A stretch of DNA of 64,000 bases from an uncultured bacterium (GTDB lineage: Bacteria; Cyanobacteriota; Vampirovibrionia; Gastranaerophilales; JAILCC01). The notes under the pieces were generated by a model. That model did not search any database. It worked only from the letters and a program-made list of their open reading frames with translations, and had not been told where the DNA came from. Positions within the stretch are counted from its first letter, which is position 1. Each line of letters opens with the position of its first letter. Below, one piece after another: positions 1-64,000 of the stretch. The DNA lies in the NCBI GenBank assembly GCA_949283935.1, contig CASDUJ010000009.1:1-64000 (forward strand), written 5' to 3'. A program made the translations under genes and the position numbers.

Positions 1-909
1 AGACATACCCATGGTGGATATGGTTGTAATTTTAATACTTGTAATGAAAATGAATTGCAAGAATATCTTATTAAAATAAAAAGGCACGGAGTGGTTGGCA
101 TTGTTCCAACTATTATGACGGATGATATTAAAGTTATAAATAATCAAATTAAACTTTTAAAAAAAATAAAATCAAAAGGGGCAAAAATTTTAGGGATACA
201 TTTGGAAGGTCCTTTTATAAATTCTTTAAAAAGTGGTATTCATCCGCAAAAACATATTTTATTACCTTCAATAGAAAATTTGGCAAAAATTGACACTGAA
301 AATGTTAAAATTTTGACATACGCTCCTGAATTAGATACGGATGGCAGCTTTTTGGAAGAATTATTAAAAAGGCAAATAATTCCTTCGATAGGGCATAGCA
401 ATGCAACTTATGATCAAGCTAGCAAAGTATTTGAAAATGGAGCTGACCAAATTACACATTTATTTAATGCTCTTCCTTCTATTCATCACAGAGAGCCTGG
501 GGTAGTCACAGCTGCATTAAATAACGACAATATTTATGTAGAAATAATTGCTGATCTGGAACATATTCATAAATCTATTATTGAAATAATTTTAAAATTA
601 AAACCAAAAGAAAAAATTCTTTTAGTAAGTGATTCACTTCCAATAAGCCATTCAAATTTAAAAGAAACAATATTTGGTGGACAAAAGATTTTTTACAATG
701 GAAATAAAGCAACATCGAAGAATGGAGTAATAGCTGGCAGCACTTTATTTTTGGATGATATATACAAAAAGACCAGCGATTTTATTAAATTTAGAGATTT
801 TATAGGTTATTCCTCTTTTAATATTGCTAAAAGTCTTGGAATACAAGGCTACGGCAAAATAGAAATTGGAATAGAATATGAAAATACAACACTATGGAAC
901 AAAAATTGA
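1..909 (+). CDS. nagA: N-acetylglucosamine-6-phosphate deacetylase, 5' end missing
   Basis: Cytosolic amidohydrolase that removes acetate from GlcNAc-6-phosphate in amino-sugar and peptidoglycan recycling. The frame is open from base 1, so the true start lies before the window; 302 residues are visible against roughly 380 in the family. Visible motifs in order: HTHGGYG (the early metal/substrate loop, at bases 4-24), GIHLEGPF, SIGHSNATYDQ, THLFNAL and HREPGVV. The active-site segment usually written DGxH reads ADLEHIH, and the catalytic-Asp segment usually VTDA reads LVSDS; the His and Asp themselves remain. The stop is TGA at 907-909. murQ in this window belongs to the same recycling route. 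The family call is firm; the loop changes could shift substrate preference. Confidence 0.9.
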   Translation, partial: RHTHGGYGCNFNTCNENELQEYLIKIKRHGVVGIVPTIMTDDIKVINNQIKLLKKIKSKGAKILGIHLEGPFINSLKSGIHPQKHILLPSIENLAKIDTENVKILTYAPELDTDGSFLEELLKRQIIPSIGHSNATYDQASKVFENGADQITHLFNALPSIHHREPGVVTAALNNDNIYVEIIADLEHIHKSIIEIILKLKPKEKILLVSDSLPISHSNLKETIFGGQKIFYNGNKATSKNGVIAGSTLFLDDIYKKTSDFIKFRDFIGYSSFNIAKSLGIQGYGKIEIGIEYENTTLWNKN

Positions 910-1014
910 ACTCAAAATATAATATACTTTCCTACAAAACATTACCAAAATTAACATGTTTATATTAAAATATCCATGTTAGTTACTATTATATTAAAGA
1001 AAAAGAGGAAAAAA

Positions 1015-3111
1015 ATGCCAAGGCAGACACCATTAGAAAAAATCAGAAATATCGGTATAGCTGCGCACATTGATGCCGGAAAAACAACAACTACCGAAAG
1101 AATTTTATTTTACACAGGAAAAATCCATAAAATAGGTGAAGTTCATGATGGAGCAGCAACAACCGACTGGATGGAACAAGAGCGTGAAAGAGGTATTACC
1201 ATTACATCAGCAGCTGTAACAAGTTATTGGAAAGGTCACCAAATTAACATAATTGATACCCCTGGACACGTTGACTTTACAATTGAAGTAGAAAGATCAA
1301 TGCGTGTACTAGATGGAGTTATAGCTGTATTTTGTGCTGTAGGAGGAGTTCAATCTCAATCAGAAACAGTGTGGCGCCAAGCAAACAGATATGGGGTGCC
1401 CAGAATTGTTTGGGTAAATAAAATGGATAGAGTTGGAGCGAATTTTTTCAGAGTAGTAGAACAAATTCGCAATAGACTTCAAGGCAATGCACATCCAATA
1501 CAAGTACCAATTGGCGCAGAAGACAATTTAAAAGGAATAATTGACGTAGTAGAGCAAAAAGCTCATATGTACCAAGATGATTTAGGTCAAAAAATTGATA
1601 TTGTAGATATTCCTGATGAATATAAAGAACAAGTGGCAAAAATTAGGACAGAATTAATAGAAGCTATTGCGGAATGCGATGATGATTTAATGATGAAATA
1701 TTTAGAAGGTGAAGAAGTAACAATAGAAGAAATTAAACGTGCACTAAAAAAAGCAACTTGTGAAAACAAAGTAATTCCTGTTTGTTGTGGAAGTGCTTTC
1801 AAAAATAAAGGTGTGCAAATGGTTTTAGATGCTGTTGTTGACTACCTTCCTTCTCCAATAGATGTACCTCCAATAAGAGGTATTGTTGAAGATGAAAATG
1901 GAGAAGAAAAAGAAGAATTTAGAAATTCAAGCGATTCGGAACCATTTTCTGCTTTAGCTTTCAAGATTATGACAGATCCATTTGTTGGTCGTTTGACTTT
2001 CATAAGAGTATATTCTGGCTCACTTCAATCAGGTAGCTATGTACTTAATACAGTTACAGGAAAAAAAGAAAGAATTAGTCGTATTGTTCAAATGTATGCA
2101 GATCAAAGAAATGAAATATCTGAAGTTTATGCAGGGGATATATGTGCTGTTGTTGGTTTAAAGGAAACTACTACAGGCGATACTCTTTGTGATGAAAAAG
2201 CTCCAATTGTTTTAGAAAGAATGACATTCCCTGAGCCCGTTATAAGTGTTGCAATTGAACCAAAAACAAAAGCAGATCAAGAAAAAATGTCTTTATCTTT
2301 AGCTAAATTGGCAGAAGAAGATCCTTCTTTCAAAGTTAAAACAGATGAAGAAACTGGTCAAACAATAATTTCAGGCATGGGTGAACTTCATTTGGATATT
2401 ATTGTAGATAGACTTTTAAGGGAATTTAAAGTTCAAGCTAATGTAGGAAAACCTCAAGTAGCTTACAGAGAAACAATTACCGGAAATGCAGATGTAGAAG
2501 GTAAATTTGTTAGACAATCTGGTGGTCGTGGACAATACGGTCATGTTAAAATTAAAATTGAACCAGCTGAAAAAGGTGCAGGATTTGTATTTGAAAATGC
2601 TATTGTTGGTGGAGCAGTTCCAAAAGAATATATTGAACCTGCAAGAAAAGGTATGGAGGAAGCACTTCAAGGTGGAATTATTGCTGGATATGAAGTAATT
2701 GACGTAAAAGTTACTCTTTATGATGGTTCTTATCACGATGTTGACTCTTCTGAAATGGCATTTAAAGTTGCAGGTTCAATGGCAATAAAAGAAGGTGTTA
2801 AAGCTGCTAAACCTGTAATTTTGGAACCTATTATGAAAGTTGAAATTGAAGTTCCAGAAGAATATTTAGGCGATGTAATTGGTGACATATCTTCAAGAAG
2901 AGGTAGAATTGAAGGTATGGAAGCAATTGAAGGTACAGGCATTCAAAAAGTTAATGCTATGGTTCCTCTTGCTGAAATGTTTGGTTATGCAACTGATATT
3001 AGAAGTAAAACACAAGGTCGTGGTACTTTCTCTATGGAATTTGCTAATTATGAACAAGTTCCTACTAATATTAAAGAAGAAATTATTGCTAAATCAGGTG
3101 TTAATGCTTAA
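1015..3111 (+). CDS. fusA: Translation elongation factor G
   Basis: GTPase that drives ribosomal translocation and, with RRF, ribosome recycling. It has 698 residues, the usual length. The G domain opens with the P-loop [14 protein letters not shown], followed by RGITITSAA (switch I), DTPGHVDFT (G3) and NKMDR (G4), then domains II-V ending in the EF-G C-terminal fold. The ATG at 1015 is preferred over an in-frame ATG at 976 because GAGG at 1005-1008 lies 6 bases upstream and the product then begins MPRQTP like its relatives. It stands alone between nagA and a terminator, not in an rpsL-rpsG-fusA-tuf operon. A second copy elsewhere in the genome is therefore possible, but nothing in the sequence looks degenerate. 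Confidence 0.96.
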
Positions 3112-3131
3112 TAGTTGATAACAGTATAAAA

Positions 3132-3167
3132 AAGAAGTGACTTTATTCAAAGTCACTTCTTTTTTTT
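3132..3167. terminator. Bidirectional intrinsic terminator between fusA and adk
   Basis: A perfect inverted repeat (AAGAAGTGACTTT at 3132-3144, four-base loop, AAAGTCACTTCTT) is followed by a T run on the plus strand. It is preceded by an A run at about 3128-3133 that serves as the T run for minus-strand transcription. It sits between the convergent stops of fusA and adk. Confidence 0.88.
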
Positions 3168-3177
3168 GTAAAATTTA

Positions 3178-3837
3178 CTATTTTATTTTAGAAAGAATTT
3201 CTTGATACACTTCGCTTGGCTCTCCATCTGCATTTACAGTTACCAAGAATCCTTTTTCTCTATAATAATCTGCTAAAGGTGCAGTTTCTTTATTGTAAGT
3301 ATCAAATCTTTTAGTAGCAGTTTCTTCATTATCATCTGTTCTTTGATAAAGTTTACCTCCACAAGCATCACAAATTCCATTAATTTTTGGAGGGAAAGTT
3401 TTCAAGTTATATATTTTATTACAATTTTTGCACATTCTTCTATTAACAATACGTTCTAACAGCGAATTTCTATCAACTAATAGTTTAATAACGATTCTTT
3501 TATTTGAATTTGCTTTTCCAGCATCCATTAGAGCTTTTTCAAGTATTTCAGCTTGTTCAATACTTCTTGGAAAACCATCTAGAATGTAACCATTTTGGGC
3601 TTCTTGAGAAAAAATTTTTTTTATAATAATTTGTGCTACAAGTTGAGCTGGTACAAGTTGTCCTTGATCCATAAATTTTTTAGCAATTTTACCTTCTTTT
3701 GTTTTTGCTTCTATTTCTGCCCTTAATAATTTTCCTGTATCTATGTGTGGAAGATTTAATTCTTTTGATAATTTTTCAGTTTGAGTACCTTTCCCTGATG
3801 CAGGTGGTCCCAAAAAAATCATTTCTGATTTTATCAT
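3178..3837 (-). CDS. adk: Adenylate kinase, zinc-LID type
   Basis: Catalyses ATP + AMP to 2 ADP in the cytosol. The 219-residue product has the P-loop GPPASGKGT at 10-18, the AMP-binding segment DTGKLLRAE near 33-41 (family usually STGDxLR, so Asp is replaced by Lys), LDGFPRS at about 86-92, and a LID with a structural zinc site, C136-x2-C139 and C156-x2-C159. Its ATG overlaps the secY stop by four bases (ATGA), so it is the last gene of the rpsE-rpmD-rplO-secY-adk unit and is probably translationally coupled. map and infA, which often follow adk, are absent. Confidence 0.95.
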   Translation of the reverse strand: MIKSEMIFLGPPASGKGTQTEKLSKELNLPHIDTGKLLRAEIEAKTKEGKIAKKFMDQGQLVPAQLVAQIIIKKIFSQEAQNGYILDGFPRSIEQAEILEKALMDAGKANSNKRIVIKLLVDRNSLLERIVNRRMCKNCNKIYNLKTFPPKINGICDACGGKLYQRTDDNEETATKRFDTYNKETAPLADYYREKGFLVTVNADGEPSEVYQEILSKIK

Positions 3838-5177
3838 TTTTTCAAAAAGCCCTCATATTGTTGTGCAAGTGCATGAGTTTTAATTTGATTAACCAAATCT
3901 AAAGCTACACCTACCATAATTATTAGTGAAGTTGATCCAATACCTTGCAAAGTCGTTATCCCAGTAACTCCGCTTGCTACGCTTGGTACCATTGCTATTA
4001 TTCCAAGACCGGTAGCTCCTATAAAAGTAATTTTACTGATAATTTTATCCAATGCTTCTGTTGTTGGTTTCCCTGGTTTAATACCAGGAATTGAACTACC
4101 TGATTTTTTCAAATTATTTGCAATATCTCTTGGTTGCATATTTGGCATAATTGAAGCATAAAAGAATGTTAGCATAAAGATTAAAGCAAAATATATCAAA
4201 TAATAAGGAATTTTTCCTGTATGTAAAATATTATTGTTTATGAACATAATTGCATCTTTTATGTAGGGAATAGGAATATTTGCGTTACCTAAAACACTTA
4301 ATATAGTTTGAGGAAACAACAAAATGGCGATAGCAAATATAATGGGCATAACTCCAGAAGGATTTAATTTAAAAGGTATATAAGTACTTCCTCCTCCATA
4401 TATTTTATTTCCTACTTGACGCTTAGGGGTAACAATAACTACTTTTCGAATAGCTTCTTGCATTATGACAATTAAAACCATTGCAGCGAAAAAGAATGCA
4501 AGCATTACCATCAAAGCAAATTGCATTGTTCCATTATTGGCTACTAAAGTGGCTGTTCTATCAATATAAAGAGGAATTCCTGCAATAATTCCTACAAAAA
4601 TTAACATTGATCCGCCATTTCCTATACCTCTTTCTGTTATAAGTTCAGCCAGCCACATTACTAATATAGCTCCGGCAGTTAAGGCAATAATTGAACCTAT
4701 AGCAAATAATACAGGATTTGTTCCGGATACGATAGAACCTGGAAGTTTATGTAAATATGTTATAAATATTGTACCTTGGAACATTGCCAAAAATACGGTA
4801 GAAATTCTTGTGTATTGAGAAATCTTTCTTCTCCCAGCTTCTCCTTCTTCTTTTTGTAAAGCTTCAAGATGAGGAACTATTGCAGTAAGAAGCTGTATTA
4901 TAATAGAGGCGGTGATATAAGGACCTATACCCAATGCAAAAATAGAAACAGCCCCTAAAGCACCGCCTGAAAACATATCGAGAAAACCTATAATATTATT
5001 TCCTGCCGCAAGATTGGAAAAGACGGCATTGTTAATACCAAACAAGGGAATTTGTGCTCCAAGTCTGAAAAGTACTATTATTAACAACGTAAATATTAAT
5101 TTCTTTTTTAAACCTGTTGCTTCCCAGTTGCTAAATATTTCTTCAAGCGTAGGAATTCTCATTTTTTGTTGTTGCAT
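3834..5177 (-). CDS. secY: Preprotein translocase subunit SecY
   Basis: Forms the protein-conducting channel of the inner membrane with SecE and SecG. It has 447 residues with about ten hydrophobic segments; the plug-region motif GGALGAVSIFALGIGPYI follows the first segment, and the cytosolic loop with RKVVIVTPKRQ matches the family. The ATG shares one base with the rplO stop (TAATG) and the stop shares four bases with adk, so translation of the three genes is coupled. Start at MQQQKM is taken; a second ATG five codons later (MRIPTLEE) is equally plausible. Confidence 0.96.
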   Translation of the reverse strand: MQQQKMRIPTLEEIFSNWEATGLKKKLIFTLLIIVLFRLGAQIPLFGINNAVFSNLAAGNNIIGFLDMFSGGALGAVSIFALGIGPYITASIIIQLLTAIVPHLEALQKEEGEAGRRKISQYTRISTVFLAMFQGTIFITYLHKLPGSIVSGTNPVLFAIGSIIALTAGAILVMWLAELITERGIGNGGSMLIFVGIIAGIPLYIDRTATLVANNGTMQFALMVMLAFFFAAMVLIVIMQEAIRKVVIVTPKRQVGNKIYGGGSTYIPFKLNPSGVMPIIFAIAILLFPQTILSVLGNANIPIPYIKDAIMFINNNILHTGKIPYYLIYFALIFMLTFFYASIMPNMQPRDIANNLKKSGSSIPGIKPGKPTTEALDKIISKITFIGATGLGIIAMVPSVASGVTGITTLQGIGSTSLIIMVGVALDLVNQIKTHALAQQYEGFLKK

Positions 5178-5626
5178 TATATAACCTCAATTTTTCCGCC
5201 AGCTGCTTCAATTTTTTCTTTAGCTGATGAGCTAAAATGTCTTGCCCTAACGGTTTTTGCTGATTTTACTTCTCCATTGCCTAAAACTCTCAATACTTGA
5301 GAAATTCTTGGGGCATATCCAAGTTCTTTCAACAAATCTAAATCGATTATTTCTGCATCAATTTTGTCTAATTTTGAAACATTTAATTCATATTTGTTAG
5401 TTTTGTTAACAAGTTCAAAGCCCTTTAGCTTGGGAGCTCTTCTGTAAGCAGGCATTTGTCCGCCTTCAAAACCTCTTTTTTGGCTTCTGCCTGAACGTTG
5501 TCCTTCTCCATTGTGACCTCTTGTACTTGTTTTTCCATGACCTGAAGCACGACCTCTTCCTACACGTTTTTCACTATGTGTGGCACCGTCTGCAGGTTTT
5601 AAGTCAGTTAATTTTATTCTTTCCAT
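5177..5626 (-). CDS. rplO: 50S ribosomal protein L15
   Basis: Large-subunit protein that contacts 23S rRNA late in assembly. The 149 residues begin MERIKLTDLKPADG and carry the Gly/Arg-rich N-terminal tail RVGRGRASGHGKTSTRGHNG, then the globular domain ending in AGGKIEVI. The start is an ATG with AGAGG upstream. It lies 14 bases downstream of rpmD and overlaps secY by one base, the usual rpmD-rplO-secY order. Confidence 0.96.
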   Translation of the reverse strand: MERIKLTDLKPADGATHSEKRVGRGRASGHGKTSTRGHNGEGQRSGRSQKRGFEGGQMPAYRRAPKLKGFELVNKTNKYELNVSKLDKIDAEIIDLDLLKELGYAPRISQVLRVLGNGEVKSAKTVRARHFSSSAKEKIEAAGGKIEVI

Positions 5627-5640
5627 TTTTTGCCTCTTTT

Positions 5641-5826
5641 CTATTCAACTTCTTTTACTAAGTGCGAAATTTTTGTAATCATTCCTCTGATTACAGGAGT
5701 ATCATTATGTTCAACTTGTTTGTTCATTTTTGTTAAACCTAATGATTTTGCTACTTTTCTTTGTTTCTCAGTTGAACCTATCAGGCTTTTTACAAGTTCT
5801 ATTTTTACTTTTTTTTCTGTTGCCAT
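5641..5826 (-). CDS. rpmD: 50S ribosomal protein L30
   Basis: Small 61-residue large-subunit protein, [20 protein letters not shown] followed by [20 protein letters not shown], the normal L30 fold length. An AAGGAA ribosome-binding site precedes the ATG. It sits between rpsE and rplO. To my knowledge true Cyanobacteria lack L30, so its presence places this genome outside the photosynthetic clade or reflects retention in a sister lineage. Confidence 0.94.
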
Positions 5827-5839
5827 GACTAAATTCCTT

Positions 5840-6535
5840 CTAATTTAACATTTCTTTTACAGTTAAACCTCTTTTTTGAGCTGCAACTTTAAATGGTTTT
5901 ATTGCTTTTAATGCTTCCATTGTTGCTCTAGCAGCATTAAGAGGTGATTTTGAACCTAAAGATTTGCTCAAAATATTTTCTATACCAGCAAGTTCTAGCA
6001 CAGAACGAACCGCTCCACCTGCTATAACTCCAGTACCCATTGAAGCGGGTTTTAAAACTACGCTGCCTGCTCCGCTTCTTCCTGTTGAAATGTGAGGAAT
6101 TGTCGTTTTAAATACAGGGACTTCAATAGAATTTTTTCTAGCATCTACTACTGCCTTTTGAATGGCGCCAACTACTTCGCTTGATTTTCCGCACCCAACG
6201 CCTACATGACCTTTTCCGTCACCTGCGATTACTACTGCACGAAAACTAAGCTTTTTGCCACCTTTTACAACTTTAGTGACTCGGCGAACTTGAACCACGC
6301 GTTCTGTCCAATCAGAAGCAGGTTTTTCGGTTTTTTGTTCTTTACGAGACTTTCTTTCGCCTTTTCCTGCTTTTGAAGCTTTCAATGTCTTCTTCTTAAC
6401 AGGTTCTTGTTCTTCTGCTTGAATTTCTTCAATAGTTTCAGAAATTTCTTCTGTTGTTTCAATTGTTTCAACTGCTTCATTAACAGTTTCTTCAGGCGTG
6501 TCTTGTGTATTCTCGTTTTTTTCTTCTTCTAACAC
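5840..6535 (-). CDS. rpsE: 30S ribosomal protein S5 with long acidic N-terminal extension
   Basis: Small-subunit protein involved in decoding fidelity and mRNA unwinding. It has 231 residues; the S5 double-stranded RNA-binding core begins near residue 75 ([20 protein letters not shown]) and includes [20 protein letters not shown] and the C-terminal domain ending LTVKEMLN. The first 75 or so residues are an extra Glu/Thr-rich acidic stretch that turns Lys-rich near 48-70. The start is GTG at 6533-6535 with AAGAAAGGT about 8-10 bases upstream. The gene is the first of its operon; rplR (L18), which normally precedes it, is not there. Confidence 0.95.
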
Positions 6536-6571
6536 GATGTTTTACCTTTCTTAGTTTTATTAACTTATTTT

Positions 6572-6592
6572 GTCATTTTCTACAAAAATGAC
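6572..6592 (-). promoter_or_regulatory. Perfect hairpin in the rpsE leader
   Basis: GTCATTTT, a five-base loop, then AAAATGAC: an 8-bp perfect inverted repeat lying between the candidate promoter (6607-6634) and the rpsE GTG. It has no T run in the direction of transcription, so it is more likely an RNA leader structure or a protein operator than a terminator. Ribosomal-protein operons are often autoregulated through leader hairpins; that this is one is inference. Confidence 0.45.
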
Positions 6593-6606
6593 TGCGTCCT
6601 TCGCAT

Positions 6607-6634
6607 GTTATATCAAACCTTAAACATAATTAAA
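6607..6634 (-). promoter_or_regulatory. Candidate promoter of the rpsE-adk operon
   Basis: On the minus strand: TTTAAT (6629-6634), 16 bases, then TGA-TATAAC with the -10 at 6607-6612, an extended -10 form. Transcription would begin near 6600, giving a leader of about 65 bases that contains the 6572-6592 hairpin. The -35 match is weak. Confidence 0.45.
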
Positions 6635-6734
6635 TTGCAAGTGCTTTTAAGCATTGATTGTTTTATAGTAGCCTTTTTTAGACAATTTTTTTAATAAATA
6701 AGTTTTTATTTATTTGTAAGAACTGGGGAAATTT

Positions 6735-7430
6735 ATGAATTTTAATTTTAAATCTTTTATCTTTTCTTTATTCAAAAAAAAGCGTGATAATGATTTAATT
6801 TGTAACTTAAATAAATCTAAGAAGCTTTTTTTTACAGGATATGAAGAATTAACAATTTCGTCTTCTCATGATGCAAAAGCTGATGAAGTCTCTGAATTAG
6901 CTTATAAAATTATGAATAAATACAAGAACAAACCTAATTTGATATTACGTTTTATTGAAGCTAAAGGAACTAAAGTAATTGTTGTGCCTCAAATTTCATT
7001 TCTGTTGAAAATTTTGGGCTATGAAGAAGGCTTTATTCCTTCTCATTCAGGAATTAAAGCAGGTGTTTTGAACTTGATTTTGGCTTTTGTGTTAAAAGAA
7101 AAAAATAAATTTTCTTTATATTTACCAGATTTGTTTATTTGCTGCAAAAAAGATCTAAGCCTGTATTTCCTTGCTTATCAATTTCATCATTGGTTGGCTT
7201 ATCAATATAAACTTCCAGGTTATGATGCAGAAACAATGCAATTATTTCACAATACATTTGGAAAAAATGCAAACTTTAATTTTTTGACTATAAATCAAAT
7301 ACTAGCCTTAAAAGATACGGTCGAAAGAGACAGACAAGCAATTGATTTTGTCCAAAAATTTGTTCGAGAACAAGTTGGTGCAAAAGAACGACTAAATAGT
7401 ATCTTGGCAGGTGAAAAAATTAAAATTTAG
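6735..7430 (+). CDS. Hypothetical protein, 231 residues
   Basis: I do not recognise this protein. It begins MNFNFKSFIFSLFKKK, a short hydrophobic/basic segment too weak for a signal peptide. The body is mixed alpha/beta with a hydrophobic stretch near 106-120 (GVLNLILAFVLKEK), an aromatic/His patch (YQFHHWLAYQYKLPGYDAE) near 147-165, and a charged helical C terminus. The ATG has GGGG about 7 bases upstream. It is divergent from rpsE and its TAG overlaps the stop of the convergent GGDEF gene by three bases within the TTAG at 7427-7430. Codon use looks like that of its neighbours. Confidence 0.75.
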   Translation: MNFNFKSFIFSLFKKKRDNDLICNLNKSKKLFFTGYEELTISSSHDAKADEVSELAYKIMNKYKNKPNLILRFIEAKGTKVIVVPQISFLLKILGYEEGFIPSHSGIKAGVLNLILAFVLKEKNKFSLYLPDLFICCKKDLSLYFLAYQFHHWLAYQYKLPGYDAETMQLFHNTFGKNANFNFLTINQILALKDTVERDRQAIDFVQKFVREQVGAKERLNSILAGEKIKI

Positions 7431-8305
7431 ACTTCTATGTTTACTTGCGAAAATTGAACTATTTTATTTTTACCTCGTCTTTTGGCATTATACAAAGCAT
7501 GTTCGGCGTATCTAATCAAAGTGTTGGCATCCTCTTCTACATTAGCAAGAAATGGATAACTCGAAACTCCTCCTGAAACGGTAATTGGATGAGGTTCTTC
7601 TTCCCCTTCTGGGAAAAATTCAAATTTTGCTATATCTCTTCTAAGTCTTTCTGCAAATAAATATGCATGTTCTTCATCTGTGTTTGGCAAAAGGATTATA
7701 AATTCTTCATCCCCGTATCTTGTCAATACATCTTCTTTTCTTACATGTTTTGTCATTATTTCAGCTAAATTTTTAAGCAATACATCTCCGCAATCATAAC
7801 CGTACATGTCATTGATAACTTTGAAATAATCTATATCTAAAAGTAAACAAGATAAAGAAATGTTGTAGCGTTTAGAGCGAGAAAGTTCTGCTTCTAGTCT
7901 TTGATGAAGATATTTTCTGTTAAATAAACCTGTTAATTCATCTGTAGTGGAAACTAAGTCTATTGAATCTTTTAGTTCTTTAACTTTTAACAAATTATTT
8001 ATACGAATATCAAGTTCTTGATTATTAATTGGCGTAAGTATGTAATCGTATGCTTCTGCTCTTATTAATGTTATCTCTAAAATTTTGTCAGATTTAATCA
8101 AAACTGGTACATTAAATTTTGTTGTCATTAATATATTTTGGGCATCTTCATCTGCTAAATCTAAAATAACTAAAGATGGGTTTAGCAAAGAATATTCTTT
8201 GATTTCACTGCAATCTTTTACTCTTGTTGAAAAATTTTGATTTTGTGCAAGATAGTTTTCTAAATCACTTCCTGCGTTTTTTGTATAAATAATAATGTTT
8301 TTCAT
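7427..8305 (-). CDS. Receiver-like/GGDEF-domain protein with altered GGDEF motif
   Basis: Family role: diguanylate cyclase making c-di-GMP from GTP, or a c-di-GMP-binding relative. The 292 residues have a receiver-like N-terminal domain (LVILDLAD, then VPVLIKSD and YDYILTP by about 95) and a GGDEF domain from about 120 (DELTGLFNRKYL, LLLDIDYFKVIND). The signature reads RYGDEEF at about 196-202: the second Gly is Asp and the Asp is Glu, while the upstream inhibitory-site motif RKED (RxxD) is intact. ATG at 8305 is preferred to GTG at 8317 because GGTGG lies just upstream. It follows dnaX but has its own candidate promoter. Catalytic activity is uncertain. Confidence 0.85.
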   Translation of the reverse strand: MKNIIIYTKNAGSDLENYLAQNQNFSTRVKDCSEIKEYSLLNPSLVILDLADEDAQNILMTTKFNVPVLIKSDKILEITLIRAEAYDYILTPINNQELDIRINNLLKVKELKDSIDLVSTTDELTGLFNRKYLHQRLEAELSRSKRYNISLSCLLLDIDYFKVINDMYGYDCGDVLLKNLAEIMTKHVRKEDVLTRYGDEEFIILLPNTDEEHAYLFAERLRRDIAKFEFFPEGEEEPHPITVSGGVSSYPFLANVEEDANTLIRYAEHALYNAKRRGKNKIVQFSQVNIEV

Positions 8306-8340
8306 AAATACCACCACTATATCAATTTAACGCTAAATTA

Positions 8341-8369
8341 ATTCTAGCAGATTTTATTAGAAAAGTGAA
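8341..8369 (-). promoter_or_regulatory. Candidate promoter of the GGDEF gene
   Basis: On the minus strand: TTCACT (8364-8369), 17 bases, TAGAAT (8341-8346), the -10 being preceded by TGC (extended -10). The expected transcription start is about 30 bases before the ATG at 8305. It lies in the dnaX-GGDEF intergenic gap, so the GGDEF gene can be expressed apart from dnaX. Confidence 0.55.
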
Positions 8370-8403
8370 TAATTTTCGCTAAATATTATAGTCCTTTGGG
8401 AGA

Positions 8404-10293
8404 TTAATCTATAATTTTTCCAGAAAATATTTCTATTATTTGTTTTGTTTCATCTGGTAAATCATATATTGATTCATTTTCTGATTTGAATTTTTTTGAT
8501 TCTTTCTGAATTTCTTTGTAATCTTCAATCACGGAATTATTATTTTGAAATTCTGTCGAAGAACTTTTTGTGATGTTTTTTTCTTCAGAATTGTTGCTCA
8601 AATTAGATTTGGTTAAATTTTTTGTTTCAGTTAAAATTCCTGATTCCTGCGTTGATTTTTTTTTAAAATCATCGTCCGAAATTTTTCGGAAAATCATTTT
8701 GGGAATTTGTCCGCATAATTTTTTGGAAATAGTTTCAAGTAATGTTTGTTTTTGTTTAATTTTTTCTATAAAAATTTCATTTCTAAAAGCTAGTTCTATT
8801 AATTCAGATGTGGTTGTTATTGGTTTTGCGTGAGTTTTTACTAGTGCGTATATTGCAGGATTAGTCTGTAGTTCGCCCAAAAAAGTTTCCCAATTTAAAT
8901 TAATTGCTTTAATTGATTTTTTTTCGGGTTTGTTTTCGTCTAAGTCTTTTTCTTTTTTAAATGAAATCTTAGTTGTTTCTTCAGGTTCAAGTTTATATCT
9001 GTCTGCTTTTTCTGCATTATTGTCTTTTGCTTTTTCTTCCTTTGGTGTTCTTTTTTCTTCTGTTGCTTCGTTCACCGTCTTAGTATTTTGATAAAATGTT
9101 TGTGAAATTGGTCTTTCCATATTTTGGTTTAATTGATTTTCTATGTTTTCTATTCTTTCCAAAATAGCTTTCTGAGCAAGAATATTTTCCCTTGAAGCAG
9201 CATCTATAATTGCTACATCAAGCCATAAATATGGATTCGATGAGTTTCTTATGTTTTTTTCTTGAATAGAAAGTTCTTGTAAAATTTGAACTAGTTCCTG
9301 AGGAGAAAAATTCTTTGATTGGTGCAAAATTTTTTCGCAATTTTCACTTGATATGTCTAAAAGTTCTGATACTTCCTCCTTTGTTTGACAAACAGAAGCT
9401 AACATAAGATTTCTAAAATATCCTATTAGTTCTTTTATTATTTGGTTTGGATCATTCCCTTTTTCTACAATAATTTTTGTCCTGTTTATTACTTTTGTTA
9501 AATTCTTTTTGGCTATTAAATCAGTAAGTTCGTATAAATCTTCATCGTCTATGCTTCCTAAAAGAGTAACTATATCCTTTTTGCTAATAATTTTGTTACC
9601 AAACGCTAAAACCGTACTTTGATCCAAAAGTGCAAGTGCATCTCGTAATCCTCCGGCTGAACGTCGGGCAATAAATTCAAGGGCTTCATTTTCAATTTTT
9701 ATATTCTCTTTTTCGGAAATTTCCTTCAAACGGTTTGTAATATCTTTTACACTTATTCTCTTGAAATCAAATTTTTGACAACGACTTACGATGGTTTCCA
9801 TTACTTTATGAGATTCAGTTGTGGCGAGAATAAATACCAAATTTTCCGGAGGTTCTTCTAAAGTTTTTAGCAAAGTATTAAATGCCTCTGTCGTTAGCAT
9901 GTGAACTTCATCTATTATGTATATTTTGTTTTTTCCTAAAATTGGGGTGAATTGTACTTTTTCCAAAAGATTTCGGGCGTCTTCTACTTTGCGGTTACTT
10001 GCTGCGTCAATTTCAATTACATCCATAGAAATGGTATTGTTCATATCAATACAATGTGCACATTTGTCGCAAGGAATACCATTTTGAGGATTTAAACAAT
10101 TTAAAGTTTTGGCAAAAATTCTTGCAATGGAAGTTTTGCCGGTTCCTCTTGGCCCACAAAATAAGTATGCGTGAGCTACTCGGTTGTATTCAATTGCATT
10201 CAAAAGTGTTTTAACAATCACTTCTTGTCCTACAACTTCATTAAAATTTTTGGGTCTATATTTTCTGTATAAAGGAAGATATTTTTCTGCCAA
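8404..10293 (-). CDS. dnaX: DNA polymerase III subunit gamma/tau
   Basis: AAA+ clamp-loader ATPase that loads the beta clamp and ties the replicase together. It has 629 residues. Visible are LYRKYRPKNFNEVVGQ, Walker A GPRGTGKTS, the zinc module CLNPQNGIPCDKCAHC, Walker B IYIIDEVHML, the arginine-finger/sensor region ATTESHKVMETIVSRCQKF, and a lysine/glutamate-rich linker (about 400-470) before a divergent tau C-terminal part. The start chosen is TTG at 10291-10293 with GGAG 8 bases upstream, giving (M)AEKYLPLYRKYRP; an ATG 14 codons upstream has no ribosome-binding site. No recR or ybaB follows. Confidence 0.93.
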   Translation of the reverse strand: MAEKYLPLYRKYRPKNFNEVVGQEVIVKTLLNAIEYNRVAHAYLFCGPRGTGKTSIARIFAKTLNCLNPQNGIPCDKCAHCIDMNNTISMDVIEIDAASNRKVEDARNLLEKVQFTPILGKNKIYIIDEVHMLTTEAFNTLLKTLEEPPENLVFILATTESHKVMETIVSRCQKFDFKRISVKDITNRLKEISEKENIKIENEALEFIARRSAGGLRDALALLDQSTVLAFGNKIISKKDIVTLLGSIDDEDLYELTDLIAKKNLTKVINRTKIIVEKGNDPNQIIKELIGYFRNLMLASVCQTKEEVSELLDISSENCEKILHQSKNFSPQELVQILQELSIQEKNIRNSSNPYLWLDVAIIDAASRENILAQKAILERIENIENQLNQNMERPISQTFYQNTKTVNEATEEKRTPKEEKAKDNNAEKADRYKLEPEETTKISFKKEKDLDENKPEKKSIKAINLNWETFLGELQTNPAIYALVKTHAKPITTTSELIELAFRNEIFIEKIKQKQTLLETISKKLCGQIPKMIFRKISDDDFKKKSTQESGILTETKNLTKSNLSNNSEEKNITKSSSTEFQNNNSVIEDYKEIQKESKKFKSENESIYDLPDETKQIIEIFSGKIID

Positions 10294-10371
10294 AATTTTT
10301 GCTCCATAAATTTTGTGGTATAAATAACATAACATGGAAAAATTAATTTTGCTAAAACAAAAGGATTCTTT

Positions 10372-11289
10372 ATGACTAAAATATTCCCTAAACCTTTAAA
10401 AAAAGGTGATACCATAGCAATAATTTCTCCTTCAGGTTATGTAAGTTATCCAGAAAAATTTGATAAAGCAAAAAAATATTTCGAAAATGAAGGATATAAT
10501 GTAAAAATTTATCCCAATGCTAAAAATCAGAAAGATTATCTTGCAGGTACCGATGAAGAAAGATTAGGGGATTTAATTGAAGCTTTTGAAAATGAATCAA
10601 TTAATGCTATTTTGACCTCTAGAGGTGGTTATGGGGCTTTGAGAATTTTAGATAAAATTGATTATGAAGTAATAAAAAATAATCCTAAAATCTTCTGTGG
10701 CTACAGTGATATAACAGCTTATCACATTGCCATATACAAAAAAACTGGGTTGGTAACATTTCATGCACCTTTTGCTTTATTTGACTTTGGGGTTGATAAA
10801 ATTGATAAATATACAGAAAGAAATTTTTTTAATATTTTGGGTGAAAATGTTTTAAATCTTCCTTTAGAAAATGTATTCGAATATACTTGCATAAATTCAG
10901 GTTATGTTAAAGGTGAACTTTTAGGTGGAAATTTGTGTACTTTGGTTTCTCTTTTGGGAACTCCATTTGAACCTGATTTTCAAGATAAAATTTTATTTTT
11001 AGAAGATGTAAATGAACCTTTGTATAAAATAGATAGAATGCTTTCGCAATTAAAACTTGCTGGTGTATTTAATAAAGTAAAAGGTTTATTAGTAGGTAAG
11101 TTTTCCACTATAGAAGAAAATTTTTTTCTTAGAGCAAAAAATTTATTGAATGAATTAAAAGTTCCTTGTGGCTATGGTTTTAGTGCTTCACATGAGTTGC
11201 AAAAAATTACTTTGCCTCTAAATGTTAATTATGAAATAAATTTTGATGAAGGTGTAATTTGTATTTGTGAGGAGTATTTGCAAAAATGA
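10372..11289 (+). CDS. ldcA: LD-carboxypeptidase (S66 family, muramoyltetrapeptide carboxypeptidase)
   Basis: Removes the terminal D-Ala from murein tetrapeptides during cytosolic wall recycling. The 305 residues show the family's catalytic triad: Ser112 in GYSDITAYH, Glu211 in FLEDVNEPLYKIDR and His274 in SASHELQKITLPLN. RGGYGALRILD and GELLGGNLCTL are further family motifs. It is transcribed away from dnaX and overlaps the downstream acetyltransferase by four bases (ATGA). Fits with nagA and murQ in this window as wall-recycling functions; dapF supplies the diaminopimelate. Confidence in family is high, in exact substrate moderate. Confidence 0.9.
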   Translation: MTKIFPKPLKKGDTIAIISPSGYVSYPEKFDKAKKYFENEGYNVKIYPNAKNQKDYLAGTDEERLGDLIEAFENESINAILTSRGGYGALRILDKIDYEVIKNNPKIFCGYSDITAYHIAIYKKTGLVTFHAPFALFDFGVDKIDKYTERNFFNILGENVLNLPLENVFEYTCINSGYVKGELLGGNLCTLVSLLGTPFEPDFQDKILFLEDVNEPLYKIDRMLSQLKLAGVFNKVKGLLVGKFSTIEENFFLRAKNLLNELKVPCGYGFSASHELQKITLPLNVNYEINFDEGVICICEEYLQK

Positions 11290-12008
11290 AAAAATTTTGG
11301 AAGTTTTTTTACAAATATTTTCCAAGTAATCATTTTATAAGAACAAATTATTTTAAATCTAATGGCAATGTTTTTTATTTAATTGATGAAAATGGCAAAA
11401 AAAAATATTTCCCTAAAATAAAAGGCTTAACCGTAACTTTTGATGCAAATAATTCTATTGTAGTAATTCATTCTAATCCTTTGCCAACTTTTGTAAATTC
11501 TAAAATAATTTGTAAAGAAAACAATACTTTTGTGGAAATTCAAGGTTCTAAATCTAAAATTAATAATTTGTTGATTTTTTCTAATTCCAAGTATTCAAGA
11601 CTTTATATTGGAAAAAATTTGTATTTTGGCGGCGGTAAAATTATTTTGGGCAGAGAACCTTTTGCAGATTTAACTATTGGGAACAATTGTTTGTTTTCAA
11701 CAAACATTTATATTAGGACTTCTGATTCCCATACGGTTTATGATCTCAATACAAAAAAACCAATAAATAAGCCCAAGGATGTTGTTATAGGTAATTCTGT
11801 TTGGCTATGTTATAATACTACCATTTTGAAAGGGGTAAAGATTGCGGATGGTAGTATTGTTGCTACAGGAGCAGTTGTTTCTAAAACTTTTTCGCAAAAT
11901 AATGTTGTTTTGGCTGGTGTTCCTGCCAAAATAATAAAAGAAAATGTTGCTTGGGAAAGTATTTCTTACGATAAATATTGTGAGAAAATTGGATTAAATT
12001 TTGATTGA
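11286..12008 (+). CDS. Left-handed beta-helix acyltransferase (sugar O-acetyltransferase type)
   Basis: 240 residues. The C-terminal two thirds is a hexapeptide-repeat helix of the LacA/CatB/WbbJ type: ADLTIGNNCLFSTNIYI, SDSHTVYD (the catalytic His is usual in the DxH segment), DVVIGNSVWLCYNTTILKGV, GSIVATGAVVSK and VLAGVPAKII at the end. The first 90 residues are a beta-rich region without a family match I know. It would acetylate a sugar or amino sugar of a surface glycan, using acetyl-CoA. Start overlaps ldcA by four bases; it lies head-to-tail with convergent glycan genes, 2 bases from the GT2 stop. Confidence 0.85.
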   Translation: MKKFWKFFYKYFPSNHFIRTNYFKSNGNVFYLIDENGKKKYFPKIKGLTVTFDANNSIVVIHSNPLPTFVNSKIICKENNTFVEIQGSKSKINNLLIFSNSKYSRLYIGKNLYFGGGKIILGREPFADLTIGNNCLFSTNIYIRTSDSHTVYDLNTKKPINKPKDVVIGNSVWLCYNTTILKGVKIADGSIVATGAVVSKTFSQNNVVLAGVPAKIIKENVAWESISYDKYCEKIGLNFD

Positions 12009-12010
12009 TT

Positions 12011-13021
12011 TTATGTAAAATGCGTTTTTAGTGCACAAATTGTTTTTTTGTATTTCCTTATTAAATCAAAAGAAATATAATTACATTGCAAAACTAATTC
12101 AAAGTTATCAATGTATTCTGTTTGTATTATTTTTGTCGTGTATTTTTCTTTTATGTATTTGAATAATTTTTTCATTATCGGATAAGCAATTGTTTTTTCT
12201 TTTCTGCTCTTGATTTTTAAGTAATAATAAAAAGTTTGTCGTATTCGATAATTAATAAATGATTCCATAAATGTTGCTTCGTAACCTGCATCAATAATAA
12301 CTTTTTCGCATAATTTGAATATGTCGGCTATATTTTTAAAATGTTTACCTGCACAATTAGATGCACTGTTTTCTCTTATTCTGTAATAATATATTTTTTT
12401 GTTTAAACAACATATTTTTTTCGCACAAATAATGGCTTTTACAAAAAATAAAGAATCTTCTAAGAATCTATGATCGGAATATTTGATATCGTTTTCTATA
12501 AGAAAATCTTTTTTGTAAATTTTTAAAGGAAAAGCATTGAGTGTAAAAATTATATCTTTGGCTTGCAAAGGATTAAATGTATTTGTTTGAAACAAATTGT
12601 ATATAGGTGCAGTGTAATTGTATATTTGATATGTTTTCTGAGAGTCAAAATATTTGAAACCATCAAATATTAAAATTTCGGCTTTTTCTTTAGAAATTTT
12701 TTCATACATGGAAACAAGTGCATCTTCACTTATCCAATCGTCACTGTCTAAATAAAAAATGTAATCTCCTTTTGCAAAAGGCAATGCGTAATTTCTATCT
12801 GCTCCTTGGCTTGCATTTTCTTTGTCGATAATTTTGATTCTTGAATCAATAGTGGCATATCTTTTTAAAATTTCTAGTGAATTGTCGGTTGAAGCACTAT
12901 TAATACAAATTAATTCATATTCTGTGAATGTTTGTGATAATACAGATTCTATGGCTTTTCCTACAAAATGTGCAGTATTAAATACAGGCATAATAATAGA
13001 AATTTTAACGTTTTCACTCAT
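12011..13021 (-). CDS. Glycosyltransferase family 2
   Basis: GT-A fold enzyme that transfers a sugar from a nucleotide-sugar to a glycan acceptor. The 336 residues contain SIIMPVFNTAHFVGKAIES, ICINSASTDNSLEIL (usual DDGSTD is degraded to NSASTD), SQGADRNYALPFAKGDYIFY and the metal-binding DSDDW. Replacement of the first Asp pair by Asn-Ser is unusual. It overlaps the TagF-like gene by 8 bases on the same strand; a GGAG lies upstream of its ATG. Acceptor and donor cannot be read from sequence. Confidence 0.88.
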   Translation of the reverse strand: MSENVKISIIMPVFNTAHFVGKAIESVLSQTFTEYELICINSASTDNSLEILKRYATIDSRIKIIDKENASQGADRNYALPFAKGDYIFYLDSDDWISEDALVSMYEKISKEKAEILIFDGFKYFDSQKTYQIYNYTAPIYNLFQTNTFNPLQAKDIIFTLNAFPLKIYKKDFLIENDIKYSDHRFLEDSLFFVKAIICAKKICCLNKKIYYYRIRENSASNCAGKHFKNIADIFKLCEKVIIDAGYEATFMESFINYRIRQTFYYYLKIKSRKEKTIAYPIMKKLFKYIKEKYTTKIIQTEYIDNFELVLQCNYISFDLIRKYKKTICALKTHFT

Positions 13022-14306
13022 TGATTCTTAACTCCGATTTAATATCATTCAAAATATTTTTTGCGGCATAATTGTCTTTTAACTGTAATTCTTTTAATGC
13101 TATAATCCTTTTTTCTTCTAAATAATCTTTATTTTTAACAACAACTTCATCCAAGGTTTTTGCTAGGTCACTTTGGTTCCAAACTCTATAATATGTACTT
13201 ATGATTTTTTTTACTGATGCGTTATATTCAATTGCACGCTCGGAACAAAGATGTATTACAGGTTTGCCTGTCATAAAATATTCTGTTAAAAATGAACCGC
13301 AATCAGTAATCAAAACTTTTGATTGTATAAATAAATCTAAGTAATCTCCTGTTTCGCAAATTTGCCCGATTCCTTCCCATTCTTTAAAATATTTTTCTGC
13401 AAAATTTGTAGAATATATTCTCTTTAAATTTTCTCTGAAACATGGATGTGGCTTGAAAATCCATTTTTTTTCAGGATGTTGTTTGGCATATTCAAGTATA
13501 AATTCTCCATTCCAAGCAAACGTTCCCCATTTTAGTAAATTGTTATTATCAATTGTCCAATGTGGAGCATAAATTATATATTCTTCATTATTTTTTTCTT
13601 GAAATTTTTTTAAATAAAAATAGTCAAGTTGCGGATGTCCTACAGCTTTTAAATTTTTACCCTTATTGGGCATTTTTTGTGAAAAGGTTTTTTTTATAAA
13701 ATCATTTAACACATAATGAGTTTCAATATATTGATGAAAACGTAAATAATATTCATTTTCTCCTTCGGATGTTGCTATAAAATAAGGCACATAATATGTT
13801 AGGGCAAATTCGGAGCAAACTACAGGCCCTTGAGAAGTTTCAACATAAAAAGGATGCTGATAAAAAATAATATCAGGATTAAATTCTTTTAGAGGAATGA
13901 ATTTATCATTTTTTATATCATATGCTAGTTCAACATTCATTTTTTTGTTTTTGAAAAAATTATATGTTTTGTTTATTTCAAATAAATTTTGATAATTAAA
14001 ATTGGATTGTGGTGCGCAGTTTTTGGTTACAACAATCAAAGGATTAAAATGTTTATCTTGTTCCATTAATTCATAAAGACTTTGGCATTTCCATTTTGTA
14101 TTATCATATATGTAAAAAATTACTTTTAAAGGACGCGAATTTACAATTTTTTTTACTCTTTGCAAAACTTTTTTTCTGTTCTGTTTTATATAATTACAAT
14201 TATGTTTTATTCTTAATTTTTCAAAAAAATTTCTAATAAATTTTTTCATTTGGTATGGTAAAAAAAGAACAATGGTATCTCCCATTTTTTTGTATGGAAT
14301 ATTCAT
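13014..14306 (-). CDS. CDP-glycerol glycerophosphotransferase-like (TagB/TagF family) protein
   Basis: 430 residues with the C-terminal domain of the TagB/TagF family: GHPQLDYF, IIYAPHWTIDNNN, KKWIFKPHPCFREN, and the DCGSFLTEYFMTGKPVIHL donor-binding segment near 340-360. Members transfer glycerol-phosphate or ribitol-phosphate from CDP-alditols, or act as related glycosyltransferases in capsule and teichoic-acid-like polymers. The N-terminal 110 residues are basic and may bind the membrane face. It starts directly after the 14307-14708 stop (TAA then ATG) and overlaps the GT2, so the three genes form one unit. Substrate is inferred from family only. Confidence 0.75.
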   Translation of the reverse strand: MNIPYKKMGDTIVLFLPYQMKKFIRNFFEKLRIKHNCNYIKQNRKKVLQRVKKIVNSRPLKVIFYIYDNTKWKCQSLYELMEQDKHFNPLIVVTKNCAPQSNFNYQNLFEINKTYNFFKNKKMNVELAYDIKNDKFIPLKEFNPDIIFYQHPFYVETSQGPVVCSEFALTYYVPYFIATSEGENEYYLRFHQYIETHYVLNDFIKKTFSQKMPNKGKNLKAVGHPQLDYFYLKKFQEKNNEEYIIYAPHWTIDNNNLLKWGTFAWNGEFILEYAKQHPEKKWIFKPHPCFRENLKRIYSTNFAEKYFKEWEGIGQICETGDYLDLFIQSKVLITDCGSFLTEYFMTGKPVIHLCSERAIEYNASVKKIISTYYRVWNQSDLAKTLDEVVVKNKDYLEEKRIIALKELQLKDNYAAKNILNDIKSELRINE

Positions 14307-14708
14307 TTAATTACACCATATTTCTTTTAACAATTTAAAAATAGGAGCTTTAACTAAAGGAATTATTTTTATTTTTTCATTTTTGAAATCATTACAAATA
14401 AAATTCTCTATAATATTCATATACTTCAAAGTAGCTATTAATAAATAATCAGGTTTATATGAAATAATTTTATTTTTGGGAATAATTTTATATCCGGAAT
14501 AAATTTGTCCTTCTTGTTCTATGGTGTATTTAATATCAGAAATACCAGTAATGTTTAATGAATGTAAATCATAATGCTTGTTTATAAAATCAAAAAGGGA
14601 GCCTGTTCCATATATTATAATTTTTTTATCTTTTAATTTGTTTTTTAATTTAGTAAAATATTTTTCAAAATGAATTTCTTCTAAATATCTCTCTATCGAA
14701 TTATCCAT
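14307..14708 (-). CDS. Small Rossmann-like protein, paralogous to the LicD N-terminal domain
   Basis: 133 residues. A nucleotide-binding beta-alpha-beta start (KKIIIYGTGSLFDFI) is followed by ITGISDIKY, GYKIIPKNKI and KPDYLLIATLK, the layout of the N-terminal domains of PglD-like and sugar-nucleotide enzymes. The same pattern ([32 protein letters not shown], then a hydrophobic xPxxxxIKxL tail) occupies the first 130 residues of the divergent licD gene next door. The protein may be a free-standing helper or a split-off domain. A TAGGAGAC site precedes the ATG. No catalytic function can be assigned. Confidence 0.75.
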   Translation of the reverse strand: MDNSIERYLEEIHFEKYFTKLKNKLKDKKIIIYGTGSLFDFINKHYDLHSLNITGISDIKYTIEQEGQIYSGYKIIPKNKIISYKPDYLLIATLKYMNIIENFICNDFKNEKIKIIPLVKAPIFKLLKEIWCN

Positions 14709-14764
14709 AACTGTCTCCTAATATCCCAATAATAGCAAAACTACTAACTTTTAACAAGTTTATG

Positions 14765-14793
14765 TTGTATTTAAAATTGCTATGTCTTATAAT
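14765..14793 (+). promoter_or_regulatory. Promoter of the licD gene
   Basis: TTGTAT (14765-14770), 17 bases, then a consensus TATAAT (14788-14793). The ATG of licD follows at 14824, so the leader would be about 23 bases. Confidence 0.7.
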
Positions 14794-14823
14794 CTAAGCA
14801 TCTTTTAGTAAAGAGAAAAAATA

Positions 14824-16128
14824 ATGGATTTTAAAAAATATTTCAAAAAAATTAATGCGCAAAAACAAATTGATACTTTAGCTAAAAAATTTGCAAATAA
14901 ACGAATTATAATTTACGGTGCCGGTTTATATACACAAGAATTATTTAAAATTTGTAATTTGACAAAATTAAATATTATTGCAGTTTGTGACAAAAAATTT
15001 AATGACAATAAAGAAGAGAAATTTTTTATACACAGAACAATATCTCCTAAAATGCTGGAAATAGAAAAATTTGATATATTGCTAATTTCACTTTTTGAAT
15101 CCGGTAATCTCATTTATGATTTGAAATATAAGAAATTAATTGGAACATATAATGAAGATGTTTTGGTGCAAAATATACTCCATGAACCCGTTTGGTATGT
15201 AATAAAAGTTTTGTTTCAGCAACCTAATTTTAAAAAGATAAGAAAATTTTTGAAAAATAAATTTCAGAATAAATCCTCATTATATTTGAAATTGTACAAA
15301 GAAGCTGCTAAAGAACTAAAATTTCTAAAATCAGTGATAAATCCTCAATATTTAAAACCTGCTACAGGAGAGATTAGAAATTTTCAAATTAAGACTTTCA
15401 AATTTTGTTATGCTATTATTGAACAACTCGAAAAAGCTAATATAAACTATTTTCTTACCTGTGGTTCACTTTTGGGAGCTATTAGGCATAAAGGTTTTAT
15501 TCCTTGGGATGATGATTTTGATATAGGGATGATGAGAGAAGATTATGAGAAAACTATAAAATTTTGCAGACAAAATTTTGTGGAACTTAATGTTGCTGAA
15601 GTTTCTGGATCTGTACAAAATCTTTATGAAATTTGGCAAGAATATTTTATTAAATATCCAAATCAAATTCTTTTTACTATTTCGCATTCTCATATCCAAA
15701 TTTTTAGAGGAACAAGTCTTGATGATTATGAAAGTCTAGATATTTTTTCCCATGACTTTTATGCAGAAAATTATGATTGTCAAACACATAAAAAATATTT
15801 GCTGCAAATCAATTTAGCTAAAAATAAAATAAATAATTGGCAGAAAAAATATGAATTTTTGAAAATAGAAAGGGCAAAAAATTCTAATATAGTAGAAAAA
15901 AGTAATAAAATATATTATGGAATAGATAGTTGGCTTTCTTATTTTTTTAATATGCGCAACTTTTTTACATACGATATGATTTTTCCTCTTAACAAACTTG
16001 AATTTGAAGGAAAAATATTAAATGTTCCTAATGATTTTGTTTCTTATATGAATTTACAATATGAAAATTTTATGGAAATGCCAGAGGATATAAGATTTTT
16101 GCACCATAGGAATGTAAGAAAACAATAG
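14824..16128 (+). CDS. LicD-family phosphotransferase with N-terminal Rossmann-like domain
   Basis: 434 residues. Residues 1-130 are Rossmann-like (RIIIYGAG at 27-34). The LicD domain starts near 185 with the nucleotidyltransferase-fold signature [14 protein letters not shown] at 211-224 and [12 protein letters not shown] at 226-237, whose Asp residues bind metal. LicD proteins attach phosphocholine or related phospho-alditols to surface glycans, using CDP-activated donors. The gene has a good promoter and is divergent from the TagF-like operon. No choline kinase or CTP:phosphocholine cytidylyltransferase lies nearby, so the donor is unknown. Confidence 0.85.
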
Positions 16129-16204
16129 TATTCTATTAAGTTTTGTAAATTTTTTTTAAAAGAATGCACTCCCGGCTTAATAATTGTTTTTATTAATATA
16201 TAAA

Positions 16205-16307
16205 ACAAAGAGAAAACGAAATAAATTGAGATATACTACCTACCTTACCTTACCCTTAAACTTTGAGAGTTTACTCAAAGATTGCCCCTGAAAAGGGGAT
16301 TTTTTTT
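16205..16307 (+). ncRNA. Candidate small RNA with C-rich repeat segment and GAAA-loop terminator
   Basis: No gene occupies 16129-16362. The region holds an open, pyrimidine-rich segment of four CCs in TACC/TTACC repeats (16236-16255), a perfect 7-bp hairpin (CTTTGAG/CTCAAAG, 16261-16280) and a terminator with a GAAA tetraloop. A weak upstream promoter (TTAATA at 16177, TATAAA at 16199) or a TATACT at 16232 could start it. The C-rich part is complementary to Shine-Dalgarno-like AAGG sequences. It could also be just the licD 3' untranslated region. I do not recognise a known family. Confidence 0.4.
16285..16307 (+). terminator. Intrinsic terminator downstream of licD / candidate small RNA
   Basis: CCCCT, loop GAAA, AGGGG (16285-16298) followed by A and eight Ts (16300-16307). 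Short but G+C-strong stem with a stable GNRA loop. Confidence 0.75.
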
Positions 16308-16311
16308 GTTT

Positions 16312-16344
16312 AAAAAGGCAAAAGAGAAATTCTTTTGCCTTTTT
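16312..16344 (-). terminator. Terminator of the rubrerythrin gene
   Basis: Perfect 14-bp inverted repeat AAAAAGGCAAAAGA / TCTTTTGCCTTTTT with a five-base loop, flanked by A and T runs so that it works in both directions. It lies 18 bases after the rubrerythrin stop. Confidence 0.85.
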
Positions 16345-16362
16345 ATTTTGTTTCAATTCAAA

Positions 16363-16902
16363 TTAATTAAAGTAACGTTTTAATAATCCATCAAAACCTG
16401 AACCATGTCTAGCTTCATCTTTTGCCATTTCATGTACTGTGTCATGGATAGCATCATAGCCAAGCTCTTTTGCGCGTTTTGCTATTGCTAATTTTCCTTC
16501 ACATGCGCCATGTTCAGCATCAGCTCTTAGTTCTAAATTTTTCTTAGTTGAATTAGTTACTACTTCTCCTAATAATTCGGCAAATTTAGCTGCATGTTCC
16601 GCTTCTTCAAATGCATATCTTTTATATGCTTCGGCAATTTCAGGATATCCTTCTCTTTCGGCTACTCTTGACATAGCCAAATACATACCTACTTCACAAC
16701 ATTCTCCATTAAAATGTGCCCTTAAACCTTCCATAATTTCTTTATCTTCTACAATGCCATCTCCTACATTGTGTTGGCAGGCATAAACTTTAGCCCCTTC
16801 TTTTACTATTGTAAAAGCCGTTGCTCCACACAAAGGACATTTCTCAGGTTGTGTATCTGTTTCTATAGACCAGCCACAAGCTTTGCATACATATTTTGTC
16901 AT
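16363..16902 (-). CDS. rbr: Reverse rubrerythrin (N-terminal rubredoxin, C-terminal diiron domain)
   Basis: Peroxide-reducing, oxygen-stress protein of anaerobes. The 179 residues carry the rubredoxin-type iron site first (C6-x2-C9 and C22-x2-C25), then a ferritin-like four-helix diiron domain with E-x2-H pairs ([40 protein letters not shown]). This order is the reverse of classical rubrerythrin and matches the clostridial reverse form that works with NAD(P)H:rubredoxin oxidoreductases. It is monocistronic, with AGAGGTG before the ATG and its own terminator. Confidence 0.93.
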
Positions 16903-17076
16903 CTTACACCTCTTTCTTATTGTTTCTTAACCTCTTATTAAGAATAATTCCTATTTACTATTTTCCATATATATATTTTTTTGTCAAGAAAATTTTACGA
17001 ACAAATTAATTTTATTCCTAATGATTATATTTTAAATATTTACTTTTTGTGTTAATATATCTTTGATTGAAAAATC

Positions 17077-17167
17077 GGAAGATCGATGCGGCAAAAGCCG
17101 GTGAACCATGTCAGGACGGGAACGTAGCAGCATTAAGCCTTAAACTTTTGGGTGTGTCGGTCTTTCT
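17077..17167 (+). ncRNA. ffs: Signal recognition particle RNA, small bacterial type
   Basis: The domain IV core tcaggacgggaacgtagcag (17111-17130) has the GGAA tetraloop, closing helix and the asymmetric AGCA internal loop that Ffh binds. The ends pair over 11 bp: AAGATCGATGC (17079-17089) with the GTGTGTCGGTCTT segment near 17153-17164, with G-U pairs. A T-rich run follows. About 90 nt, no Alu domain, so the 4.5S class. It lies 16 bases upstream of the thioesterase gene. Confidence 0.92.
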
Positions 17168-17182
17168 TTTTAGGAGAGGTTT

Positions 17183-17590
17183 ATGAAGCATTTATATGAA
17201 GTAAAAGTTTACCATGCAGATACGGATTGTTATGGAATTGTTTGGCATGGCACTTATTTAAGATTTTGTGAGCAAGCAAGATGTGAATTTGCCGCTGCAA
17301 CAAATAAATCAATGAAATATCTTGAAAATAAAGGTATTTGTACTCCTTTGGTTGAAGCAAATATTAAGTATAAACATTCTGCAAAAGTTCATGATGTTTT
17401 GATTATAGAAACTATTGTTGATAAATTAACTCCTTTAAGAGCCGAAATGTTGCAAAAAATTAAAAATAAAGAAACTAATCAAGAAGTAGCAGAAGTTCGT
17501 GTAACTTTTGTTTGTACAGACAAAGAAGGTAATTTATACAGAAAAATGCCTCAAGAAATGTTTGATATGCTGAAAAGTTTGCAAAATTAG
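17183..17590 (+). CDS. ybgC: Hot-dog fold acyl-CoA thioesterase, YbgC type
   Basis: 135 residues of the 4-hydroxybenzoyl-CoA thioesterase family: VKVYHADTDCYGIVWHGTYL with the catalytic Asp, then FCEQARCEF, and a hot-dog core of about 130 residues. It hydrolyses acyl-CoA or acyl-ACP; YbgC elsewhere associates with the Tol-Pal system, which is not here. TAGGAGAG precedes the ATG, and it follows ffs closely. Its TAG shares three bases with the convergent decarboxylase stop. Substrate is not predictable. Confidence 0.88.
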   Translation: MKHLYEVKVYHADTDCYGIVWHGTYLRFCEQARCEFAAATNKSMKYLENKGICTPLVEANIKYKHSAKVHDVLIIETIVDKLTPLRAEMLQKIKNKETNQEVAEVRVTFVCTDKEGNLYRKMPQEMFDMLKSLQN

Positions 17591-19047
17591 TCTTCTTTAA
17601 CTACTTTTAATGTTTTATAATTAACCAAATAAGGTAAATGTTCTTTTTTAATAATTTCTCCAGGGGTTAGCACAAAAATACCTGGGGGACATTCAGCTAT
17701 TAAATCGGCACTAATTTTTCCTACTGCTTTGTTTGTTTCAATAATTTCAAATCCTTTGTAGAAAGCTTCTTTCGGAGATATTTTTATTTCGGGATTTAAA
17801 AGAGGCATAAATTTGTAATTTTCTAAATGTGAAATGTCTGCATAATTTTGTGAAGCTATATCTTTTATTGCATTAACGAGTATTTTAACATCATCAAAAT
17901 TACTTCCAATATTTGATAAAATTAGAATGCCATTATCTGTAGAAGCTTCAATTTCAATATTGTAATCAGTTTTTAAAATATTTTCTATTCTTCTTCCGCA
18001 AAGATTTTTTATCATAATGTAAACTCTTGCTGGATCAAGTTTGAAGCCATCTTGTTCGGTTAATACAAGAACTTTTGGAAAATTTTTTAATTCATTTTTT
18101 ATATAATTGGCAAATTGTATAGCTTTTTCTATGTTCTCTTTACCTTCAATACTTTGTAAATAAGCTCTTGCTGCATCAAGACTGGCTAAAAGAGTAACAG
18201 AAGGACTTGTTGTGTGCAAAAGTCTCAAATTATTTTCTATTATTTTTTCAGAAATTTTTGAAGAATGTGAAATACTTAAAATGGAGCTTTGTGAAAAACT
18301 TCCTCCGGTTTTATGCATAGAATGTACAACCACATCAGCTCCAAGTTGTAAGGCGCTTGTTGGCATTTTGTCTGAAAAATTCCATAAGGCTCCATGAGCT
18401 TCATCAACAGCTAAAATGACGTTATGCTTTTTGCAAATTTCAGCGATTGCTCTAATATCGCTTACAACACCTTCATAAGTTGGACTTGTAATCCATACCA
18501 TTGATGTAGTTGGGTTTTTTTTAAGTTCTTTTTCTATAACATAAGGAGAAATTTCTCCCCAAATACTCCAATCTTCGTGTTTTTGAGGATTAATCCATAT
18601 AGGATTTGCTCCCGTCATAATTAATCCTGTTATGACAGATCTGTGACAATTTCTTCCAATAATTACGTTAGAATTAGGTTTTAAACAAGTTAAAGCGATA
18701 GCAAAATTCCCTATGGATGAGCCATTTAGTAAAAAATAAGAATTTTTAGCATTTAAAGCTTGCGCCATAAGTTCTTGAGCTTTTTTTACAGGACCTGTAG
18801 CCGGATGTAAAGTTCCAAAACTATTAAATTCATCAGTATTGTCTAAAAGAGCACCTTTTTCCAATAGTTTTTTAAATCTATTTAATAATCCGGAACCTTT
18901 TGTGTGTCCGGGAATATGGAATTGAATGGGGGGATTAAGAAGATTTTTTTCCAAAGCATCAACAAGTGGAGCTTCAATATTTTGCTCTACAAGAAACAAA
19001 TTTTGTTTGCTTTTGTTACTAAGGAATTTTTGAGAAAATTCTTCCAA
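17587..19047 (-). CDS. Orn/Lys/Arg decarboxylase family protein
   Basis: PLP-dependent fold-I decarboxylase, 486 residues, the short form without the N-terminal response-regulator-like wing domain. Motifs: FHIPGHTKGSGLL, DNTDEFNSFGTLHPATGPV, NGSSIGNFA, VDEAHGALWNF and the PLP-lysine segment HSMHKTGGSFSQSS. In cyanobacteria and firmicutes such proteins act as arginine or lysine decarboxylases for polyamine synthesis; which one cannot be read. Start is TTG at 19045-19047 with AGGGG 8 bases upstream. The stop overlaps the thioesterase stop (TTAG). Confidence 0.87.
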   Translation of the reverse strand: MEEFSQKFLSNKSKQNLFLVEQNIEAPLVDALEKNLLNPPIQFHIPGHTKGSGLLNRFKKLLEKGALLDNTDEFNSFGTLHPATGPVKKAQELMAQALNAKNSYFLLNGSSIGNFAIALTCLKPNSNVIIGRNCHRSVITGLIMTGANPIWINPQKHEDWSIWGEISPYVIEKELKKNPTTSMVWITSPTYEGVVSDIRAIAEICKKHNVILAVDEAHGALWNFSDKMPTSALQLGADVVVHSMHKTGGSFSQSSILSISHSSKISEKIIENNLRLLHTTSPSVTLLASLDAARAYLQSIEGKENIEKAIQFANYIKNELKNFPKVLVLTEQDGFKLDPARVYIMIKNLCGRRIENILKTDYNIEIEASTDNGILILSNIGSNFDDVKILVNAIKDIASQNYADISHLENYKFMPLLNPEIKISPKEAFYKGFEIIETNKAVGKISADLIAECPPGIFVLTPGEIIKKEHLPYLVNYKTLKVVKED

Positions 19048-19202
19048 TCATGCAACCCCTAAAACTTTCATTAACTTATCATATAAAAGCATAAATTAAA
19101 AAATTTTGCCATACCTTTTTTAATAAAAATTTACTCAAAACAACATTTTGTAAATTTCATAAATAAAAAACAGACAAAAATATTCAATAATTTGAAACAA
19201 TT

Positions 19203-19231
19203 TTGTGTCCTAAAAATGCTTATGTTATAAT
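19203..19231 (+). promoter_or_regulatory. Promoter of gyrA
   Basis: TTGTGT (19203-19208), 17 bases, TATAAT (19226-19231). The expected start is near 19238, about 30 bases before the TTG start codon. Confidence 0.72.
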
Positions 19232-19267
19232 ATTACAAGAATATGAATATGCTAGGGAGAGAGAAAA

Positions 19268-21901
19268 TTGAGCGAACAAAAATCAATTTTTGGGGACGGA
19301 AATATAGTTCAAGTAAATATAAGAGACGAAATGAAACGCTGCTACATTGATTATGCTATGTCGGTTATTGTGGGGCGTGCATTACCTGATGTTAGAGATG
19401 GTTTAAAACCTGTACACAGAAGAATATTGTTTGCCATGAATGAATTAGGTATGTCATACGATAAACCTTTCAAAAAATGTGCACGTATTGTTGGGGAAGT
19501 TCTTGGTAAATACCATCCTCACGGCGATACAGCTGTTTATGAAGCTTTAGTGCGTATGGCGCAAGATTTTTCAACAAGATATCAAACTATAGATGGACAT
19601 GGTAATTTTGGCAGCGTTGATGGTGATTCTGCGGCAGCAATGCGTTACACTGAAGCTAGAATGAAGCCTATTACATCTTCTATGCTTGCGGATATTGAAA
19701 GCGAAACAGTTGATTTTGTTCCTAATTTTGATGGTAGTTTAGAAGAACCTTCCGTATTGCCTGTTAGGCTTCCTATGCTTTTGTTAAATGGTGTTTCAGG
19801 TATTGCTGTAGGCATGGCTACAAATGTTCCTCCTCATAATGCATCTGAAGTTATTGATGGGGTTGTTGCCATGATTGATAATCCGGATATAACTGTTTCT
19901 GAATTAATGGAATACATAAAAGGACCTGATTTTCCCACTGCAGCGACTATTGTTGGAGTAAACGGTATCAAACAAGCTTATGAAACAGGACGTGGTAGTA
20001 TAATTATGAAAGCTGTAGCCAATTTTGAGGAAATTTCTACTGGCCCTGGACGTCATGATCGTACAGCCATTGTGGTTACTGAATTACCTTATCAAGTTAA
20101 CAAAGCTGCGTTAATTGAAAAAATTGCTGAATTAGTTAAAGAAGGAAGAATTACAGGCATTTCAGATTTGCGTGATGAATCTGACAGAGAGGGAATGCGT
20201 ATAGTAATTGAGCTTAAACGTGATGCAAAACCAGAAGTTGTAAAAAATAATTTGTTCAAATTTACTGCAATGCAATCTACTTTTGGGGTAAATATGTTAG
20301 CTCTTGTTGGACAACAACCAAGGCTCCTTAATTTATATGAAGTTCTTAACGAATTTATTGAGCATAGGGTAGAAATTGTTACAAGAAGGACAATTTATGA
20401 CTTGAGAAAAGCCAAAATTCGTGCTCATATATTGGCAGGTTTAATAATTGCATTAGGTTCTTTAGATGAAGTTATAGAACTTATCAAAAAATCCAAAACT
20501 ACTGATGAAGCTAGAAATGGTTTGATTTTAAGATTTGGTCTCGATGCTGATCAAGCAAATGCTATTTTGGAAATGCAATTACGTAGACTTACCGGATTAG
20601 AACAAGATAAAATTCGTGCAGAGCATGCTGAATTAATGAAGAAAATTTCAGAATATGAAGCAATTTTATCAGATCGAAATAAAGTTCTTGCAATAATTAA
20701 AACGGAATTATTAGAAGATAAAACTAAGTATGGTGATGAAAGAAGAACAAAAATAGTTCCGGCTGAAGATGATGGGCTAAGCATTGAAGATTTAACTCCA
20801 AATGTACCCATGGCTATATTTATAACTTCGCAAGGGTATATTAAAAGAATAGCTTTAGATACTTTTGAACGTCAAAATCGCGCAACAAGAGGTAAAGGAG
20901 GAATGAAAACTAAAGAAAATGATGATGTAGCCCATTTCTTTACTGCAATGATGCATGACAAAGTTTTGTTTTTTAGTTCTAAAGGTATAGCGTATAGTTT
21001 GAATGTATATGATTTTCCTGAAGGTGGACGTCAAGCAAAAGGGTTACCTATTGTTAATATACTTCCAATAGAACAAAATGAAAAAATTACTGCCGTAGTT
21101 CCTGTAAGTGATTTCGGCGGAGATAAAAATCTTATTATGCTTTCAAGAAAAGGTTATATTAAACGTATTTTACTTGATAATTTTAAAAATATACGAAAAA
21201 CAGGTATAATAGCTATTGGATTAGATGAAGATGATGATTTAAATTGGGTAAAACAAGCAGATTCTAAAGATGAACTTATAATAGGTACTGCTCATGGTAT
21301 GGCAATTCGTTTTGCAGTAAATGATTTAAGACCCTTAGGGAGAAGTGCGCGAGGAGTAAATTCTATGAAATTGCGTACAGGAGACACTTTAATTGGTTGC
21401 GATATAGTTCCCAAAAACAAAGATGCAGATTTGCTTGTTATAACTACTGATGGATTTGGAAAAAGAACAAAAATTTCTGAATTTAGGCCACAAAACAGAG
21501 GCGGTATGGGATTAATTTGCACAAAGTTCAAAAATCCACAAAGTCGTTTAACTACTTTAACAATAGTAGATGACAACGATGAAATTATGCTTGTAACTGC
21601 CAATGGTGTTGTTTCAAGGCAAAAAGCAGGTAATATATCTCGTCAAGGCAGACCTGCTACAGGTGTGAAAGTTCAAAATCTTATAGAAGGGGATACTGTA
21701 GTAGTTGTTAATAAAATTATTGATCCAGATGAGCAGGAAATGGATTCATCTAAATCGTTGGAGCAAAATTCGCCTCAAACTGAAACTAGCAGTTCTGTTA
21801 TTGAGCAACAATCTTTAACTTCTCAATTTGTGCAAGATTTTGCAAATGAATTGATTGATGAAAACAAAGCTCATGAAAACAATGCAGATGATAGCATTTA
21901 A
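19268..21901 (+). CDS. gyrA: DNA gyrase subunit A
   Basis: Type II topoisomerase breaking-rejoining subunit; introduces negative supercoils with GyrB. 877 residues. Catalytic Tyr127 lies in [10 protein letters not shown]; the winged-helix segment [17 protein letters not shown] has Thr88 and Glu92 where E. coli has Ser83 and Asp87. The C-terminal beta-pinwheel starts with [11 protein letters not shown], a GyrA-box-like motif that argues for gyrase rather than topoisomerase IV, and continues in repeated blades. The last 60 residues are an acidic Ser/Gln/Asn-rich tail. The start is TTG with GGGAGAG upstream. gyrB is not adjacent. Confidence 0.94.
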
Positions 21902-21918
21902 AATTAAAAATCAAAATT

Positions 21919-21951
21919 GCGAGAAGGCTGTCTAAAAAACGGTCTTCTTGC
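21919..21951 (+). terminator. Possible gyrA terminator hairpin
   Basis: GCGAGAAG pairs with CTTCTTGC, and inside it GCTGT pairs with ACGGT, giving a 13-bp stem with G-U pairs. Only a short, mixed T tract follows, so termination would be weak. Confidence 0.45.
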
Positions 21952-22110
21952 CTTATGTTAATCTAATATTTGTTAGTATCTTAAATATGTTTTAGCGAAT
22001 ATTGTTACGAATTTTTTATAAAATCGAAAATTGTTTTTTTTCGTGTTTAAATAAAATTGTAACAAAGCTTTTGGCTTCAAAATGAATTAAAATTAAAAGA
22101 GGGATAAAAA

Positions 22111-22395
22111 ATGCCAGATTCAAAATCAAAAATTATTGTAACTATATTTGGTGCGGATAAAATAGGTATAGTTGCTGCAATTGCTCAGATAATGGAAAAA
22201 TATGAAGTAAATATTGAAGATATAAGTCAAACAACTATGCAAGAATATTTTGTAATGTTTATGATGTGTGATATTGCAAAAGCAAATGCTGGTTTTTCTG
22301 AAATAAAAAATGCTATTTTAGAAAAAGCGCAAGCTTTAAAAATGGAAGTTTGGGTGCAAAAAAAAGAAATATTTGATAACATGCATAGTATTTAG
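22111..22395 (+). CDS. ACT-domain protein (UPF0237 family)
   Basis: 94 residues holding one ACT fold: [38 protein letters not shown], then a helix and final strand. ACT domains bind amino acids or similar small ligands. It is 10 bases upstream of the PFL-family gene, a pairing I know from many Firmicutes and other bacteria, which suggests a regulatory or ligand-sensing partner. GAGGG precedes the ATG. Ligand unknown. Confidence 0.9.
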
Positions 22396-22405
22396 GTGGT
22401 GTAAA

Positions 22406-23773
22406 ATGTTTAATTTTAAAGTTGATGACATACTACAAACTATAAATATGATAAAAATGCACCATTTGGACATAAGGACAGTAACATTGTCTTTAAGTTT
22501 ACGTGATTGTATAAGTACAGATGTAAATGAAACTTCGCAAAAAATTTACGAAAAAATTACAAATTATGCTAAAAATCTTGCAAATTATGCGCAACAAGTT
22601 GAAGAAGAATATTCTATACCAATAGTTAACAAAAGAATTGCAGTAACTCCAATTTCTTTAATAGGTGAAAGTGCAAAAAATCCTGATTATGTATTGCTGG
22701 CAAAAACTTTGGATGAAGCTGCAAAGGCAGTGAATGTTGATTTTATTGGTGGATTTGGTGCACTTGTAGAAAAGGGATGCACTAAAGGAGATGATTTGCT
22801 TTTGCAAGCTATTCCTGAAGCATTGGCAAAAACAAGCAGAGTTTGTTCTTCTGTTAATATTGCATCTTCTAAAGCTGGTATAAACATGAAAGCTGTATTG
22901 AGGATGGGACAAATTGTTAAAAAAGCAGCAGAACTTACAGCTGAAGCTGATGGTATTGGGGCGGCTAAACTTGTTGTCTTTTGCAATGTGCCTTCTGATA
23001 ATCCTTTTATGGCTGGTGCTTTTCATGGATATGGGGAACCTGAATGTTCTTTAAATATTGGCGTATCAGGTCCGGGTGTTGTTAGAGCAGCTTTGTGCCA
23101 ATTACCCAAGGAAGCCGATTTTGGGGTAGTGGCGAATAAAATTAAGTCTATTGCATACAAAATTACAAGCACAGGAGAATTAGTAGGAAGAGATTTGGCT
23201 AAAAGACTTCAGATTCCTTTTGGAGTAATAGATTTGTCTTTGGCTCCTACTCCCGCACAAGGTGATAGTGTAGCTAATATTCTTGAAGCAATGGGACTTG
23301 AAAGAACAGGTGCCCATGGAACTACGGCAGCATTAGCTCTTTTAAATGATGCAGTAAAAAAAGGAGGAACAATGGCTACTTCTTATGTAGGTGGGTTAAG
23401 CGGAGCTTTTATTCCTGTTAGCGAAGATGCAGGTATGATTGAAGCTGTAGAAAAAGGTGCTTTGCACCTTGATAAGCTTGAAGCTATGACTAGTGTTTGT
23501 TCTGTAGGTATAGATATGGTAGCTATTCCTGGGGATACTCCTGCACATACTATTTCGGGAATAATTGCTGACGAAATGGCTATTGGTATGATTAACAAAA
23601 AAACTACAGCAGTAAGAGTTATTCCTGTTCCTAATAAAGGAGTGGGAGATTATGCTTTCTATGGCGGTCTTTTAGGTGAAGCTCCAATAATGCCTGTTAA
23701 TAAATTTGATAATTCTGTATTTATAAATCGCTCTGGTAGAATTCCTGCACCAATTCATAGTTTGAATAATTAA
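22406..23773 (+). CDS. PFL-family protein (DUF711/UPF0210)
   Basis: 455 residues of the conserved DUF711 family, distantly related in fold to pyruvate-formate lyase and ribonucleotide-reductase barrels; function not established. Features: [15 protein letters not shown] near the N terminus, [59 protein letters not shown] and the Gly-rich end [18 protein letters not shown]. The ATG at 22406 has GGTGG upstream; an in-frame ATG at 22373 inside the ACT gene is not favoured. The stop TAA is immediately followed by the convergent murQ stop with no gap. Confidence 0.9.
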
Positions 23774-24667
23774 TTAAGAAATGATTTTTCTTAAAATTCC
23801 TCCGTAGCATTTTAGTTTTGCGCGTGCAATTTCTTTTGTGCAATTGAGTAGCAATGTTATTATTGCCGTTTTAACTTCATAATTTGAATTTAAAAGTGCT
23901 TTTCGAGCTGTTGTTTTGTCTACTTTTGCTATTTCTGAAACAATTCTTTCTGCTCTATCTTTAAGTTTCTCGTTAGTTGGACAAACATCTATCATAAAAT
24001 TTTTATAAGTTTTTCCGATTTTTACCATTGTTCCTGTAGATAATATATTTAAAATCATTTTTTGTGCAGTGCCTGCTTTTAATCTACTTGAACCAGTTAT
24101 GGCTTCTTGTCCAATTATTGGACAAATAATAATATCGCTTAGTTCATTTATTTTGGCATTAGGATTGCAGGTAATTCCTATTGTAGCAATTTTTCTGTTT
24201 TTGGCTTCTTGCATAACTCCTAAGAGCCATTTAGGATTTCCGCTGGCAGAAATTCCTACAATTACATCATTATCTTTAACTTTTGCATTTATAAAATCAA
24301 GTTTTCCTTGCTCATAATTATCCTCGGCTCCTTCTATTGCATTTCTTAAAGCTTTTTCTCCTCCTGCAATATAACCTCTAACAAGTTCTGAAGAAACACC
24401 AAAAGTTGGCGGGCATTCTGAAGCATCAAGTATGCCTAATCTCCCGCTAGTTCCAGCTCCAAAATATAATAAATTTCCTCCTGCCAAAATTTTTGAAGTA
24501 ATTAAATCAATTGCTTCGGCAATTTTTTCTTTTTGAGTTTCTACAGCATAAGCTACCTTTTTATCTTCGTTATTAATCATTTCAACTAAATCTTGCGTAG
24601 ATGAAATATCAATATTAATAGTATTTGGATTGGATTGTTCTGTTAAAATTATTTCCGAATCAAACAA
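23774..24667 (-). CDS. murQ: N-acetylmuramic acid 6-phosphate etherase
   Basis: Splits the lactyl ether of MurNAc-6-phosphate to GlcNAc-6-phosphate, feeding NagA. The 297 residues have a SIS fold: FGAGTSGRLGILDASECPP with the catalytic Glu84, EGAEDN with Glu115, GISASGNPKWLLG, and SSRLKAGTAQKMILN. The start is TTG at 24665-24667 with AGAGG about 8 bases upstream. It lies 11 bases after the membrane GT2 on the same strand. Together with nagA and ldcA it shows that muropeptides are recycled. Confidence 0.95.
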   Translation of the reverse strand: MFDSEIILTEQSNPNTINIDISSTQDLVEMINNEDKKVAYAVETQKEKIAEAIDLITSKILAGGNLLYFGAGTSGRLGILDASECPPTFGVSSELVRGYIAGGEKALRNAIEGAEDNYEQGKLDFINAKVKDNDVIVGISASGNPKWLLGVMQEAKNRKIATIGITCNPNAKINELSDIIICPIIGQEAITGSSRLKAGTAQKMILNILSTGTMVKIGKTYKNFMIDVCPTNEKLKDRAERIVSEIAKVDKTTARKALLNSNYEVKTAIITLLLNCTKEIARAKLKCYGGILRKIIS

Positions 24668-24678
24668 ATTTTTTCCTC

Positions 24679-26004
24679 TTATGATTGAATTACTTCTTTG
24701 TTAGGTATTTTAGGTGTTTCAACGAGTCCGTGAGAAGTTTTTCCCCAATTCATGTCGCGGCGACAAAGTAAAATTTTAAAAACAATAAAAGTAACAAGCG
24801 GAGTCCACATTAAAACCATATAAATACTAGTTTCCATTGATTGTTTTATAGTTTGCCACCAAGAAAGTTTATCGTATCTTCTTAAACTGAAAAGTAATCC
24901 ACAAAAGAAAAATACGCAAATCCCAAAAGAAACTGCCAAAGTTGCGAACAATTGATTTTCGTAACCTTTTATGTAGTTGAAACTTTGAATGCAAAGTTGA
25001 AAAACGAGCAAAACAGGAATAACAAATTCTAAAAGATAAGCAAACATATCAAAACTTGCTCTTAAACTTATTACTTCTGATGTCAAAACTTGGAAAAAAT
25101 AATCCAAATATCTTCTAATACTTCCTTCAACCCAACGTCTTCTTTGTTTTAAAAGTGGCAAAAAGTTTAAAATAGCTTCTTCATATACTTCTCCTACAGG
25201 ACAATATCTTACTCCCCAAGCATTAAGATGAAGCTTAGTGGACAAATCTAAATCATCTGTAATAGTATTGTTGTTCCATCCGCCTATTTCTTCCAAAGCT
25301 GCTCTTTTTACCAAAAAACCATTTCCTCTTAGTTCAACAGCTCCATTTATACTATCCCTGCTTAGTTGAAAATGATTGTCTAGAGTGTATTCATTGTTTT
25401 GACATCTTGTCAAAAAATTAACTTCTTTGTTAATTATTATTTTTCTGCCTTGAACTGCTCCAATTTCTTCGGGTGCTAAATATGGTAAGAGTACTTTCAA
25501 AAAATCTTTTTTTACTCTTGCATCTGCATCAAATACACAAATAACTTCTTTGTCGCATAAAGCTAAAGCATCGTTTAAAACAGCTGATTTACCTGGGTAT
25601 GCATTTTTGTCTCTTATCAAAATTTTAACTTTATCTTTGTGTTCCTCTTCAAGTTCTTTAAGTACTTGTGCTGTATTATCTGTGCTTCTATCATCTATTA
25701 CAAATATTTCAAAATCATCATAATCAAGTCCTATAATATTTTCTACGGTTTTTCTGATAACAGATTCTTCATTATGAGCTGGAATCATTATACAAATGCT
25801 TGGTTCGTAATTATAATTTAAACGTTGAGGACGCTTTTTATTTCTTCTGTTTTGATGACTAAAAGCTGCAGATAAAGCAATTGTGTAAAATACCATTAAA
25901 AAAATAACAACAAAAAGCTTATCTACAGGTACAAGTAAATGTATGAAAGCAAGTAATATGCCTATTATTAAAATAATTGCTACCAAAACTAATCTATCTC
26001 TCAT
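24679..26004 (-). CDS. Membrane processive glycosyltransferase family 2
   Basis: 441 residues. Two N-terminal membrane segments (about 7-27 and 31-50) are followed by a GT2 domain with SICIMIPAHNEESVI, VIDDRSTDNT, VFDADARV, ITDDLDLSTKL and QRRRW near 280, the D,D,D,Q/RxxRW set of cellulose/chitin/PNAG-type synthases, then three or more membrane segments. It would extrude a beta-linked polysaccharide. No PgaA/B, PilZ or cellulase partner is adjacent; the downstream gene is murQ. Product unknown. GAGG precedes the ATG. Confidence 0.88.
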   Translation of the reverse strand: MRDRLVLVAIILIIGILLAFIHLLVPVDKLFVVIFLMVFYTIALSAAFSHQNRRNKKRPQRLNYNYEPSICIMIPAHNEESVIRKTVENIIGLDYDDFEIFVIDDRSTDNTAQVLKELEEEHKDKVKILIRDKNAYPGKSAVLNDALALCDKEVICVFDADARVKKDFLKVLLPYLAPEEIGAVQGRKIIINKEVNFLTRCQNNEYTLDNHFQLSRDSINGAVELRGNGFLVKRAALEEIGGWNNNTITDDLDLSTKLHLNAWGVRYCPVGEVYEEAILNFLPLLKQRRRWVEGSIRRYLDYFFQVLTSEVISLRASFDMFAYLLEFVIPVLLVFQLCIQSFNYIKGYENQLFATLAVSFGICVFFFCGLLFSLRRYDKLSWWQTIKQSMETSIYMVLMWTPLVTFIVFKILLCRRDMNWGKTSHGLVETPKIPNKEVIQS

Positions 26005-26050
26005 CTTAACCTCGTAAATTATCTATAGTTATTTTACACCAAGCAAAAAA

Positions 26051-26093
26051 AATGTGCTTAAAGTTGACATACTTTGTCTGCACATTGTATCAT
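26051..26093 (+). promoter_or_regulatory. dapF promoter with flanking inverted repeat
   Basis: A perfect -35, TTGACA (26064-26069), 18 bases, then TATCAT (26088-26093). The arms AATGTGC (26051-26057) and GCACATT (26080-26086) form a 7-bp inverted repeat around the -35, a possible operator. The start codon is about 36 bases after the predicted start of transcription. Confidence 0.6.
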
Positions 26094-26135
26094 TTATTTT
26101 ACAAAGAAAAAGTATTTCTGGGAGATTGGGGCAAT

Positions 26136-26960
26136 ATGAAAATTCCTTTTACAAAAATGCATGGGCTTGGTAATGATTTTGTTATTGTTGAATATATCGA
26201 AAATATTGATTTTAGTGAATTAGCAAAAAAAATGTGTGATAGACATTTTGGAGTAGGTGCAGATGGACTTATTGTTGTCAATCCAAAAGATATGAAAAAT
26301 AATACAGATACTTCTTGGAGAATTTTTAATTCTGATGGAACTGAGCCTCAAATGTGTGGCAATGGTATACGTTGTTTTGCCAGATATGTTTTTGATAAAA
26401 AAATTGTTGAAAAAAAAGAATTTAGCGTAAACACTCTTGCAGGTATCGTTAAACCCAAAATTCTTTTGGATGGTAAAGTAAAAGTCGATATGGGAAAGCC
26501 TATTTTGGATCCTTTGAAAATTCCTTTTAAAGGAATTAATCCTTTGGGATTTGAAATTAATGCAAAAGATAAATACTTTATTGCAAATGCTATAAGTATG
26601 GGAAATCCTCATTGTGTTATTTTTACTGAAGAAGATACAAAATTTTTGGCGCAAAATTATGGGGCTTGTGTGGAAAAAAATGAACTTTTCCCTGAAAAAA
26701 CAAATGTAGAATTTGTTAAAATATATTCTCGTAATTATATGAAACTTGATGTTTGGGAAAGAGGCTGCGGAATAACTTTAGCTTGTGGAACTGGTAGTTG
26801 TGCAGCTGCAGTTGCTGGAATTTTGAACAAATTAATTGATAATTTCGTGAAAATAGATTTGCCTGGCGGAACTTTAACAATTGAATGGGATTCAACAAAA
26901 GAATCTCCTGTTTATATGACAGGAGATGCTACTTATGTTTATGAAGGAGTTTTTTATTAA
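26136..26960 (+). CDS. dapF: Diaminopimelate epimerase
   Basis: Converts LL- to meso-diaminopimelate for lysine and peptidoglycan synthesis. The 274 residues have both catalytic Cys segments, MCGNGIRCFARY and ACGTGSCAAA, and the start TKMHGLGNDFVIV. ATG at 26136 is chosen because the family begins here and GGGAG/GGGG lies just upstream; an in-frame ATG 28 codons earlier (26052) would lie within the promoter. The TAA shares three bases with the stop of the convergent PC4-like gene. Confidence 0.95.
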   Translation: MKIPFTKMHGLGNDFVIVEYIENIDFSELAKKMCDRHFGVGADGLIVVNPKDMKNNTDTSWRIFNSDGTEPQMCGNGIRCFARYVFDKKIVEKKEFSVNTLAGIVKPKILLDGKVKVDMGKPILDPLKIPFKGINPLGFEINAKDKYFIANAISMGNPHCVIFTEEDTKFLAQNYGACVEKNELFPEKTNVEFVKIYSRNYMKLDVWERGCGITLACGTGSCAAAVAGILNKLIDNFVKIDLPGGTLTIEWDSTKESPVYMTGDATYVYEGVFY

Positions 26961-27205
26961 TTTTGTTCAATGTCTTCTTCAATTCCAAATTCTTTTATTG
27001 CATTTTCAATCGCAGATTTTAGTTCAATAAGTTTCTCTGGAGAAAATGTAACTCCCTTTTTTGTAGGATTCCAATTCAAACCATCATCTGTTGTGTAATA
27101 AACTCTTAAATCTAGATATTTTTTCCCTTTGTATTCGTTTATTGCAATTTGTATTTCTTCTGTTGCACTTCTTGGAATATTAGCTAAAATTTTTGCGTCT
27201 GCCAT
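26957..27205 (-). CDS. PC4/Sub1-like single-stranded-DNA-binding protein
   Basis: 82 residues: EIQIAINEYKGKKYLDLRVYY, DGLNWNPTKKGVTFSPEKL and a C-terminal helix. This is the whirly-like PC4 domain of bacterial YdbC-type proteins, which bind single-stranded DNA or RNA and may act in transcription or repair. A good AAAGGAG site precedes the ATG. Its stop overlaps dapF within TTAA. Role in this cell is not known. Confidence 0.8.
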   Translation of the reverse strand: MADAKILANIPRSATEEIQIAINEYKGKKYLDLRVYYTTDDGLNWNPTKKGVTFSPEKLIELKSAIENAIKEFGIEEDIEQN

Positions 27206-27269
27206 TTTCTTCTCCTTTAATTTCTCTCCATTTTATATTACACAATAATTCTTTTTATTCAAGTTGTCT

Positions 27270-30200
27270 TTATTTTATCCATTTAAAATCATCTACATAT
27301 TTGTCTGTGTACAAATTACCTTTTAAAGATACAACAAAAAATCTGTAATCTCCCTTTTGAGTATTTAAACCCGGAATTGTGTTTAAATACGAAAGTGGAC
27401 TGTAGAAAAATTGATTTTCATTTTCTTTTGAGGCTTCTTTAGTTAATTGTTTTACAAGTGAATTAAATGAAATTTTTCCTAAAGGACCTAGCCAAAGAAT
27501 TGATTCTTTGCTTTCCATAGGCATTTGTCCAATAATAGTTGCATTGACAATAGCATTGTTCATATTATAAGAACCTGTTAAAAATAAATTTAATTCGCTG
27601 CTTCTTGATGTTATTTTGTCTGTTAGTATTATTCCATCTTGAATTTGAACATCTCCTTCTATTGTGTCAAAATAACCTGTTTTGGGAGCTACTAAATTAA
27701 CTATTGCATTCAAATTTAATCTTGTTAGTCCACCTTTAAATGTATTAGCTATTCTTAGCATGTATTCTATTGAACCAAGTCTAAGCATTCTTCCGTTGTA
27801 TAACTTAAAATATGCCATTCCATTTAAATTTTCTACAATTTGGTTGTGAGTTTTTCCTCTTGTTGAAAATTTAACATTTGCATCCATATCTCCATGAATT
27901 TCATTTGGTAAATTTAAAAATGTTGTAGCAAATGCATTTGCCATAACTTTTTCTACTGCTATATTTCCTGTCAAATCTGTCGTGTAGAAACTATATATGA
28001 TATCTCCTGCGAGATTTCCTTCTGTGATTTGAGCTGTAATATCTTTTATTACACAAAACCAATCAGGAGTTACTTTGAAATTTGCTTTAAAATTATTAGC
28101 TGGTAATCCGTTGTATATAAATTCTTTAATGTCTACTGTTCCATTTTCTATAATTACCGGAGGCAGCGGCATTCCTATTATATTTTCATCTGCAGTATTA
28201 GTAGAAAATAAACCTGTAAAACTTTGCATTATTTTGTCTGAATTAACATTTTCTGATTTTAAGTCAAGATTTTTAACTACAACAGGAATTGTAATTTTAT
28301 TGTCTAAAATAGCATTTATATTTGCTTTTGAACCAGCTATGTTAACTTCTGCATTATTAATTTCAATTAGATCTTTTCTGAAGTTAACATTCATTTTTTC
28401 GATTGTAGTATTAGTTGATGGAATAATAGCGTCTTTTACTTCTGCGTGACCAAGTATTGATAGTTCATTAGTTTTTCCGTTAAGTAAAACTTCACCTTTT
28501 ATGTGTCCATTTTGTAGTAATGGAGTTGACTTTGATGGATCATAAAATAAAATGTTCAAAAATGAAATATTTGTGTAATCGTTTAGTTTAACTTCCAAAT
28601 TTTCTATATATGGATAATCTGTTCCAAGATCTTTTATTTTTCCGTATATTTGCGCAATTATTCTTGGTTGCTGAAATTCATTGTTTGTATTTGGTGAAAA
28701 TACATCAAGCGTGTTGATTGTGATGTCATCTTCTTTTCCTGATATGTCAAAAAACATAAATCTTGAAAGGCCTTCACCTATATTAGCTCCTTTGTACAAA
28801 ATATAAGATGCATCATCAAGCATTGCTCGCATTTTTACTTGCCAATTGTTAATGCTTCCTCGAAAATTAATGTTTGTGTATATTTTACCTGCTAAAGTTA
28901 GTGGTAAATTAAATATAGGAACTAATGTATCATTGAAATCTTTTTCTGATACGTTGGAAGTCAAATTGATATTATAATAAGGATTTGTTTTGTAATTGGA
29001 AATATCTCCATCTAACAAAAAGTTACTTCCTATCATTTGGACAGCAAGATTTTTCATTTTTAAAATATTTTCACTAAAGAAGAATTCTCCCGATTTAATT
29101 ATTACAGGTTCCCCTGATGCTTTGTAGCAAGAATATAAATCTTTGAAGTTTAACAATGTTTTTGTTTCTTCATTGTGCATAAAAGCGGTTATATCTATAA
29201 AGCCACTTTGAAATTCAAAATTTGATAAAAGTTTTTGTACATCTGGCGGAATAATTTTAGTTTCTTTTATTTTTTCTATGTTTTTTGCTTCAACATTTTT
29301 TACTCTAAATTCAATGTTTGCCTGTTCTTCTTTTTGCCCAATATTTGTTATTGTTCCCTCTAAAGAAAAAGGAACATTAAAAATAGTACCTTTTATTTGG
29401 TTAAATAAAATTTTATCAGTTTGTGCAATAATTTTACCTTCTGTCAATATAACATCTTCTGGTATATCAAGATATCTTAGCTTTCCATTTATTATGTCTA
29501 TGTCGCTGTAAAAATTTATGTTTTCTGTGGTAAAATCTCCATTTATTTGGGTAGATGTTTTTATGTAGCCTTCAAAATTGCTAAAATCATCAAAGGAATT
29601 TCTCATTTGGAAAAACATAGGGGAATTATATATTAATTCGTAAGCAGCTCTTATATTTGCTTTTGGGGTATCAATTTTTATTTTGGAGTAGTTGTTTTCT
29701 ACTGTGCCGGTAAGTTTTGCGAAAACATTGTTTACTATACCTGTAAAATCAAGATTGGCTTTAAATGTGTCAAAATCTACTTTGCCCTTGATATTGTTGA
29801 CTCTATAAGCAAGATTTTTGATATTACAACTTCCTTCCTTTATTAATACTACACCTTTGATATATGGTTCTATAGTAGTTTTGTCACTTTCTAAAACCAT
29901 ATTAAGTTCTCCTAAACCTTTAGGGTCTTCAATTATAGTTAGAGCTTCCGCAATTTTTGCAATAAGAGGTGAATTTTCCACAAAATATTTTGCTTTTGTC
30001 AAAGGAACCATTGGTATGTCTAAATAAAAATGAGTAACACCATTTTTATGTATTTCTGTTTCACCATGAGCATAAGCTGTAATTTTATCTTGTTCTCCTT
30101 TGATGTTTTTATAATAAATTTTGTTGCCCGCAAAATTTATTTCGCCTGATGCGTTATAAACTAAGCCATTCAGACCTTCATAGCCTACAATACCATCACG

Positions 30201-31739
30201 AAAATGCATTTTGCCTGTTAAATATACATTTGGGGGAGTGTCTTCAACTTCCAAATTGATTTCTCCTCGACCTTGTTTTATTTCCATATCGTTTACTGGT
30301 CCAATTGGGAAATTGAATATATCACTATATATGTTTAAGGCTCTTTTTACACTTACTAAATCAACATTATATGCGCTGCTAATTTTGAAATCTAAAAATA
30401 TGGGTTTTGTAATTTTTATATTTCCCAAAATTTTTGCAAATTCATTTTGATTGTAATTAGGATAAAATGTCCCATCTATATAAAGTTTATCACCTTGAAA
30501 ATCAAGTTCAACCTTGGATTTAGGTAAATCTTCTCCGTATCCTAAAGTGACATGGTCTACCTTTACTTGCCCATTCATTAGTAAATTGCCAATTATTCCT
30601 TCGGCCAAAACTTCTCCATTTATTTTTCCGTCTACTTGGTAGTCTTTTGCCTTATCTATTGCATAATTTAAAACAGGTATGCCTTTTGGTAATAGTTTTA
30701 GAATTGATTTCCCGCTTGAATTTTTGGCTTTAATGTTTAATTTTATATTTAATGGTAAAGAATTTATGTCTTTTATTTTTCCGTATGACTCTATGTCAAA
30801 ATCTTTTGCCAGTAGGTTTAATTCGTCTATTATAAAATTCTTATTTTCGTAAGCAAATTTTGAAAAAATTGAAAGTTTTTCTTCAAAATTAATTTTGTAA
30901 GGATATTTTAAACTCGAAAATTTAATATTTTCTAAATTTGCATCAATGTTAAAAAACTTACTCGAGCTAATTTTGGCTTTTATGCTTCCTTTGGCAGAAA
31001 TATTTAAATTTGGATCAAATTCTTTAATATAATTTTCAAAAGTTTTTATGTCTATATTGGGTAAATTTATTTCAAGATTATATTTTTTGTGATCTATTGG
31101 AAATTTTAAATTGTAATTAATTAAAAATGGAGTGGTTTGTTTGTTGTAAATTATTTCTCCATCCATAATCAATTGGAGATATTTTTTTAAAGTAAATTTA
31201 CTTAGCAATATATTATTGCCATTTATATACATTGTTTCATTTGGTTTGTGAAATTTGTCGGTATATTTGAAAAAATATTTATTTATGCTTATAGATGAAT
31301 TTTTAAAATAAACTTTGAAAAATCCTGTTATGTTAAAAATTTCAATAATATTTAATTTGTTGTTTTCATATCTTTCAAAGTTAACAAATAAATTTTCTCC
31401 ATTCATTTGTGTAATATAAATTTTTCTGAAAGCAAAATAAGGAATAAATATATTTAGTTGTAAATCTTCTACAGAAACTAAATCTTGAGAATTGTTGATG
31501 AAAGTTAATTTGTCAGCTCTAATTTTATATTGTAAATCCCAGTCTATGTATGCGTGAGGATTTATTACTTCAGAATCTAAATCTAATAAACGATGAATTT
31601 GCGAATTAATAAGTTTAGTAGTAATTGTGGTATTCTGAGATAAAGTATTAACAACCCAAACGAGAATTCCGAAAATACCAAACGTAAATATTATTATACT
31701 CAAAAGAGTTATCAGTATTGATTTACTTTTATTATGCAT
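27270..31739 (-). CDS. Very large TamB/AsmA-like (bridge-type) envelope protein
   Basis: 1,489 residues with one N-terminal membrane anchor (about 8-30, SILITLLSIIIFTFGIFGIL), then a long, almost purely beta-strand-rich region with repeated short turns, the layout of the repeating-beta-groove family (TamB, YhdP, AsmA). The end (LWLGPLGKISFNSLVKQLTK, then a final strand) matches AsmA/DUF3971-type C termini. These proteins span the periplasm and carry phospholipid to the outer membrane or help assemble outer-membrane proteins. Its presence indicates a diderm envelope. It is followed upstream on the same strand by mlaE, another lipid-transport component. Exact subfamily is uncertain. Confidence 0.8.
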   Translation of the reverse strand: MHNKSKSILITLLSIIIFTFGIFGILVWVVNTLSQNTTITTKLINSQIHRLLDLDSEVINPHAYIDWDLQYKIRADKLTFINNSQDLVSVEDLQLNIFIPYFAFRKIYITQMNGENLFVNFERYENNKLNIIEIFNITGFFKVYFKNSSISINKYFFKYTDKFHKPNETMYINGNNILLSKFTLKKYLQLIMDGEIIYNKQTTPFLINYNLKFPIDHKKYNLEINLPNIDIKTFENYIKEFDPNLNISAKGSIKAKISSSKFFNIDANLENIKFSSLKYPYKINFEEKLSIFSKFAYENKNFIIDELNLLAKDFDIESYGKIKDINSLPLNIKLNIKAKNSSGKSILKLLPKGIPVLNYAIDKAKDYQVDGKINGEVLAEGIIGNLLMNGQVKVDHVTLGYGEDLPKSKVELDFQGDKLYIDGTFYPNYNQNEFAKILGNIKITKPIFLDFKISSAYNVDLVSVKRALNIYSDIFNFPIGPVNDMEIKQGRGEINLEVEDTPPNVYLTGKMHFRDGIVGYEGLNGLVYNASGEINFAGNKIYYKNIKGEQDKITAYAHGETEIHKNGVTHFYLDIPMVPLTKAKYFVENSPLIAKIAEALTIIEDPKGLGELNMVLESDKTTIEPYIKGVVLIKEGSCNIKNLAYRVNNIKGKVDFDTFKANLDFTGIVNNVFAKLTGTVENNYSKIKIDTPKANIRAAYELIYNSPMFFQMRNSFDDFSNFEGYIKTSTQINGDFTTENINFYSDIDIINGKLRYLDIPEDVILTEGKIIAQTDKILFNQIKGTIFNVPFSLEGTITNIGQKEEQANIEFRVKNVEAKNIEKIKETKIIPPDVQKLLSNFEFQSGFIDITAFMHNEETKTLLNFKDLYSCYKASGEPVIIKSGEFFFSENILKMKNLAVQMIGSNFLLDGDISNYKTNPYYNINLTSNVSEKDFNDTLVPIFNLPLTLAGKIYTNINFRGSINNWQVKMRAMLDDASYILYKGANIGEGLSRFMFFDISGKEDDITINTLDVFSPNTNNEFQQPRIIAQIYGKIKDLGTDYPYIENLEVKLNDYTNISFLNILFYDPSKSTPLLQNGHIKGEVLLNGKTNELSILGHAEVKDAIIPSTNTTIEKMNVNFRKDLIEINNAEVNIAGSKANINAILDNKITIPVVVKNLDLKSENVNSDKIMQSFTGLFSTNTADENIIGMPLPPVIIENGTVDIKEFIYNGLPANNFKANFKVTPDWFCVIKDITAQITEGNLAGDIIYSFYTTDLTGNIAVEKVMANAFATTFLNLPNEIHGDMDANVKFSTRGKTHNQIVENLNGMAYFKLYNGRMLRLGSIEYMLRIANTFKGGLTRLNLNAIVNLVAPKTGYFDTIEGDVQIQDGIILTDKITSRSSELNLFLTGSYNMNNAIVNATIIGQMPMESKESILWLGPLGKISFNSLVKQLTKEASKENENQFFYSPLSYLNTIPGLNTQKGDYRFFVVSLKGNLYTDKYVDDFKWIK

Positions 31740-31769
31740 GAAAAATTTTTATTATATCTGTGTAGGCTT

Positions 31770-31797
31770 ATTATACAACAAAACTAGCTTTATTAAA
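31770..31797 (-). promoter_or_regulatory. Candidate promoter of the TamB-like gene
   Basis: On the minus strand: TTTAAT (31792-31797), 16 bases, TATAAT (31770-31775), about 30 bases before the ATG. It lies in the 66-base gap after mlaE, so the large gene could be transcribed separately from ilvE-mlaE. Confidence 0.45.
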
Positions 31798-31805
31798 AAT
31801 TATTC

Positions 31806-32603
31806 TTACTGAGTAATCCAAGTTATTAAATAATCAAGAATTAAAATAACAACGGTTGTCCAGATAGCAGATTTTGTAACAGCAATACCTACTTCTTTTG
31901 CCCCGCCTTTAGTGTTCATACCTTGTGTAGCACAAACTAAAGACAAAGCAATCCCAAAAATGAAAGCTTTTAATAAACAAACATAAACATCTTTTACTTG
32001 AGTATATATCCAAACAGAATTCATAAATCTATATTGATGCAAACCTATACTTAATTTGGCAATTAACATTCCTCCAATAAGACCTATTACAATAGCCAAA
32101 ACTGTTACCAAAGGGACAACTATAGCAGAAGCTAATACTCTTGGCAAAACCAAATATTTTACAGGATCAATACTTAGAGTTTTCATTGCATCAATTTGTT
32201 CTGTAATTTGCATATTACCTAATTCAGAAGCCATGGCGGTTCCAGCTCGAGCAGAAATTACCATTGCAGTAAAAACTGGAGCTAATTCCTTCAAAATAGT
32301 TAAAGAAACTAAACCTCCTACATAAGCTTCACCACCTGACATATAAAAATATCTTGCTACTTGAAGTGAAATTACTGCTCCTGTTATGAAGATAATAACA
32401 AGAGAAATTCCTACTGAATCATATCCAATTAAAGCAGCTTGTTCCAAAGTGTTTTTTATACTAACTTTACCTTCTGATAAATATTTTAAAGAAATAAAAA
32501 GATTAGTAATACATTGCCCAATAAATTCTACCACTGGTTTAATACTTTTGATAGTTTTTATTGTTATATTTCCTAAAAATTCTATCAATTTATTAATTAT
32601 CAT
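31806..32603 (-). CDS. mlaE: MlaE-family ABC transporter permease
   Basis: 265 residues with five or six membrane segments; the family signature runs ARAGTAMASELGNMQITEQI and DAMKTLSIDPVKYLVLPR. MlaE-type permeases (TGD1 in chloroplasts) move phospholipids between membranes with an ATPase (MlaF) and an MCE protein (MlaD), neither of which is adjacent. It overlaps the ilvE stop by 11 bases and has no strong ribosome-binding site, so it is probably coupled to ilvE. The pairing with the TamB-like gene suggests outer-membrane lipid traffic. Confidence 0.92.
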   Translation of the reverse strand: MIINKLIEFLGNITIKTIKSIKPVVEFIGQCITNLFISLKYLSEGKVSIKNTLEQAALIGYDSVGISLVIIFITGAVISLQVARYFYMSGGEAYVGGLVSLTILKELAPVFTAMVISARAGTAMASELGNMQITEQIDAMKTLSIDPVKYLVLPRVLASAIVVPLVTVLAIVIGLIGGMLIAKLSIGLHQYRFMNSVWIYTQVKDVYVCLLKAFIFGIALSLVCATQGMNTKGGAKEVGIAVTKSAIWTTVVILILDYLITWITQ

Positions 32604-33522
32604 AAACGGCTACGCACCATTGGTTTTTGTATTTTTCAATATTTCCTTTTACTAATTCAAAATAATAATCTTGAATACGTTTAGTTACAGCACCTATTTT
32701 GCCATCACCCAAAGGTCTGTGATCTATTTTGGTAATAGGACTAATTTGGGCTCCAGTTCCACAGTAAAATGCTTCATCTGCAACATAAAGTTCGGTTCTA
32801 TCAATTTCTCTTTCAATTACTTCAATGCCTAAAACATTTTGGGCAAATTCTTTTACAGTATTTCTGGTTACTCCTTCCAAAATGTTATCGGTTGTTTGAG
32901 TTGTAACTAATTTTCCATTTTCTACTAAATACAAATTCATTGCAGAACCTTCTGTTACATTGCCGGATTCAGATAGTACTATAGCATCGTCAAATCCCGC
33001 CAGATGTGCATCTGTTTTAATTAAAGCTGTATTTGCATAAGCACCTGAAACTTTTGCTCTTGGAGGAATAGCATTATCTTCAACTCTCCTCCAATTTGAA
33101 ACACAAACATTAAGCCCTTTGCTAATATCGCAATATTCTCCTAAGGGTGTTGTGAAAATTAAAAAGCAATCAGGATTGTCCATAAGATCTGGTCCAACTT
33201 TTTCTGCCATTTTAAATAAAGTTGGTCTAATGTAAGTATCTGTTTTTGGTGAATTTTTTTTCAAAAGCTCAATTGTTATATCGCACATTTCGTCAACTGT
33301 GTAGCCGGCATTCATGTGCATAATTTTTCCGCTTCTAAGTAGTCTTTCATAATGTTCTTTCATTCTAAATACATAAAGTTGATTGTGCTCTGAATTCCAA
33401 TATGCTCTAATTCCTTCAAAAACTGAAGTTCCGTATAAAAATGCATGAGTTCTTACAGGAAGCTTTGCATCTTCATAATTTAAATATTTTCCGCCCATAA
33501 ATACAATATTTTTGTCACTCAT
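32593..33522 (-). CDS. ilvE: Branched-chain amino acid aminotransferase
   Basis: PLP fold-IV transaminase for leucine, isoleucine and valine. The 309 residues show FLYGTSVFEGIRAY, the PLP-lysine segment ANTALIKTDAHLAGFDDAI, SESGNVTEGSAMNLYLV, EGVTRNTV and FYCGTGAQISPI. AAAGGTGG precedes the ATG. The gene overlaps mlaE downstream by 11 bases, an unrelated function, so the pairing is likely operon packing. Homologues also include D-amino-acid transaminases; the length and motifs fit IlvE. Confidence 0.93.
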   Translation of the reverse strand: MSDKNIVFMGGKYLNYEDAKLPVRTHAFLYGTSVFEGIRAYWNSEHNQLYVFRMKEHYERLLRSGKIMHMNAGYTVDEMCDITIELLKKNSPKTDTYIRPTLFKMAEKVGPDLMDNPDCFLIFTTPLGEYCDISKGLNVCVSNWRRVEDNAIPPRAKVSGAYANTALIKTDAHLAGFDDAIVLSESGNVTEGSAMNLYLVENGKLVTTQTTDNILEGVTRNTVKEFAQNVLGIEVIEREIDRTELYVADEAFYCGTGAQISPITKIDHRPLGDGKIGAVTKRIQDYYFELVKGNIEKYKNQWCVAVYDN

Positions 33523-33557
33523 AATAAACCACCTTTATGACATTTATTTACAACAAT

Positions 33558-33586
33558 ACTTTACAATAAATTACTAAATTTGTGAA
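33558..33586 (-). promoter_or_regulatory. Candidate promoter of ilvE
   Basis: On the minus strand: TTCACA (33581-33586), 17 bases, TAAAGT (33558-33563). Spacing is ideal, the -10 matches only four of six bases. Confidence 0.4.
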
Positions 33587-33640
33587 GTTGTTTGCTTAAT
33601 TGCAAAAAATTGAAAATAAAATTTTTGTGTAGGAAAAGTT

Positions 33641-33669
33641 TTGCATTTTACAGTTATTTATTATATTAT
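33641..33669 (+). promoter_or_regulatory. Promoter of tRNA-Arg
   Basis: TTGCAT (33641-33646), 17 bases, TATTAT (33664-33669), ending 8 bases before the tRNA, so transcription would start almost at its 5' end. comM 14 bases beyond the tRNA probably shares this promoter. Confidence 0.7.
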
Positions 33670-33677
33670 TAACCCAA

Positions 33678-33751
33678 GTCCACGTAGTTCAGCAGGATAG
33701 AACGTCATCCTCCTAAGATGAATGTCGTGGGTTCGAATCCCGCCGTGGACA
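33678..33751 (+). tRNA. tRNA-Arg (anticodon CCT)
   Basis: Complete cloverleaf: 7-bp acceptor stem GTCCACG/CGTGGAC, D stem GTTC/GAAC, anticodon stem TCATC/GATGA with loop CTCCTAA (anticodon CCT at 34-36), a five-base variable loop, T stem GTGGG/CCCGC with TTCGAAT loop, discriminator A at 33751. CCA is not encoded. It decodes AGG. Confidence 0.96.
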
Positions 33752-33765
33752 TTTTAGGTTTTAGT

Positions 33766-35310
33766 ATGGTATCACAAGTTATTTCAGGGACAACTGTTGG
33801 TATAAATGGTCATAAAATTGTTATTGAAACAGATATAGCAGGAGGATTGCCTGCAATAATTATGGTTGGTTTGCCTGATGCGGCAATAAACGAAGCACGC
33901 GAAAGAATTAAAGGAGCTTTTAGAAATTCTGGCATAGAATTTCCTATTCATAAAATTGTAATTAATCTCGCTCCGGCAGACTTAAAAAAAGAAGGTTCTG
34001 GATATGATTTGCCAATGGCAGTTGGAATTTTGGCTGCTAATGGAAATATTGACAATACTAAATTAGATGCTACTGCCTTTATGGGAGAACTTTCTTTAGA
34101 TGGTTCAATTCGTCCGATAAACGGAATTTTGCCTATTGTACTTGGACTTAAAGAACAAGGGGTAAAAAAATTTTTTGTTTCAAAAGATAATGCTCCTGAA
34201 GCTGCTTTAGTAGAAGGAATAGAAGTTTATGGATTAGTTCACCTTTGCGAAATACTTGAATTTTTTTCAAATGAACAAAATGAGATTTCTAAATTTAAAC
34301 CTTTTAAAGTTGATGTAAAAAAATATTTAAATAACAATTTAAATGAAGAACTTTTGTATGACTTTAAAGATGTAAAAGGTCAGCAAAAAGCAAAAAGAGC
34401 TTTGGAAATAGCGGCTGCAGGCGGTCATAATATTTTGATGGTAGGTTCTCCTGGGGCAGGAAAAACCCTTCTTGCCAAATGTTTTACAGGAATTCTTCCT
34501 CCACTTGAATTTTCTGAAGCAATAGAATTAACTAAAATTTATAGCATAAGTGGTTTATTGGAAAGTGATAAACCTTTAGTAACAAATCGGCCTTTTAGAG
34601 TAGTGCATCATAGTGCCTCAGCTGTAGGAATTACAGGTGGAGGTTCTAATCCAAAACCTGGCGAAATAACACTTGCTCATAGAGGAATTTTGTTTCTTGA
34701 TGAAGTTGTAGAATTTCCCAGAAATGTTTTAGAAGTTTTAAGGCAACCTTTAGAAGATGGAGTAGTAACAATTACTAGGGCTCAAAATTCAATAAAATAT
34801 CCCGCTGATTTTACTTTGCTTGCAGCCATGAATCCTTGTCCTTGCGGACATTTGGGAGATGGTTCAAAAGATTGTGTATGTTCTCCTTTTCAAATTCAAC
34901 GTTATTGGGCAAAATTATCAGGTCCTTTGTTGGATAGGATAGATATGCAAATAAATGTTCCCAGACTAAAAGAAGATGAAATTTTATCTCAAAAAGAAAG
35001 CGAATCATCAGAAATTATAAAAAGACGTGTAATAAATGCGCGTAATATTCAAATTAAAAGATTTAAAGATGAAAGTATAATTTGTAATTCGCAAATGCTT
35101 CCAAAACAAATCAAAAGATATTGTCAAATAAATGAAACAACTAAAATGGTTTTAAAAAATGCTATCAATAAATTTAATTTATCAGGGCGTGCTTATGATA
35201 GGATACTAAAGCTTGCTAGGACAATAGCTGATCTTGATAATTCTTTAAAAATAGAAACCAAACATATTTTAGAAGCTGTTCAATATAGAAATTTGGATAG
35301 ACAAAATTAA
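33766..35310 (+). CDS. comM: ComM/YifB family magnesium-chelatase-like AAA+ ATPase
   Basis: 514 residues. The N-terminal half is the ribosomal-S5-like/Lon-like ChlI domain (PAIIMVGLPDAAINEARERI, then KIVINLAPADLKKEGSGYDL); the C-terminal half is an AAA+ ring ATPase with Walker A GSPGAGKTLLAK, Walker B GILFLDEVVEF and a Cys-rich MNPCPCGHLGDGSKDCVC insert. ComM is a hexameric branch-migration helicase for integrating transformed DNA. ATG at 33766 is taken: the frame is open into the tRNA, but an earlier start would lie within the tRNA. Stop overlaps the convergent DUF212 gene (TTAA). Confidence 0.92.
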   Translation: MVSQVISGTTVGINGHKIVIETDIAGGLPAIIMVGLPDAAINEARERIKGAFRNSGIEFPIHKIVINLAPADLKKEGSGYDLPMAVGILAANGNIDNTKLDATAFMGELSLDGSIRPINGILPIVLGLKEQGVKKFFVSKDNAPEAALVEGIEVYGLVHLCEILEFFSNEQNEISKFKPFKVDVKKYLNNNLNEELLYDFKDVKGQQKAKRALEIAAAGGHNILMVGSPGAGKTLLAKCFTGILPPLEFSEAIELTKIYSISGLLESDKPLVTNRPFRVVHHSASAVGITGGGSNPKPGEITLAHRGILFLDEVVEFPRNVLEVLRQPLEDGVVTITRAQNSIKYPADFTLLAAMNPCPCGHLGDGSKDCVCSPFQIQRYWAKLSGPLLDRIDMQINVPRLKEDEILSQKESESSEIIKRRVINARNIQIKRFKDESIICNSQMLPKQIKRYCQINETTKMVLKNAINKFNLSGRAYDRILKLARTIADLDNSLKIETKHILEAVQYRNLDRQN

Positions 35311-35756
35311 CCAAACAAAAATTTGTAATGAATTGCCAAAGAAACAGCTATACCTAACAAAGCTCCCATTGTAACCTCAAGGGGAGTATGTCCTAATAAT
35401 TCAATTAGTTTGTTTCTAAAACTATGAGGTCTTTGTTCATAAATTGCATCGACAAGCATGTTAAGTTGCGTAGCCATTTGTCCTGCAGAACGTCTTAATC
35501 CTGCAGCATCGTACATAACGATTAAGCCAAATACAAGCGAAATAGCAAATTCTACGCTATTAAAACCTAAAATTAAGCCGGTGCTTGTCATAAGTGATAC
35601 TACAGCAGCACTATGAGAACTTGGCATTCCGCCGGTTGAAGCAAATATTCTAAAATTAATACTTTTATGTTTTATATAATAAAAAATAAACTTTAAAAAT
35701 TGTGCTATAAATGTGGCGATAAACGCTGATATTATAACTTCTACACCTGTGCCCAA
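35307..35756 (-). CDS. Divergent PAP2-family (DUF212) membrane phosphatase
   Basis: 149 residues with four hydrophobic segments. Motifs GMPSSHSAAVVSL and LLGHTPLEVTMGALLG are the PAP2-type phosphatase His-containing motifs; YDAAGLRRSAGQMATQLN is typical of this family, which occurs in cyanobacteria and plants. It would cleave a lipid phosphate or diphosphate. It follows the prenyl synthase by four bases, so prenyl diphosphate is a plausible substrate (inference). Start is TTG with AAAGGAG 9 bases upstream. Confidence 0.85.
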   Translation of the reverse strand: MGTGVEVIISAFIATFIAQFLKFIFYYIKHKSINFRIFASTGGMPSSHSAAVVSLMTSTGLILGFNSVEFAISLVFGLIVMYDAAGLRRSAGQMATQLNMLVDAIYEQRPHSFRNKLIELLGHTPLEVTMGALLGIAVSLAIHYKFLFG

Positions 35757-35760
35757 TTTG

Positions 35761-36642
35761 TTATTCTCCTTTAACTTTATCTGTTAACCTTTGCGCTATA
35801 TAGCAAAGCAAAGGCGACTCAATATTTTCTAATTTTAATATAGTTTTTGCTTTATCGCAAAGTATCAACAATTCAGATTTTGAATTTTCTATTCCAAAAA
35901 TACTTGTATGAGTATTTTTCTTAGCTTTTGCATCTTTATGAGGTGTTTTGCCAAGTTTTTCAAAAGTTGAAATTTCATCTAAAATATCATCTGCAATTTG
36001 AAAGGCATATCCTAAAATTTTTCCATATTCACTTAATGCATTAAGTTTTTTTTCACTAGCGCCAGCTAACATAGCTCCACTTTTTAAGGCAAATTCAAAA
36101 AGTTTACCAGTTTTGTGAGTATGAATATATTCAAATGTTGGAATATCTATTTCTTTGTTTTCGGATAAAATATCAACAACTTGTCCTCCTAACATTCCCA
36201 TAGGGCCAATAGCATTGTAAAATTCATTTAAAACATTAAAAACTGTTTCCTTTGGTATATTACTAGGAGTTTTTTGCAAAATAATTTGAGGAGCATAAGA
36301 CAAAAGAGCATCTCCTGCCAAAACTGCCATTCCTTCTCCAAAAACTTTGTGGTTTGTAAGTTTCCCTCTTCTAAAATTATCGTTGTCCATACAAGGCAAA
36401 TCATCATGAATTAAACTGTAGCAATGTATCATTTCAAGAGCACAAGCTGTAGGAAGTGCTTCTTCGAATTTACCTGTACATATTTTGAATGCTTCAAGTA
36501 CTAATATAGGGCGTAATCTCTTTCCTTCGGATAATACACTATATCTAACAGCTTTCCATATTTCTTCGGGAAAAATTTCAGGTAAATATTCGTTTAATTT
36601 ATTTTCTATTATGTTTTTTAAATTTTCTAAATATTTTTCCAT
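35761..36642 (-). CDS. ispA: Short-chain prenyl diphosphate synthase, probably farnesyl diphosphate synthase
   Basis: Condenses IPP with allylic diphosphates. The 293 residues hold the first Asp-rich motif as DDLPCMD at 80-86 and the second as DDILD at 218-222, the bacterial class. Tyr75 lies five residues before the first motif, in HCYSLIHDD, as in E. coli IspA, which makes C15; cyanobacterial GGPP synthases (CrtE) have a smaller residue there. FRRGKLTNHKVFGE also matches. Downstream is the DUF212 phosphatase. Product would be used for undecaprenyl phosphate and quinone tails. C20 product cannot be excluded. Confidence 0.9.
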   Translation of the reverse strand: MEKYLENLKNIIENKLNEYLPEIFPEEIWKAVRYSVLSEGKRLRPILVLEAFKICTGKFEEALPTACALEMIHCYSLIHDDLPCMDNDNFRRGKLTNHKVFGEGMAVLAGDALLSYAPQIILQKTPSNIPKETVFNVLNEFYNAIGPMGMLGGQVVDILSENKEIDIPTFEYIHTHKTGKLFEFALKSGAMLAGASEKKLNALSEYGKILGYAFQIADDILDEISTFEKLGKTPHKDAKAKKNTHTSIFGIENSKSELLILCDKAKTILKLENIESPLLCYIAQRLTDKVKGE

Positions 36643-36794
36643 TTGTGTTTAAGATATAATTTTATTGCCTTGTTGATTATACAATAAAAAAGTAAAAGTT
36701 TTTAGTGAAAAAATGTTAAGATACTTTCAAAATTTAATTTTTTAAGGTATTCTATATTTGCAGGATTATATATGAAGAAGGATTGCAATTATAT

Positions 36795-37529
36795 ATGAGC
36801 GAATATTTAACAAAAGAAGAAATAAAAAAGTGGCGTAGTTCTGTAGAAAAAATTACTCTTGAAGAATATGCGGCACGTTTAGGGAAAAAAATTCAAGAAG
36901 AAAAAAAGACAAATGATTTAGCAGATATGTTATATACACATTTTAATCCTGCACAATCTCCTGCAAATTATGATACAGTTACTAAATTAGAAAAAATTGA
37001 TTTAACTCCTAAACTTTCTCCTGCAAAAAATAAAAAACATTCTGCAAAAGTTATAGACGAAATAGAAGATTTAGATTTAGAAGAAGATTTCGCAATTGAT
37101 GAAATTGAAGAAATTGAAGCAGAAAAACCTGCACCAAAAGAGAAAAAAATTGAGAAAAAAGTTACTAAAGAAGTTGTTTCAAAAGAAAAGAAAACTATTT
37201 CTAAAAAAGAAAAAGCAGACGATATTTCTTTAAAAGATACTGCTCCAAAAAAAAAGAAAACAGTTGTTGCTAAAAAGGAAAAGGCTGTTGAAACTAACAG
37301 CGATTTTGGGGCATTAAATATAACATTTAAAAAACCACTTACAGATAGAGAAGAAAAAGTTCTTGGGCATTTTTTATCTAAACGTGGAGAAATTGTTTAT
37401 GCAAAAGATTTAGCAGAACTATTAGATTTAAAACGAGATTACATATACAAATACATTAAAAATTTAAGAGCGAAAATGTCTACAGACATTATTGTAAATG
37501 CTGACAATGGTGGTTTTAAATTAAATTAA
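36795..37529 (+). CDS. Lys/Glu-rich protein with C-terminal winged helix
   Basis: 244 residues, not recognised as a named family. An N-terminal helical part (KEEIKKWRSSVEKITLEEY) is followed by an acidic then Lys-rich low-complexity region at about 75-165 (runs such as EIEEIEAEKPAPKEKKIEKK), and a C-terminal winged-helix-like domain from about 178: LTDREEKVLGHFLSKRGEIV, DLAELLDLKRDYIYKYIK and NADNGGFKL, the shape of OmpR-type DNA-binding domains. Charged tail plus winged helix suggests a DNA-binding architectural or regulatory protein. ATG at 36795 fits AAGGA upstream; TTG at 36783 is too close. rsmI starts at the next base after its stop. Confidence 0.72.
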   Translation: MSEYLTKEEIKKWRSSVEKITLEEYAARLGKKIQEEKKTNDLADMLYTHFNPAQSPANYDTVTKLEKIDLTPKLSPAKNKKHSAKVIDEIEDLDLEEDFAIDEIEEIEAEKPAPKEKKIEKKVTKEVVSKEKKTISKKEKADDISLKDTAPKKKKTVVAKKEKAVETNSDFGALNITFKKPLTDREEKVLGHFLSKRGEIVYAKDLAELLDLKRDYIYKYIKNLRAKMSTDIIVNADNGGFKLN

Positions 37530-38357
37530 ATGGATAAAGGTAAATTATACATAGTAGCTACTCCGATAGGAAATCTTAAAGATTTTACATATAGAGCTAC
37601 TGAAATTTTGAGTAATGTAGATATTATTGCTTGCGAAGATACAAGAGTTACGAGCAAACTTTTAAATAGTTACGGAATAAATACTAAAACAATTAGTTAT
37701 CATAAATTTAGCGAAAAACAACGTTCTGAAATTTTGTTGAAATATTTGCTGGAAGGTAAAAATGTTGCTTTAGTATCTGATGCAGGTACTCCGTTAATTT
37801 CTGATCCGGGGAGTATTTTAATAGAAGAAGTAAAAAAAAGTGGAATAAATGTAATTCCTATCCCAGGAGCTTGCGCAGCTGTAACTGCTTTAAGCGCAAT
37901 TGTCAATGATGGTATTTTTGCATTTTTAGGTTTTTTCCCTCAAAAGATTTCGGAAATTGAAAAATTAAAAAATTACATAAATGATTTTGATTTAATATTT
38001 TACGAATCTCCTAATAGAATTATTAAGACTTTAGAAATTCTTAGAGAACTTTTTGGGGAAATTAGAGTTTCAATTGCTAGAGAATTAACAAAAATTTATG
38101 AGGATATCAATACTTTTTCTATTTCTCAAATGATAAATTATTTACAAAGAACAACTTTAAAAGGTGAAATAACTTTAATAATTCATAAAAATAATGAAAA
38201 AAAAGAAGATTTTGAATTTTTAAGCTCCGCAACAAAACTTTTAAATGATGGTTTTAGTGCCAAAGATACAGCCAAAATACTTTCTTTGCTTTTTGGCTTA
38301 CCGAAAAATGAAATTTACAAAAAAATTGTGGAAAATAACAAAAAAAATATTGTTTAA
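37530..38357 (+). CDS. rsmI: 16S rRNA 2'-O-ribose methyltransferase (C1402)
   Basis: SAM-dependent SPOUT-unrelated tetrapyrrole-methylase-fold enzyme. The 275 residues begin KLYIVATPIGNLKDFTYRA, with IIACEDTRVT, LVSDAGTPLISDPG, PIPGACAAVTAL and FYESPNRI, all family motifs. It starts immediately after the winged-helix gene stop without its own clear ribosome-binding site, hence coupled. It methylates the decoding-centre cytidine to tune start-codon fidelity. Confidence 0.95.
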   Translation: MDKGKLYIVATPIGNLKDFTYRATEILSNVDIIACEDTRVTSKLLNSYGINTKTISYHKFSEKQRSEILLKYLLEGKNVALVSDAGTPLISDPGSILIEEVKKSGINVIPIPGACAAVTALSAIVNDGIFAFLGFFPQKISEIEKLKNYINDFDLIFYESPNRIIKTLEILRELFGEIRVSIARELTKIYEDINTFSISQMINYLQRTTLKGEITLIIHKNNEKKEDFEFLSSATKLLNDGFSAKDTAKILSLLFGLPKNEIYKKIVENNKKNIV

Positions 38358-38395
38358 ACTTAACAAACATGATAGAGAAATTAGGATGGAGTTTT

Positions 38396-38722
38396 ATGAT
38401 TGGAAAGATAAAATTTTGGAACAAACCTATTTTGCAAACAAACATAAATGATTTTGCAAATTTGTTAAATAACGTTTGTAAAACTGATAAAAAAGTAGCT
38501 CAATCATATTTTTATGGAGCTGGATTAGAAGGTAATGTGTCTGCTAAATTTTTAAGAAAAATACTTCCTTCTGACAGATATGATGCATCAGGAAATATGT
38601 CTGTTTCTTTACGATGTGATTTAAAAAGAGATTTAAAAAATCTTGGCTTAAACAAAAAAGCAACGGTTAGAGAATATTTTCGTGCTGCCAAAAATGATGG
38701 ATTTAGTTTTTTGAAATATTAA
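38396..38722 (+). CDS. Hypothetical protein, 108 residues
   Basis: I do not recognise this protein. It is alpha-rich and basic, ends KKATVREYFRAAKNDGFSFLKY, and contains GAGLEGNVSAKFLRKILPSD. ATG at 38396 has GGAG close upstream; an in-frame ATG at 38369 has none. It is the third gene of the 36795-38722 unit, so it may share its regulation. Its last 20 bases overlap the 3' end of the convergent RlmD-type gene. Confidence 0.7.
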   Translation: MIGKIKFWNKPILQTNINDFANLLNNVCKTDKKVAQSYFYGAGLEGNVSAKFLRKILPSDRYDASGNMSVSLRCDLKRDLKNLGLNKKATVREYFRAAKNDGFSFLKY

Positions 38723-40055
38723 TAATGGCAACATTTTCAACGTGAAGTGTATGACAAAACATATCAAAAGGTTTTATGCTTTCGATTGTTGCACCTTTTT
38801 GTTTTAAATATTTTAAATCTCTGGCAAGTGTCACAGGATTGCAACTAACATAAATAATTTTTCCATTACAAAGACGTATAGATTCGTCCAAGGTAGTTTT
38901 TTCGCACCCTTTCCGTGGTGGATCAAGAATTATCACGTCAAATTTTTCAGTACAATTTTTCATAAATTTTTCTGTGTCGGTTGTATGAATCTCTATGTTG
39001 TTTATTTTATTTAGTTTAGCAACTTCTTTTGCTAATTTTGTTGAATCAATATTTGATTCTACGCTTAAAACTTTGTTGCAAACATCAGAAACTATAATAC
39101 CAAAAGATGCTATACCTGCGTATGCATCAAGAACATTTGGATTTTGGAAACTTTGTTTTATAGTTTCTTTTACGTACTTGAAAATGTTTTCTGCACTTTT
39201 AGGATTAATTTGAAAAAAAGTGTTTGCCCCAATTTTAAATGTTTTGTCCAAAATTTTTTCTTCTATTACAGAATTACCACATATTATCTGTGTTTCTGCT
39301 CCCATAATTACATTGTTTTGAATTGTATTGAAATTTGCACAAACTCCTGTTATTGTTTCAAAATGATTGTATATTTCTTGTGCAAATTTTTTTATTGTAT
39401 TTGAAATTTTATTTGCATTAATTACAAAAGTAACAAGGTTTTCTTTTGAGTAATTAGAATGTCTTATAACTACGTGTCGTAAAAGGCCTTTCCCTGTTTT
39501 TTCATTGTAGCAAGTTAAATTGTATTCTTGAGCTTTTTTTCTTATAAATTCTATAATTTCATCACAAATTCGGGGTTGAATTGGGCAAAATTTTATGTTT
39601 ACTATATCGTGCGATTTTGGTTTGTAATAACCTGCCAAAAATCTTTTTGAAATTTTTGTTTGCCCAATAGGATATTGAATTTTACATCTAAATTCTTTTG
39701 TTTCTGGAGATGGTTCAATATCTTCTATTTTTGTATCTATGTTACCTATGTTTTTCATTGCATCTGCGGTTATTTCTCTTTTTAATTTTAATTGAAAATC
39801 ATAATTTGCATGTTGCAAAGAACAAGCTCCGCAAGCATTATAAAGTGCGCAAAAAGGTTTTATTCTGCCTGAAGAAGGATGCTTTATTTTTAAAATTTTT
39901 GCTTTTGCAAAATTCTTGTTTTCTTTTGTAATTTCTATTTCTACAATGTCTTCTGGGATAGCATTTTCTACAAAAATTACGTAATTATTTATTCTTGCTA
40001 TTCCTTCTCCGGAATTAGAAAGTTTTTCGATTTTAACAGTCTGAATTTTTTTCAT
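38703..40055 (-). CDS. RlmD/TrmA-family RNA (uracil-5-)-methyltransferase
   Basis: 450 residues. An N-terminal TRAM domain (KIEKLSNSGEGIARIN) is followed by the iron-sulfur cysteines CALYNACGACSLQHANYDF and later FCPIQPR, and a Rossmann methyltransferase with DAYAGIASFG, ILDPPRKGCEKTTLD (catalytic Cys) and YVSCNPVTLARDL. It methylates a 23S rRNA or tRNA uridine; RumA/RlmCD and TrmA cannot be separated by eye. The ATG overlaps the SNF2 stop by one base with GGGGG upstream. It follows the helicase on the minus strand. Confidence 0.9.
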   Translation of the reverse strand: MKKIQTVKIEKLSNSGEGIARINNYVIFVENAIPEDIVEIEITKENKNFAKAKILKIKHPSSGRIKPFCALYNACGACSLQHANYDFQLKLKREITADAMKNIGNIDTKIEDIEPSPETKEFRCKIQYPIGQTKISKRFLAGYYKPKSHDIVNIKFCPIQPRICDEIIEFIRKKAQEYNLTCYNEKTGKGLLRHVVIRHSNYSKENLVTFVINANKISNTIKKFAQEIYNHFETITGVCANFNTIQNNVIMGAETQIICGNSVIEEKILDKTFKIGANTFFQINPKSAENIFKYVKETIKQSFQNPNVLDAYAGIASFGIIVSDVCNKVLSVESNIDSTKLAKEVAKLNKINNIEIHTTDTEKFMKNCTEKFDVIILDPPRKGCEKTTLDESIRLCNGKIIYVSCNPVTLARDLKYLKQKGATIESIKPFDMFCHTLHVENVAIINISKN

Positions 40056-43000
40056 TATCCCCCCGAGAGAATATCTTTGATATCTTCATAAGTTAGGGTT
40101 TTGCCTATTTCTCTGTCTACAGATATAACTGAGTCTACTAAATCTCTTTTTTTGCCTTTAAGTTTTTGAATTTTTTCTTCAACTGAATTTTTAGTTATTA
40201 ATCTGTATACCATTACATTTCTGGTTTGACCAATACGGTAAGCTCTATCTGTTGCTTGATCTTCAACTGCAGGATTCCACCAAGGATCGTAGTGTATTAC
40301 ATAATCTGCTCCTGTTAAATTAAGTCCTGTTCCACCAGCTTTTAAACTTAGCAAAAATACTTTTATGCTTTCATCTTGGTTAAATCTTTCAATGCGTTCT
40401 TGCCTGTCTTTGGTTGCCCCTGTTAAATATTCATATTTTATTCCAGTTTTTTCAAAATAATCTTTTATTATATCAAGCATTTGAACAAATTGACTGAATA
40501 AAAGTACTCTGTGTCCTTCTCCAGTAATTTCTTCTAGCATTTCTTTAAGATGGTCAAATTTACCTGATTCTACTTCTTTTTTTATTAATTTAGGATGGCA
40601 ACATATTTGTCTTAATCGTAATAAAGCAGCAAATATTGACATTTTACTGTTTTTCATTCCTTTGTCTTGAATTTCTCTTAACAAAGTTTCTCTTGTATCA
40701 TCTAAAATTTCTTGATAAAGTTCTTCTTGTTCATCTGTCATTGTGCAATATGCTATATTTTCAATTTTTTCGGGTAAATCTTTGGCTACATCTCGTTTCA
40801 TGCGACGTAAAATAAAAGGATATATTTGTTTTTTTAAACGATTTTCAACAGTTTTATCTCCTTTTTCAGAAATAGGCACAATAAAACGATATTTAAATTC
40901 GCTTAAATCATATAAAAATCCAGGCATAAGAAAGTCAAAAACAGACCATAATTCGCTTAAACTATTTTCTATTGGTGTGCCTGACATTGCAAAACGATGA
41001 TCTGCACTAATTCTTTTAACTGCTTGAGCTGTTATTGATTCGAAATTTTTTATGTTTTGTGATTCATCTAGTACAATTGTTCTGAATTCAAATTTTTTGT
41101 ATAATTCTATGTCTCTTCTCACAAGTGCGTAACTTGTTAAAATAATGTCATAGTTTTTAATTTTTTTGAAATAATCATGGCGATCAGCTCCGGTAAGATT
41201 TAATATTGTCAGGTTCGGGGTAAATTTACTAATTTCATTTTCCCAATTAAATACAACAGAAGTAGGGGCAATTACAAGAGATGGCTTGGCTCCTTCTTCA
41301 TCTTTTGCTTTTTGTAACAACGCAAGCATTTGAAGCGTTTTGCCAAGTCCCATATCATCTGCTAAAATACCATTTAATCCATATTGATATAAAAACCATA
41401 GCCAACTTAGACCTCTTTCTTGATATTCACGTAAATTTGCATTTACTGTTTGAGGAGCTGAAATTTTTTCATCTATATTAAATGTACTAATTTGTTCCCA
41501 AAAATGTTCAAATTTTTTGCTCATTTTAAGCTTTATTCCAAGTTCTTTAAGTTCAGCTATTAAACCAGCTCTAAAAGTTTTTATGGAAAAAGTATAGTCT
41601 TTTATTTTTTCTGCATCGTAACCATTTAGCATTTTAGACAAAATCATAAGTTTTGTATGTGGAACTTCTACAAAGCCTAAATGTTCTAAAGAAAAATATT
41701 TTGCACCTTGAAACATAGCTTTTTCTACTTGTTCAAAATCTAATTTTTTTCTTCCTGTTGCACAATATATTTCTATGTCAAAACTATCTACAGATTTTCC
41801 AAAATCTATTTTGGCACATACATCAAGTCCTTCTTTTATAACTTTTAGACAAGATAAATCCGTTTTTTCTTCAATAAGCCAATTTTCTCCTGCTTTGTCT
41901 TTGAAAAAATTGTAAAAATCTATGGCTGTATCAGGATCTAAATACAAATTGTTTGTTTGCATAGGTTGAAATTTTGAGTTTATGAGAATATCATATGTGT
42001 TAATTTCGTGTTTTATATTACGTTTAATCCAATAAATTAAACCATCATCAGGTTTTTTTACTGTAACATAAGGTGATTTATTACCTGTTCTGCCAAATGG
42101 AACTCTAATTCCATCGTATTCAAATTCAAGTTCAGCTTTTATGCCTTTGTCTTTATCTAAATCTAGTAAAAGAATATTTTTAGGTGGTTTTCTTTCTAAA
42201 GTTAATTTTGTCAAAATTTCAGACATTTCAACTTGCATATTTTTTCTGATTTTGGGTAGTTCTTCGTATAAAAATTTCCCTCCATCTGCATCTCTTATGT
42301 CTGTAAATGTAGTTTTAGTAAGAAAATGCGGCACTATGGCAAGAGGTATATCTCCTTTAAATATAACATTTTTGTGTTTGTACCATTTTGAAGTTCTTGA
42401 AAAATATCTTACTTCTTCAAATGGATAAACATCTTCATTGTCAGGTTTATGCCAATGTAAGGCTAAAAGAACATTTCCTACTACAGATACATTTACAGAA
42501 AGAACTAAATGCCAAATATTTGTGTCAAAATTTAATAATTCTCCTGAGTTTGCATCAATAACTTCTTCTGCATTTACTAGAAGATTTATCAATGTATCTA
42601 GTTCTTTTATTGGATAATCAAAAAATCTTGTATTTCCATCAAATCTTCCACTTTTCAACATTTCTTGCATAATTAAAAATTCAGCTTTTTGTTCTGGAGC
42701 AAAAAGAAAATTAGGATCTTGTTTTTGTAATTCCATAGCTGCTCTTAAAATTGGCTCGAGTCTTTTAATTGATTCGCCTGTTTTTCTGTCAATTATTTGT
42801 AATCCTGAGCATTTTTGACTTTTTTGCGGATTAAAAATAAATATGTAGCCCCCTTTGATTTCTTTTGCTTTTGAGGTTTTGGGAGATTTTATTTTATTCT
42901 TTTTGTTGTAGTATTCTTCAAAAAGTCCGCTTTCTATAGCATTTAAACCAACGCTTACTGCATGTTTGCACCATTCTTCTTCTAAAGGACAATCGCATTT

Positions 43001-43192
43001 TGCTTTTACGTTAAAATTTTTGTCAATGGTTAGTTTTGTAGTGTAGAAATCTTGAAAATTTCCCTTAACTTTGCCTGTTATAACATTTCTAGAAAGTTTA
43101 GTTTCTAAAACTTGCTTTTTTTTGTGATAATCATAGCCTCTGCGCCAGCTTCCAGGTTGTGCATTATCCTTTATATACTTAAAGTTGAACAT
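40055..43192 (-). CDS. SWIM zinc-finger SNF2/SWI2-family helicase
   Basis: 1,045 residues. SWIM zinc finger at 66-77 (C66-x-C68, C75-x-H77), a 500-residue middle including a SNF2-associated domain, then the helicase: ADDMGLGKTLQML (Walker A, near 615), DESQN (DEAH-type box), SGTPIENSLSELWSVFDF, LLFSQFVQMLDIIKDYF and LKAGGTGLNLTGADYVIHYD, DQATDRAYRIGQ. Bacterial members of this architecture are widespread; functions in DNA repair or RNA polymerase recycling (RapA-like) are proposed but not proven for this type. It precedes the methyltransferase as an operon. Confidence 0.93.
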   Translation of the reverse strand: MFNFKYIKDNAQPGSWRRGYDYHKKKQVLETKLSRNVITGKVKGNFQDFYTTKLTIDKNFNVKAKCDCPLEEEWCKHAVSVGLNAIESGLFEEYYNKKNKIKSPKTSKAKEIKGGYIFIFNPQKSQKCSGLQIIDRKTGESIKRLEPILRAAMELQKQDPNFLFAPEQKAEFLIMQEMLKSGRFDGNTRFFDYPIKELDTLINLLVNAEEVIDANSGELLNFDTNIWHLVLSVNVSVVGNVLLALHWHKPDNEDVYPFEEVRYFSRTSKWYKHKNVIFKGDIPLAIVPHFLTKTTFTDIRDADGGKFLYEELPKIRKNMQVEMSEILTKLTLERKPPKNILLLDLDKDKGIKAELEFEYDGIRVPFGRTGNKSPYVTVKKPDDGLIYWIKRNIKHEINTYDILINSKFQPMQTNNLYLDPDTAIDFYNFFKDKAGENWLIEEKTDLSCLKVIKEGLDVCAKIDFGKSVDSFDIEIYCATGRKKLDFEQVEKAMFQGAKYFSLEHLGFVEVPHTKLMILSKMLNGYDAEKIKDYTFSIKTFRAGLIAELKELGIKLKMSKKFEHFWEQISTFNIDEKISAPQTVNANLREYQERGLSWLWFLYQYGLNGILADDMGLGKTLQMLALLQKAKDEEGAKPSLVIAPTSVVFNWENEISKFTPNLTILNLTGADRHDYFKKIKNYDIILTSYALVRRDIELYKKFEFRTIVLDESQNIKNFESITAQAVKRISADHRFAMSGTPIENSLSELWSVFDFLMPGFLYDLSEFKYRFIVPISEKGDKTVENRLKKQIYPFILRRMKRDVAKDLPEKIENIAYCTMTDEQEELYQEILDDTRETLLREIQDKGMKNSKMSIFAALLRLRQICCHPKLIKKEVESGKFDHLKEMLEEITGEGHRVLLFSQFVQMLDIIKDYFEKTGIKYEYLTGATKDRQERIERFNQDESIKVFLLSLKAGGTGLNLTGADYVIHYDPWWNPAVEDQATDRAYRIGQTRNVMVYRLITKNSVEEKIQKLKGKKRDLVDSVISVDREIGKTLTYEDIKDILSGG

Positions 43193-43508
43193 TAAATTAT
43201 GCTATCCTTATTTAATTAACAAAAACTTCTCGTTTTATTTAAGGCAAAATTACCAAAAATAAAACATCTATTTATCCACCTCATTTTAATGCGATGTAAA
43301 AATATTCTAACGTATTTATTCTACTATAAAGAATTGTTTTTTTGCAAGTATTGAATTGAATGAAGCAGTCTTTTATTTTGAAAAACAGTTTTTAATTCAT
43401 CATGCACTCAAAAATTTTTGATAATTTTTAATAAAAGTTCACAAAACTTGTAAGATTTTTTGTGCGATGTTAACTTAAAATTGTTAATAGATTATTTGAA
43501 GGGAGCTG
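43193..43508. other. Intergenic region, 316 bases
   Basis: No gene or repeat is visible. It separates the divergent SNF2 and 43509 genes and should hold both promoters; only the minus-strand one (43318-43347) can be called. Plus-strand candidates near 43450-43500 are weak. Confidence 0.6.
43318..43347 (-). promoter_or_regulatory. Candidate promoter of the SNF2 operon
   Basis: On the minus strand: TTGCAA (43342-43347), 18 bases, TAGAAT (43318-43323). The leader to the ATG at 43192 would be about 120 bases. A second TAGAAT lies nearby at about 43303-43308. Confidence 0.4.
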
Positions 43509-43994
43509 ATGGTTAGAGATTGGGAAAGGGTAAAATTACCCAGAATTATTCATACTTGTTGTGGGTACAAATATGATAGTAAAGATATAAAAACGATAGA
43601 TTATTTTAGATGTTTTGCCCACAAAAGTCCAAACAAAGAAATAACTGATGAAAAAGGCAATACCAAAACTGTAAAATTTTGCATTACAATTTGGTTGGTT
43701 TGCAAAAACAATGAATGTATAAATAGTTTTACTTATTTTTATGATGATGCGAATAAAGAAATAACGAAAAAGCGAATAAAGGGTATAAAATATATATTGA
43801 GCTTAAAAAATAAATTCCTTGCAAATATTCCTTTAAGAATAAAAACTCCAAAAATTTATGAAAATAGTAAAAAATATTTGTGGAGATATACAGATAGGCA
43901 TCCTACAAAAAAATTTGTTAGTAATATTTATAATTTGGACGATAAAAAGGTAGGAGAAACTTCTCCTCAATTGGTTAGAATTTTACAACTATAA
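43509..43994 (+). CDS. Hypothetical Cys-rich protein, 161 residues
   Basis: Not recognised. It begins MVRDWERVKLPRIIHTCCGY and has Cys at 17, 18, 36, 55, 63 and 68 (HTCC, YFRCFAHKS, KFCITIWLVCKNNEC), a set that could bind zinc. The C-terminal half is very basic. AAGGGAGC precedes the ATG, and a strong terminator follows at 44022, so it is a single-gene unit. No mobile-element marker is nearby. Confidence 0.72.
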   Translation: MVRDWERVKLPRIIHTCCGYKYDSKDIKTIDYFRCFAHKSPNKEITDEKGNTKTVKFCITIWLVCKNNECINSFTYFYDDANKEITKKRIKGIKYILSLKNKFLANIPLRIKTPKIYENSKKYLWRYTDRHPTKKFVSNIYNLDDKKVGETSPQLVRILQL

Positions 43995-44021
43995 TTCCTC
44001 TTATAAGACACTGTTATTTCT

Positions 44022-44048
44022 GGCTTTGATAATTCAAAGCCTTTTTTT
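44022..44048 (+). terminator. Terminator downstream of 43509-43994
   Basis: GGCTTTGA, loop TAAT, TCAAAGCC, followed by seven Ts: a clear intrinsic terminator between this gene and the phosphatase. Confidence 0.88.
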
Positions 44049-44115
44049 GTGTAAAATTTTCTTGGCAGAAACGTAATAATGTGCAAAAATATATTATCAA
44101 TTAATGAGGATAAAT

Positions 44116-44736
44116 ATGTTTAAAAGAAAATGCAAAGTTATTTTGATAAGACACGGAGCTACAATATACAGTGAGCAAAAGCGTTTATATGATGGAGAAG
44201 ATTACCCTCCAATAAATCAAAAAGGCAAAACAGAGATGGAAAATCTCACAAAGTGGCTTTCTATAAGAACACCTCACGTTGATACTATATACACAAGTTC
44301 TTCTTTGAGAGCTATTCAAAGTGCAAGAATTCTTTCTAAACAATATGATATAGATTACAAAATTATAGATGGCTTGTATGAAAGAAAAGCTGGTTTGTGG
44401 GGTGGTTTAACTTTTGAGCAAATTGAAGACAAATACCCTGATATGCTAGAAAAATATCATGAAAATCCTTATGAATATTGGCCTGAAGGAGGGGAAACTA
44501 CTCAAGAAGTACGCTCAAGAATTGATGAAATAATAACTTCTTTAGTAAAAGAAAATCAATACAAAACAATATTAATTGTAACTCATGAAGGGGTTGTTCA
44601 ATCTGCAATAGCTTCTATTTTGGATATTCCACCCAAAAATCAAGGGAAAATAATTATTCCAACTGGAAGTGCTACGCAATTAAATTTTTATGACGATTGG
44701 GCAACTTTAACTTATTGTTCCCACGTACCTTTGTAA
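44116..44736 (+). CDS. Histidine phosphatase family protein
   Basis: 206 residues of the phosphoglycerate-mutase-like branch: VILIRHGAT (phospho-His), IYTSSSLRAIQSARIL, the GETTQEVRSRID Glu segment and LIVTHEGVVQSAIA (second His). Close to CobC/PhoE/GpmB types; the substrate is not evident, although next to pnp-type and nucleotide genes a phosphosugar or alpha-ribazole phosphate are candidates. ATG at 44116 fits GAGG six bases upstream; an ATG four codons earlier overlaps this site. Confidence 0.88.
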   Translation: MFKRKCKVILIRHGATIYSEQKRLYDGEDYPPINQKGKTEMENLTKWLSIRTPHVDTIYTSSSLRAIQSARILSKQYDIDYKIIDGLYERKAGLWGGLTFEQIEDKYPDMLEKYHENPYEYWPEGGETTQEVRSRIDEIITSLVKENQYKTILIVTHEGVVQSAIASILDIPPKNQGKIIIPTGSATQLNFYDDWATLTYCSHVPL

Positions 44737-44745
44737 GGAGATTTT

Positions 44746-45555
44746 ATGCTTTTTCAGGCAACAGAATACATAAGGGAAAAAATTAACAATAAATATTCTC
44801 CCAAAATTGGACTAATTTTAGGTTCAGGTTTAGGAGCTCTTGCTGAAGAAGTTAAAAATCCCCTAAAAATCAAATATCATGAAATTCCTGCTTTTAGACA
44901 ATCTTCAATAGACGGGCATGTAGGGCAACTTGTTATAGGAAAATTTCAAGGAAAAGAAATAATAATTATGCAAGGTCGTATACATTATTATGAAGGATAT
45001 AGTATACAAGAAGTTGTTTTCCCAATAAAAGTAATGCGAAAATTAGGTATAGAAAAACTTATAATAACTAATGCCGCCGGAGGGCTTAATGATAAATTTG
45101 AAATAGGTGATTTAATGTTTATAAAAGACCACATAAATTTTATGAATACTAATCCGCTAATAGGGAAAAATGATAACGAACTTGGAACAAGATTTCCTGA
45201 TATGAGTGAAATTTACAACAAAGATTTTTTAGATTATGCGAAAAAATGTGCTCAAAAAATAAACATAAAAACAACAGAAGGAGTATATGCTGCAAATTCC
45301 GGACCTTCTTATGAAACACCTGCAGAAGTTAAAATGCTAAAACTTGTTGGTGCAGATGCAATAGGAATGTCAACTGTGCCAGAGGCAATTGTTGCAAATT
45401 ATTGTGGAATGAAAGTTTTGGGAATATCATGCATTACTAATTACGCTGCAGGAATAAAAAATAACAAATTGTCTCATAACGAAGTTATGGAAGCTGGTTT
45501 TGCTGTAAAAGAAAATTTTTCCAATTTAATAAAAGAAATTTTGAAAAATTTATAA
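44746..45555 (+). CDS. punA: Purine nucleoside phosphorylase (class I trimeric, PNP)
   Basis: Phosphorolyses guanosine and inosine to base plus ribose-1-phosphate. The 269 residues contain IGLILGSGLGALAEE, MQGRIHYYEGYS, ITNAAGGLNDKFEIGDLMFI, GPSYETPAEVKML, GMSTVPEAIVANYC and SCITNYAAGI, whose Asn is the purine-specificity residue of the trimeric class. AAGGAG precedes the ATG. It is 9 bases after the phosphatase. Related to MTAP, but GMSTVPE and the Asn argue for PNP. Confidence 0.93.
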   Translation: MLFQATEYIREKINNKYSPKIGLILGSGLGALAEEVKNPLKIKYHEIPAFRQSSIDGHVGQLVIGKFQGKEIIIMQGRIHYYEGYSIQEVVFPIKVMRKLGIEKLIITNAAGGLNDKFEIGDLMFIKDHINFMNTNPLIGKNDNELGTRFPDMSEIYNKDFLDYAKKCAQKINIKTTEGVYAANSGPSYETPAEVKMLKLVGADAIGMSTVPEAIVANYCGMKVLGISCITNYAAGIKNNKLSHNEVMEAGFAVKENFSNLIKEILKNL

Positions 45556-45611
45556 ACTGGAAAATATTTTGTAGCGCTAATAATTTTGTTTTAAATATTT
45601 CGAACACAAAG

Positions 45612-45640
45612 CTGACAATTCCCAAAAATTATGATATAAA
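45612..45640 (+). promoter_or_regulatory. Promoter of the dCMP deaminase gene
   Basis: CTGACA (45612-45617), 17 bases, TGA-TATAAA with the -10 at 45635-45640 (extended -10). The ATG is at 45665. Confidence 0.68.
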
Positions 45641-45664
45641 AAAGAAGTTAATTGGAGGGGAAAA

Positions 45665-46120
45665 ATGGTTTTAGATTGGGATTCATATTTTTTAGAAATG
45701 GCAAAAACAGCTTCTAAACGTTCTAATTGTATTAGAGCTCAAGTTGGAGCTATTATAGTTGGAGATGACAAAACAATAAGAGCTACAGGTTATAATGGTA
45801 CTCCGAGCAAAGTGGAATCTTGTTTGGAGCGTAATTATTGTTATAGAGTTCAAAATAATATTCCATCTGGTACAAGATATGAAACTTGTCGTTCAATTCA
45901 TGCAGAACAAAATGCTATAATTCAGGCAGGGCTTGAACGTTGTAAAAATTCTACGATGTACATATATGGACATAATTTTGTTTGTATTTTGTGTAAGCGT
46001 TTTATTTTACAAGCAAAAATTGAAAAAATAGTTTTAAAAAAAGACGATAACTCTCCTATCATAAGACTTACAGCAAAAGATTTGAGAGAAGATTTGGAGA
46101 AAACGGAAAATTTAAAATAA
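45665..46120 (+). CDS. dCMP deaminase family protein (ComEB-like)
   Basis: Zinc enzyme that turns dCMP to dUMP for thymidylate synthesis. The 151 residues hold H79-A-E81 in SIHAEQNAII and the zinc pair C107-x2-C110 (FVCILCKR; family usually PCxxC), plus GYNGTPS. GGAGGGG lies before the ATG. It is in the same direction as, and 126 bases upstream of, the ribonucleotide reductase gene, so deoxynucleotide supply is grouped here. The Pro-to-Val change before C107 is mild. Confidence 0.9.
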   Translation: MVLDWDSYFLEMAKTASKRSNCIRAQVGAIIVGDDKTIRATGYNGTPSKVESCLERNYCYRVQNNIPSGTRYETCRSIHAEQNAIIQAGLERCKNSTMYIYGHNFVCILCKRFILQAKIEKIVLKKDDNSPIIRLTAKDLREDLEKTENLK

Positions 46121-46245
46121 TTATTAATTTCAGATAGGAAGAAAATTAAAATAAACGTTAAAAAATATTAAGACTTTGGGCAATAAATCCATGCCTATGA
46201 TAGAATTATAAAACACAAAAAAATAAAGCTGGAGGGGGTATCATA

Positions 46246-48234
46246 GTGAGTACTGAGACATTGGAAGAATTAACATTAAGTGAAAATGGATTGAAAGTTT
46301 TAGAAAAAAGATATTTGAAAAGAGATAAAAATGGAAATCCTGTAGAAACACCCAAAGAATTATTTTACAGAGTTGCTTCAACTTTAGCAAATGCTGATAT
46401 GAAATATGGGAAAAGTGAAGCTGAAGCGGCGGAATTAACTAAGAAATTTTATAGTTGTATAGCACAAAGATATTTTATGCCAAACAGTCCTACATTGATG
46501 AATGCTGGAAGAGAGCTTGGGCAATTAGCAGCTTGTTTTGTTCTTCCTGTAGAAGATTCACTTGAAGATATTTTTGAAACAATTAAAAATACTGCTTTAA
46601 TTCATAAAAGTGGCGGAGGAACAGGTTTTAATTTTTCACATTTAAGACCCAAAAATGATGTTGTAAAAACTACTATGGGTGTTTCTTCTGGCCCCATATC
46701 ATTTATGGAAGTTTTTAATGCTGCTACAGAAGCTATTAAACAAGGCGGAACCAGACGTGGTGCAAACATGGGAATATTAAGGGTTGATCATCCAGATATT
46801 TTAGAATTTATTGATGCTAAGTTTGATGGTTCTAAGTTAAATAATTTTAATATTTCTGTAGGTATAACAAATAAATTTATGGATGCAGTTTTAAATGGTG
46901 AAGATTATGAACTTATTCACCCAAAAACGAAAGAGCCTGTAAAAAAATTAAATGCCAAAGAAGTTTTTGATATTATAGTAGATCATGCTTGGCGTAATGG
47001 TGAACCTGGAATTATCTTTTTAGATAAAATGAATGCAGATAATCCAACTCCACTTTTAGGACCTATAGAATCTACTAATCCTTGTGGAGAAGTTCCATTA
47101 CTTCCTTATGAAGCTTGCAATTTAGGTTCTATAAATTTAAGCAGATTTGTTGAAGAAAAAAATGGTAATTTAACTATTAATTGGGAAAAACTTGCAGAAG
47201 TTACAAGATTAGCTATTCATTTTCTTGATAATGTCATAACAATAAATAACTATCCATTACCTAAAATTGCCCAAATGGTTACTTCAAACAGAAAAATAGG
47301 TTTAGGAGTTATGGGTTGGGCAGATATGCTAATGATGCTCAATATTCCTTATGATAGTGAAGAAGGTACCAACTTAGCTTCGCAAATTATGGAATTTATT
47401 GATTATCATTCAAAAATTGAATCTATTGAACTTGCCAAAGAGAGAGGAAGATTTGCTTCTTTTTCGGGAAGTATTTATGATGGACAAAATTTCTTGTTCA
47501 ACAAATACAAGAACAAATCTGCAGGAATGATTTCAGATGAGCAATGGGCTGATTTGGATAAACAAATAGCACAATATGGTATTCGTAATGCTACTACTAC
47601 TTGTATTGCTCCTACTGGCACAATTAGTATGATTGCCAGTACATCAGGTGGGGTTGAACCTTTATTTGGGCTTGTTTTTCTACGTAATGTAATGGATGGA
47701 ACTCTTATGTATGAAGTTAATCCTATTTTTGAGAAACTTGCCAAAGAAAGAGGTTTTTATTCAGAAGAATTAATGGCCAAAATCTCTGAAAAAGGTACTG
47801 TACATGGAATTGATGGGGTTCCTGAAGATGTTCAAAGGGTTTTTGTTACAGCTCATGATGTATCTCCTGAATGGCATGTAAAAATGCAAGCTGCTTTTCA
47901 ACTTCACACAGATAATGCTGTTTCTAAAACAGTTAATTTTGAGGAAAATGCTTCAAGAGAAGACATAGAGAAAACTTATTATTTAGCTTACAAATCTAAT
48001 TTAAAAGGAATAACTGTTTATCGAAATAACAGCAGGATATTTCAGCCAATGAATATAGAAAAAAAAGAAACTCCAAAAGAGGAAATAAAAAAAGAAGAAA
48101 CAAAAATGCAAGAACCTCAAACTCAATATGCAGGTGAATTAAAAGTAAAAATATGTCCTGAATGTGGAACTAAGATAGAATATTCAGAAGGTTGTTTTAT
48201 TTGTTTGAATTGCGGTTATTCAGGGTGTAGTTAA
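46246..48234 (+). CDS. nrdJ: Adenosylcobalamin-dependent (class II) ribonucleotide reductase
   Basis: Reduces ribonucleotides without oxygen, using B12. The 662 residues show GGGTGFNFSHLRP, KQGGTRRGANMG, NPCGEVPLLPYEACNLGSI with active-site Cys/Glu, APTGTISMIASTSGGVEP and a Lys/Glu linker leading to a Cys-rich end (KICPECGTKIEYSEGCFI). That tail both recycles the active-site disulfide and resembles a zinc ribbon. Start GTG with GGAGGGGG upstream. An extended -10 (TGATAGAAT) lies near 46200. No cobalamin riboswitch is visible in the 125-base leader. Confidence 0.95.
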   Translation: MSTETLEELTLSENGLKVLEKRYLKRDKNGNPVETPKELFYRVASTLANADMKYGKSEAEAAELTKKFYSCIAQRYFMPNSPTLMNAGRELGQLAACFVLPVEDSLEDIFETIKNTALIHKSGGGTGFNFSHLRPKNDVVKTTMGVSSGPISFMEVFNAATEAIKQGGTRRGANMGILRVDHPDILEFIDAKFDGSKLNNFNISVGITNKFMDAVLNGEDYELIHPKTKEPVKKLNAKEVFDIIVDHAWRNGEPGIIFLDKMNADNPTPLLGPIESTNPCGEVPLLPYEACNLGSINLSRFVEEKNGNLTINWEKLAEVTRLAIHFLDNVITINNYPLPKIAQMVTSNRKIGLGVMGWADMLMMLNIPYDSEEGTNLASQIMEFIDYHSKIESIELAKERGRFASFSGSIYDGQNFLFNKYKNKSAGMISDEQWADLDKQIAQYGIRNATTTCIAPTGTISMIASTSGGVEPLFGLVFLRNVMDGTLMYEVNPIFEKLAKERGFYSEELMAKISEKGTVHGIDGVPEDVQRVFVTAHDVSPEWHVKMQAAFQLHTDNAVSKTVNFEENASREDIEKTYYLAYKSNLKGITVYRNNSRIFQPMNIEKKETPKEEIKKEETKMQEPQTQYAGELKVKICPECGTKIEYSEGCFICLNCGYSGCS

Positions 48235-48253
48235 AAAACTAATAAAAATTTTG

Positions 48254-48287
48254 AAAATGCGGTGTTATAGCGTCGCATTTTTTTATT
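48254..48287 (+). terminator. Terminator of nrdJ
   Basis: AAAATGCG pairs with CGCATTTT, with further GUGU/GCGU wobble pairs around a TATA loop, followed by a run of Ts from 48278. Confidence 0.8.
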
Positions 48288-48363
48288 TTGATTGTTCTTA
48301 TTATCTTGAATTAAAAAAATTTTGTATTATTATAAATTCTGTTTTTATCTATAATTTTGGACT

Positions 48364-48657
48364 ATGAGAAAAATTTTCGTAATAATTTTTACTTTATTAT
48401 GTTCTAATTATGTATTAGCTCATAATGATGAAAATGTTTTCATAGAAGCTATGGTTACCAAAAACATTATAAGCGATGAAGTTGTTGTGTATAATTTATC
48501 AAATGCTAAATTACATGCAGCTAGTTGTGAATGGGCAGAAAAATGTACCAAAAATTGTATTTATATTAATAAAAGTGAACTTGAAAAAATTTTTTATATT
48601 CCTTGTTTAGTATGTGGAGGAGATATTTGGAAAATTTATAATAAAGAAGATAAATAG
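48364..48657 (+). CDS. Small secreted protein with possible zinc-binding C3H-type module
   Basis: 97 residues. A signal peptide runs to about residue 19 (KIFVIIFTLLCSNYVLA, cut after LAH). The mature part has HAASC near 51-55 and CxxC in PCLVCGG near 83-89, with extra CTKNC; this spacing (H-x3-C ... C-x2-C) resembles the zinc module found in Ada-type and nuclease-linked domains. It is the only gene between nrdJ and the M16 gene and has a TATAAT close to its ATG at 48350-48355, leaving almost no leader. Confidence 0.6.
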   Translation: MRKIFVIIFTLLCSNYVLAHNDENVFIEAMVTKNIISDEVVVYNLSNAKLHAASCEWAEKCTKNCIYINKSELEKIFYIPCLVCGGDIWKIYNKEDK

Positions 48658-48717
48658 TTTATCAATGTGAATTTTTATTGTAAACTGTTTTTGTGAGGAA
48701 TTTATTAAGGTTAAGTT

Positions 48718-49956
48718 ATGGAAAAATTGTTTAATCTTTCTAATGGTTTAAAAATTGTCTACCAAAAAAGTTTAAATACTCCCAGAACAGCCATAAATTT
48801 TTTTATAAAATCAGGAGTAATTGATGAAAAAAAGGCTGGAGAAACTTCTATAATTACAAAACTTCTTTTACAAGGAACAAAAAATTTTAGTGCAAAAGAA
48901 CTTGCTGACAAAATTGATTTTTATGCAATAGATTTTATAACAGATGTAAAACAAGATTATATAAAAATAAAAGCAGTATTTTTAAACGATGATATAGAAA
49001 ATGCTCTTGCAATAATGAGTGATGTTATTTTGAATTCAACATTTGAAAATTTTGAAAAAGAAGTTAACAAATTAAAAGGTGAAATATTATCTGATTTAGA
49101 TTCAGCAAAAACAAAAGCTTTTGACAATTTGGTAAAAACTTTGTATGAAAATCATCCTTACGGAAATTCTTATACAAAAGTTCTTGAGGAAATTGATAGT
49201 ATTTCAAAAGAAGATATCAAGGAATTATATTTTTCGAATTTGTATGCTCAGAATATAGTAATAAGCATAGTAGGAGATATTGAGGAAAGTGAAATTTATA
49301 ATTTAATGGAAAAATATTTTTCTCAAATTCCACATTTAGCAGAAAAAAAACAAACAAAGATAGATATACCTTGTTTAAATACAAGGCGAATCACATCAAT
49401 AAAAAAAGATGATGTGGCACAAGCGCAAATTTTGAAGGCGTGGATTGTACCTGGGATAAAAAATGCAGATATACCTGCGTTAATGGTGCTAAATTCTATT
49501 TTGGGCGGATGCGGATTAAGTTCAAGGCTTTTTCTTGAATTAAGGGAAAAAAGGGGGTTGGCTTATGTAGTTAGAAGTAGTCTTGATGTAATGGAAGATG
49601 CGTCTACTTTTTGGCTTTACATAGCCACAGAACCTAAGAATATAAAAACTGCACTATCCGGATTTGCTGACGAAGTAAACAAATTGAGAAATTGTTTTGT
49701 AAGTGAAGAAGAATTAAAAAGTGCAAAAAATAATATTTTGGGGAAACGAGCATTTTTACATGAAACAAATGCTCAAAGGTCTCATTATTTAGGATATTAT
49801 GAATTAACTGGACTTGGTGCTTCATATGACAAAGAGATTGAAAACAAGATTCTTGTTGTAAGTAAAGAAGATGTGAAAAATGTTGCTCAAAAATATTTAA
49901 ACGATAACTATGTTATTTCACTATTAGCACCTTCAAAATTTATTGAAAAGGAGTAA
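48718..49956 (+). CDS. M16 (pitrilysin-like) peptidase homologue lacking the HxxEH motif
   Basis: 412 residues, two M16 half-domains. The strand-helix where HxxEH lies reads SIITK at about 44-48, so both His and the Glu are gone, and no zinc enzyme is likely from this chain. The second domain keeps GGCGLSSRLFLELREKRGLA followed by Y (about 263-283), the R/Y pair of the non-catalytic partner of heterodimeric M16B enzymes. It would need a catalytic partner, which is not in the window. No signal peptide is seen, and the next gene starts two bases after its stop. Confidence 0.9.
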   Translation: MEKLFNLSNGLKIVYQKSLNTPRTAINFFIKSGVIDEKKAGETSIITKLLLQGTKNFSAKELADKIDFYAIDFITDVKQDYIKIKAVFLNDDIENALAIMSDVILNSTFENFEKEVNKLKGEILSDLDSAKTKAFDNLVKTLYENHPYGNSYTKVLEEIDSISKEDIKELYFSNLYAQNIVISIVGDIEESEIYNLMEKYFSQIPHLAEKKQTKIDIPCLNTRRITSIKKDDVAQAQILKAWIVPGIKNADIPALMVLNSILGGCGLSSRLFLELREKRGLAYVVRSSLDVMEDASTFWLYIATEPKNIKTALSGFADEVNKLRNCFVSEEELKSAKNNILGKRAFLHETNAQRSHYLGYYELTGLGASYDKEIENKILVVSKEDVKNVAQKYLNDNYVISLLAPSKFIEKE

Positions 49957-49958
49957 AA

Positions 49959-50570
49959 ATGAAAAAAATTATAGTATTAATATTTTTGCTTTCAATTTTT
50001 TGCGGACTAAATTTTTCTGTTTTAGCTACGGAAAAAATAGAAGGTTCTACAAGTTTTACATGGGACAAATTAACTCAAACTGAAAGAGATACTGATATTC
50101 AGACGATACGAAAGAAAATTTTTACCGGAAATGTTGTTTATAGTTACGATAAAGATGTTTTCGAGAAAAAATATGCTGATTTTAAAAAAGATTATAATTA
50201 TAAAGAAAATATGATTTATGCAAAAATTGGTTTTAATAATCTTGAAGATAGAATAATAGTTCCTTTTTATTGGAAAAAATTGTTGTATGGATACGGAATA
50301 ATTTATAAGAAGGATTTAAAACATTGTTATTATTACACGGCTTTGGGGAGTTTATTTACCATAGAAATTTTTGAGCGAAACTACGATAAATATCCTGTAG
50401 TTTCTTACCAATACAACAAAAAAGGCAGGTTAACTTCAGGAGTTTATAGTTTAAGCGATTTCGACGAATATATGTATAATCCTTCTGGGATTTTTTTGGG
50501 CAGATGGTACAAAGAAAATTATTACAATGCAAAAGGTAAAATTGTAATGAGTAGAATTTTGCCTGAATAA
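49959..50570 (+). CDS. Hypothetical secreted protein
   Basis: 203 residues with a signal peptide (KKIIVLIFLLSIFCGLNF, likely cut near VLA-TE at 24). The mature part is beta-rich and repeats a Tyr/Gly turn pattern (VVSYQYNKKGRLTSGVYSL, FLGRWYKENYYNAKGK) reminiscent of short YD/MORN-like strands, but I can assign no family. It starts two bases after the M16 homologue, with GGAG inside that gene, so the two are co-expressed and possibly function together at the envelope. Confidence 0.75.
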   Translation: MKKIIVLIFLLSIFCGLNFSVLATEKIEGSTSFTWDKLTQTERDTDIQTIRKKIFTGNVVYSYDKDVFEKKYADFKKDYNYKENMIYAKIGFNNLEDRIIVPFYWKKLLYGYGIIYKKDLKHCYYYTALGSLFTIEIFERNYDKYPVVSYQYNKKGRLTSGVYSLSDFDEYMYNPSGIFLGRWYKENYYNAKGKIVMSRILPE

Positions 50571-50590
50571 AAATACTCCATATAATATAC

Positions 50591-50620
50591 TTGTCAAAGT
50601 CACGTTATTGTTGATATACT
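50591..50620 (+). promoter_or_regulatory. Promoter of the sigma/UPF0173/WYL operon
   Basis: TTGTCA (50591-50596), 18 bases, TATACT (50615-50620). The first gene starts at 50652, giving a leader of about 25 bases. Confidence 0.6.
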
Positions 50621-50651
50621 ATAGAAGAGCTTTCGGGTAGGAATTTGCAAA

Positions 50652-51203
50652 TTGGTTATAACGCAAGAATATAAAAATATTATAGAAAAAATGGTTACTT
50701 CTAACAAACGTTTCCAAGGTAATGAAGATTTGTTTGAAGATTTTTGTTCGGAAGCTTTGGAGCGTTGTTTGTTTCTTTTAAAGAAAACAGATGAAATAGA
50801 AAGAGTTCAAAATTATTTGAATAAAATAATTTCTACTGCAATAATTAGTGTTTTAAAGTCATCAGGAAGAATTACAAGAAATGCGGGTGGTTATAAAAAT
50901 ATTGCAAGAAGCTCTGTTTCTATAGAAAATCCTTTAGATGATGGATTCTTAGACATAAAAGATCCTACTATTAGTTTTACAGAAAAAATAATAGAGCAAG
51001 AAACTTTGCAAGAGATTTATGATTTGGTATTAAAATTTGACCAAGAATATCCTCAGGAAAATTTTTACAAATTATTTTATATGAAATATATACAAGCAAA
51101 AAAACAAAAAGAAATTGCAGATTATCTTGGTATAAGTCAAGGAGAGGTAAGTAAAAGGCTTTTTGCTTTAATGCAAAAGATTAATACCGTTATAAATTTG
51201 TAG
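50652..51203 (+). CDS. Sigma-70-like protein
   Basis: 183 residues with sigma-like arrangement: a region-2-like part (LFEDFCSEALERCLFLLKK, then NYLNKIISTAIISVLKSSGR), a loose middle, and a region-4 helix-turn-helix at the C terminus (KEIADYLGISQGEVSKRLFA). Basic region 2.4 features are weak, so it may be a divergent ECF factor or an accessory regulator. The start appears to be TTG at 50652; ATG at 50691 has no ribosome-binding site. Next comes the UPF0173 gene after 8 bases. Confidence 0.7.
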   Translation: MVITQEYKNIIEKMVTSNKRFQGNEDLFEDFCSEALERCLFLLKKTDEIERVQNYLNKIISTAIISVLKSSGRITRNAGGYKNIARSSVSIENPLDDGFLDIKDPTISFTEKIIEQETLQEIYDLVLKFDQEYPQENFYKLFYMKYIQAKKQKEIADYLGISQGEVSKRLFALMQKINTVINL

Positions 51204-51211
51204 GAGGCAAA

Positions 51212-51901
51212 ATGACTTTAGAAATAAAATATTTAGGCCACAGTGCATTTCAATTTAAAGTAGCAGGTAAAGAAATACTTGTAGATCCTTTTTTGTCTCA
51301 AAGTCCTTGGTATCAAGGAGATTTGTCAGAATTTGTTCCTGAACATATTTTTGTTACTCACGCTCATAGTGATCATTTAGGTGATGCTATTGAAATTTCT
51401 AAGCGAACTGGAGCCATTATTCATACTATTTTTGAACTTGCTACATATTGTGCAAGTAAAGGGGCTAAAGTAAATCCTGTAAATGTGGGGGGAAGATTAG
51501 AATTTGAGTGGGGTATTGTTACTTTTATGAGTGCTGCCCATTCAAGCACAACCTTTGACGGTGTAAATGGTGGAGTTGCTTCATCCATTATGTTTAGATT
51601 CAAAGACAAAAGAGTTTTTCATGCGGGTGATACGGCATTAACGGCTGATTTAAAAATGATAGGAGAAGTTTACAAGCCAGAAATAGTCTTGCTTCCTATA
51701 GGCGGACATTATACTATGGGAATAAAAGAGGCGGTTTTAGCTGCAAAATGGTTAAATGCTAAACAATGTATTCCTATGCATTATAATACTTTTCCTCAAA
51801 TTGCTGTAGATATTAATGATTTTAGAACATTATTAGAAAGTGAAAGTATGATAAAACCGTTAATTCTTAAACCCGGAGAAGTTGTTGCACATAAAATTTA
51901 A
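51212..51901 (+). CDS. Metal-dependent hydrolase, UPF0173 (metallo-beta-lactamase fold)
   Basis: 229 residues. Core motifs: KYLGHSAFQFK, VTHAHSDHLGDA, SAAHSSTTF, VFHAGDTALT and PMHYNTFPQI, which supply the metal ligands of the UPF0173 family, a widespread but uncharacterised MBL subfamily. TAGGAGG stands before the ATG. It sits between the sigma-like protein and two WYL regulators, suggesting a house-keeping enzyme packed into a regulatory operon or an effector of the pathway sensed. Confidence 0.9.
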   Translation: MTLEIKYLGHSAFQFKVAGKEILVDPFLSQSPWYQGDLSEFVPEHIFVTHAHSDHLGDAIEISKRTGAIIHTIFELATYCASKGAKVNPVNVGGRLEFEWGIVTFMSAAHSSTTFDGVNGGVASSIMFRFKDKRVFHAGDTALTADLKMIGEVYKPEIVLLPIGGHYTMGIKEAVLAAKWLNAKQCIPMHYNTFPQIAVDINDFRTLLESESMIKPLILKPGEVVAHKI

Positions 51902-51909
51902 GAAATAAT

Positions 51910-52794
51910 ATGATAAATAGAACTAATATAGTAAATTCTGGTGCGAGAGTTTTCCGTATTTTGCAGAAGCTTTTTGTGGAAGATTGTACAAAAAAAGAAT
52001 TACTCAATGGATTTTCAGAAGATTCATTGGCTATATATTTAAATACTTTGAAAAAACTAGGGATTAAAATTACTTTTCCTAACCGAGGTTGTCCTTATTA
52101 TTCTTTGCGAGAGGGAATGAATTTTATTAATTTTAATGATGAAGATATAAAACTTCTTTCTGAAATTAAAGGTCTATTGGCCCTAAAAGCTTCTTACCAA
52201 GATATTGTAAATTTTAATATTTTACTTTTAAAATTAGCTAAATACACAAATCAATATTATGCAGAAAAGATGTTGGCTGTAATTAATCAAAAACCATTTG
52301 GGATAGAATTACACGATACAATATTTGATTTGCAAAATTGTATAAGAGAAAAACATCCACTTTTGATTACATACAATTCACCAAATTCTAGTATAAATTA
52401 TTTTAAAGTTTTGCCTAAATTTTTAAAACTTGAAAATGGTAAAATATATTTGTGGTGTGATGACAATTCTCTGAAAGAATCTAGGTATTTGAGGTTAGAT
52501 AGAATTATAAATTTTAAAATATTGGATGAATTTTACGAAACTATTTTAGTAAATAATTACGCAATTTGTGAATTTATTAATTTTAATGGATTATTTTTTG
52601 AGCCAGAAATTAATTGTAAAATTTTAGAGCAAAGTGAGGATAAGCTTATAGTAAAATTTTATTTTGAAAATCAATTTGAATTCATTCAAAAAATTTTTAG
52701 CTATGGAATAGATTGTAAAATACTTGAACCTTTTGAGTTGAAGGAAAAATTTAAGCAAAAAATATTAATGATAAAGGAAATATATGGGAATTAA
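51910..52794 (+). CDS. WYL-domain transcriptional regulator (PafB/PafC-like), first copy
   Basis: 294 residues. An N-terminal helix-turn-helix (DCTKKELLNGFSEDSLAIYL) is followed by a helical linker and a WYL domain from about 138, KHPLLITYNSPNSSINYFKV, with KIYLWCDDNSLKESRYLRLD in place of the WYL core, and a C-terminal WCX-like domain. Members such as PafBC activate the DNA-damage response of actinobacteria and bind nucleic acid or small ligands through WYL. It ends 11 bases into the second WYL gene, so they form a heteromeric pair of PafBC type (inference). Confidence 0.82.
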   Translation: MINRTNIVNSGARVFRILQKLFVEDCTKKELLNGFSEDSLAIYLNTLKKLGIKITFPNRGCPYYSLREGMNFINFNDEDIKLLSEIKGLLALKASYQDIVNFNILLLKLAKYTNQYYAEKMLAVINQKPFGIELHDTIFDLQNCIREKHPLLITYNSPNSSINYFKVLPKFLKLENGKIYLWCDDNSLKESRYLRLDRIINFKILDEFYETILVNNYAICEFINFNGLFFEPEINCKILEQSEDKLIVKFYFENQFEFIQKIFSYGIDCKILEPFELKEKFKQKILMIKEIYGN

Positions 52795-53692
52795 CATAAA
52801 CCAAAGTGCATATTATTTTTTTCTATGTCTTGAGTTTGTTTTGTTCAAAAGAACTTTTTGTGTAGACGAAATAATTACTTATTTGGAAAACAAATATAAC
52901 ATTTTTTTGTTTAAAGAAACAATTTTAAAATATATAAGGACGCTAAAAACTCTTGGATTTGAATTTGAAAGAGTAAATAATAAAATGTATAAATTGAAAG
53001 AAGTTCCATTTAAAATTACAGCTGGAATAAATGAAGAAAAAATAATTCTTGAAATAATTGAAGCGCTAAGAAACTATCATGTTTCAAATAGTGGTTATGA
53101 CAAATACAATTTTCTTGAAAAACTTCAATTTTTTTTACCAAAAGATTTGAAGAAGATTTTTAACAGACGCTTAATTTTGTTAAATTATTTGGAACATAAA
53201 AATAATTATATGTTGAAGAATATAAAAAAATATTGTAAAGATGCACAAAGATTAAATATTACATATCTTAAAGATGGTAAAATTAAGCAAAAAGATTTAG
53301 TAGAACCTGCAGATATTTTTTTTACAAAGAAATCAATTTATTTAAAATGTTTTGATTTAAATCAGAAAACAAATATTTTGATAAATTTTGATTGGATTTT
53401 AGAGATAGTACAAACTCCTTTGAAAAATAAATATTTGTTTAAAAAGCAATTTGTAACTCTTAAATTTTCTTCAAAATTTGCTAAAGCATATACACTAAAA
53501 GAAGGTGAAGAAATTATCAAAAAAGGATTAGGCGAATTATATGTAAGAAGTTTTTATTATGACAAAACTTTATTTTTCAAAAATATTTTAAGGTATATGG
53601 AAAGTTGCGAAATAGTTTCTCCTGAAAACTTAAGGAAAGATTTTCAAAAATATGTAAAAGATTTATACCAAATATACTATTGCTATGAATAA
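52784..53692 (+). CDS. WYL-domain transcriptional regulator, second copy
   Basis: 302 residues with the same layout: helix-turn-helix (FCVDEIITYLENKYN, then TILKYIRTLKTLGF), a linker, and a WYL-like domain (QRLNITYLKDGKIKQKDLVE; SIYLKCFDLNQKTNILINFD) more degenerate than in the first copy. AAAGGAAATAT precedes the ATG inside the first gene, overlapping by 11 bases. Tandem, overlapping WYL genes suggest an obligate heterodimer. Confidence 0.78.
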   Translation: MGININQSAYYFFLCLEFVLFKRTFCVDEIITYLENKYNIFLFKETILKYIRTLKTLGFEFERVNNKMYKLKEVPFKITAGINEEKIILEIIEALRNYHVSNSGYDKYNFLEKLQFFLPKDLKKIFNRRLILLNYLEHKNNYMLKNIKKYCKDAQRLNITYLKDGKIKQKDLVEPADIFFTKKSIYLKCFDLNQKTNILINFDWILEIVQTPLKNKYLFKKQFVTLKFSSKFAKAYTLKEGEEIIKKGLGELYVRSFYYDKTLFFKNILRYMESCEIVSPENLRKDFQKYVKDLYQIYYCYE

Positions 53693-53797
53693 AAAAAATT
53701 GTTAAAATTTGTTAAATTACTAGCAAATTTTATATGTTTTAAGTTTTACTATACTAAAGAAAATTTTTTAACAGATTTATCTTAACAGGAGAGAAAT

Positions 53798-54154
53798 ATG
53801 ACTGACATAAGTAACAATTTGGGAGCTGAAAAAATTAAACAAATGCATAATTTAAATTCTGAGCGCAGTAAAGTTATTGCAGAAACTCCCCAAAATTATA
53901 CGAAAAAAGAAATTAATAATTTAGATAATGATCATTCAGTTTTGCTTGGTCGTTCAATGGTCAAAAAAATGGAAAAAGGACCAAATTTAAGTGGCGAGAC
54001 AGCCCAAAATATTAAGCAAGATCTTGCTGAATTATATGCTAATCCTGAATTGATTAAGCAAGCAGATGCATTGTTTGAAGCAGCTATACGTCGTGGATAT
54101 TCTTATAAAGAAGCTGCAGCAATAGCTAGAGAATTTGTAGATTTTCACAAGTAA
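53798..54154 (+). CDS. Hypothetical alpha-helical protein, 118 residues
   Basis: Not recognised. It is helical and charged, with a Ser/Asn-rich N terminus (MTDISNNLGAEKIKQMHN) and an Ala-rich C-terminal helix (LFEAAIRRGYSYKEAAAIA). A TATACT at 53750-53755 may serve as -10, and AGGAGAG precedes the ATG. The 3' end overlaps the convergent small gene by 10 bases. Confidence 0.7.
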   Translation: MTDISNNLGAEKIKQMHNLNSERSKVIAETPQNYTKKEINNLDNDHSVLLGRSMVKKMEKGPNLSGETAQNIKQDLAELYANPELIKQADALFEAAIRRGYSYKEAAAIAREFVDFHK

Positions 54155-54414
54155 AAAGTACCATAATTTAATTTTTGACATTTCATTGGTGAATATGCAT
54201 TATTAAGTTTTAATTTGTCAGTTTTTTTTAAAAACTCTTCGTTTGTATCTTTGTATAATATGTCTAAATATTTTGCTATTTCTGTATTTGAATCTTCTTT
54301 TTGAGGAAATATGTTTTTCCCTGTTAAAGATAAAGCAGTTTTTTGTTTGTTTGTGTAATTTGTTGGGTAGGATACAAAAATATTTTTAGAAAATAATGAA
54401 TTTATTCTTTCCAT
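54145..54414 (-). CDS. Hypothetical protein, 89 residues
   Basis: Not recognised. A perfect AAGGAGGT ribosome-binding site before the ATG (revealed on the minus strand at about 54419-54426) supports that this short gene is real. It is Lys/Asn-rich with no signal or membrane segment. It is oriented against 53798-54154, with the two 3' ends overlapping. Confidence 0.65.
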   Translation of the reverse strand: MERINSLFSKNIFVSYPTNYTNKQKTALSLTGKNIFPQKEDSNTEIAKYLDILYKDTNEEFLKKTDKLKLNNAYSPMKCQKLNYGTFYL

Positions 54415-54539
54415 TAATACCTCCTTGTTTTACTCAATTTTTTATTAATGATAAATATCGAAAAAACAACTTAATAAATAAATTATTTTAAATTTTAAAA
54501 ATTTTAAACAAATAGTTATTTTATTTTTTTCCCAAAATA

Positions 54540-54548
54540 TGTTATTCT
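54540..54548 (+). promoter_or_regulatory. Possible extended -10 of the nuo operon
   Basis: TG-T-TATTCT, with the -10 at 54543-54548, about 26 bases before the nuoA ATG; no good -35. The 160-base gap before nuoA is otherwise A+T-rich and featureless. Confidence 0.35.
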
Positions 54549-54574
54549 TAAATTTGCAACAGGGAGCATTTTGT

Positions 54575-54934
54575 ATGAATTTAACAGGTTATGGCATATT
54601 GTTCATTTTTGTTATATTGTCTTTGCTTTTTGCTGTGGCAATGCTTGTAACTGCATATATAGTTCAGCCAAAATACAAAAGAGAAATTAAATTTCAAACA
54701 TATGAATGTGGTTTAAATCCTAATCAGTCTGCGAGAATTAAATTCGATGTAAAATGTTATATTTTTGCTATTTTGTTTTTATTGTTTGATGTTGAAACGA
54801 TTTTCCTTTTTCCTTGGGCAGTTATATACAATAAAATAGGCTTATTTGCACTTTTAGAAGGTATTTTGTTTATACTTGTTTTAGGGATTGGATTATTTTA
54901 TGCAATAAAACGAAAACTTTTGGAGTGGCAATGA
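54575..54934 (+). CDS. nuoA: Complex I subunit A (NuoA/NdhC)
   Basis: Small membrane subunit of the proton-pumping quinone reductase. 119 residues with three membrane segments and the loop [20 protein letters not shown], the conserved segment around the Cys and Asp residues of this subunit. Start ATG at 54575 with GGGAG upstream; the in-frame ATG at 54539 is not favoured. The stop overlaps the ATG of nuoB by four bases. First gene of an operon of eleven in the order A-B-C-D-H-I-J-K-L-M-N. Confidence 0.95.
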
Positions 54935-55497
54935 AAATTTTAATAAGTGCAGTTGATTTTTTGTATAATTGGGGAAGGGCAAATTCTTTGTGGCCTTTAA
55001 CTTTTGCAACTTCTTGCTGCGGAATAGAAATGATAGCTTCCAGTGCGGCTACTTTTGATATTGCAAGATATGGTTCAGAAGTATTTAGAGCTACTCCAAG
55101 ACAAGCCGATTTACTTATAACTGCAGGTACAATTACACACAAAATGGCTCCCTTATTGGTAAGACTTTATGAACAAATGCCTGAGCCTAAATATGTAATT
55201 GCAATGGGAGCTTGTTGTATTACAGGAGGGATGTTTGCTTATGATTCGTATAGTGTTGTTAAGGGTGTGGACAAATTAATTCCTGTTGATGTTTATTTGC
55301 CAGGGTGTCCGCCTCATCCTGAGGCACTTTTTGATGCATTGTTAAAATTACAGCAAAAAATAAAAACAGAAACTATTATGGAAAGAAGAAAATATTTGGA
55401 AAACCATAAACCTAAAGTAAAAATATCGGATAAATCTGATTTAGCTTTACCTTTGGAAGATTTTGAAATAATTAAATTAGGAGTTTCCAATGTGTGA
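54931..55497 (+). CDS. nuoB: Complex I subunit B (NuoB/NdhK), N2 cluster carrier
   Basis: 188 residues. Carries the terminal iron-sulfur cluster N2: ligands [15 protein letters not shown] and PGCPPHPEA are all present. [17 protein letters not shown] is the family signature. Start ATG at 54931 with GGAG upstream, sharing ATGA with nuoA; a GTG two codons earlier is an alternative. It overlaps nuoC by eight bases. Electron transfer from a ferredoxin-like donor, via NuoI, ends here next to the quinone site. Confidence 0.96.
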
Positions 55498-55921
55498 AGA
55501 AATACTAAAGAAGTTTGAAAATCTGGTTTTTACAAAAGATAAAGCTCAAAATCTTGTCGTAGAAATTAACAAAGATGATTTAATTTTAATTGTTAAAAAT
55601 TTAAAAGATAATGGTTTTGATATGCTTATTTGTGTTTCGGGAGTAGATTTTAGAGATTTTATTGAAATTTATTATTTTTTGTATTCAACTAAATTGGCTC
55701 AAAAAGTAATATTAAAAACAAAAATTATTGATGAAATAGAAAGTATTTGGAAAATTTTTAAATCAGCTGATTGGTTTGAGAGGGAAATTTTTGATTTATT
55801 AGGAGTAAAGTTTGCAAATCATCCAAATTTAAAAAGAATTTTACTGCCAGAAGATTGGAAAGGTTATCCATTAAGAAAAAATTATGTAGCAAACGATATA
55901 AGGTTAGTATGGAATGACTAA
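55490..55921 (+). CDS. nuoC: Complex I subunit C (NuoC/NdhJ)
   Basis: 143 residues, the 30-kDa peripheral subunit. [20 protein letters not shown] and [19 protein letters not shown] are the family's signature end. It is not fused to NuoD. It overlaps nuoB and nuoD by eight bases each. This short form lacks long N-terminal extensions. It structures the quinone-reducing connecting module. Confidence 0.95.
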
Positions 55922-57026
55922 AACTGAGATGTTAAAGCTTAATATAGGACCTCAGCATCCTGCTACACATGGTGTTTTAAGATTACTTGTTGAATTAGAA
56001 GGCGAAATTATAAAATCTTGTGAGCCTATCATAGGCTATCTTCATAGAGGAATGGAAAAAATAGCTGAGAATCGTAGTTATATTCAATATTTACCAATGG
56101 TAGATAGAGTAGATTATCTTTCGGGATTTTTTAATTCATTTGGCTATTGTACTGCAATAGAAGAACTTTTAGACATTGAACCGACGCAAAAAGCTAATTA
56201 CATAAGAATAATAATGATGGAATTTAACCGAATTACTTCTCATTTAATGTGGCTTGGCTCAATGTTACTTGATTTGGGAGCAACTTCACCTTTGTTTTAT
56301 GCATTCCGAGAAAGAGAATCTATTTTGGAACTTTTTGAAGAATATTGCGGGCAAAGAATGATGTTTAATGCTTTTACGTTTGGGGGAGTAAAATTTGATT
56401 TAACAAAAAATTGGTTAAATAAAGCAGAAAAACTTATAGAAAAAATGCCCAAGTATTTTGATGAATATGAAGCAATTATAACAAAAAATCCTATATTTAT
56501 GGATAGAACTTTAAGAATAGGAATTATAAAAAAAGAAGTGGCTTTAGATTATTCAATAACTGGAGCTAACGCTAGAGCTAGTGGAATAGACTTGGATTTT
56601 AGAATTAACAACAAAAAAAGTATTTATTCAGAATTTAAATTTAATATCCCGATAAAAATTGAAGGGGATTGTTATGCAAGGTATCTTGTAAGATTTGCAG
56701 AAATGCGAGAAAGTTTGGAAATAATAAAACAAGCAATAGAAAAATATAAACAAGTGAAAAATGAGCCAATTGTAAACAAAAAATTTAATTCTGTATTCTT
56801 AAAAATTCCAAATGAACAAACAACAACTTATACAGAAGCTCCAAGAGGTTTGTATATGTGCCAAGTTATTGCTGATGGAACAAACAAACCATACAGAATA
56901 AAACATAGAACAGGTTCTTTTTCATCGATACAATTATTACAAGAACTTGTTGTTGGAAATACTTTAGCTAATTTAATGCCTATTATAGGTAGCTTAGATT
57001 TTGTTTTACCGGAGGCAGACAGATGA
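55914..57026 (+). CDS. nuoD: Complex I subunit D (NuoD/NdhH), quinone site
   Basis: 370 residues. It shows NIGPQHPATHGVLRLLVELE with the quinone-binding His and RVDYLSGFFNSF with the Tyr equivalent to T. thermophilus Nqo4 Tyr87. There are no CxxC pairs at the N- or C-terminus, so it is not a NiFe-hydrogenase large subunit. The C terminus reads DFVLPEADR where the family usually has GEVDR-type endings. It overlaps nuoC by eight bases and nuoH by four. Confidence 0.95.
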   Translation: MTKTEMLKLNIGPQHPATHGVLRLLVELEGEIIKSCEPIIGYLHRGMEKIAENRSYIQYLPMVDRVDYLSGFFNSFGYCTAIEELLDIEPTQKANYIRIIMMEFNRITSHLMWLGSMLLDLGATSPLFYAFRERESILELFEEYCGQRMMFNAFTFGGVKFDLTKNWLNKAEKLIEKMPKYFDEYEAIITKNPIFMDRTLRIGIIKKEVALDYSITGANARASGIDLDFRINNKKSIYSEFKFNIPIKIEGDCYARYLVRFAEMRESLEIIKQAIEKYKQVKNEPIVNKKFNSVFLKIPNEQTTTYTEAPRGLYMCQVIADGTNKPYRIKHRTGSFSSIQLLQELVVGNTLANLMPIIGSLDFVLPEADR

Positions 57027-58075
57027 TATATGATTTTTTGAAAACTTTTGCTGAGGGTATTAATATTCCTAGTTTAATTTTTGAAAGCTTTTGGGCTGTG
57101 TTAATGTTTGCTTTTCTTGCAGCTTTTATGATTATTGTTGTACTTTTCCTTGTCTTGTTTGAAAGAAAATTATTGGCTGCTTTTACCGTTAGAAAAGGTC
57201 CTAATAGAGTTGGATTAAATGGTATTTTTCAAACCATAGCTGATGCAATAAAACTTTTAATAAAAGAAGATATTTCAGCTTATAATACTGATAAAATTCT
57301 TTTTACGTTAGCTCCTTTGATATTTTTTATGCCTGTAATGATTTTGTTTGGACTTATGCCTTATACTAATTTGCTTTATGCCGTTAATATTCCTTTGGGA
57401 GTTGTTGCAGTTATGGCAGTTACGGCTTTTTCTTCTTTGGGATTAATTTTGGCAGGTTGGGCAAGCAATAACAAATATTCTCTTTTGGGTGGAGCTAGAG
57501 CTGTTATTCAATCTGTTAGCTATGAAATTCCTTTGGTATTAAGTATTTTAAGTATTTGTGTTTTAGCTGGCTCGCTAAATTTAAAAGAAATTATTTTGGC
57601 TCAAAGTGGAGGTTTGTTTCATTGGTATGTTATTCCTAATATTTTAGGATTTGTAATTTTTTATATTTCTACTTTAGCTGAACTAAATAGAAATCCTTTT
57701 GACCTTCCAGAAGCTGAAAATGAACTTATTGGCGGCTATAATACAGAATATTCAGGAATGAAGTTTGCTATGTTTTTTTTAGCTGAATATGCTCAGTTGT
57801 TTATTTTAAGTCTTTTAGGGGTTCTGCTTTTTTGTGGAGGTTTTCAATCTCCTTTTGGAATTTATTTTGGCGTAGGCTTTTTTATCCAATTAGAACAATT
57901 GTTTTGGCTTTTTGCCAAGACTTTTTGTTTAATATTTCTTGCAATTTGGATAAGAGCAACTTTACCAAGAATTCGATCTGATAGACTTTCAGTTTTTTGT
58001 TGGAAGTATGTTTTGCCTTTAGCTTTGCTAAATTTGCTTTTCATTAGTATTTATAAATTTATTATGGGGGGCTAA
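57023..58075 (+). CDS. nuoH: Complex I subunit H (NuoH/NdhA)
   Basis: 350 residues with about eight membrane segments. LFERKLLAAFTVRKGPNRVG and ADAIKLLIKEDISA are the conserved N-terminal part forming the quinone tunnel, and ELNRNPFDLPEAENELIGGY is the next signature loop. It connects the membrane and peripheral arms. The gene directly follows nuoD, where nuoE, nuoF and nuoG are found in classical 14-subunit operons; those are absent here. Stop overlaps nuoI by one base. Confidence 0.96.
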   Translation: MIYDFLKTFAEGINIPSLIFESFWAVLMFAFLAAFMIIVVLFLVLFERKLLAAFTVRKGPNRVGLNGIFQTIADAIKLLIKEDISAYNTDKILFTLAPLIFFMPVMILFGLMPYTNLLYAVNIPLGVVAVMAVTAFSSLGLILAGWASNNKYSLLGGARAVIQSVSYEIPLVLSILSICVLAGSLNLKEIILAQSGGLFHWYVIPNILGFVIFYISTLAELNRNPFDLPEAENELIGGYNTEYSGMKFAMFFLAEYAQLFILSLLGVLLFCGGFQSPFGIYFGVGFFIQLEQLFWLFAKTFCLIFLAIWIRATLPRIRSDRLSVFCWKYVLPLALLNLLFISIYKFIMGG

Positions 58076-58542
58076 TGAGAAAATTTTTGTTAGGTATTTT
58101 TCATATTTTAAATGGAATGAAAACGGTTGCGATTCATTTGTTTCGACCTGCAATAACTTATGAATATCCTGAAAAAAAATCTGCAAAATCTTCAAAATTT
58201 CGTGGAAGAATTGCTTTGTGTGTCAATGAGAGTGGGCAACTAAAATGTACTGGATGCGGAATTTGTTCTAAGGTTTGCCCTTGTGTTGATTTAATAAAAA
58301 TTAAAGGCAAAAAAGATGAACATGGTAAATTTGTTGTCGAAGATTTTTCGGTAGATATTGGAAGATGTATTTTTTGCGGGAATTGCGAAAGTGCTTGTCC
58401 GCAAAATAGTATCGTTTTAACTGAAAAATATGAACTTGCCAATATTTCGAAAAATAATTTAATATTAAATTTGGAAGAGCTTAAACTTTCCAAAGAAGAA
58501 TCTAAAATAATTGCTGAAAGGAAAACTCATAATGGAAATTGA
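58075..58542 (+). CDS. nuoI: Complex I subunit I (NuoI/NdhI), two 4Fe-4S clusters
   Basis: 155 residues with two CxxCxxCxxxCP motifs, CTGCGICSKVCP and CIFCGNCESACP, for clusters N6a and N6b. It is the presumed electron entry point when NuoEFG are missing. The C-terminal 50 residues are variable. It starts on the last base of nuoH and overlaps nuoJ by 11 bases. Confidence 0.95.
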   Translation: MRKFLLGIFHILNGMKTVAIHLFRPAITYEYPEKKSAKSSKFRGRIALCVNESGQLKCTGCGICSKVCPCVDLIKIKGKKDEHGKFVVEDFSVDIGRCIFCGNCESACPQNSIVLTEKYELANISKNNLILNLEELKLSKEESKIIAERKTHNGN

Positions 58543-59140
58543 TGCAAAATTTATAAATGCTCTATTTTTTTATCTTTTTAGCATTGTAAGTGTTATATTT
58601 GCTTTTGGGGTTTTGTTTTTACCTAAAATTGTTTATGCAATTATTTCAATGATAATAGCTTTTGTTTCAATTGCTTGTTTGTTTGTGCTGCTAAATTCAG
58701 ATTTTTTGGGGCTTGCTCAAATTATGATTTATGCAATTGCTGTTTCTATACTTTTTTTGTTTGCTGTTATGTTGGTTAAAGACAATGCTAAATTTGAAAT
58801 TGTTTCAATTTTTTCTGCAAAAAAATTTGTTGCTGCTTTTTCTGTAGTTTTGTTTTTTATTTGTGCACTTTTTTCTTTTACAAATGGTTTTGGTATCTTT
58901 GACAAAATAATAAAAATTTTTGCGTTGCAAACAGATTTAGTTGAATTGCAAATACAATTTCAAGATATTGTTTGTTTGAAGCTTTTGGGTATCAATTTGT
59001 TGTCTAATTATGTTTTTGCTTTTGAACTTGTTTCAGTTTTAATTTTGGTTGTTATGCTTGGAGTTGCTATGTTTGCTCTCAAAAATGTAAATTGCAAAAT
59101 AAAACCTGTGGAAAAGGAGTCTCAAAAAAATGATATTTGA
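58532..59140 (+). CDS. nuoJ: Complex I subunit J (NuoJ/NdhG)
   Basis: 202 residues with five membrane segments. The third, AQIMIYAIAVSILFLFAVML, carries the conserved transmembrane 3 pi-bulge stretch that changes shape with quinone reduction. ATG at 58532 follows AAAGGA; a TTG seven codons earlier is less likely. It overlaps nuoI and nuoK by 11 bases each. Confidence 0.92.
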   Translation: MEIDAKFINALFFYLFSIVSVIFAFGVLFLPKIVYAIISMIIAFVSIACLFVLLNSDFLGLAQIMIYAIAVSILFLFAVMLVKDNAKFEIVSIFSAKKFVAAFSVVLFFICALFSFTNGFGIFDKIIKIFALQTDLVELQIQFQDIVCLKLLGINLLSNYVFAFELVSVLILVVMLGVAMFALKNVNCKIKPVEKESQKNDI

Positions 59141-59453
59141 TATTTCGTTAATACATTATTTAGTTTTGGCTCTTATTCTTTTTTGTATTGGACTTTTGGG
59201 AGTTTTAACGTCAAAAAATATAATAAGATTGCTTATGTGTGTTGAAATTATGTTAACTTCTGTCAATATTAATTTTATTGCTTTTGCCAATTATCTGGAT
59301 CTTGGAAATAGACTTGGAGATAGCGTTGCTATTTTTGTTATGGCTGTATCTGCTATTGAAGTTGCTGTGGGATTGTGCATTTTAATATGTCTGGCAAATT
59401 ACTCAAACAATATGAATATTGAAAAGCAAAATAAAACAGGAGGCCGAAAATGA
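59130..59453 (+). CDS. nuoK: Complex I subunit K (NuoK/NdhE)
   Basis: 107 residues, three membrane segments: LVLALILFCIGLLGVLTSKN, then RLLMCVEIMLTSVNINFIAF with the conserved Glu of TM2, and VAIFVMAVSAIEVAVGLCIL with the second Glu. These two Glu residues form the proton path at the E-channel. It overlaps nuoJ by 11 bases and nuoL by four. Confidence 0.95.
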   Translation: MIFDISLIHYLVLALILFCIGLLGVLTSKNIIRLLMCVEIMLTSVNINFIAFANYLDLGNRLGDSVAIFVMAVSAIEVAVGLCILICLANYSNNMNIEKQNKTGGRK

Positions 59454-61369
59454 AAGATTTTTTTGTGACAAACTCTTGGATTATTAGTTTTTTACCTTTG
59501 TGGTCTGCACTTTTAATAATGTTTTTTAAAGGATTAAATATTTACGAAAATAAAGAAATTACTTCTCTTTTAACTTTGGGAGCTAGCTTCTTAGGTTTTT
59601 TCTGGTCTTTAGGACTTTTGGGTTGCTGTTTGCAAATTGCAAATTTTAATTACGAAATTATGGTTCCTTTCTTAAATGTGGGATTATTAAGTTTGAGTTT
59701 TGGTTTTTTGATAGATAATTTGTCTGTTCTTATGCTTTTGATTGTTACTTCGGTAAGTTTTGCGGTTCAATTATATTCAAGAACTTATATGGCAAATGAT
59801 AAAGAATTTCATAGATTTTTTGTCTATTTGAATTTATTTAACTTTTCTATGTTGTCTTTGGTTATGAGCCCTAATCTTTTGCAAATGTACGTATTTTGGG
59901 AGCTTGTGGGAGTTTGCAGTTATTTACTTATAGGTTTTTGGTTTAAGCGTCCAAGTGCAGCAAAAGCTGCCACAAAAGCTTTTTTGATAAATAGGATAGG
60001 AGATTTTGCATTTTTGGCTTCAATTTGTGCTTTGGGGGCTTTTTCTTTTTGGTTTTGGAAATTTAGCAATGTTCCTTTCTTGGATTTTAGTGCTTTAAAT
60101 GGTGCTGCCTTAAGTGTTTTGGGAACTACTACTCCGCTGGTTTTCTTTTTAATATCTTTGGGCTTTGTTCTTGCTGCTTGTACCAAAAGTGCTCAAATAC
60201 CTTTACATGTTTGGTTAGTTGATGCTATGGAAGGCCCTACTCCTGTTAGTGCTCTTATCCATGCGGCGACGATGGTTGCAGCAGGTGTTTTTCTCATTGC
60301 TAGGGTTTATCCTTTTTTAAATTATTCTCCTGTCGCAATGTCTATAATTGCCTGGATTGGTGTTTTGACGGCTTTTATTATGGCTGTTATTGCGATTTTT
60401 CAAAATGATATAAAAAAAATGTTGGCTTTTTCTACTTCCAGTCAATTAGGATTTATGATGGTAGCTTTAGGAGTTGGCGGTTATAGTGCAGCTTTATTTC
60501 ACCTTACTACGCATGCGTATTTTAAAGCCCTTTTGTTCTTGTGTGCTGGGGCTGTAATTCATTCTGTTAATTTACAAGATATGCGTTATATGGGAGAGTT
60601 GAGAAAATCTATACCTTTTGTGGCTGGTTGTTATTTGATAGGTGTTTGCGCTATAAGTGGAATTTTATTAAGTGGCTTCTGGTCTAAGGAGGCTATATTT
60701 TATATTTTAGCTGATACGAGTAACTTTGGTTTGCTTGCTTTGGCTCTTTTATCTTCTTTGTTGACTGTAATTTATATGTTAAGATCTTATTTCATGATTT
60801 TTGAAGGTAAATACAATGGAACTTTAAAAACATTTCATATACCCCCGTGGGGAATTAAATTTCCTATTTTGTTGTTGGTTATGCCTTCAGTATTTTTAGG
60901 TTGGTTAGTAAATGAACCCTTTAAAACTTTCATTAAAACTCCATTGGCTCTACCTAAATTAGGAAATTATGAAATTTTATTTGCTTTGTCCTTAATTATA
61001 ATTGTCATTGGAGTTCTTTTGGCTTTCGTTTTGTATTACAATGGAATAAAAGAAAAAATAAAAATTAGTTTTATTAGAAAATTTAGAAAATTTGCGCAAC
61101 AAGGTTTATATTTTAACAAATTTTATGAATTTTTAATCGAAAAATTATTCTTGAAAATAACTAGATATGCTTATTTGTTTGATAAATATTTAGTTGATGG
61201 GGTTGTCAATTTTTGGGGATTGTGTGTTCAAGTAAAATCTAAGTTTCTGTTGTTTTGGCAAAATGGTAATATATTAAGCTATTCTACTGTTGGAGTTGCC
61301 GGATTATGTCTGCTTATGGTTGTATTTTTGTTAGGATTTAGTGTTTATATGCTGGAGGTGTGGCTATGA
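59450..61369 (+). CDS. nuoL: Complex I subunit L (NuoL/NdhF), antiporter-like
   Basis: 639 residues with about sixteen membrane segments. Signatures: FWELVGVCSYLLIGFWFKRP (Glu in TM5), HVWLVDAMEGPTPVSALIHA (Lys/His region of TM7-8), SQLGFMMVALGVGGY and HLTTHAYFKALLFLCAGAVI. The C-terminal part ends in a long amphipathic helix that braces the distal pump modules. GGAGG stands before the ATG. Four-base overlap (ATGA) with nuoK and with nuoM. Confidence 0.96.
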   Translation: MKDFFVTNSWIISFLPLWSALLIMFFKGLNIYENKEITSLLTLGASFLGFFWSLGLLGCCLQIANFNYEIMVPFLNVGLLSLSFGFLIDNLSVLMLLIVTSVSFAVQLYSRTYMANDKEFHRFFVYLNLFNFSMLSLVMSPNLLQMYVFWELVGVCSYLLIGFWFKRPSAAKAATKAFLINRIGDFAFLASICALGAFSFWFWKFSNVPFLDFSALNGAALSVLGTTTPLVFFLISLGFVLAACTKSAQIPLHVWLVDAMEGPTPVSALIHAATMVAAGVFLIARVYPFLNYSPVAMSIIAWIGVLTAFIMAVIAIFQNDIKKMLAFSTSSQLGFMMVALGVGGYSAALFHLTTHAYFKALLFLCAGAVIHSVNLQDMRYMGELRKSIPFVAGCYLIGVCAISGILLSGFWSKEAIFYILADTSNFGLLALALLSSLLTVIYMLRSYFMIFEGKYNGTLKTFHIPPWGIKFPILLLVMPSVFLGWLVNEPFKTFIKTPLALPKLGNYEILFALSLIIIVIGVLLAFVLYYNGIKEKIKISFIRKFRKFAQQGLYFNKFYEFLIEKLFLKITRYAYLFDKYLVDGVVNFWGLCVQVKSKFLLFWQNGNILSYSTVGVAGLCLLMVVFLLGFSVYMLEVWL

Positions 61370-62862
61370 GTCTTGCTTTACTTGCTTTTGCACCTTTAAT
61401 ATTTTCTGCCTTTATTGCTAGTCCTTTAATGCCTAATAATCCGGTAATTATAAGAAGAAGTGCTAAATTTTTCGGAGTTCTGATTTTTGCTTATTCTATT
61501 TTGTTTTTGTATTTCTTTAAGCCTGAGTATTCTGGTTATCAATTCTTGCAAAGCTTTCAACTTCCTTTCCTTTCTGCTTTTGAATCAGGTTGTGCTTTTG
61601 GGTTGGATGGAGTCTCTCTTGTGCTCGTTTTGTTAACTAATTTTATTTTTCTTTTGGCTCTTATAGCGAGTAAGGGAGCTGTAAATAAAAAACATAAATT
61701 ATATTATTCTATGTTTTTTATTTTGCAAACAGCAGTTTTGGGCGTATTTTCAGCTAAGGATTTGTTGTTATTTTTTGTTTTTTGGGAATTGGAATTGATT
61801 CCTATGTATATTCTTATTTCTGTTTTTGGATCTGGGAAAAAAGAATATAGTGCCATGAAATTTTTGCTGTATACATTTTTTGGAAGTTTGTTTATATTGG
61901 GTGCTATCATTGCTCTTGTATATTTTTATTCAATAGGAAGCGGAGTTGTAACTTTTGATATTGAGCAATTAGCTTCGGTTAAATCTTTTGAGTATCCTTT
62001 GTGGGCGGAAATACTTATGTTCTTTGGTTTTTTTGTGGGATTTGCCGTGAAATTGCCAGTTTTTCCATTACATACTTGGCTGCCTGATGCTCATGTCGAT
62101 GCTCCTACGCCTGTTAGCATGCTCCTTGCAGGAGTTTTATTGAAAATGGGTGCATATGGTTTAATCAAATTTAATTTGTCTTTTTTCCCAGATTGGTTTG
62201 ATTTGTGTTCTTCTCTGATAATAATTTTGGGCGTTGTAAATGTCTTGTATGCTGCTTTTATTGCTTTTGCGCAAACTGATTTGAAAAAATTAGTCGCTTA
62301 TAGCAGTATAAGTCATATGGGCTTGGTTCTTATCGGATTGGGGGCGTTAACTATAGTTTCTATGAGTGGCGCTGTGTTTCAACTTGTTGCTCATGGTTTG
62401 GTAAGTGCTGCTTTGTTTATGCTGGTGGGAATTATTTACAAAAGAACTAAAACTAGAGAAATCGCTGATTTGGGTGGAATTTCACAAAAAATGCCTGTTG
62501 CTTCAAGTTTTGCTTTGTTGTTTGTTTTGACAACTTTGGGAGTACCTCTATTATCAGGTTTTGTTGCAGAATTGTTAGTATTTTTAGGGGCAATGAGTTC
62601 TGATTTGGGTGTGTTTATTAAAGTATTTCTTATTGTTGGTTTATTTGGCATGATTTTGACTGCTGGATATTTCCTTGTTGCTTATAAAAAAGTGTTTTGG
62701 GGTAATTTACTCCCTAAATATTTACATATAAATGATTTGACTGCTCATGAGCTTCTGGTTTTAATGTGTTTGGCTGTTTCTGTAATATTTTTTGGAGTTT
62801 TCCCTAATACATTGTTGGGAATCTTTGAGGGAACTTTGGATGGAATTTTAAAATTGATATAG
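61366..62862 (+). CDS. nuoM: Complex I subunit M (NuoM/NdhD), antiporter-like
   Basis: 498 residues with about fourteen membrane segments. FFVFWELELIPMYILISVFG holds the Glu of TM5, LPVFPLHTWLPDAHVDAPTP and ISHMGLVLIGLGALT are the other pump signatures. Start ATG at 61366 with GGAGG seven bases upstream; a GTG two codons before is less likely. It overlaps nuoL by four bases (ATGA); nuoN follows 9 bases after its stop. Confidence 0.95.
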   Translation: MSLALLAFAPLIFSAFIASPLMPNNPVIIRRSAKFFGVLIFAYSILFLYFFKPEYSGYQFLQSFQLPFLSAFESGCAFGLDGVSLVLVLLTNFIFLLALIASKGAVNKKHKLYYSMFFILQTAVLGVFSAKDLLLFFVFWELELIPMYILISVFGSGKKEYSAMKFLLYTFFGSLFILGAIIALVYFYSIGSGVVTFDIEQLASVKSFEYPLWAEILMFFGFFVGFAVKLPVFPLHTWLPDAHVDAPTPVSMLLAGVLLKMGAYGLIKFNLSFFPDWFDLCSSLIIILGVVNVLYAAFIAFAQTDLKKLVAYSSISHMGLVLIGLGALTIVSMSGAVFQLVAHGLVSAALFMLVGIIYKRTKTREIADLGGISQKMPVASSFALLFVLTTLGVPLLSGFVAELLVFLGAMSSDLGVFIKVFLIVGLFGMILTAGYFLVAYKKVFWGNLLPKYLHINDLTAHELLVLMCLAVSVIFFGVFPNTLLGIFEGTLDGILKLI

Positions 62863-62871
62863 GAGATTGTA

Positions 62872-64000
62872 ATGCCAAATAATATAAATTTAGTAAATGA
62901 TTTGTTTATGATTCTACCTCAAGTGATTTTACTGTTGACAATTTTTGTTAATATTTTTGTTATTTCATTTGCAAAACAAGAGAAATCTTTTGTTGTTTAT
63001 TTGTCTTCATTGTTTGCCTTGGCTGTTGCCTCTTTTTTGTATATATTTTCTGCTGTCAGTGTTAATTATTCTGCTTTTTTTGGTGCTTTGCAGCTAAATA
63101 AATTTGCGTTGTTTTTTAGTATATTAATATGCGTGAGTGCTTTTGGAGTGCTTTTAATTTCAAAAAAAACCTTAAAGCTATGTAAAAAATTTCAAGCCGA
63201 ATTCTATTCGATGATGCTTTGCGCTGTTTTAGGTTCTTTATTTCTCGTTCAAGCTTCTGATTTAGTCTCGGTTTTCGTGTCTTTAGAATTTTTAAGTATA
63301 TCTACTTACTTTCTAATTGGCTATTTTAAAGATGAGAGAATTTCTGTCGAAAGTTCTTTGAAATATTTTGTAACAAGTTGCTTGGTCAGTGCAATTATGT
63401 TGTATGGCTTTTCTTTCCTTTATGGAGTTACTTCTACCACTAATATGTCTCAAATCTTAAATATATTAATAAATCAACATTTTTTGATGACTCCTTTAAA
63501 TGTTTTCGCTTTTATACTTATATTTGCTGCTATTGCTTTTAAAACTTCGATATTTCCTTTTCATATGTGGACATCAGATGTTTACAAAGGTGCACCAGTA
63601 ACTATTGCGGCTTTTTTGTCTTTGGTTCCAAAATTTGCTGGGTTTGCTTTGCTTCTTAAATTTCTTCCATTTTCAATTGTTAGTGTTTTCCTTATTTATA
63701 TAGTTTCTATAGCTACTATTTCAATTGGTAATTTGTTAGCAATTAGAGAAAATGATTTGAAAAAATTTATGGCATATAGTACTATAGCACAAGCTGGCTT
63801 TATTCTTTCTGCTTTTTGTGCTTACAAAAATGCTTTTAATCTTTCTCCAGCCTTCTTTTATATGTTAATTTACCTTTTTATGAATTTAGGTGCTTGGTGC
63901 GCTGTAGAGATTTTTATTAACAAAACAGGATTTAGTAAAATAGATGATTTTAGCGGTTTTGCATATGTGAATCCACCTGTAGCTTTAGGATTCGCAGTAT
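62872..64000 (+). CDS. nuoN: Complex I subunit N (NuoN/NdhB), cut by the window end
   Basis: An open frame from ATG 62872 (AGGAG upstream) to the end of the window, 376 complete codons of about 480 expected. It is rich in hydrophobic segments and carries SDLVSVFVSLEFLSISTYFL with the TM5 Glu, FKTSIFPFHMWTSDVYKGAP and MAYSTIAQAGFILSAF, all NuoN signatures. Eleventh and probably last core subunit; what follows (hydrogenase, nuoEFG or nothing) lies outside the window. Confidence 0.95.
   Translation, partial: MPNNINLVNDLFMILPQVILLLTIFVNIFVISFAKQEKSFVVYLSSLFALAVASFLYIFSAVSVNYSAFFGALQLNKFALFFSILICVSAFGVLLISKKTLKLCKKFQAEFYSMMLCAVLGSLFLVQASDLVSVFVSLEFLSISTYFLIGYFKDERISVESSLKYFVTSCLVSAIMLYGFSFLYGVTSTTNMSQILNILINQHFLMTPLNVFAFILIFAAIAFKTSIFPFHMWTSDVYKGAPVTIAAFLSLVPKFAGFALLLKFLPFSIVSVFLIYIVSIATISIGNLLAIRENDLKKFMAYSTIAQAGFILSAFCAYKNAFNLSPAFFYMLIYLFMNLGAWCAVEIFINKTGFSKIDDFSGFAYVNPPVALGFAV

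Follow-up and report, generated by a model that had tools for sequence, protein, structure and literature searches.

The interval between a licD-like open reading frame and a converging rubrerythrin gene raises the question of whether it holds an RNA gene of its own and, if so, how an RNA with an unpaired C-rich segment might act. The window analysed here is a 64,000-nucleotide stretch of contig C9 of an uncultured Gastranaerophilales genome (G000; 1.73 Mb, 42 contigs). The licD-like frame ends at 16128, 57 nt before the GTTTTTAT block, and the rubrerythrin gene lies on the opposite strand at 16363-16902, converging on the following features.

16136-16149, plus strand: upstream box TTAAGTTTTGTAAA, from sequence comparison.
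16186-16205, plus strand: promoter-like block GTTTTTATTAATATATAAAA, with a probable start site at about 16207-16212.
16209-16235, plus strand: A-rich leader of the putative RNA, its start estimated.
16231-16258, plus strand: 28-nt block ATATACTACCTACCTTACCTTACCCTTA, a G-free C/U-rich tract with an AU flank, identical in G000 and two relatives (G001, G002).
16261-16280, plus strand: perfect 7-bp hairpin, from sequence and fold (CTTTGAG 16261-16267, loop AGTTTA, CTCAAAG 16274-16280).
16285-16307, plus strand: rho-independent terminator, from the sequence (CCCCT-GAAA-AGGGG 16285-16298, A, T8 16300-16307).
16311-16345, strand not assigned: second terminator-like hairpin from a terminator scan, which most likely serves the convergent rubrerythrin gene.

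Direct reading of the sequence places the C-rich segment CTACCTACCTTACCTTACCC at 16236-16255, and the tract reads CUACCUACCUUACCUUACCCUUA. The coordinates that an earlier sequence-only reading of the locus had given for this segment, the 7-bp hairpin and the terminator are correct to the base. RNA folding forms the two hairpins and leaves the leader and the C-rich tract open in the centroid structure, with a fold energy of z = -2.19 relative to shuffles and equally good folds in 4 of 200 of them. The region 16050-16420 contains 2 terminator-like sites, compared with 0.1 in shuffled sequence. We consider 16186-16307 very likely to be a small RNA gene, whose transcript would extend from the putative start to 16307; the earlier proposal of a free-standing gene for a small RNA, with a C-rich segment that is unpaired and conserved, is supported as sequence anatomy. 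Boxes resembling TTAAGTTTTGTAAA occur upstream in two relatives of family f1 and elsewhere in several genomes, with short BLAST matches in G001, G006, G014, G019, G022, G023 and G033, and may be the site of a regulator.

BLAST of 16050-16420 against 40 relatives revealed the element in G001 and G002, which belong to other genera of the same family. The 28 nt of ATATACTACCTACCTTACCTTACCCTTA are identical (28/28) across the three genera; the sequence-only reading had named lack of conservation of the C-rich segment in close relatives as refuting its proposal, and this check did not refute it. The loci are unrelated: the G001 copy adjoins an open reading frame read as glycogen synthase and the G002 copy adjoins frames read as dnaK and a helicase, all named by reading of the frames. 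Such identity in two further genera, at unrelated loci, shows that the element is not a product of chance. The leader, the hairpin loop and the terminator stem vary among the three copies with pairing retained, and the 7-bp hairpin differs among relatives in both sequence and register. Genomes of other families (G011, G005, G019, G023 and G025) display the same design with more units, including a run of CCTTA-like units of ~90 nt in G019; in family f4 the unit number ranges from about 3 to >15 while the unit itself is retained. Scanning a collection of 84,980 species for the promoter block followed after a gap of 31-61 nt by TACCTTACCTTAC returned 6 matches, all in the same relatives.

Sequence profiles extend the family well beyond these genomes. 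A model built from 8 members (R1) detects diverged, multicopy and tandem members across families of Gastranaerophilales, with tandem pairs of RNA genes in G009, G014 and G027 and several in G016. At E<=0.001, a second model built from 29 members (R2) matches 357 of 367 Gastranaerophilales genomes and all 50 genera, a count that includes weak or promoter-only matches; E-values of both models are rough, and the R2 training set overlaps the genomes later matched. Copy numbers from R2 are lower bounds, as 7 candidates were scored per genome. Among 292 genomes sampled from the phylum, R2 matches 128 of the 131 within the order, with promoter-only matches such as G060:C3:13724-13786 in the sample, and 0 of 161 Cyanobacteriota genomes outside it, of which 5 belong to the same class and 144 are counted as outside by their list position. 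All 40 matches that were fetched, chosen from the better-scoring ones, have a promoter block, leader, G-poor tract and terminator as judged by eye. A C-rich, G-poor tract precedes the terminator in 62 of 69 catalogue members; of 99 other terminators in 800 kb, 3 have such a tract, all of which turn out to be family members. Several first-pass matches are non-members: those in G139, G168 and G177 have the repeat without the RNA anatomy, those in G258 and G268 are coding-like, and those in G007, G016:C17, G022, G038, G039:C14 and G011:C81 were rejected on reading. A dedicated promoter regulon is ruled out, since protein genes, too, are preceded by the GTTTTTAT block.

The window's own genome has at least five candidate members, every tract being different. 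Besides the window gene (E = 7e-12) there is a second strong member at C2:9876-10021 and three weaker ones with matching anatomy by eye (C4:62999-63158, C28:8457-8628 and C21:65538-65653). Tracts diverge between families as well as between paralogues, and in family f2 about 30 nt are conserved across many species. The dominant f2 form ends in CACUACCUACUACACACUAACCUUCUACACACGAGGAAUU, the hairpin and the terminator, and a second form carries CUAACUUCCUAACCUUCCCUUCCUA. Covariation of the two hairpins, a check suggested with the sequence-only reading, gives a divided answer in an alignment of 29 f2 members that keeps near-identical copies as separate rows. The terminator helix has two-sided changes in 7 of 8 pairs, whereas the first hairpin is 97.7% paired with zero two-sided changes, so that covariation speaks neither for nor against it; for the two helices jointly, the score is reached by 0 of 500 shuffles. 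In f2 members L198-L225, the C-rich tract is followed directly by an invariant GAGGAA that makes up the 5' arm of the first hairpin. This motif is itself Shine-Dalgarno-like, and an RNAalifold alternative pairs it with CCUU of the tract.

No Rfam family, Yfr1 included, matches the RNA gene in 14000-19000 of the window (E<=5) or its counterparts at 12 other member loci (E<=1). Elsewhere in the window, a bacterial small SRP RNA lies at 17075-17171 on the plus strand (Rfam RF00169, 56.1 bits) and a tRNA at 33678-33751. Judged by its sequences, this looks like a new family among the C-rich small RNAs, themselves a known kind, and an unusual one in its unit expansion and order-wide multicopy spread. 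Its closest parallel in a sister lineage is described in two papers: Yfr1 is an RNA of 54-69 nt with two stem-loops flanking ACUCCUCACAC (PMC2190773), which pairs by a seed at mRNA 5' regions and takes part in the Yfr1/Yfr2 RNA-RNA pair (PMC6778093). With Yfr1 and Yfr10, the family shares a short RNA, an unpaired conserved C-rich segment, a terminator and an order- or phylum-wide distribution (PMC2190773, PMC6778093), and the seed proposed below is likened to that of Yfr1. The 3' GC-rich terminator hairpin of Yfr1 also has its equivalent here, at 16285-16307. The sequence-only reading nevertheless held the RNA to be distinct from Yfr1, and rightly so: the window tract has no ACUCCUCACAC, there is no 5' stem-loop, leader and tract being unpaired in the centroid fold, and, in contrast to Yfr1, members are about 95-150 nt long, multicopy with diverging tracts, and absent from the sampled cyanobacteria.

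Seed pairing through unpaired C-rich segments has several precedents (PMC6778093, PMC4132741, PMC3771888). LhrC1-5 of Listeria are multicopy and G-poor, with redundant CU-rich units and no requirement for Hfq (PMC4132741), so that the likeness is one of working style, not of sequence. The LhrC copies are nearly identical and their CUCCC units lie in loops and an unpaired stretch, whereas the five G000 candidates all have different tracts and the ACCUU/UACC units lie in one open tract. The redundant UCCC of LhrC is missing from the window tract, although 10 of the 24 tract clusters across the family contain UCCCU. The C-rich loops of sX13 of Xanthomonas act on 4G motifs independently of Hfq (PMC3771888), and RsaE is named among the C-rich-loop RNAs (PMC4132741). 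With this class, the family shares C-rich unpaired segments and an apparent Hfq independence; the C runs of sX13 lie in loops of stable stems, and here the tract is open and has no long C runs.

The sequence-only reading had suggested that the repeated ACCTT units could pair with AAGG-type ribosome-binding sites of many mRNAs, and had proposed in silico pairing with such sites as a check. Taken generally, this would make the molecule an anti-Shine-Dalgarno RNA that damps the translation of many mRNAs. The Shine-Dalgarno sequence of G000 is the classical AGGAG, and pairing of the tract is indeed stronger at start regions (mean -5.07 kcal/mol) than inside genes (-2.51 kcal/mol), a preference that follows from its being C-rich. 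However, all 24 of 24 shuffled tracts pair better with start regions (mean -6.01 kcal/mol), and 7-mers of the window tract match 15 of 404 start regions versus a shuffle mean of 36, with 197 of 200 shuffles matching at least as many. Plain shuffles are an imperfect control because longer C runs arise in them; with C runs preserved, 189 of 200 shuffles still match at least as many start regions as the window tract, the same direction, and for the f2 tract in G063 the figure is 79 of 200, no difference. Unit counts are based on 24 clusters from 81 tracts, one of the 82 members having no tract under the rule applied; they reveal ACCTT in 11 of 24 clusters (4.0 expected), CCTTC and TCCCT in 10 of 24 each and enrichment of ACACA and CACAC, and CCTCC in 1 of 24. 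By energy and by exact 7/8-mers alike, the window tract scores lower than its shuffles, and from the shuffle tests together with the unit counts it follows that the RNA is no general anti-Shine-Dalgarno RNA, a role we regard as highly improbable.

A search for individual partners yielded no convincing target. Allowing up to 3 mismatches (at least 17/20 complementary), a long target in G000-G003 is absent: the search returned only the RNA genes and one sibling RNA gene. Two other exact AAGGTAAGGTA sites, in G000 and G001, fall within the coding sequences of unrelated proteins and were set aside. Antisense matches of at least 10 nt number 3 in 400 kb of G000, compared with 6-45 in shuffles, and conserved sites in orthologue pairs (1/69, 1/68 and 1/46) are not above shuffles, in a search using crude gene calls and covering roughly between a fifth and a quarter of each genome. 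The best single target candidate in the sampled quarter of G000 would be a CDF-type cation transporter, named by reading of its frame, whose start region (G000:C6 about 54721-54731, minus strand) has 11 contiguous bases complementary to AUAUACUACCU, covering the Shine-Dalgarno sequence through the AUG. An orthologue of this transporter is absent from the sampled parts of G001 and G002.

With somewhat better than even confidence, and from sequence comparison, we propose that the gene encodes a stand-alone small RNA of ~95-100 nt, belonging to an order-wide multicopy family and acting in trans by a short selective seed. The G-poor tract would be kept single-stranded and expose a short seed of ACCUU/UACC/UCCC units, and this seed would pair with a restricted group of mRNAs at their G-rich start regions. 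Repetition of the units and divergence of the paralogues would increase the number of sites and of specificities, much as in Listeria LhrC and cyanobacterial Yfr1, and Shine-Dalgarno sequences would not be blocked indiscriminately. Less certainly, trans action would proceed without Hfq, which was detected in 0 of 40 genomes by a search whose matched controls include no cyanobacterium, so that a divergent Hfq could escape it.

The selective seed is favoured over its main rival, a protein-titrating sponge in which the C-dinucleotide units would bind a C/U-specific single-strand RNA-binding protein or nuclease, with copy number and unit number setting the titration capacity. Sponges of the CsrB/RsmZ type carry a variable count of a short repeated unit, GGA in loops, and the GGA repeats of CsrB are CsrA binding sites; the variable number of a short repeat is shared here, with a unit that is C-rich and unpaired instead of GGA in loops. 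Several features are consistent with a sponge: f4 members differ widely in unit number, from about 3 to >15, while retaining the unit, the tracts avoid start-region complementarity and the window tract is G-free and unstructured, and the genes are multicopy with a promoter block common to protein genes. Against this, a KhpA/B-type KH domain exceeds the cut-off in 0 of 30 genomes, as does Hfq in 0 of 40, and the weak KH matches sit in long frames, mostly of about 510-530 aa, the size of RNase Y. The exact conservation of 28 nt in f1 genera and of ~30 nt in many f2 species also exceeds what a short protein motif needs. We regard a sponge as possible, though on the unlikely side.

A partner that is mainly another RNA, as in the Yfr1/Yfr2 pair, appears improbable. 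It is suggested by a mirror gene in G016 (L132 about 292-430; G016:C42 about 5491-5630, plus strand) in which a promoter block, a purine-rich C-poor tract and a terminator follow one another, the tract being complementary to that genome's own C-tract RNAs; its duplexes reach -34.7, -40.4, -29.4 and -28.4 kcal/mol, matched by 0, 0, 2 and 2 of 100 shuffles. This gene was noticed post hoc in one genome only, and no purine complement to the window tract occurs in G000-G003. A broader and rather speculative reading joins these two alternatives: the G-free RNAs with ACCUU units might be the variable-valence platform of a dedicated multicopy post-transcriptional system in the apparently Hfq-less Gastranaerophilales, either as a sponge for a putative C/U-specific protein or as one half of a C-tract/purine-tract RNA pair. 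If so, the system would have arisen in Gastranaerophilales, with no counterpart in the sampled photosynthetic cyanobacteria. Least credible of all is an element that does not act in trans, namely an untranslated leader or attenuator, the 3' end of the licD mRNA, or a DNA element. What speaks for it is that some f2 genomes carry pentanucleotide repeats of related sequence, as DNA, ahead of genes; what speaks against it is that the gene's own promoter block and its terminator are both conserved where the loci are unrelated. Among 36 members the downstream gene lies on the same strand in 18 and on the opposite strand in 18, and therefore the RNA is no leader or attenuator.

The family would, to our knowledge, be the first of small RNAs described for gut Melainabacteria; no report on small RNAs of Gastranaerophilales was found in a search of open-access papers. 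Near-universal in the order, it would mark an ancestral regulator in bacteria for which genetic tools are scarce or lacking, and it permits a comparison of Yfr1 with whatever replaces it in the non-photosynthetic sister lineage. It offers a probe, a pull-down bait and natural tract variants, including unit expansions, that could separate seed pairing from protein titration.

The f2 repeats are a separate observation. At loci L114, L116, L025, L023 and L024, tandem (TATGG)n, (ATAGG)n and (TAAGG)n lie upstream of protein genes, at L114, L116 and L025 directly upstream of a promoter-like block, and are possibly arrays of binding sites.
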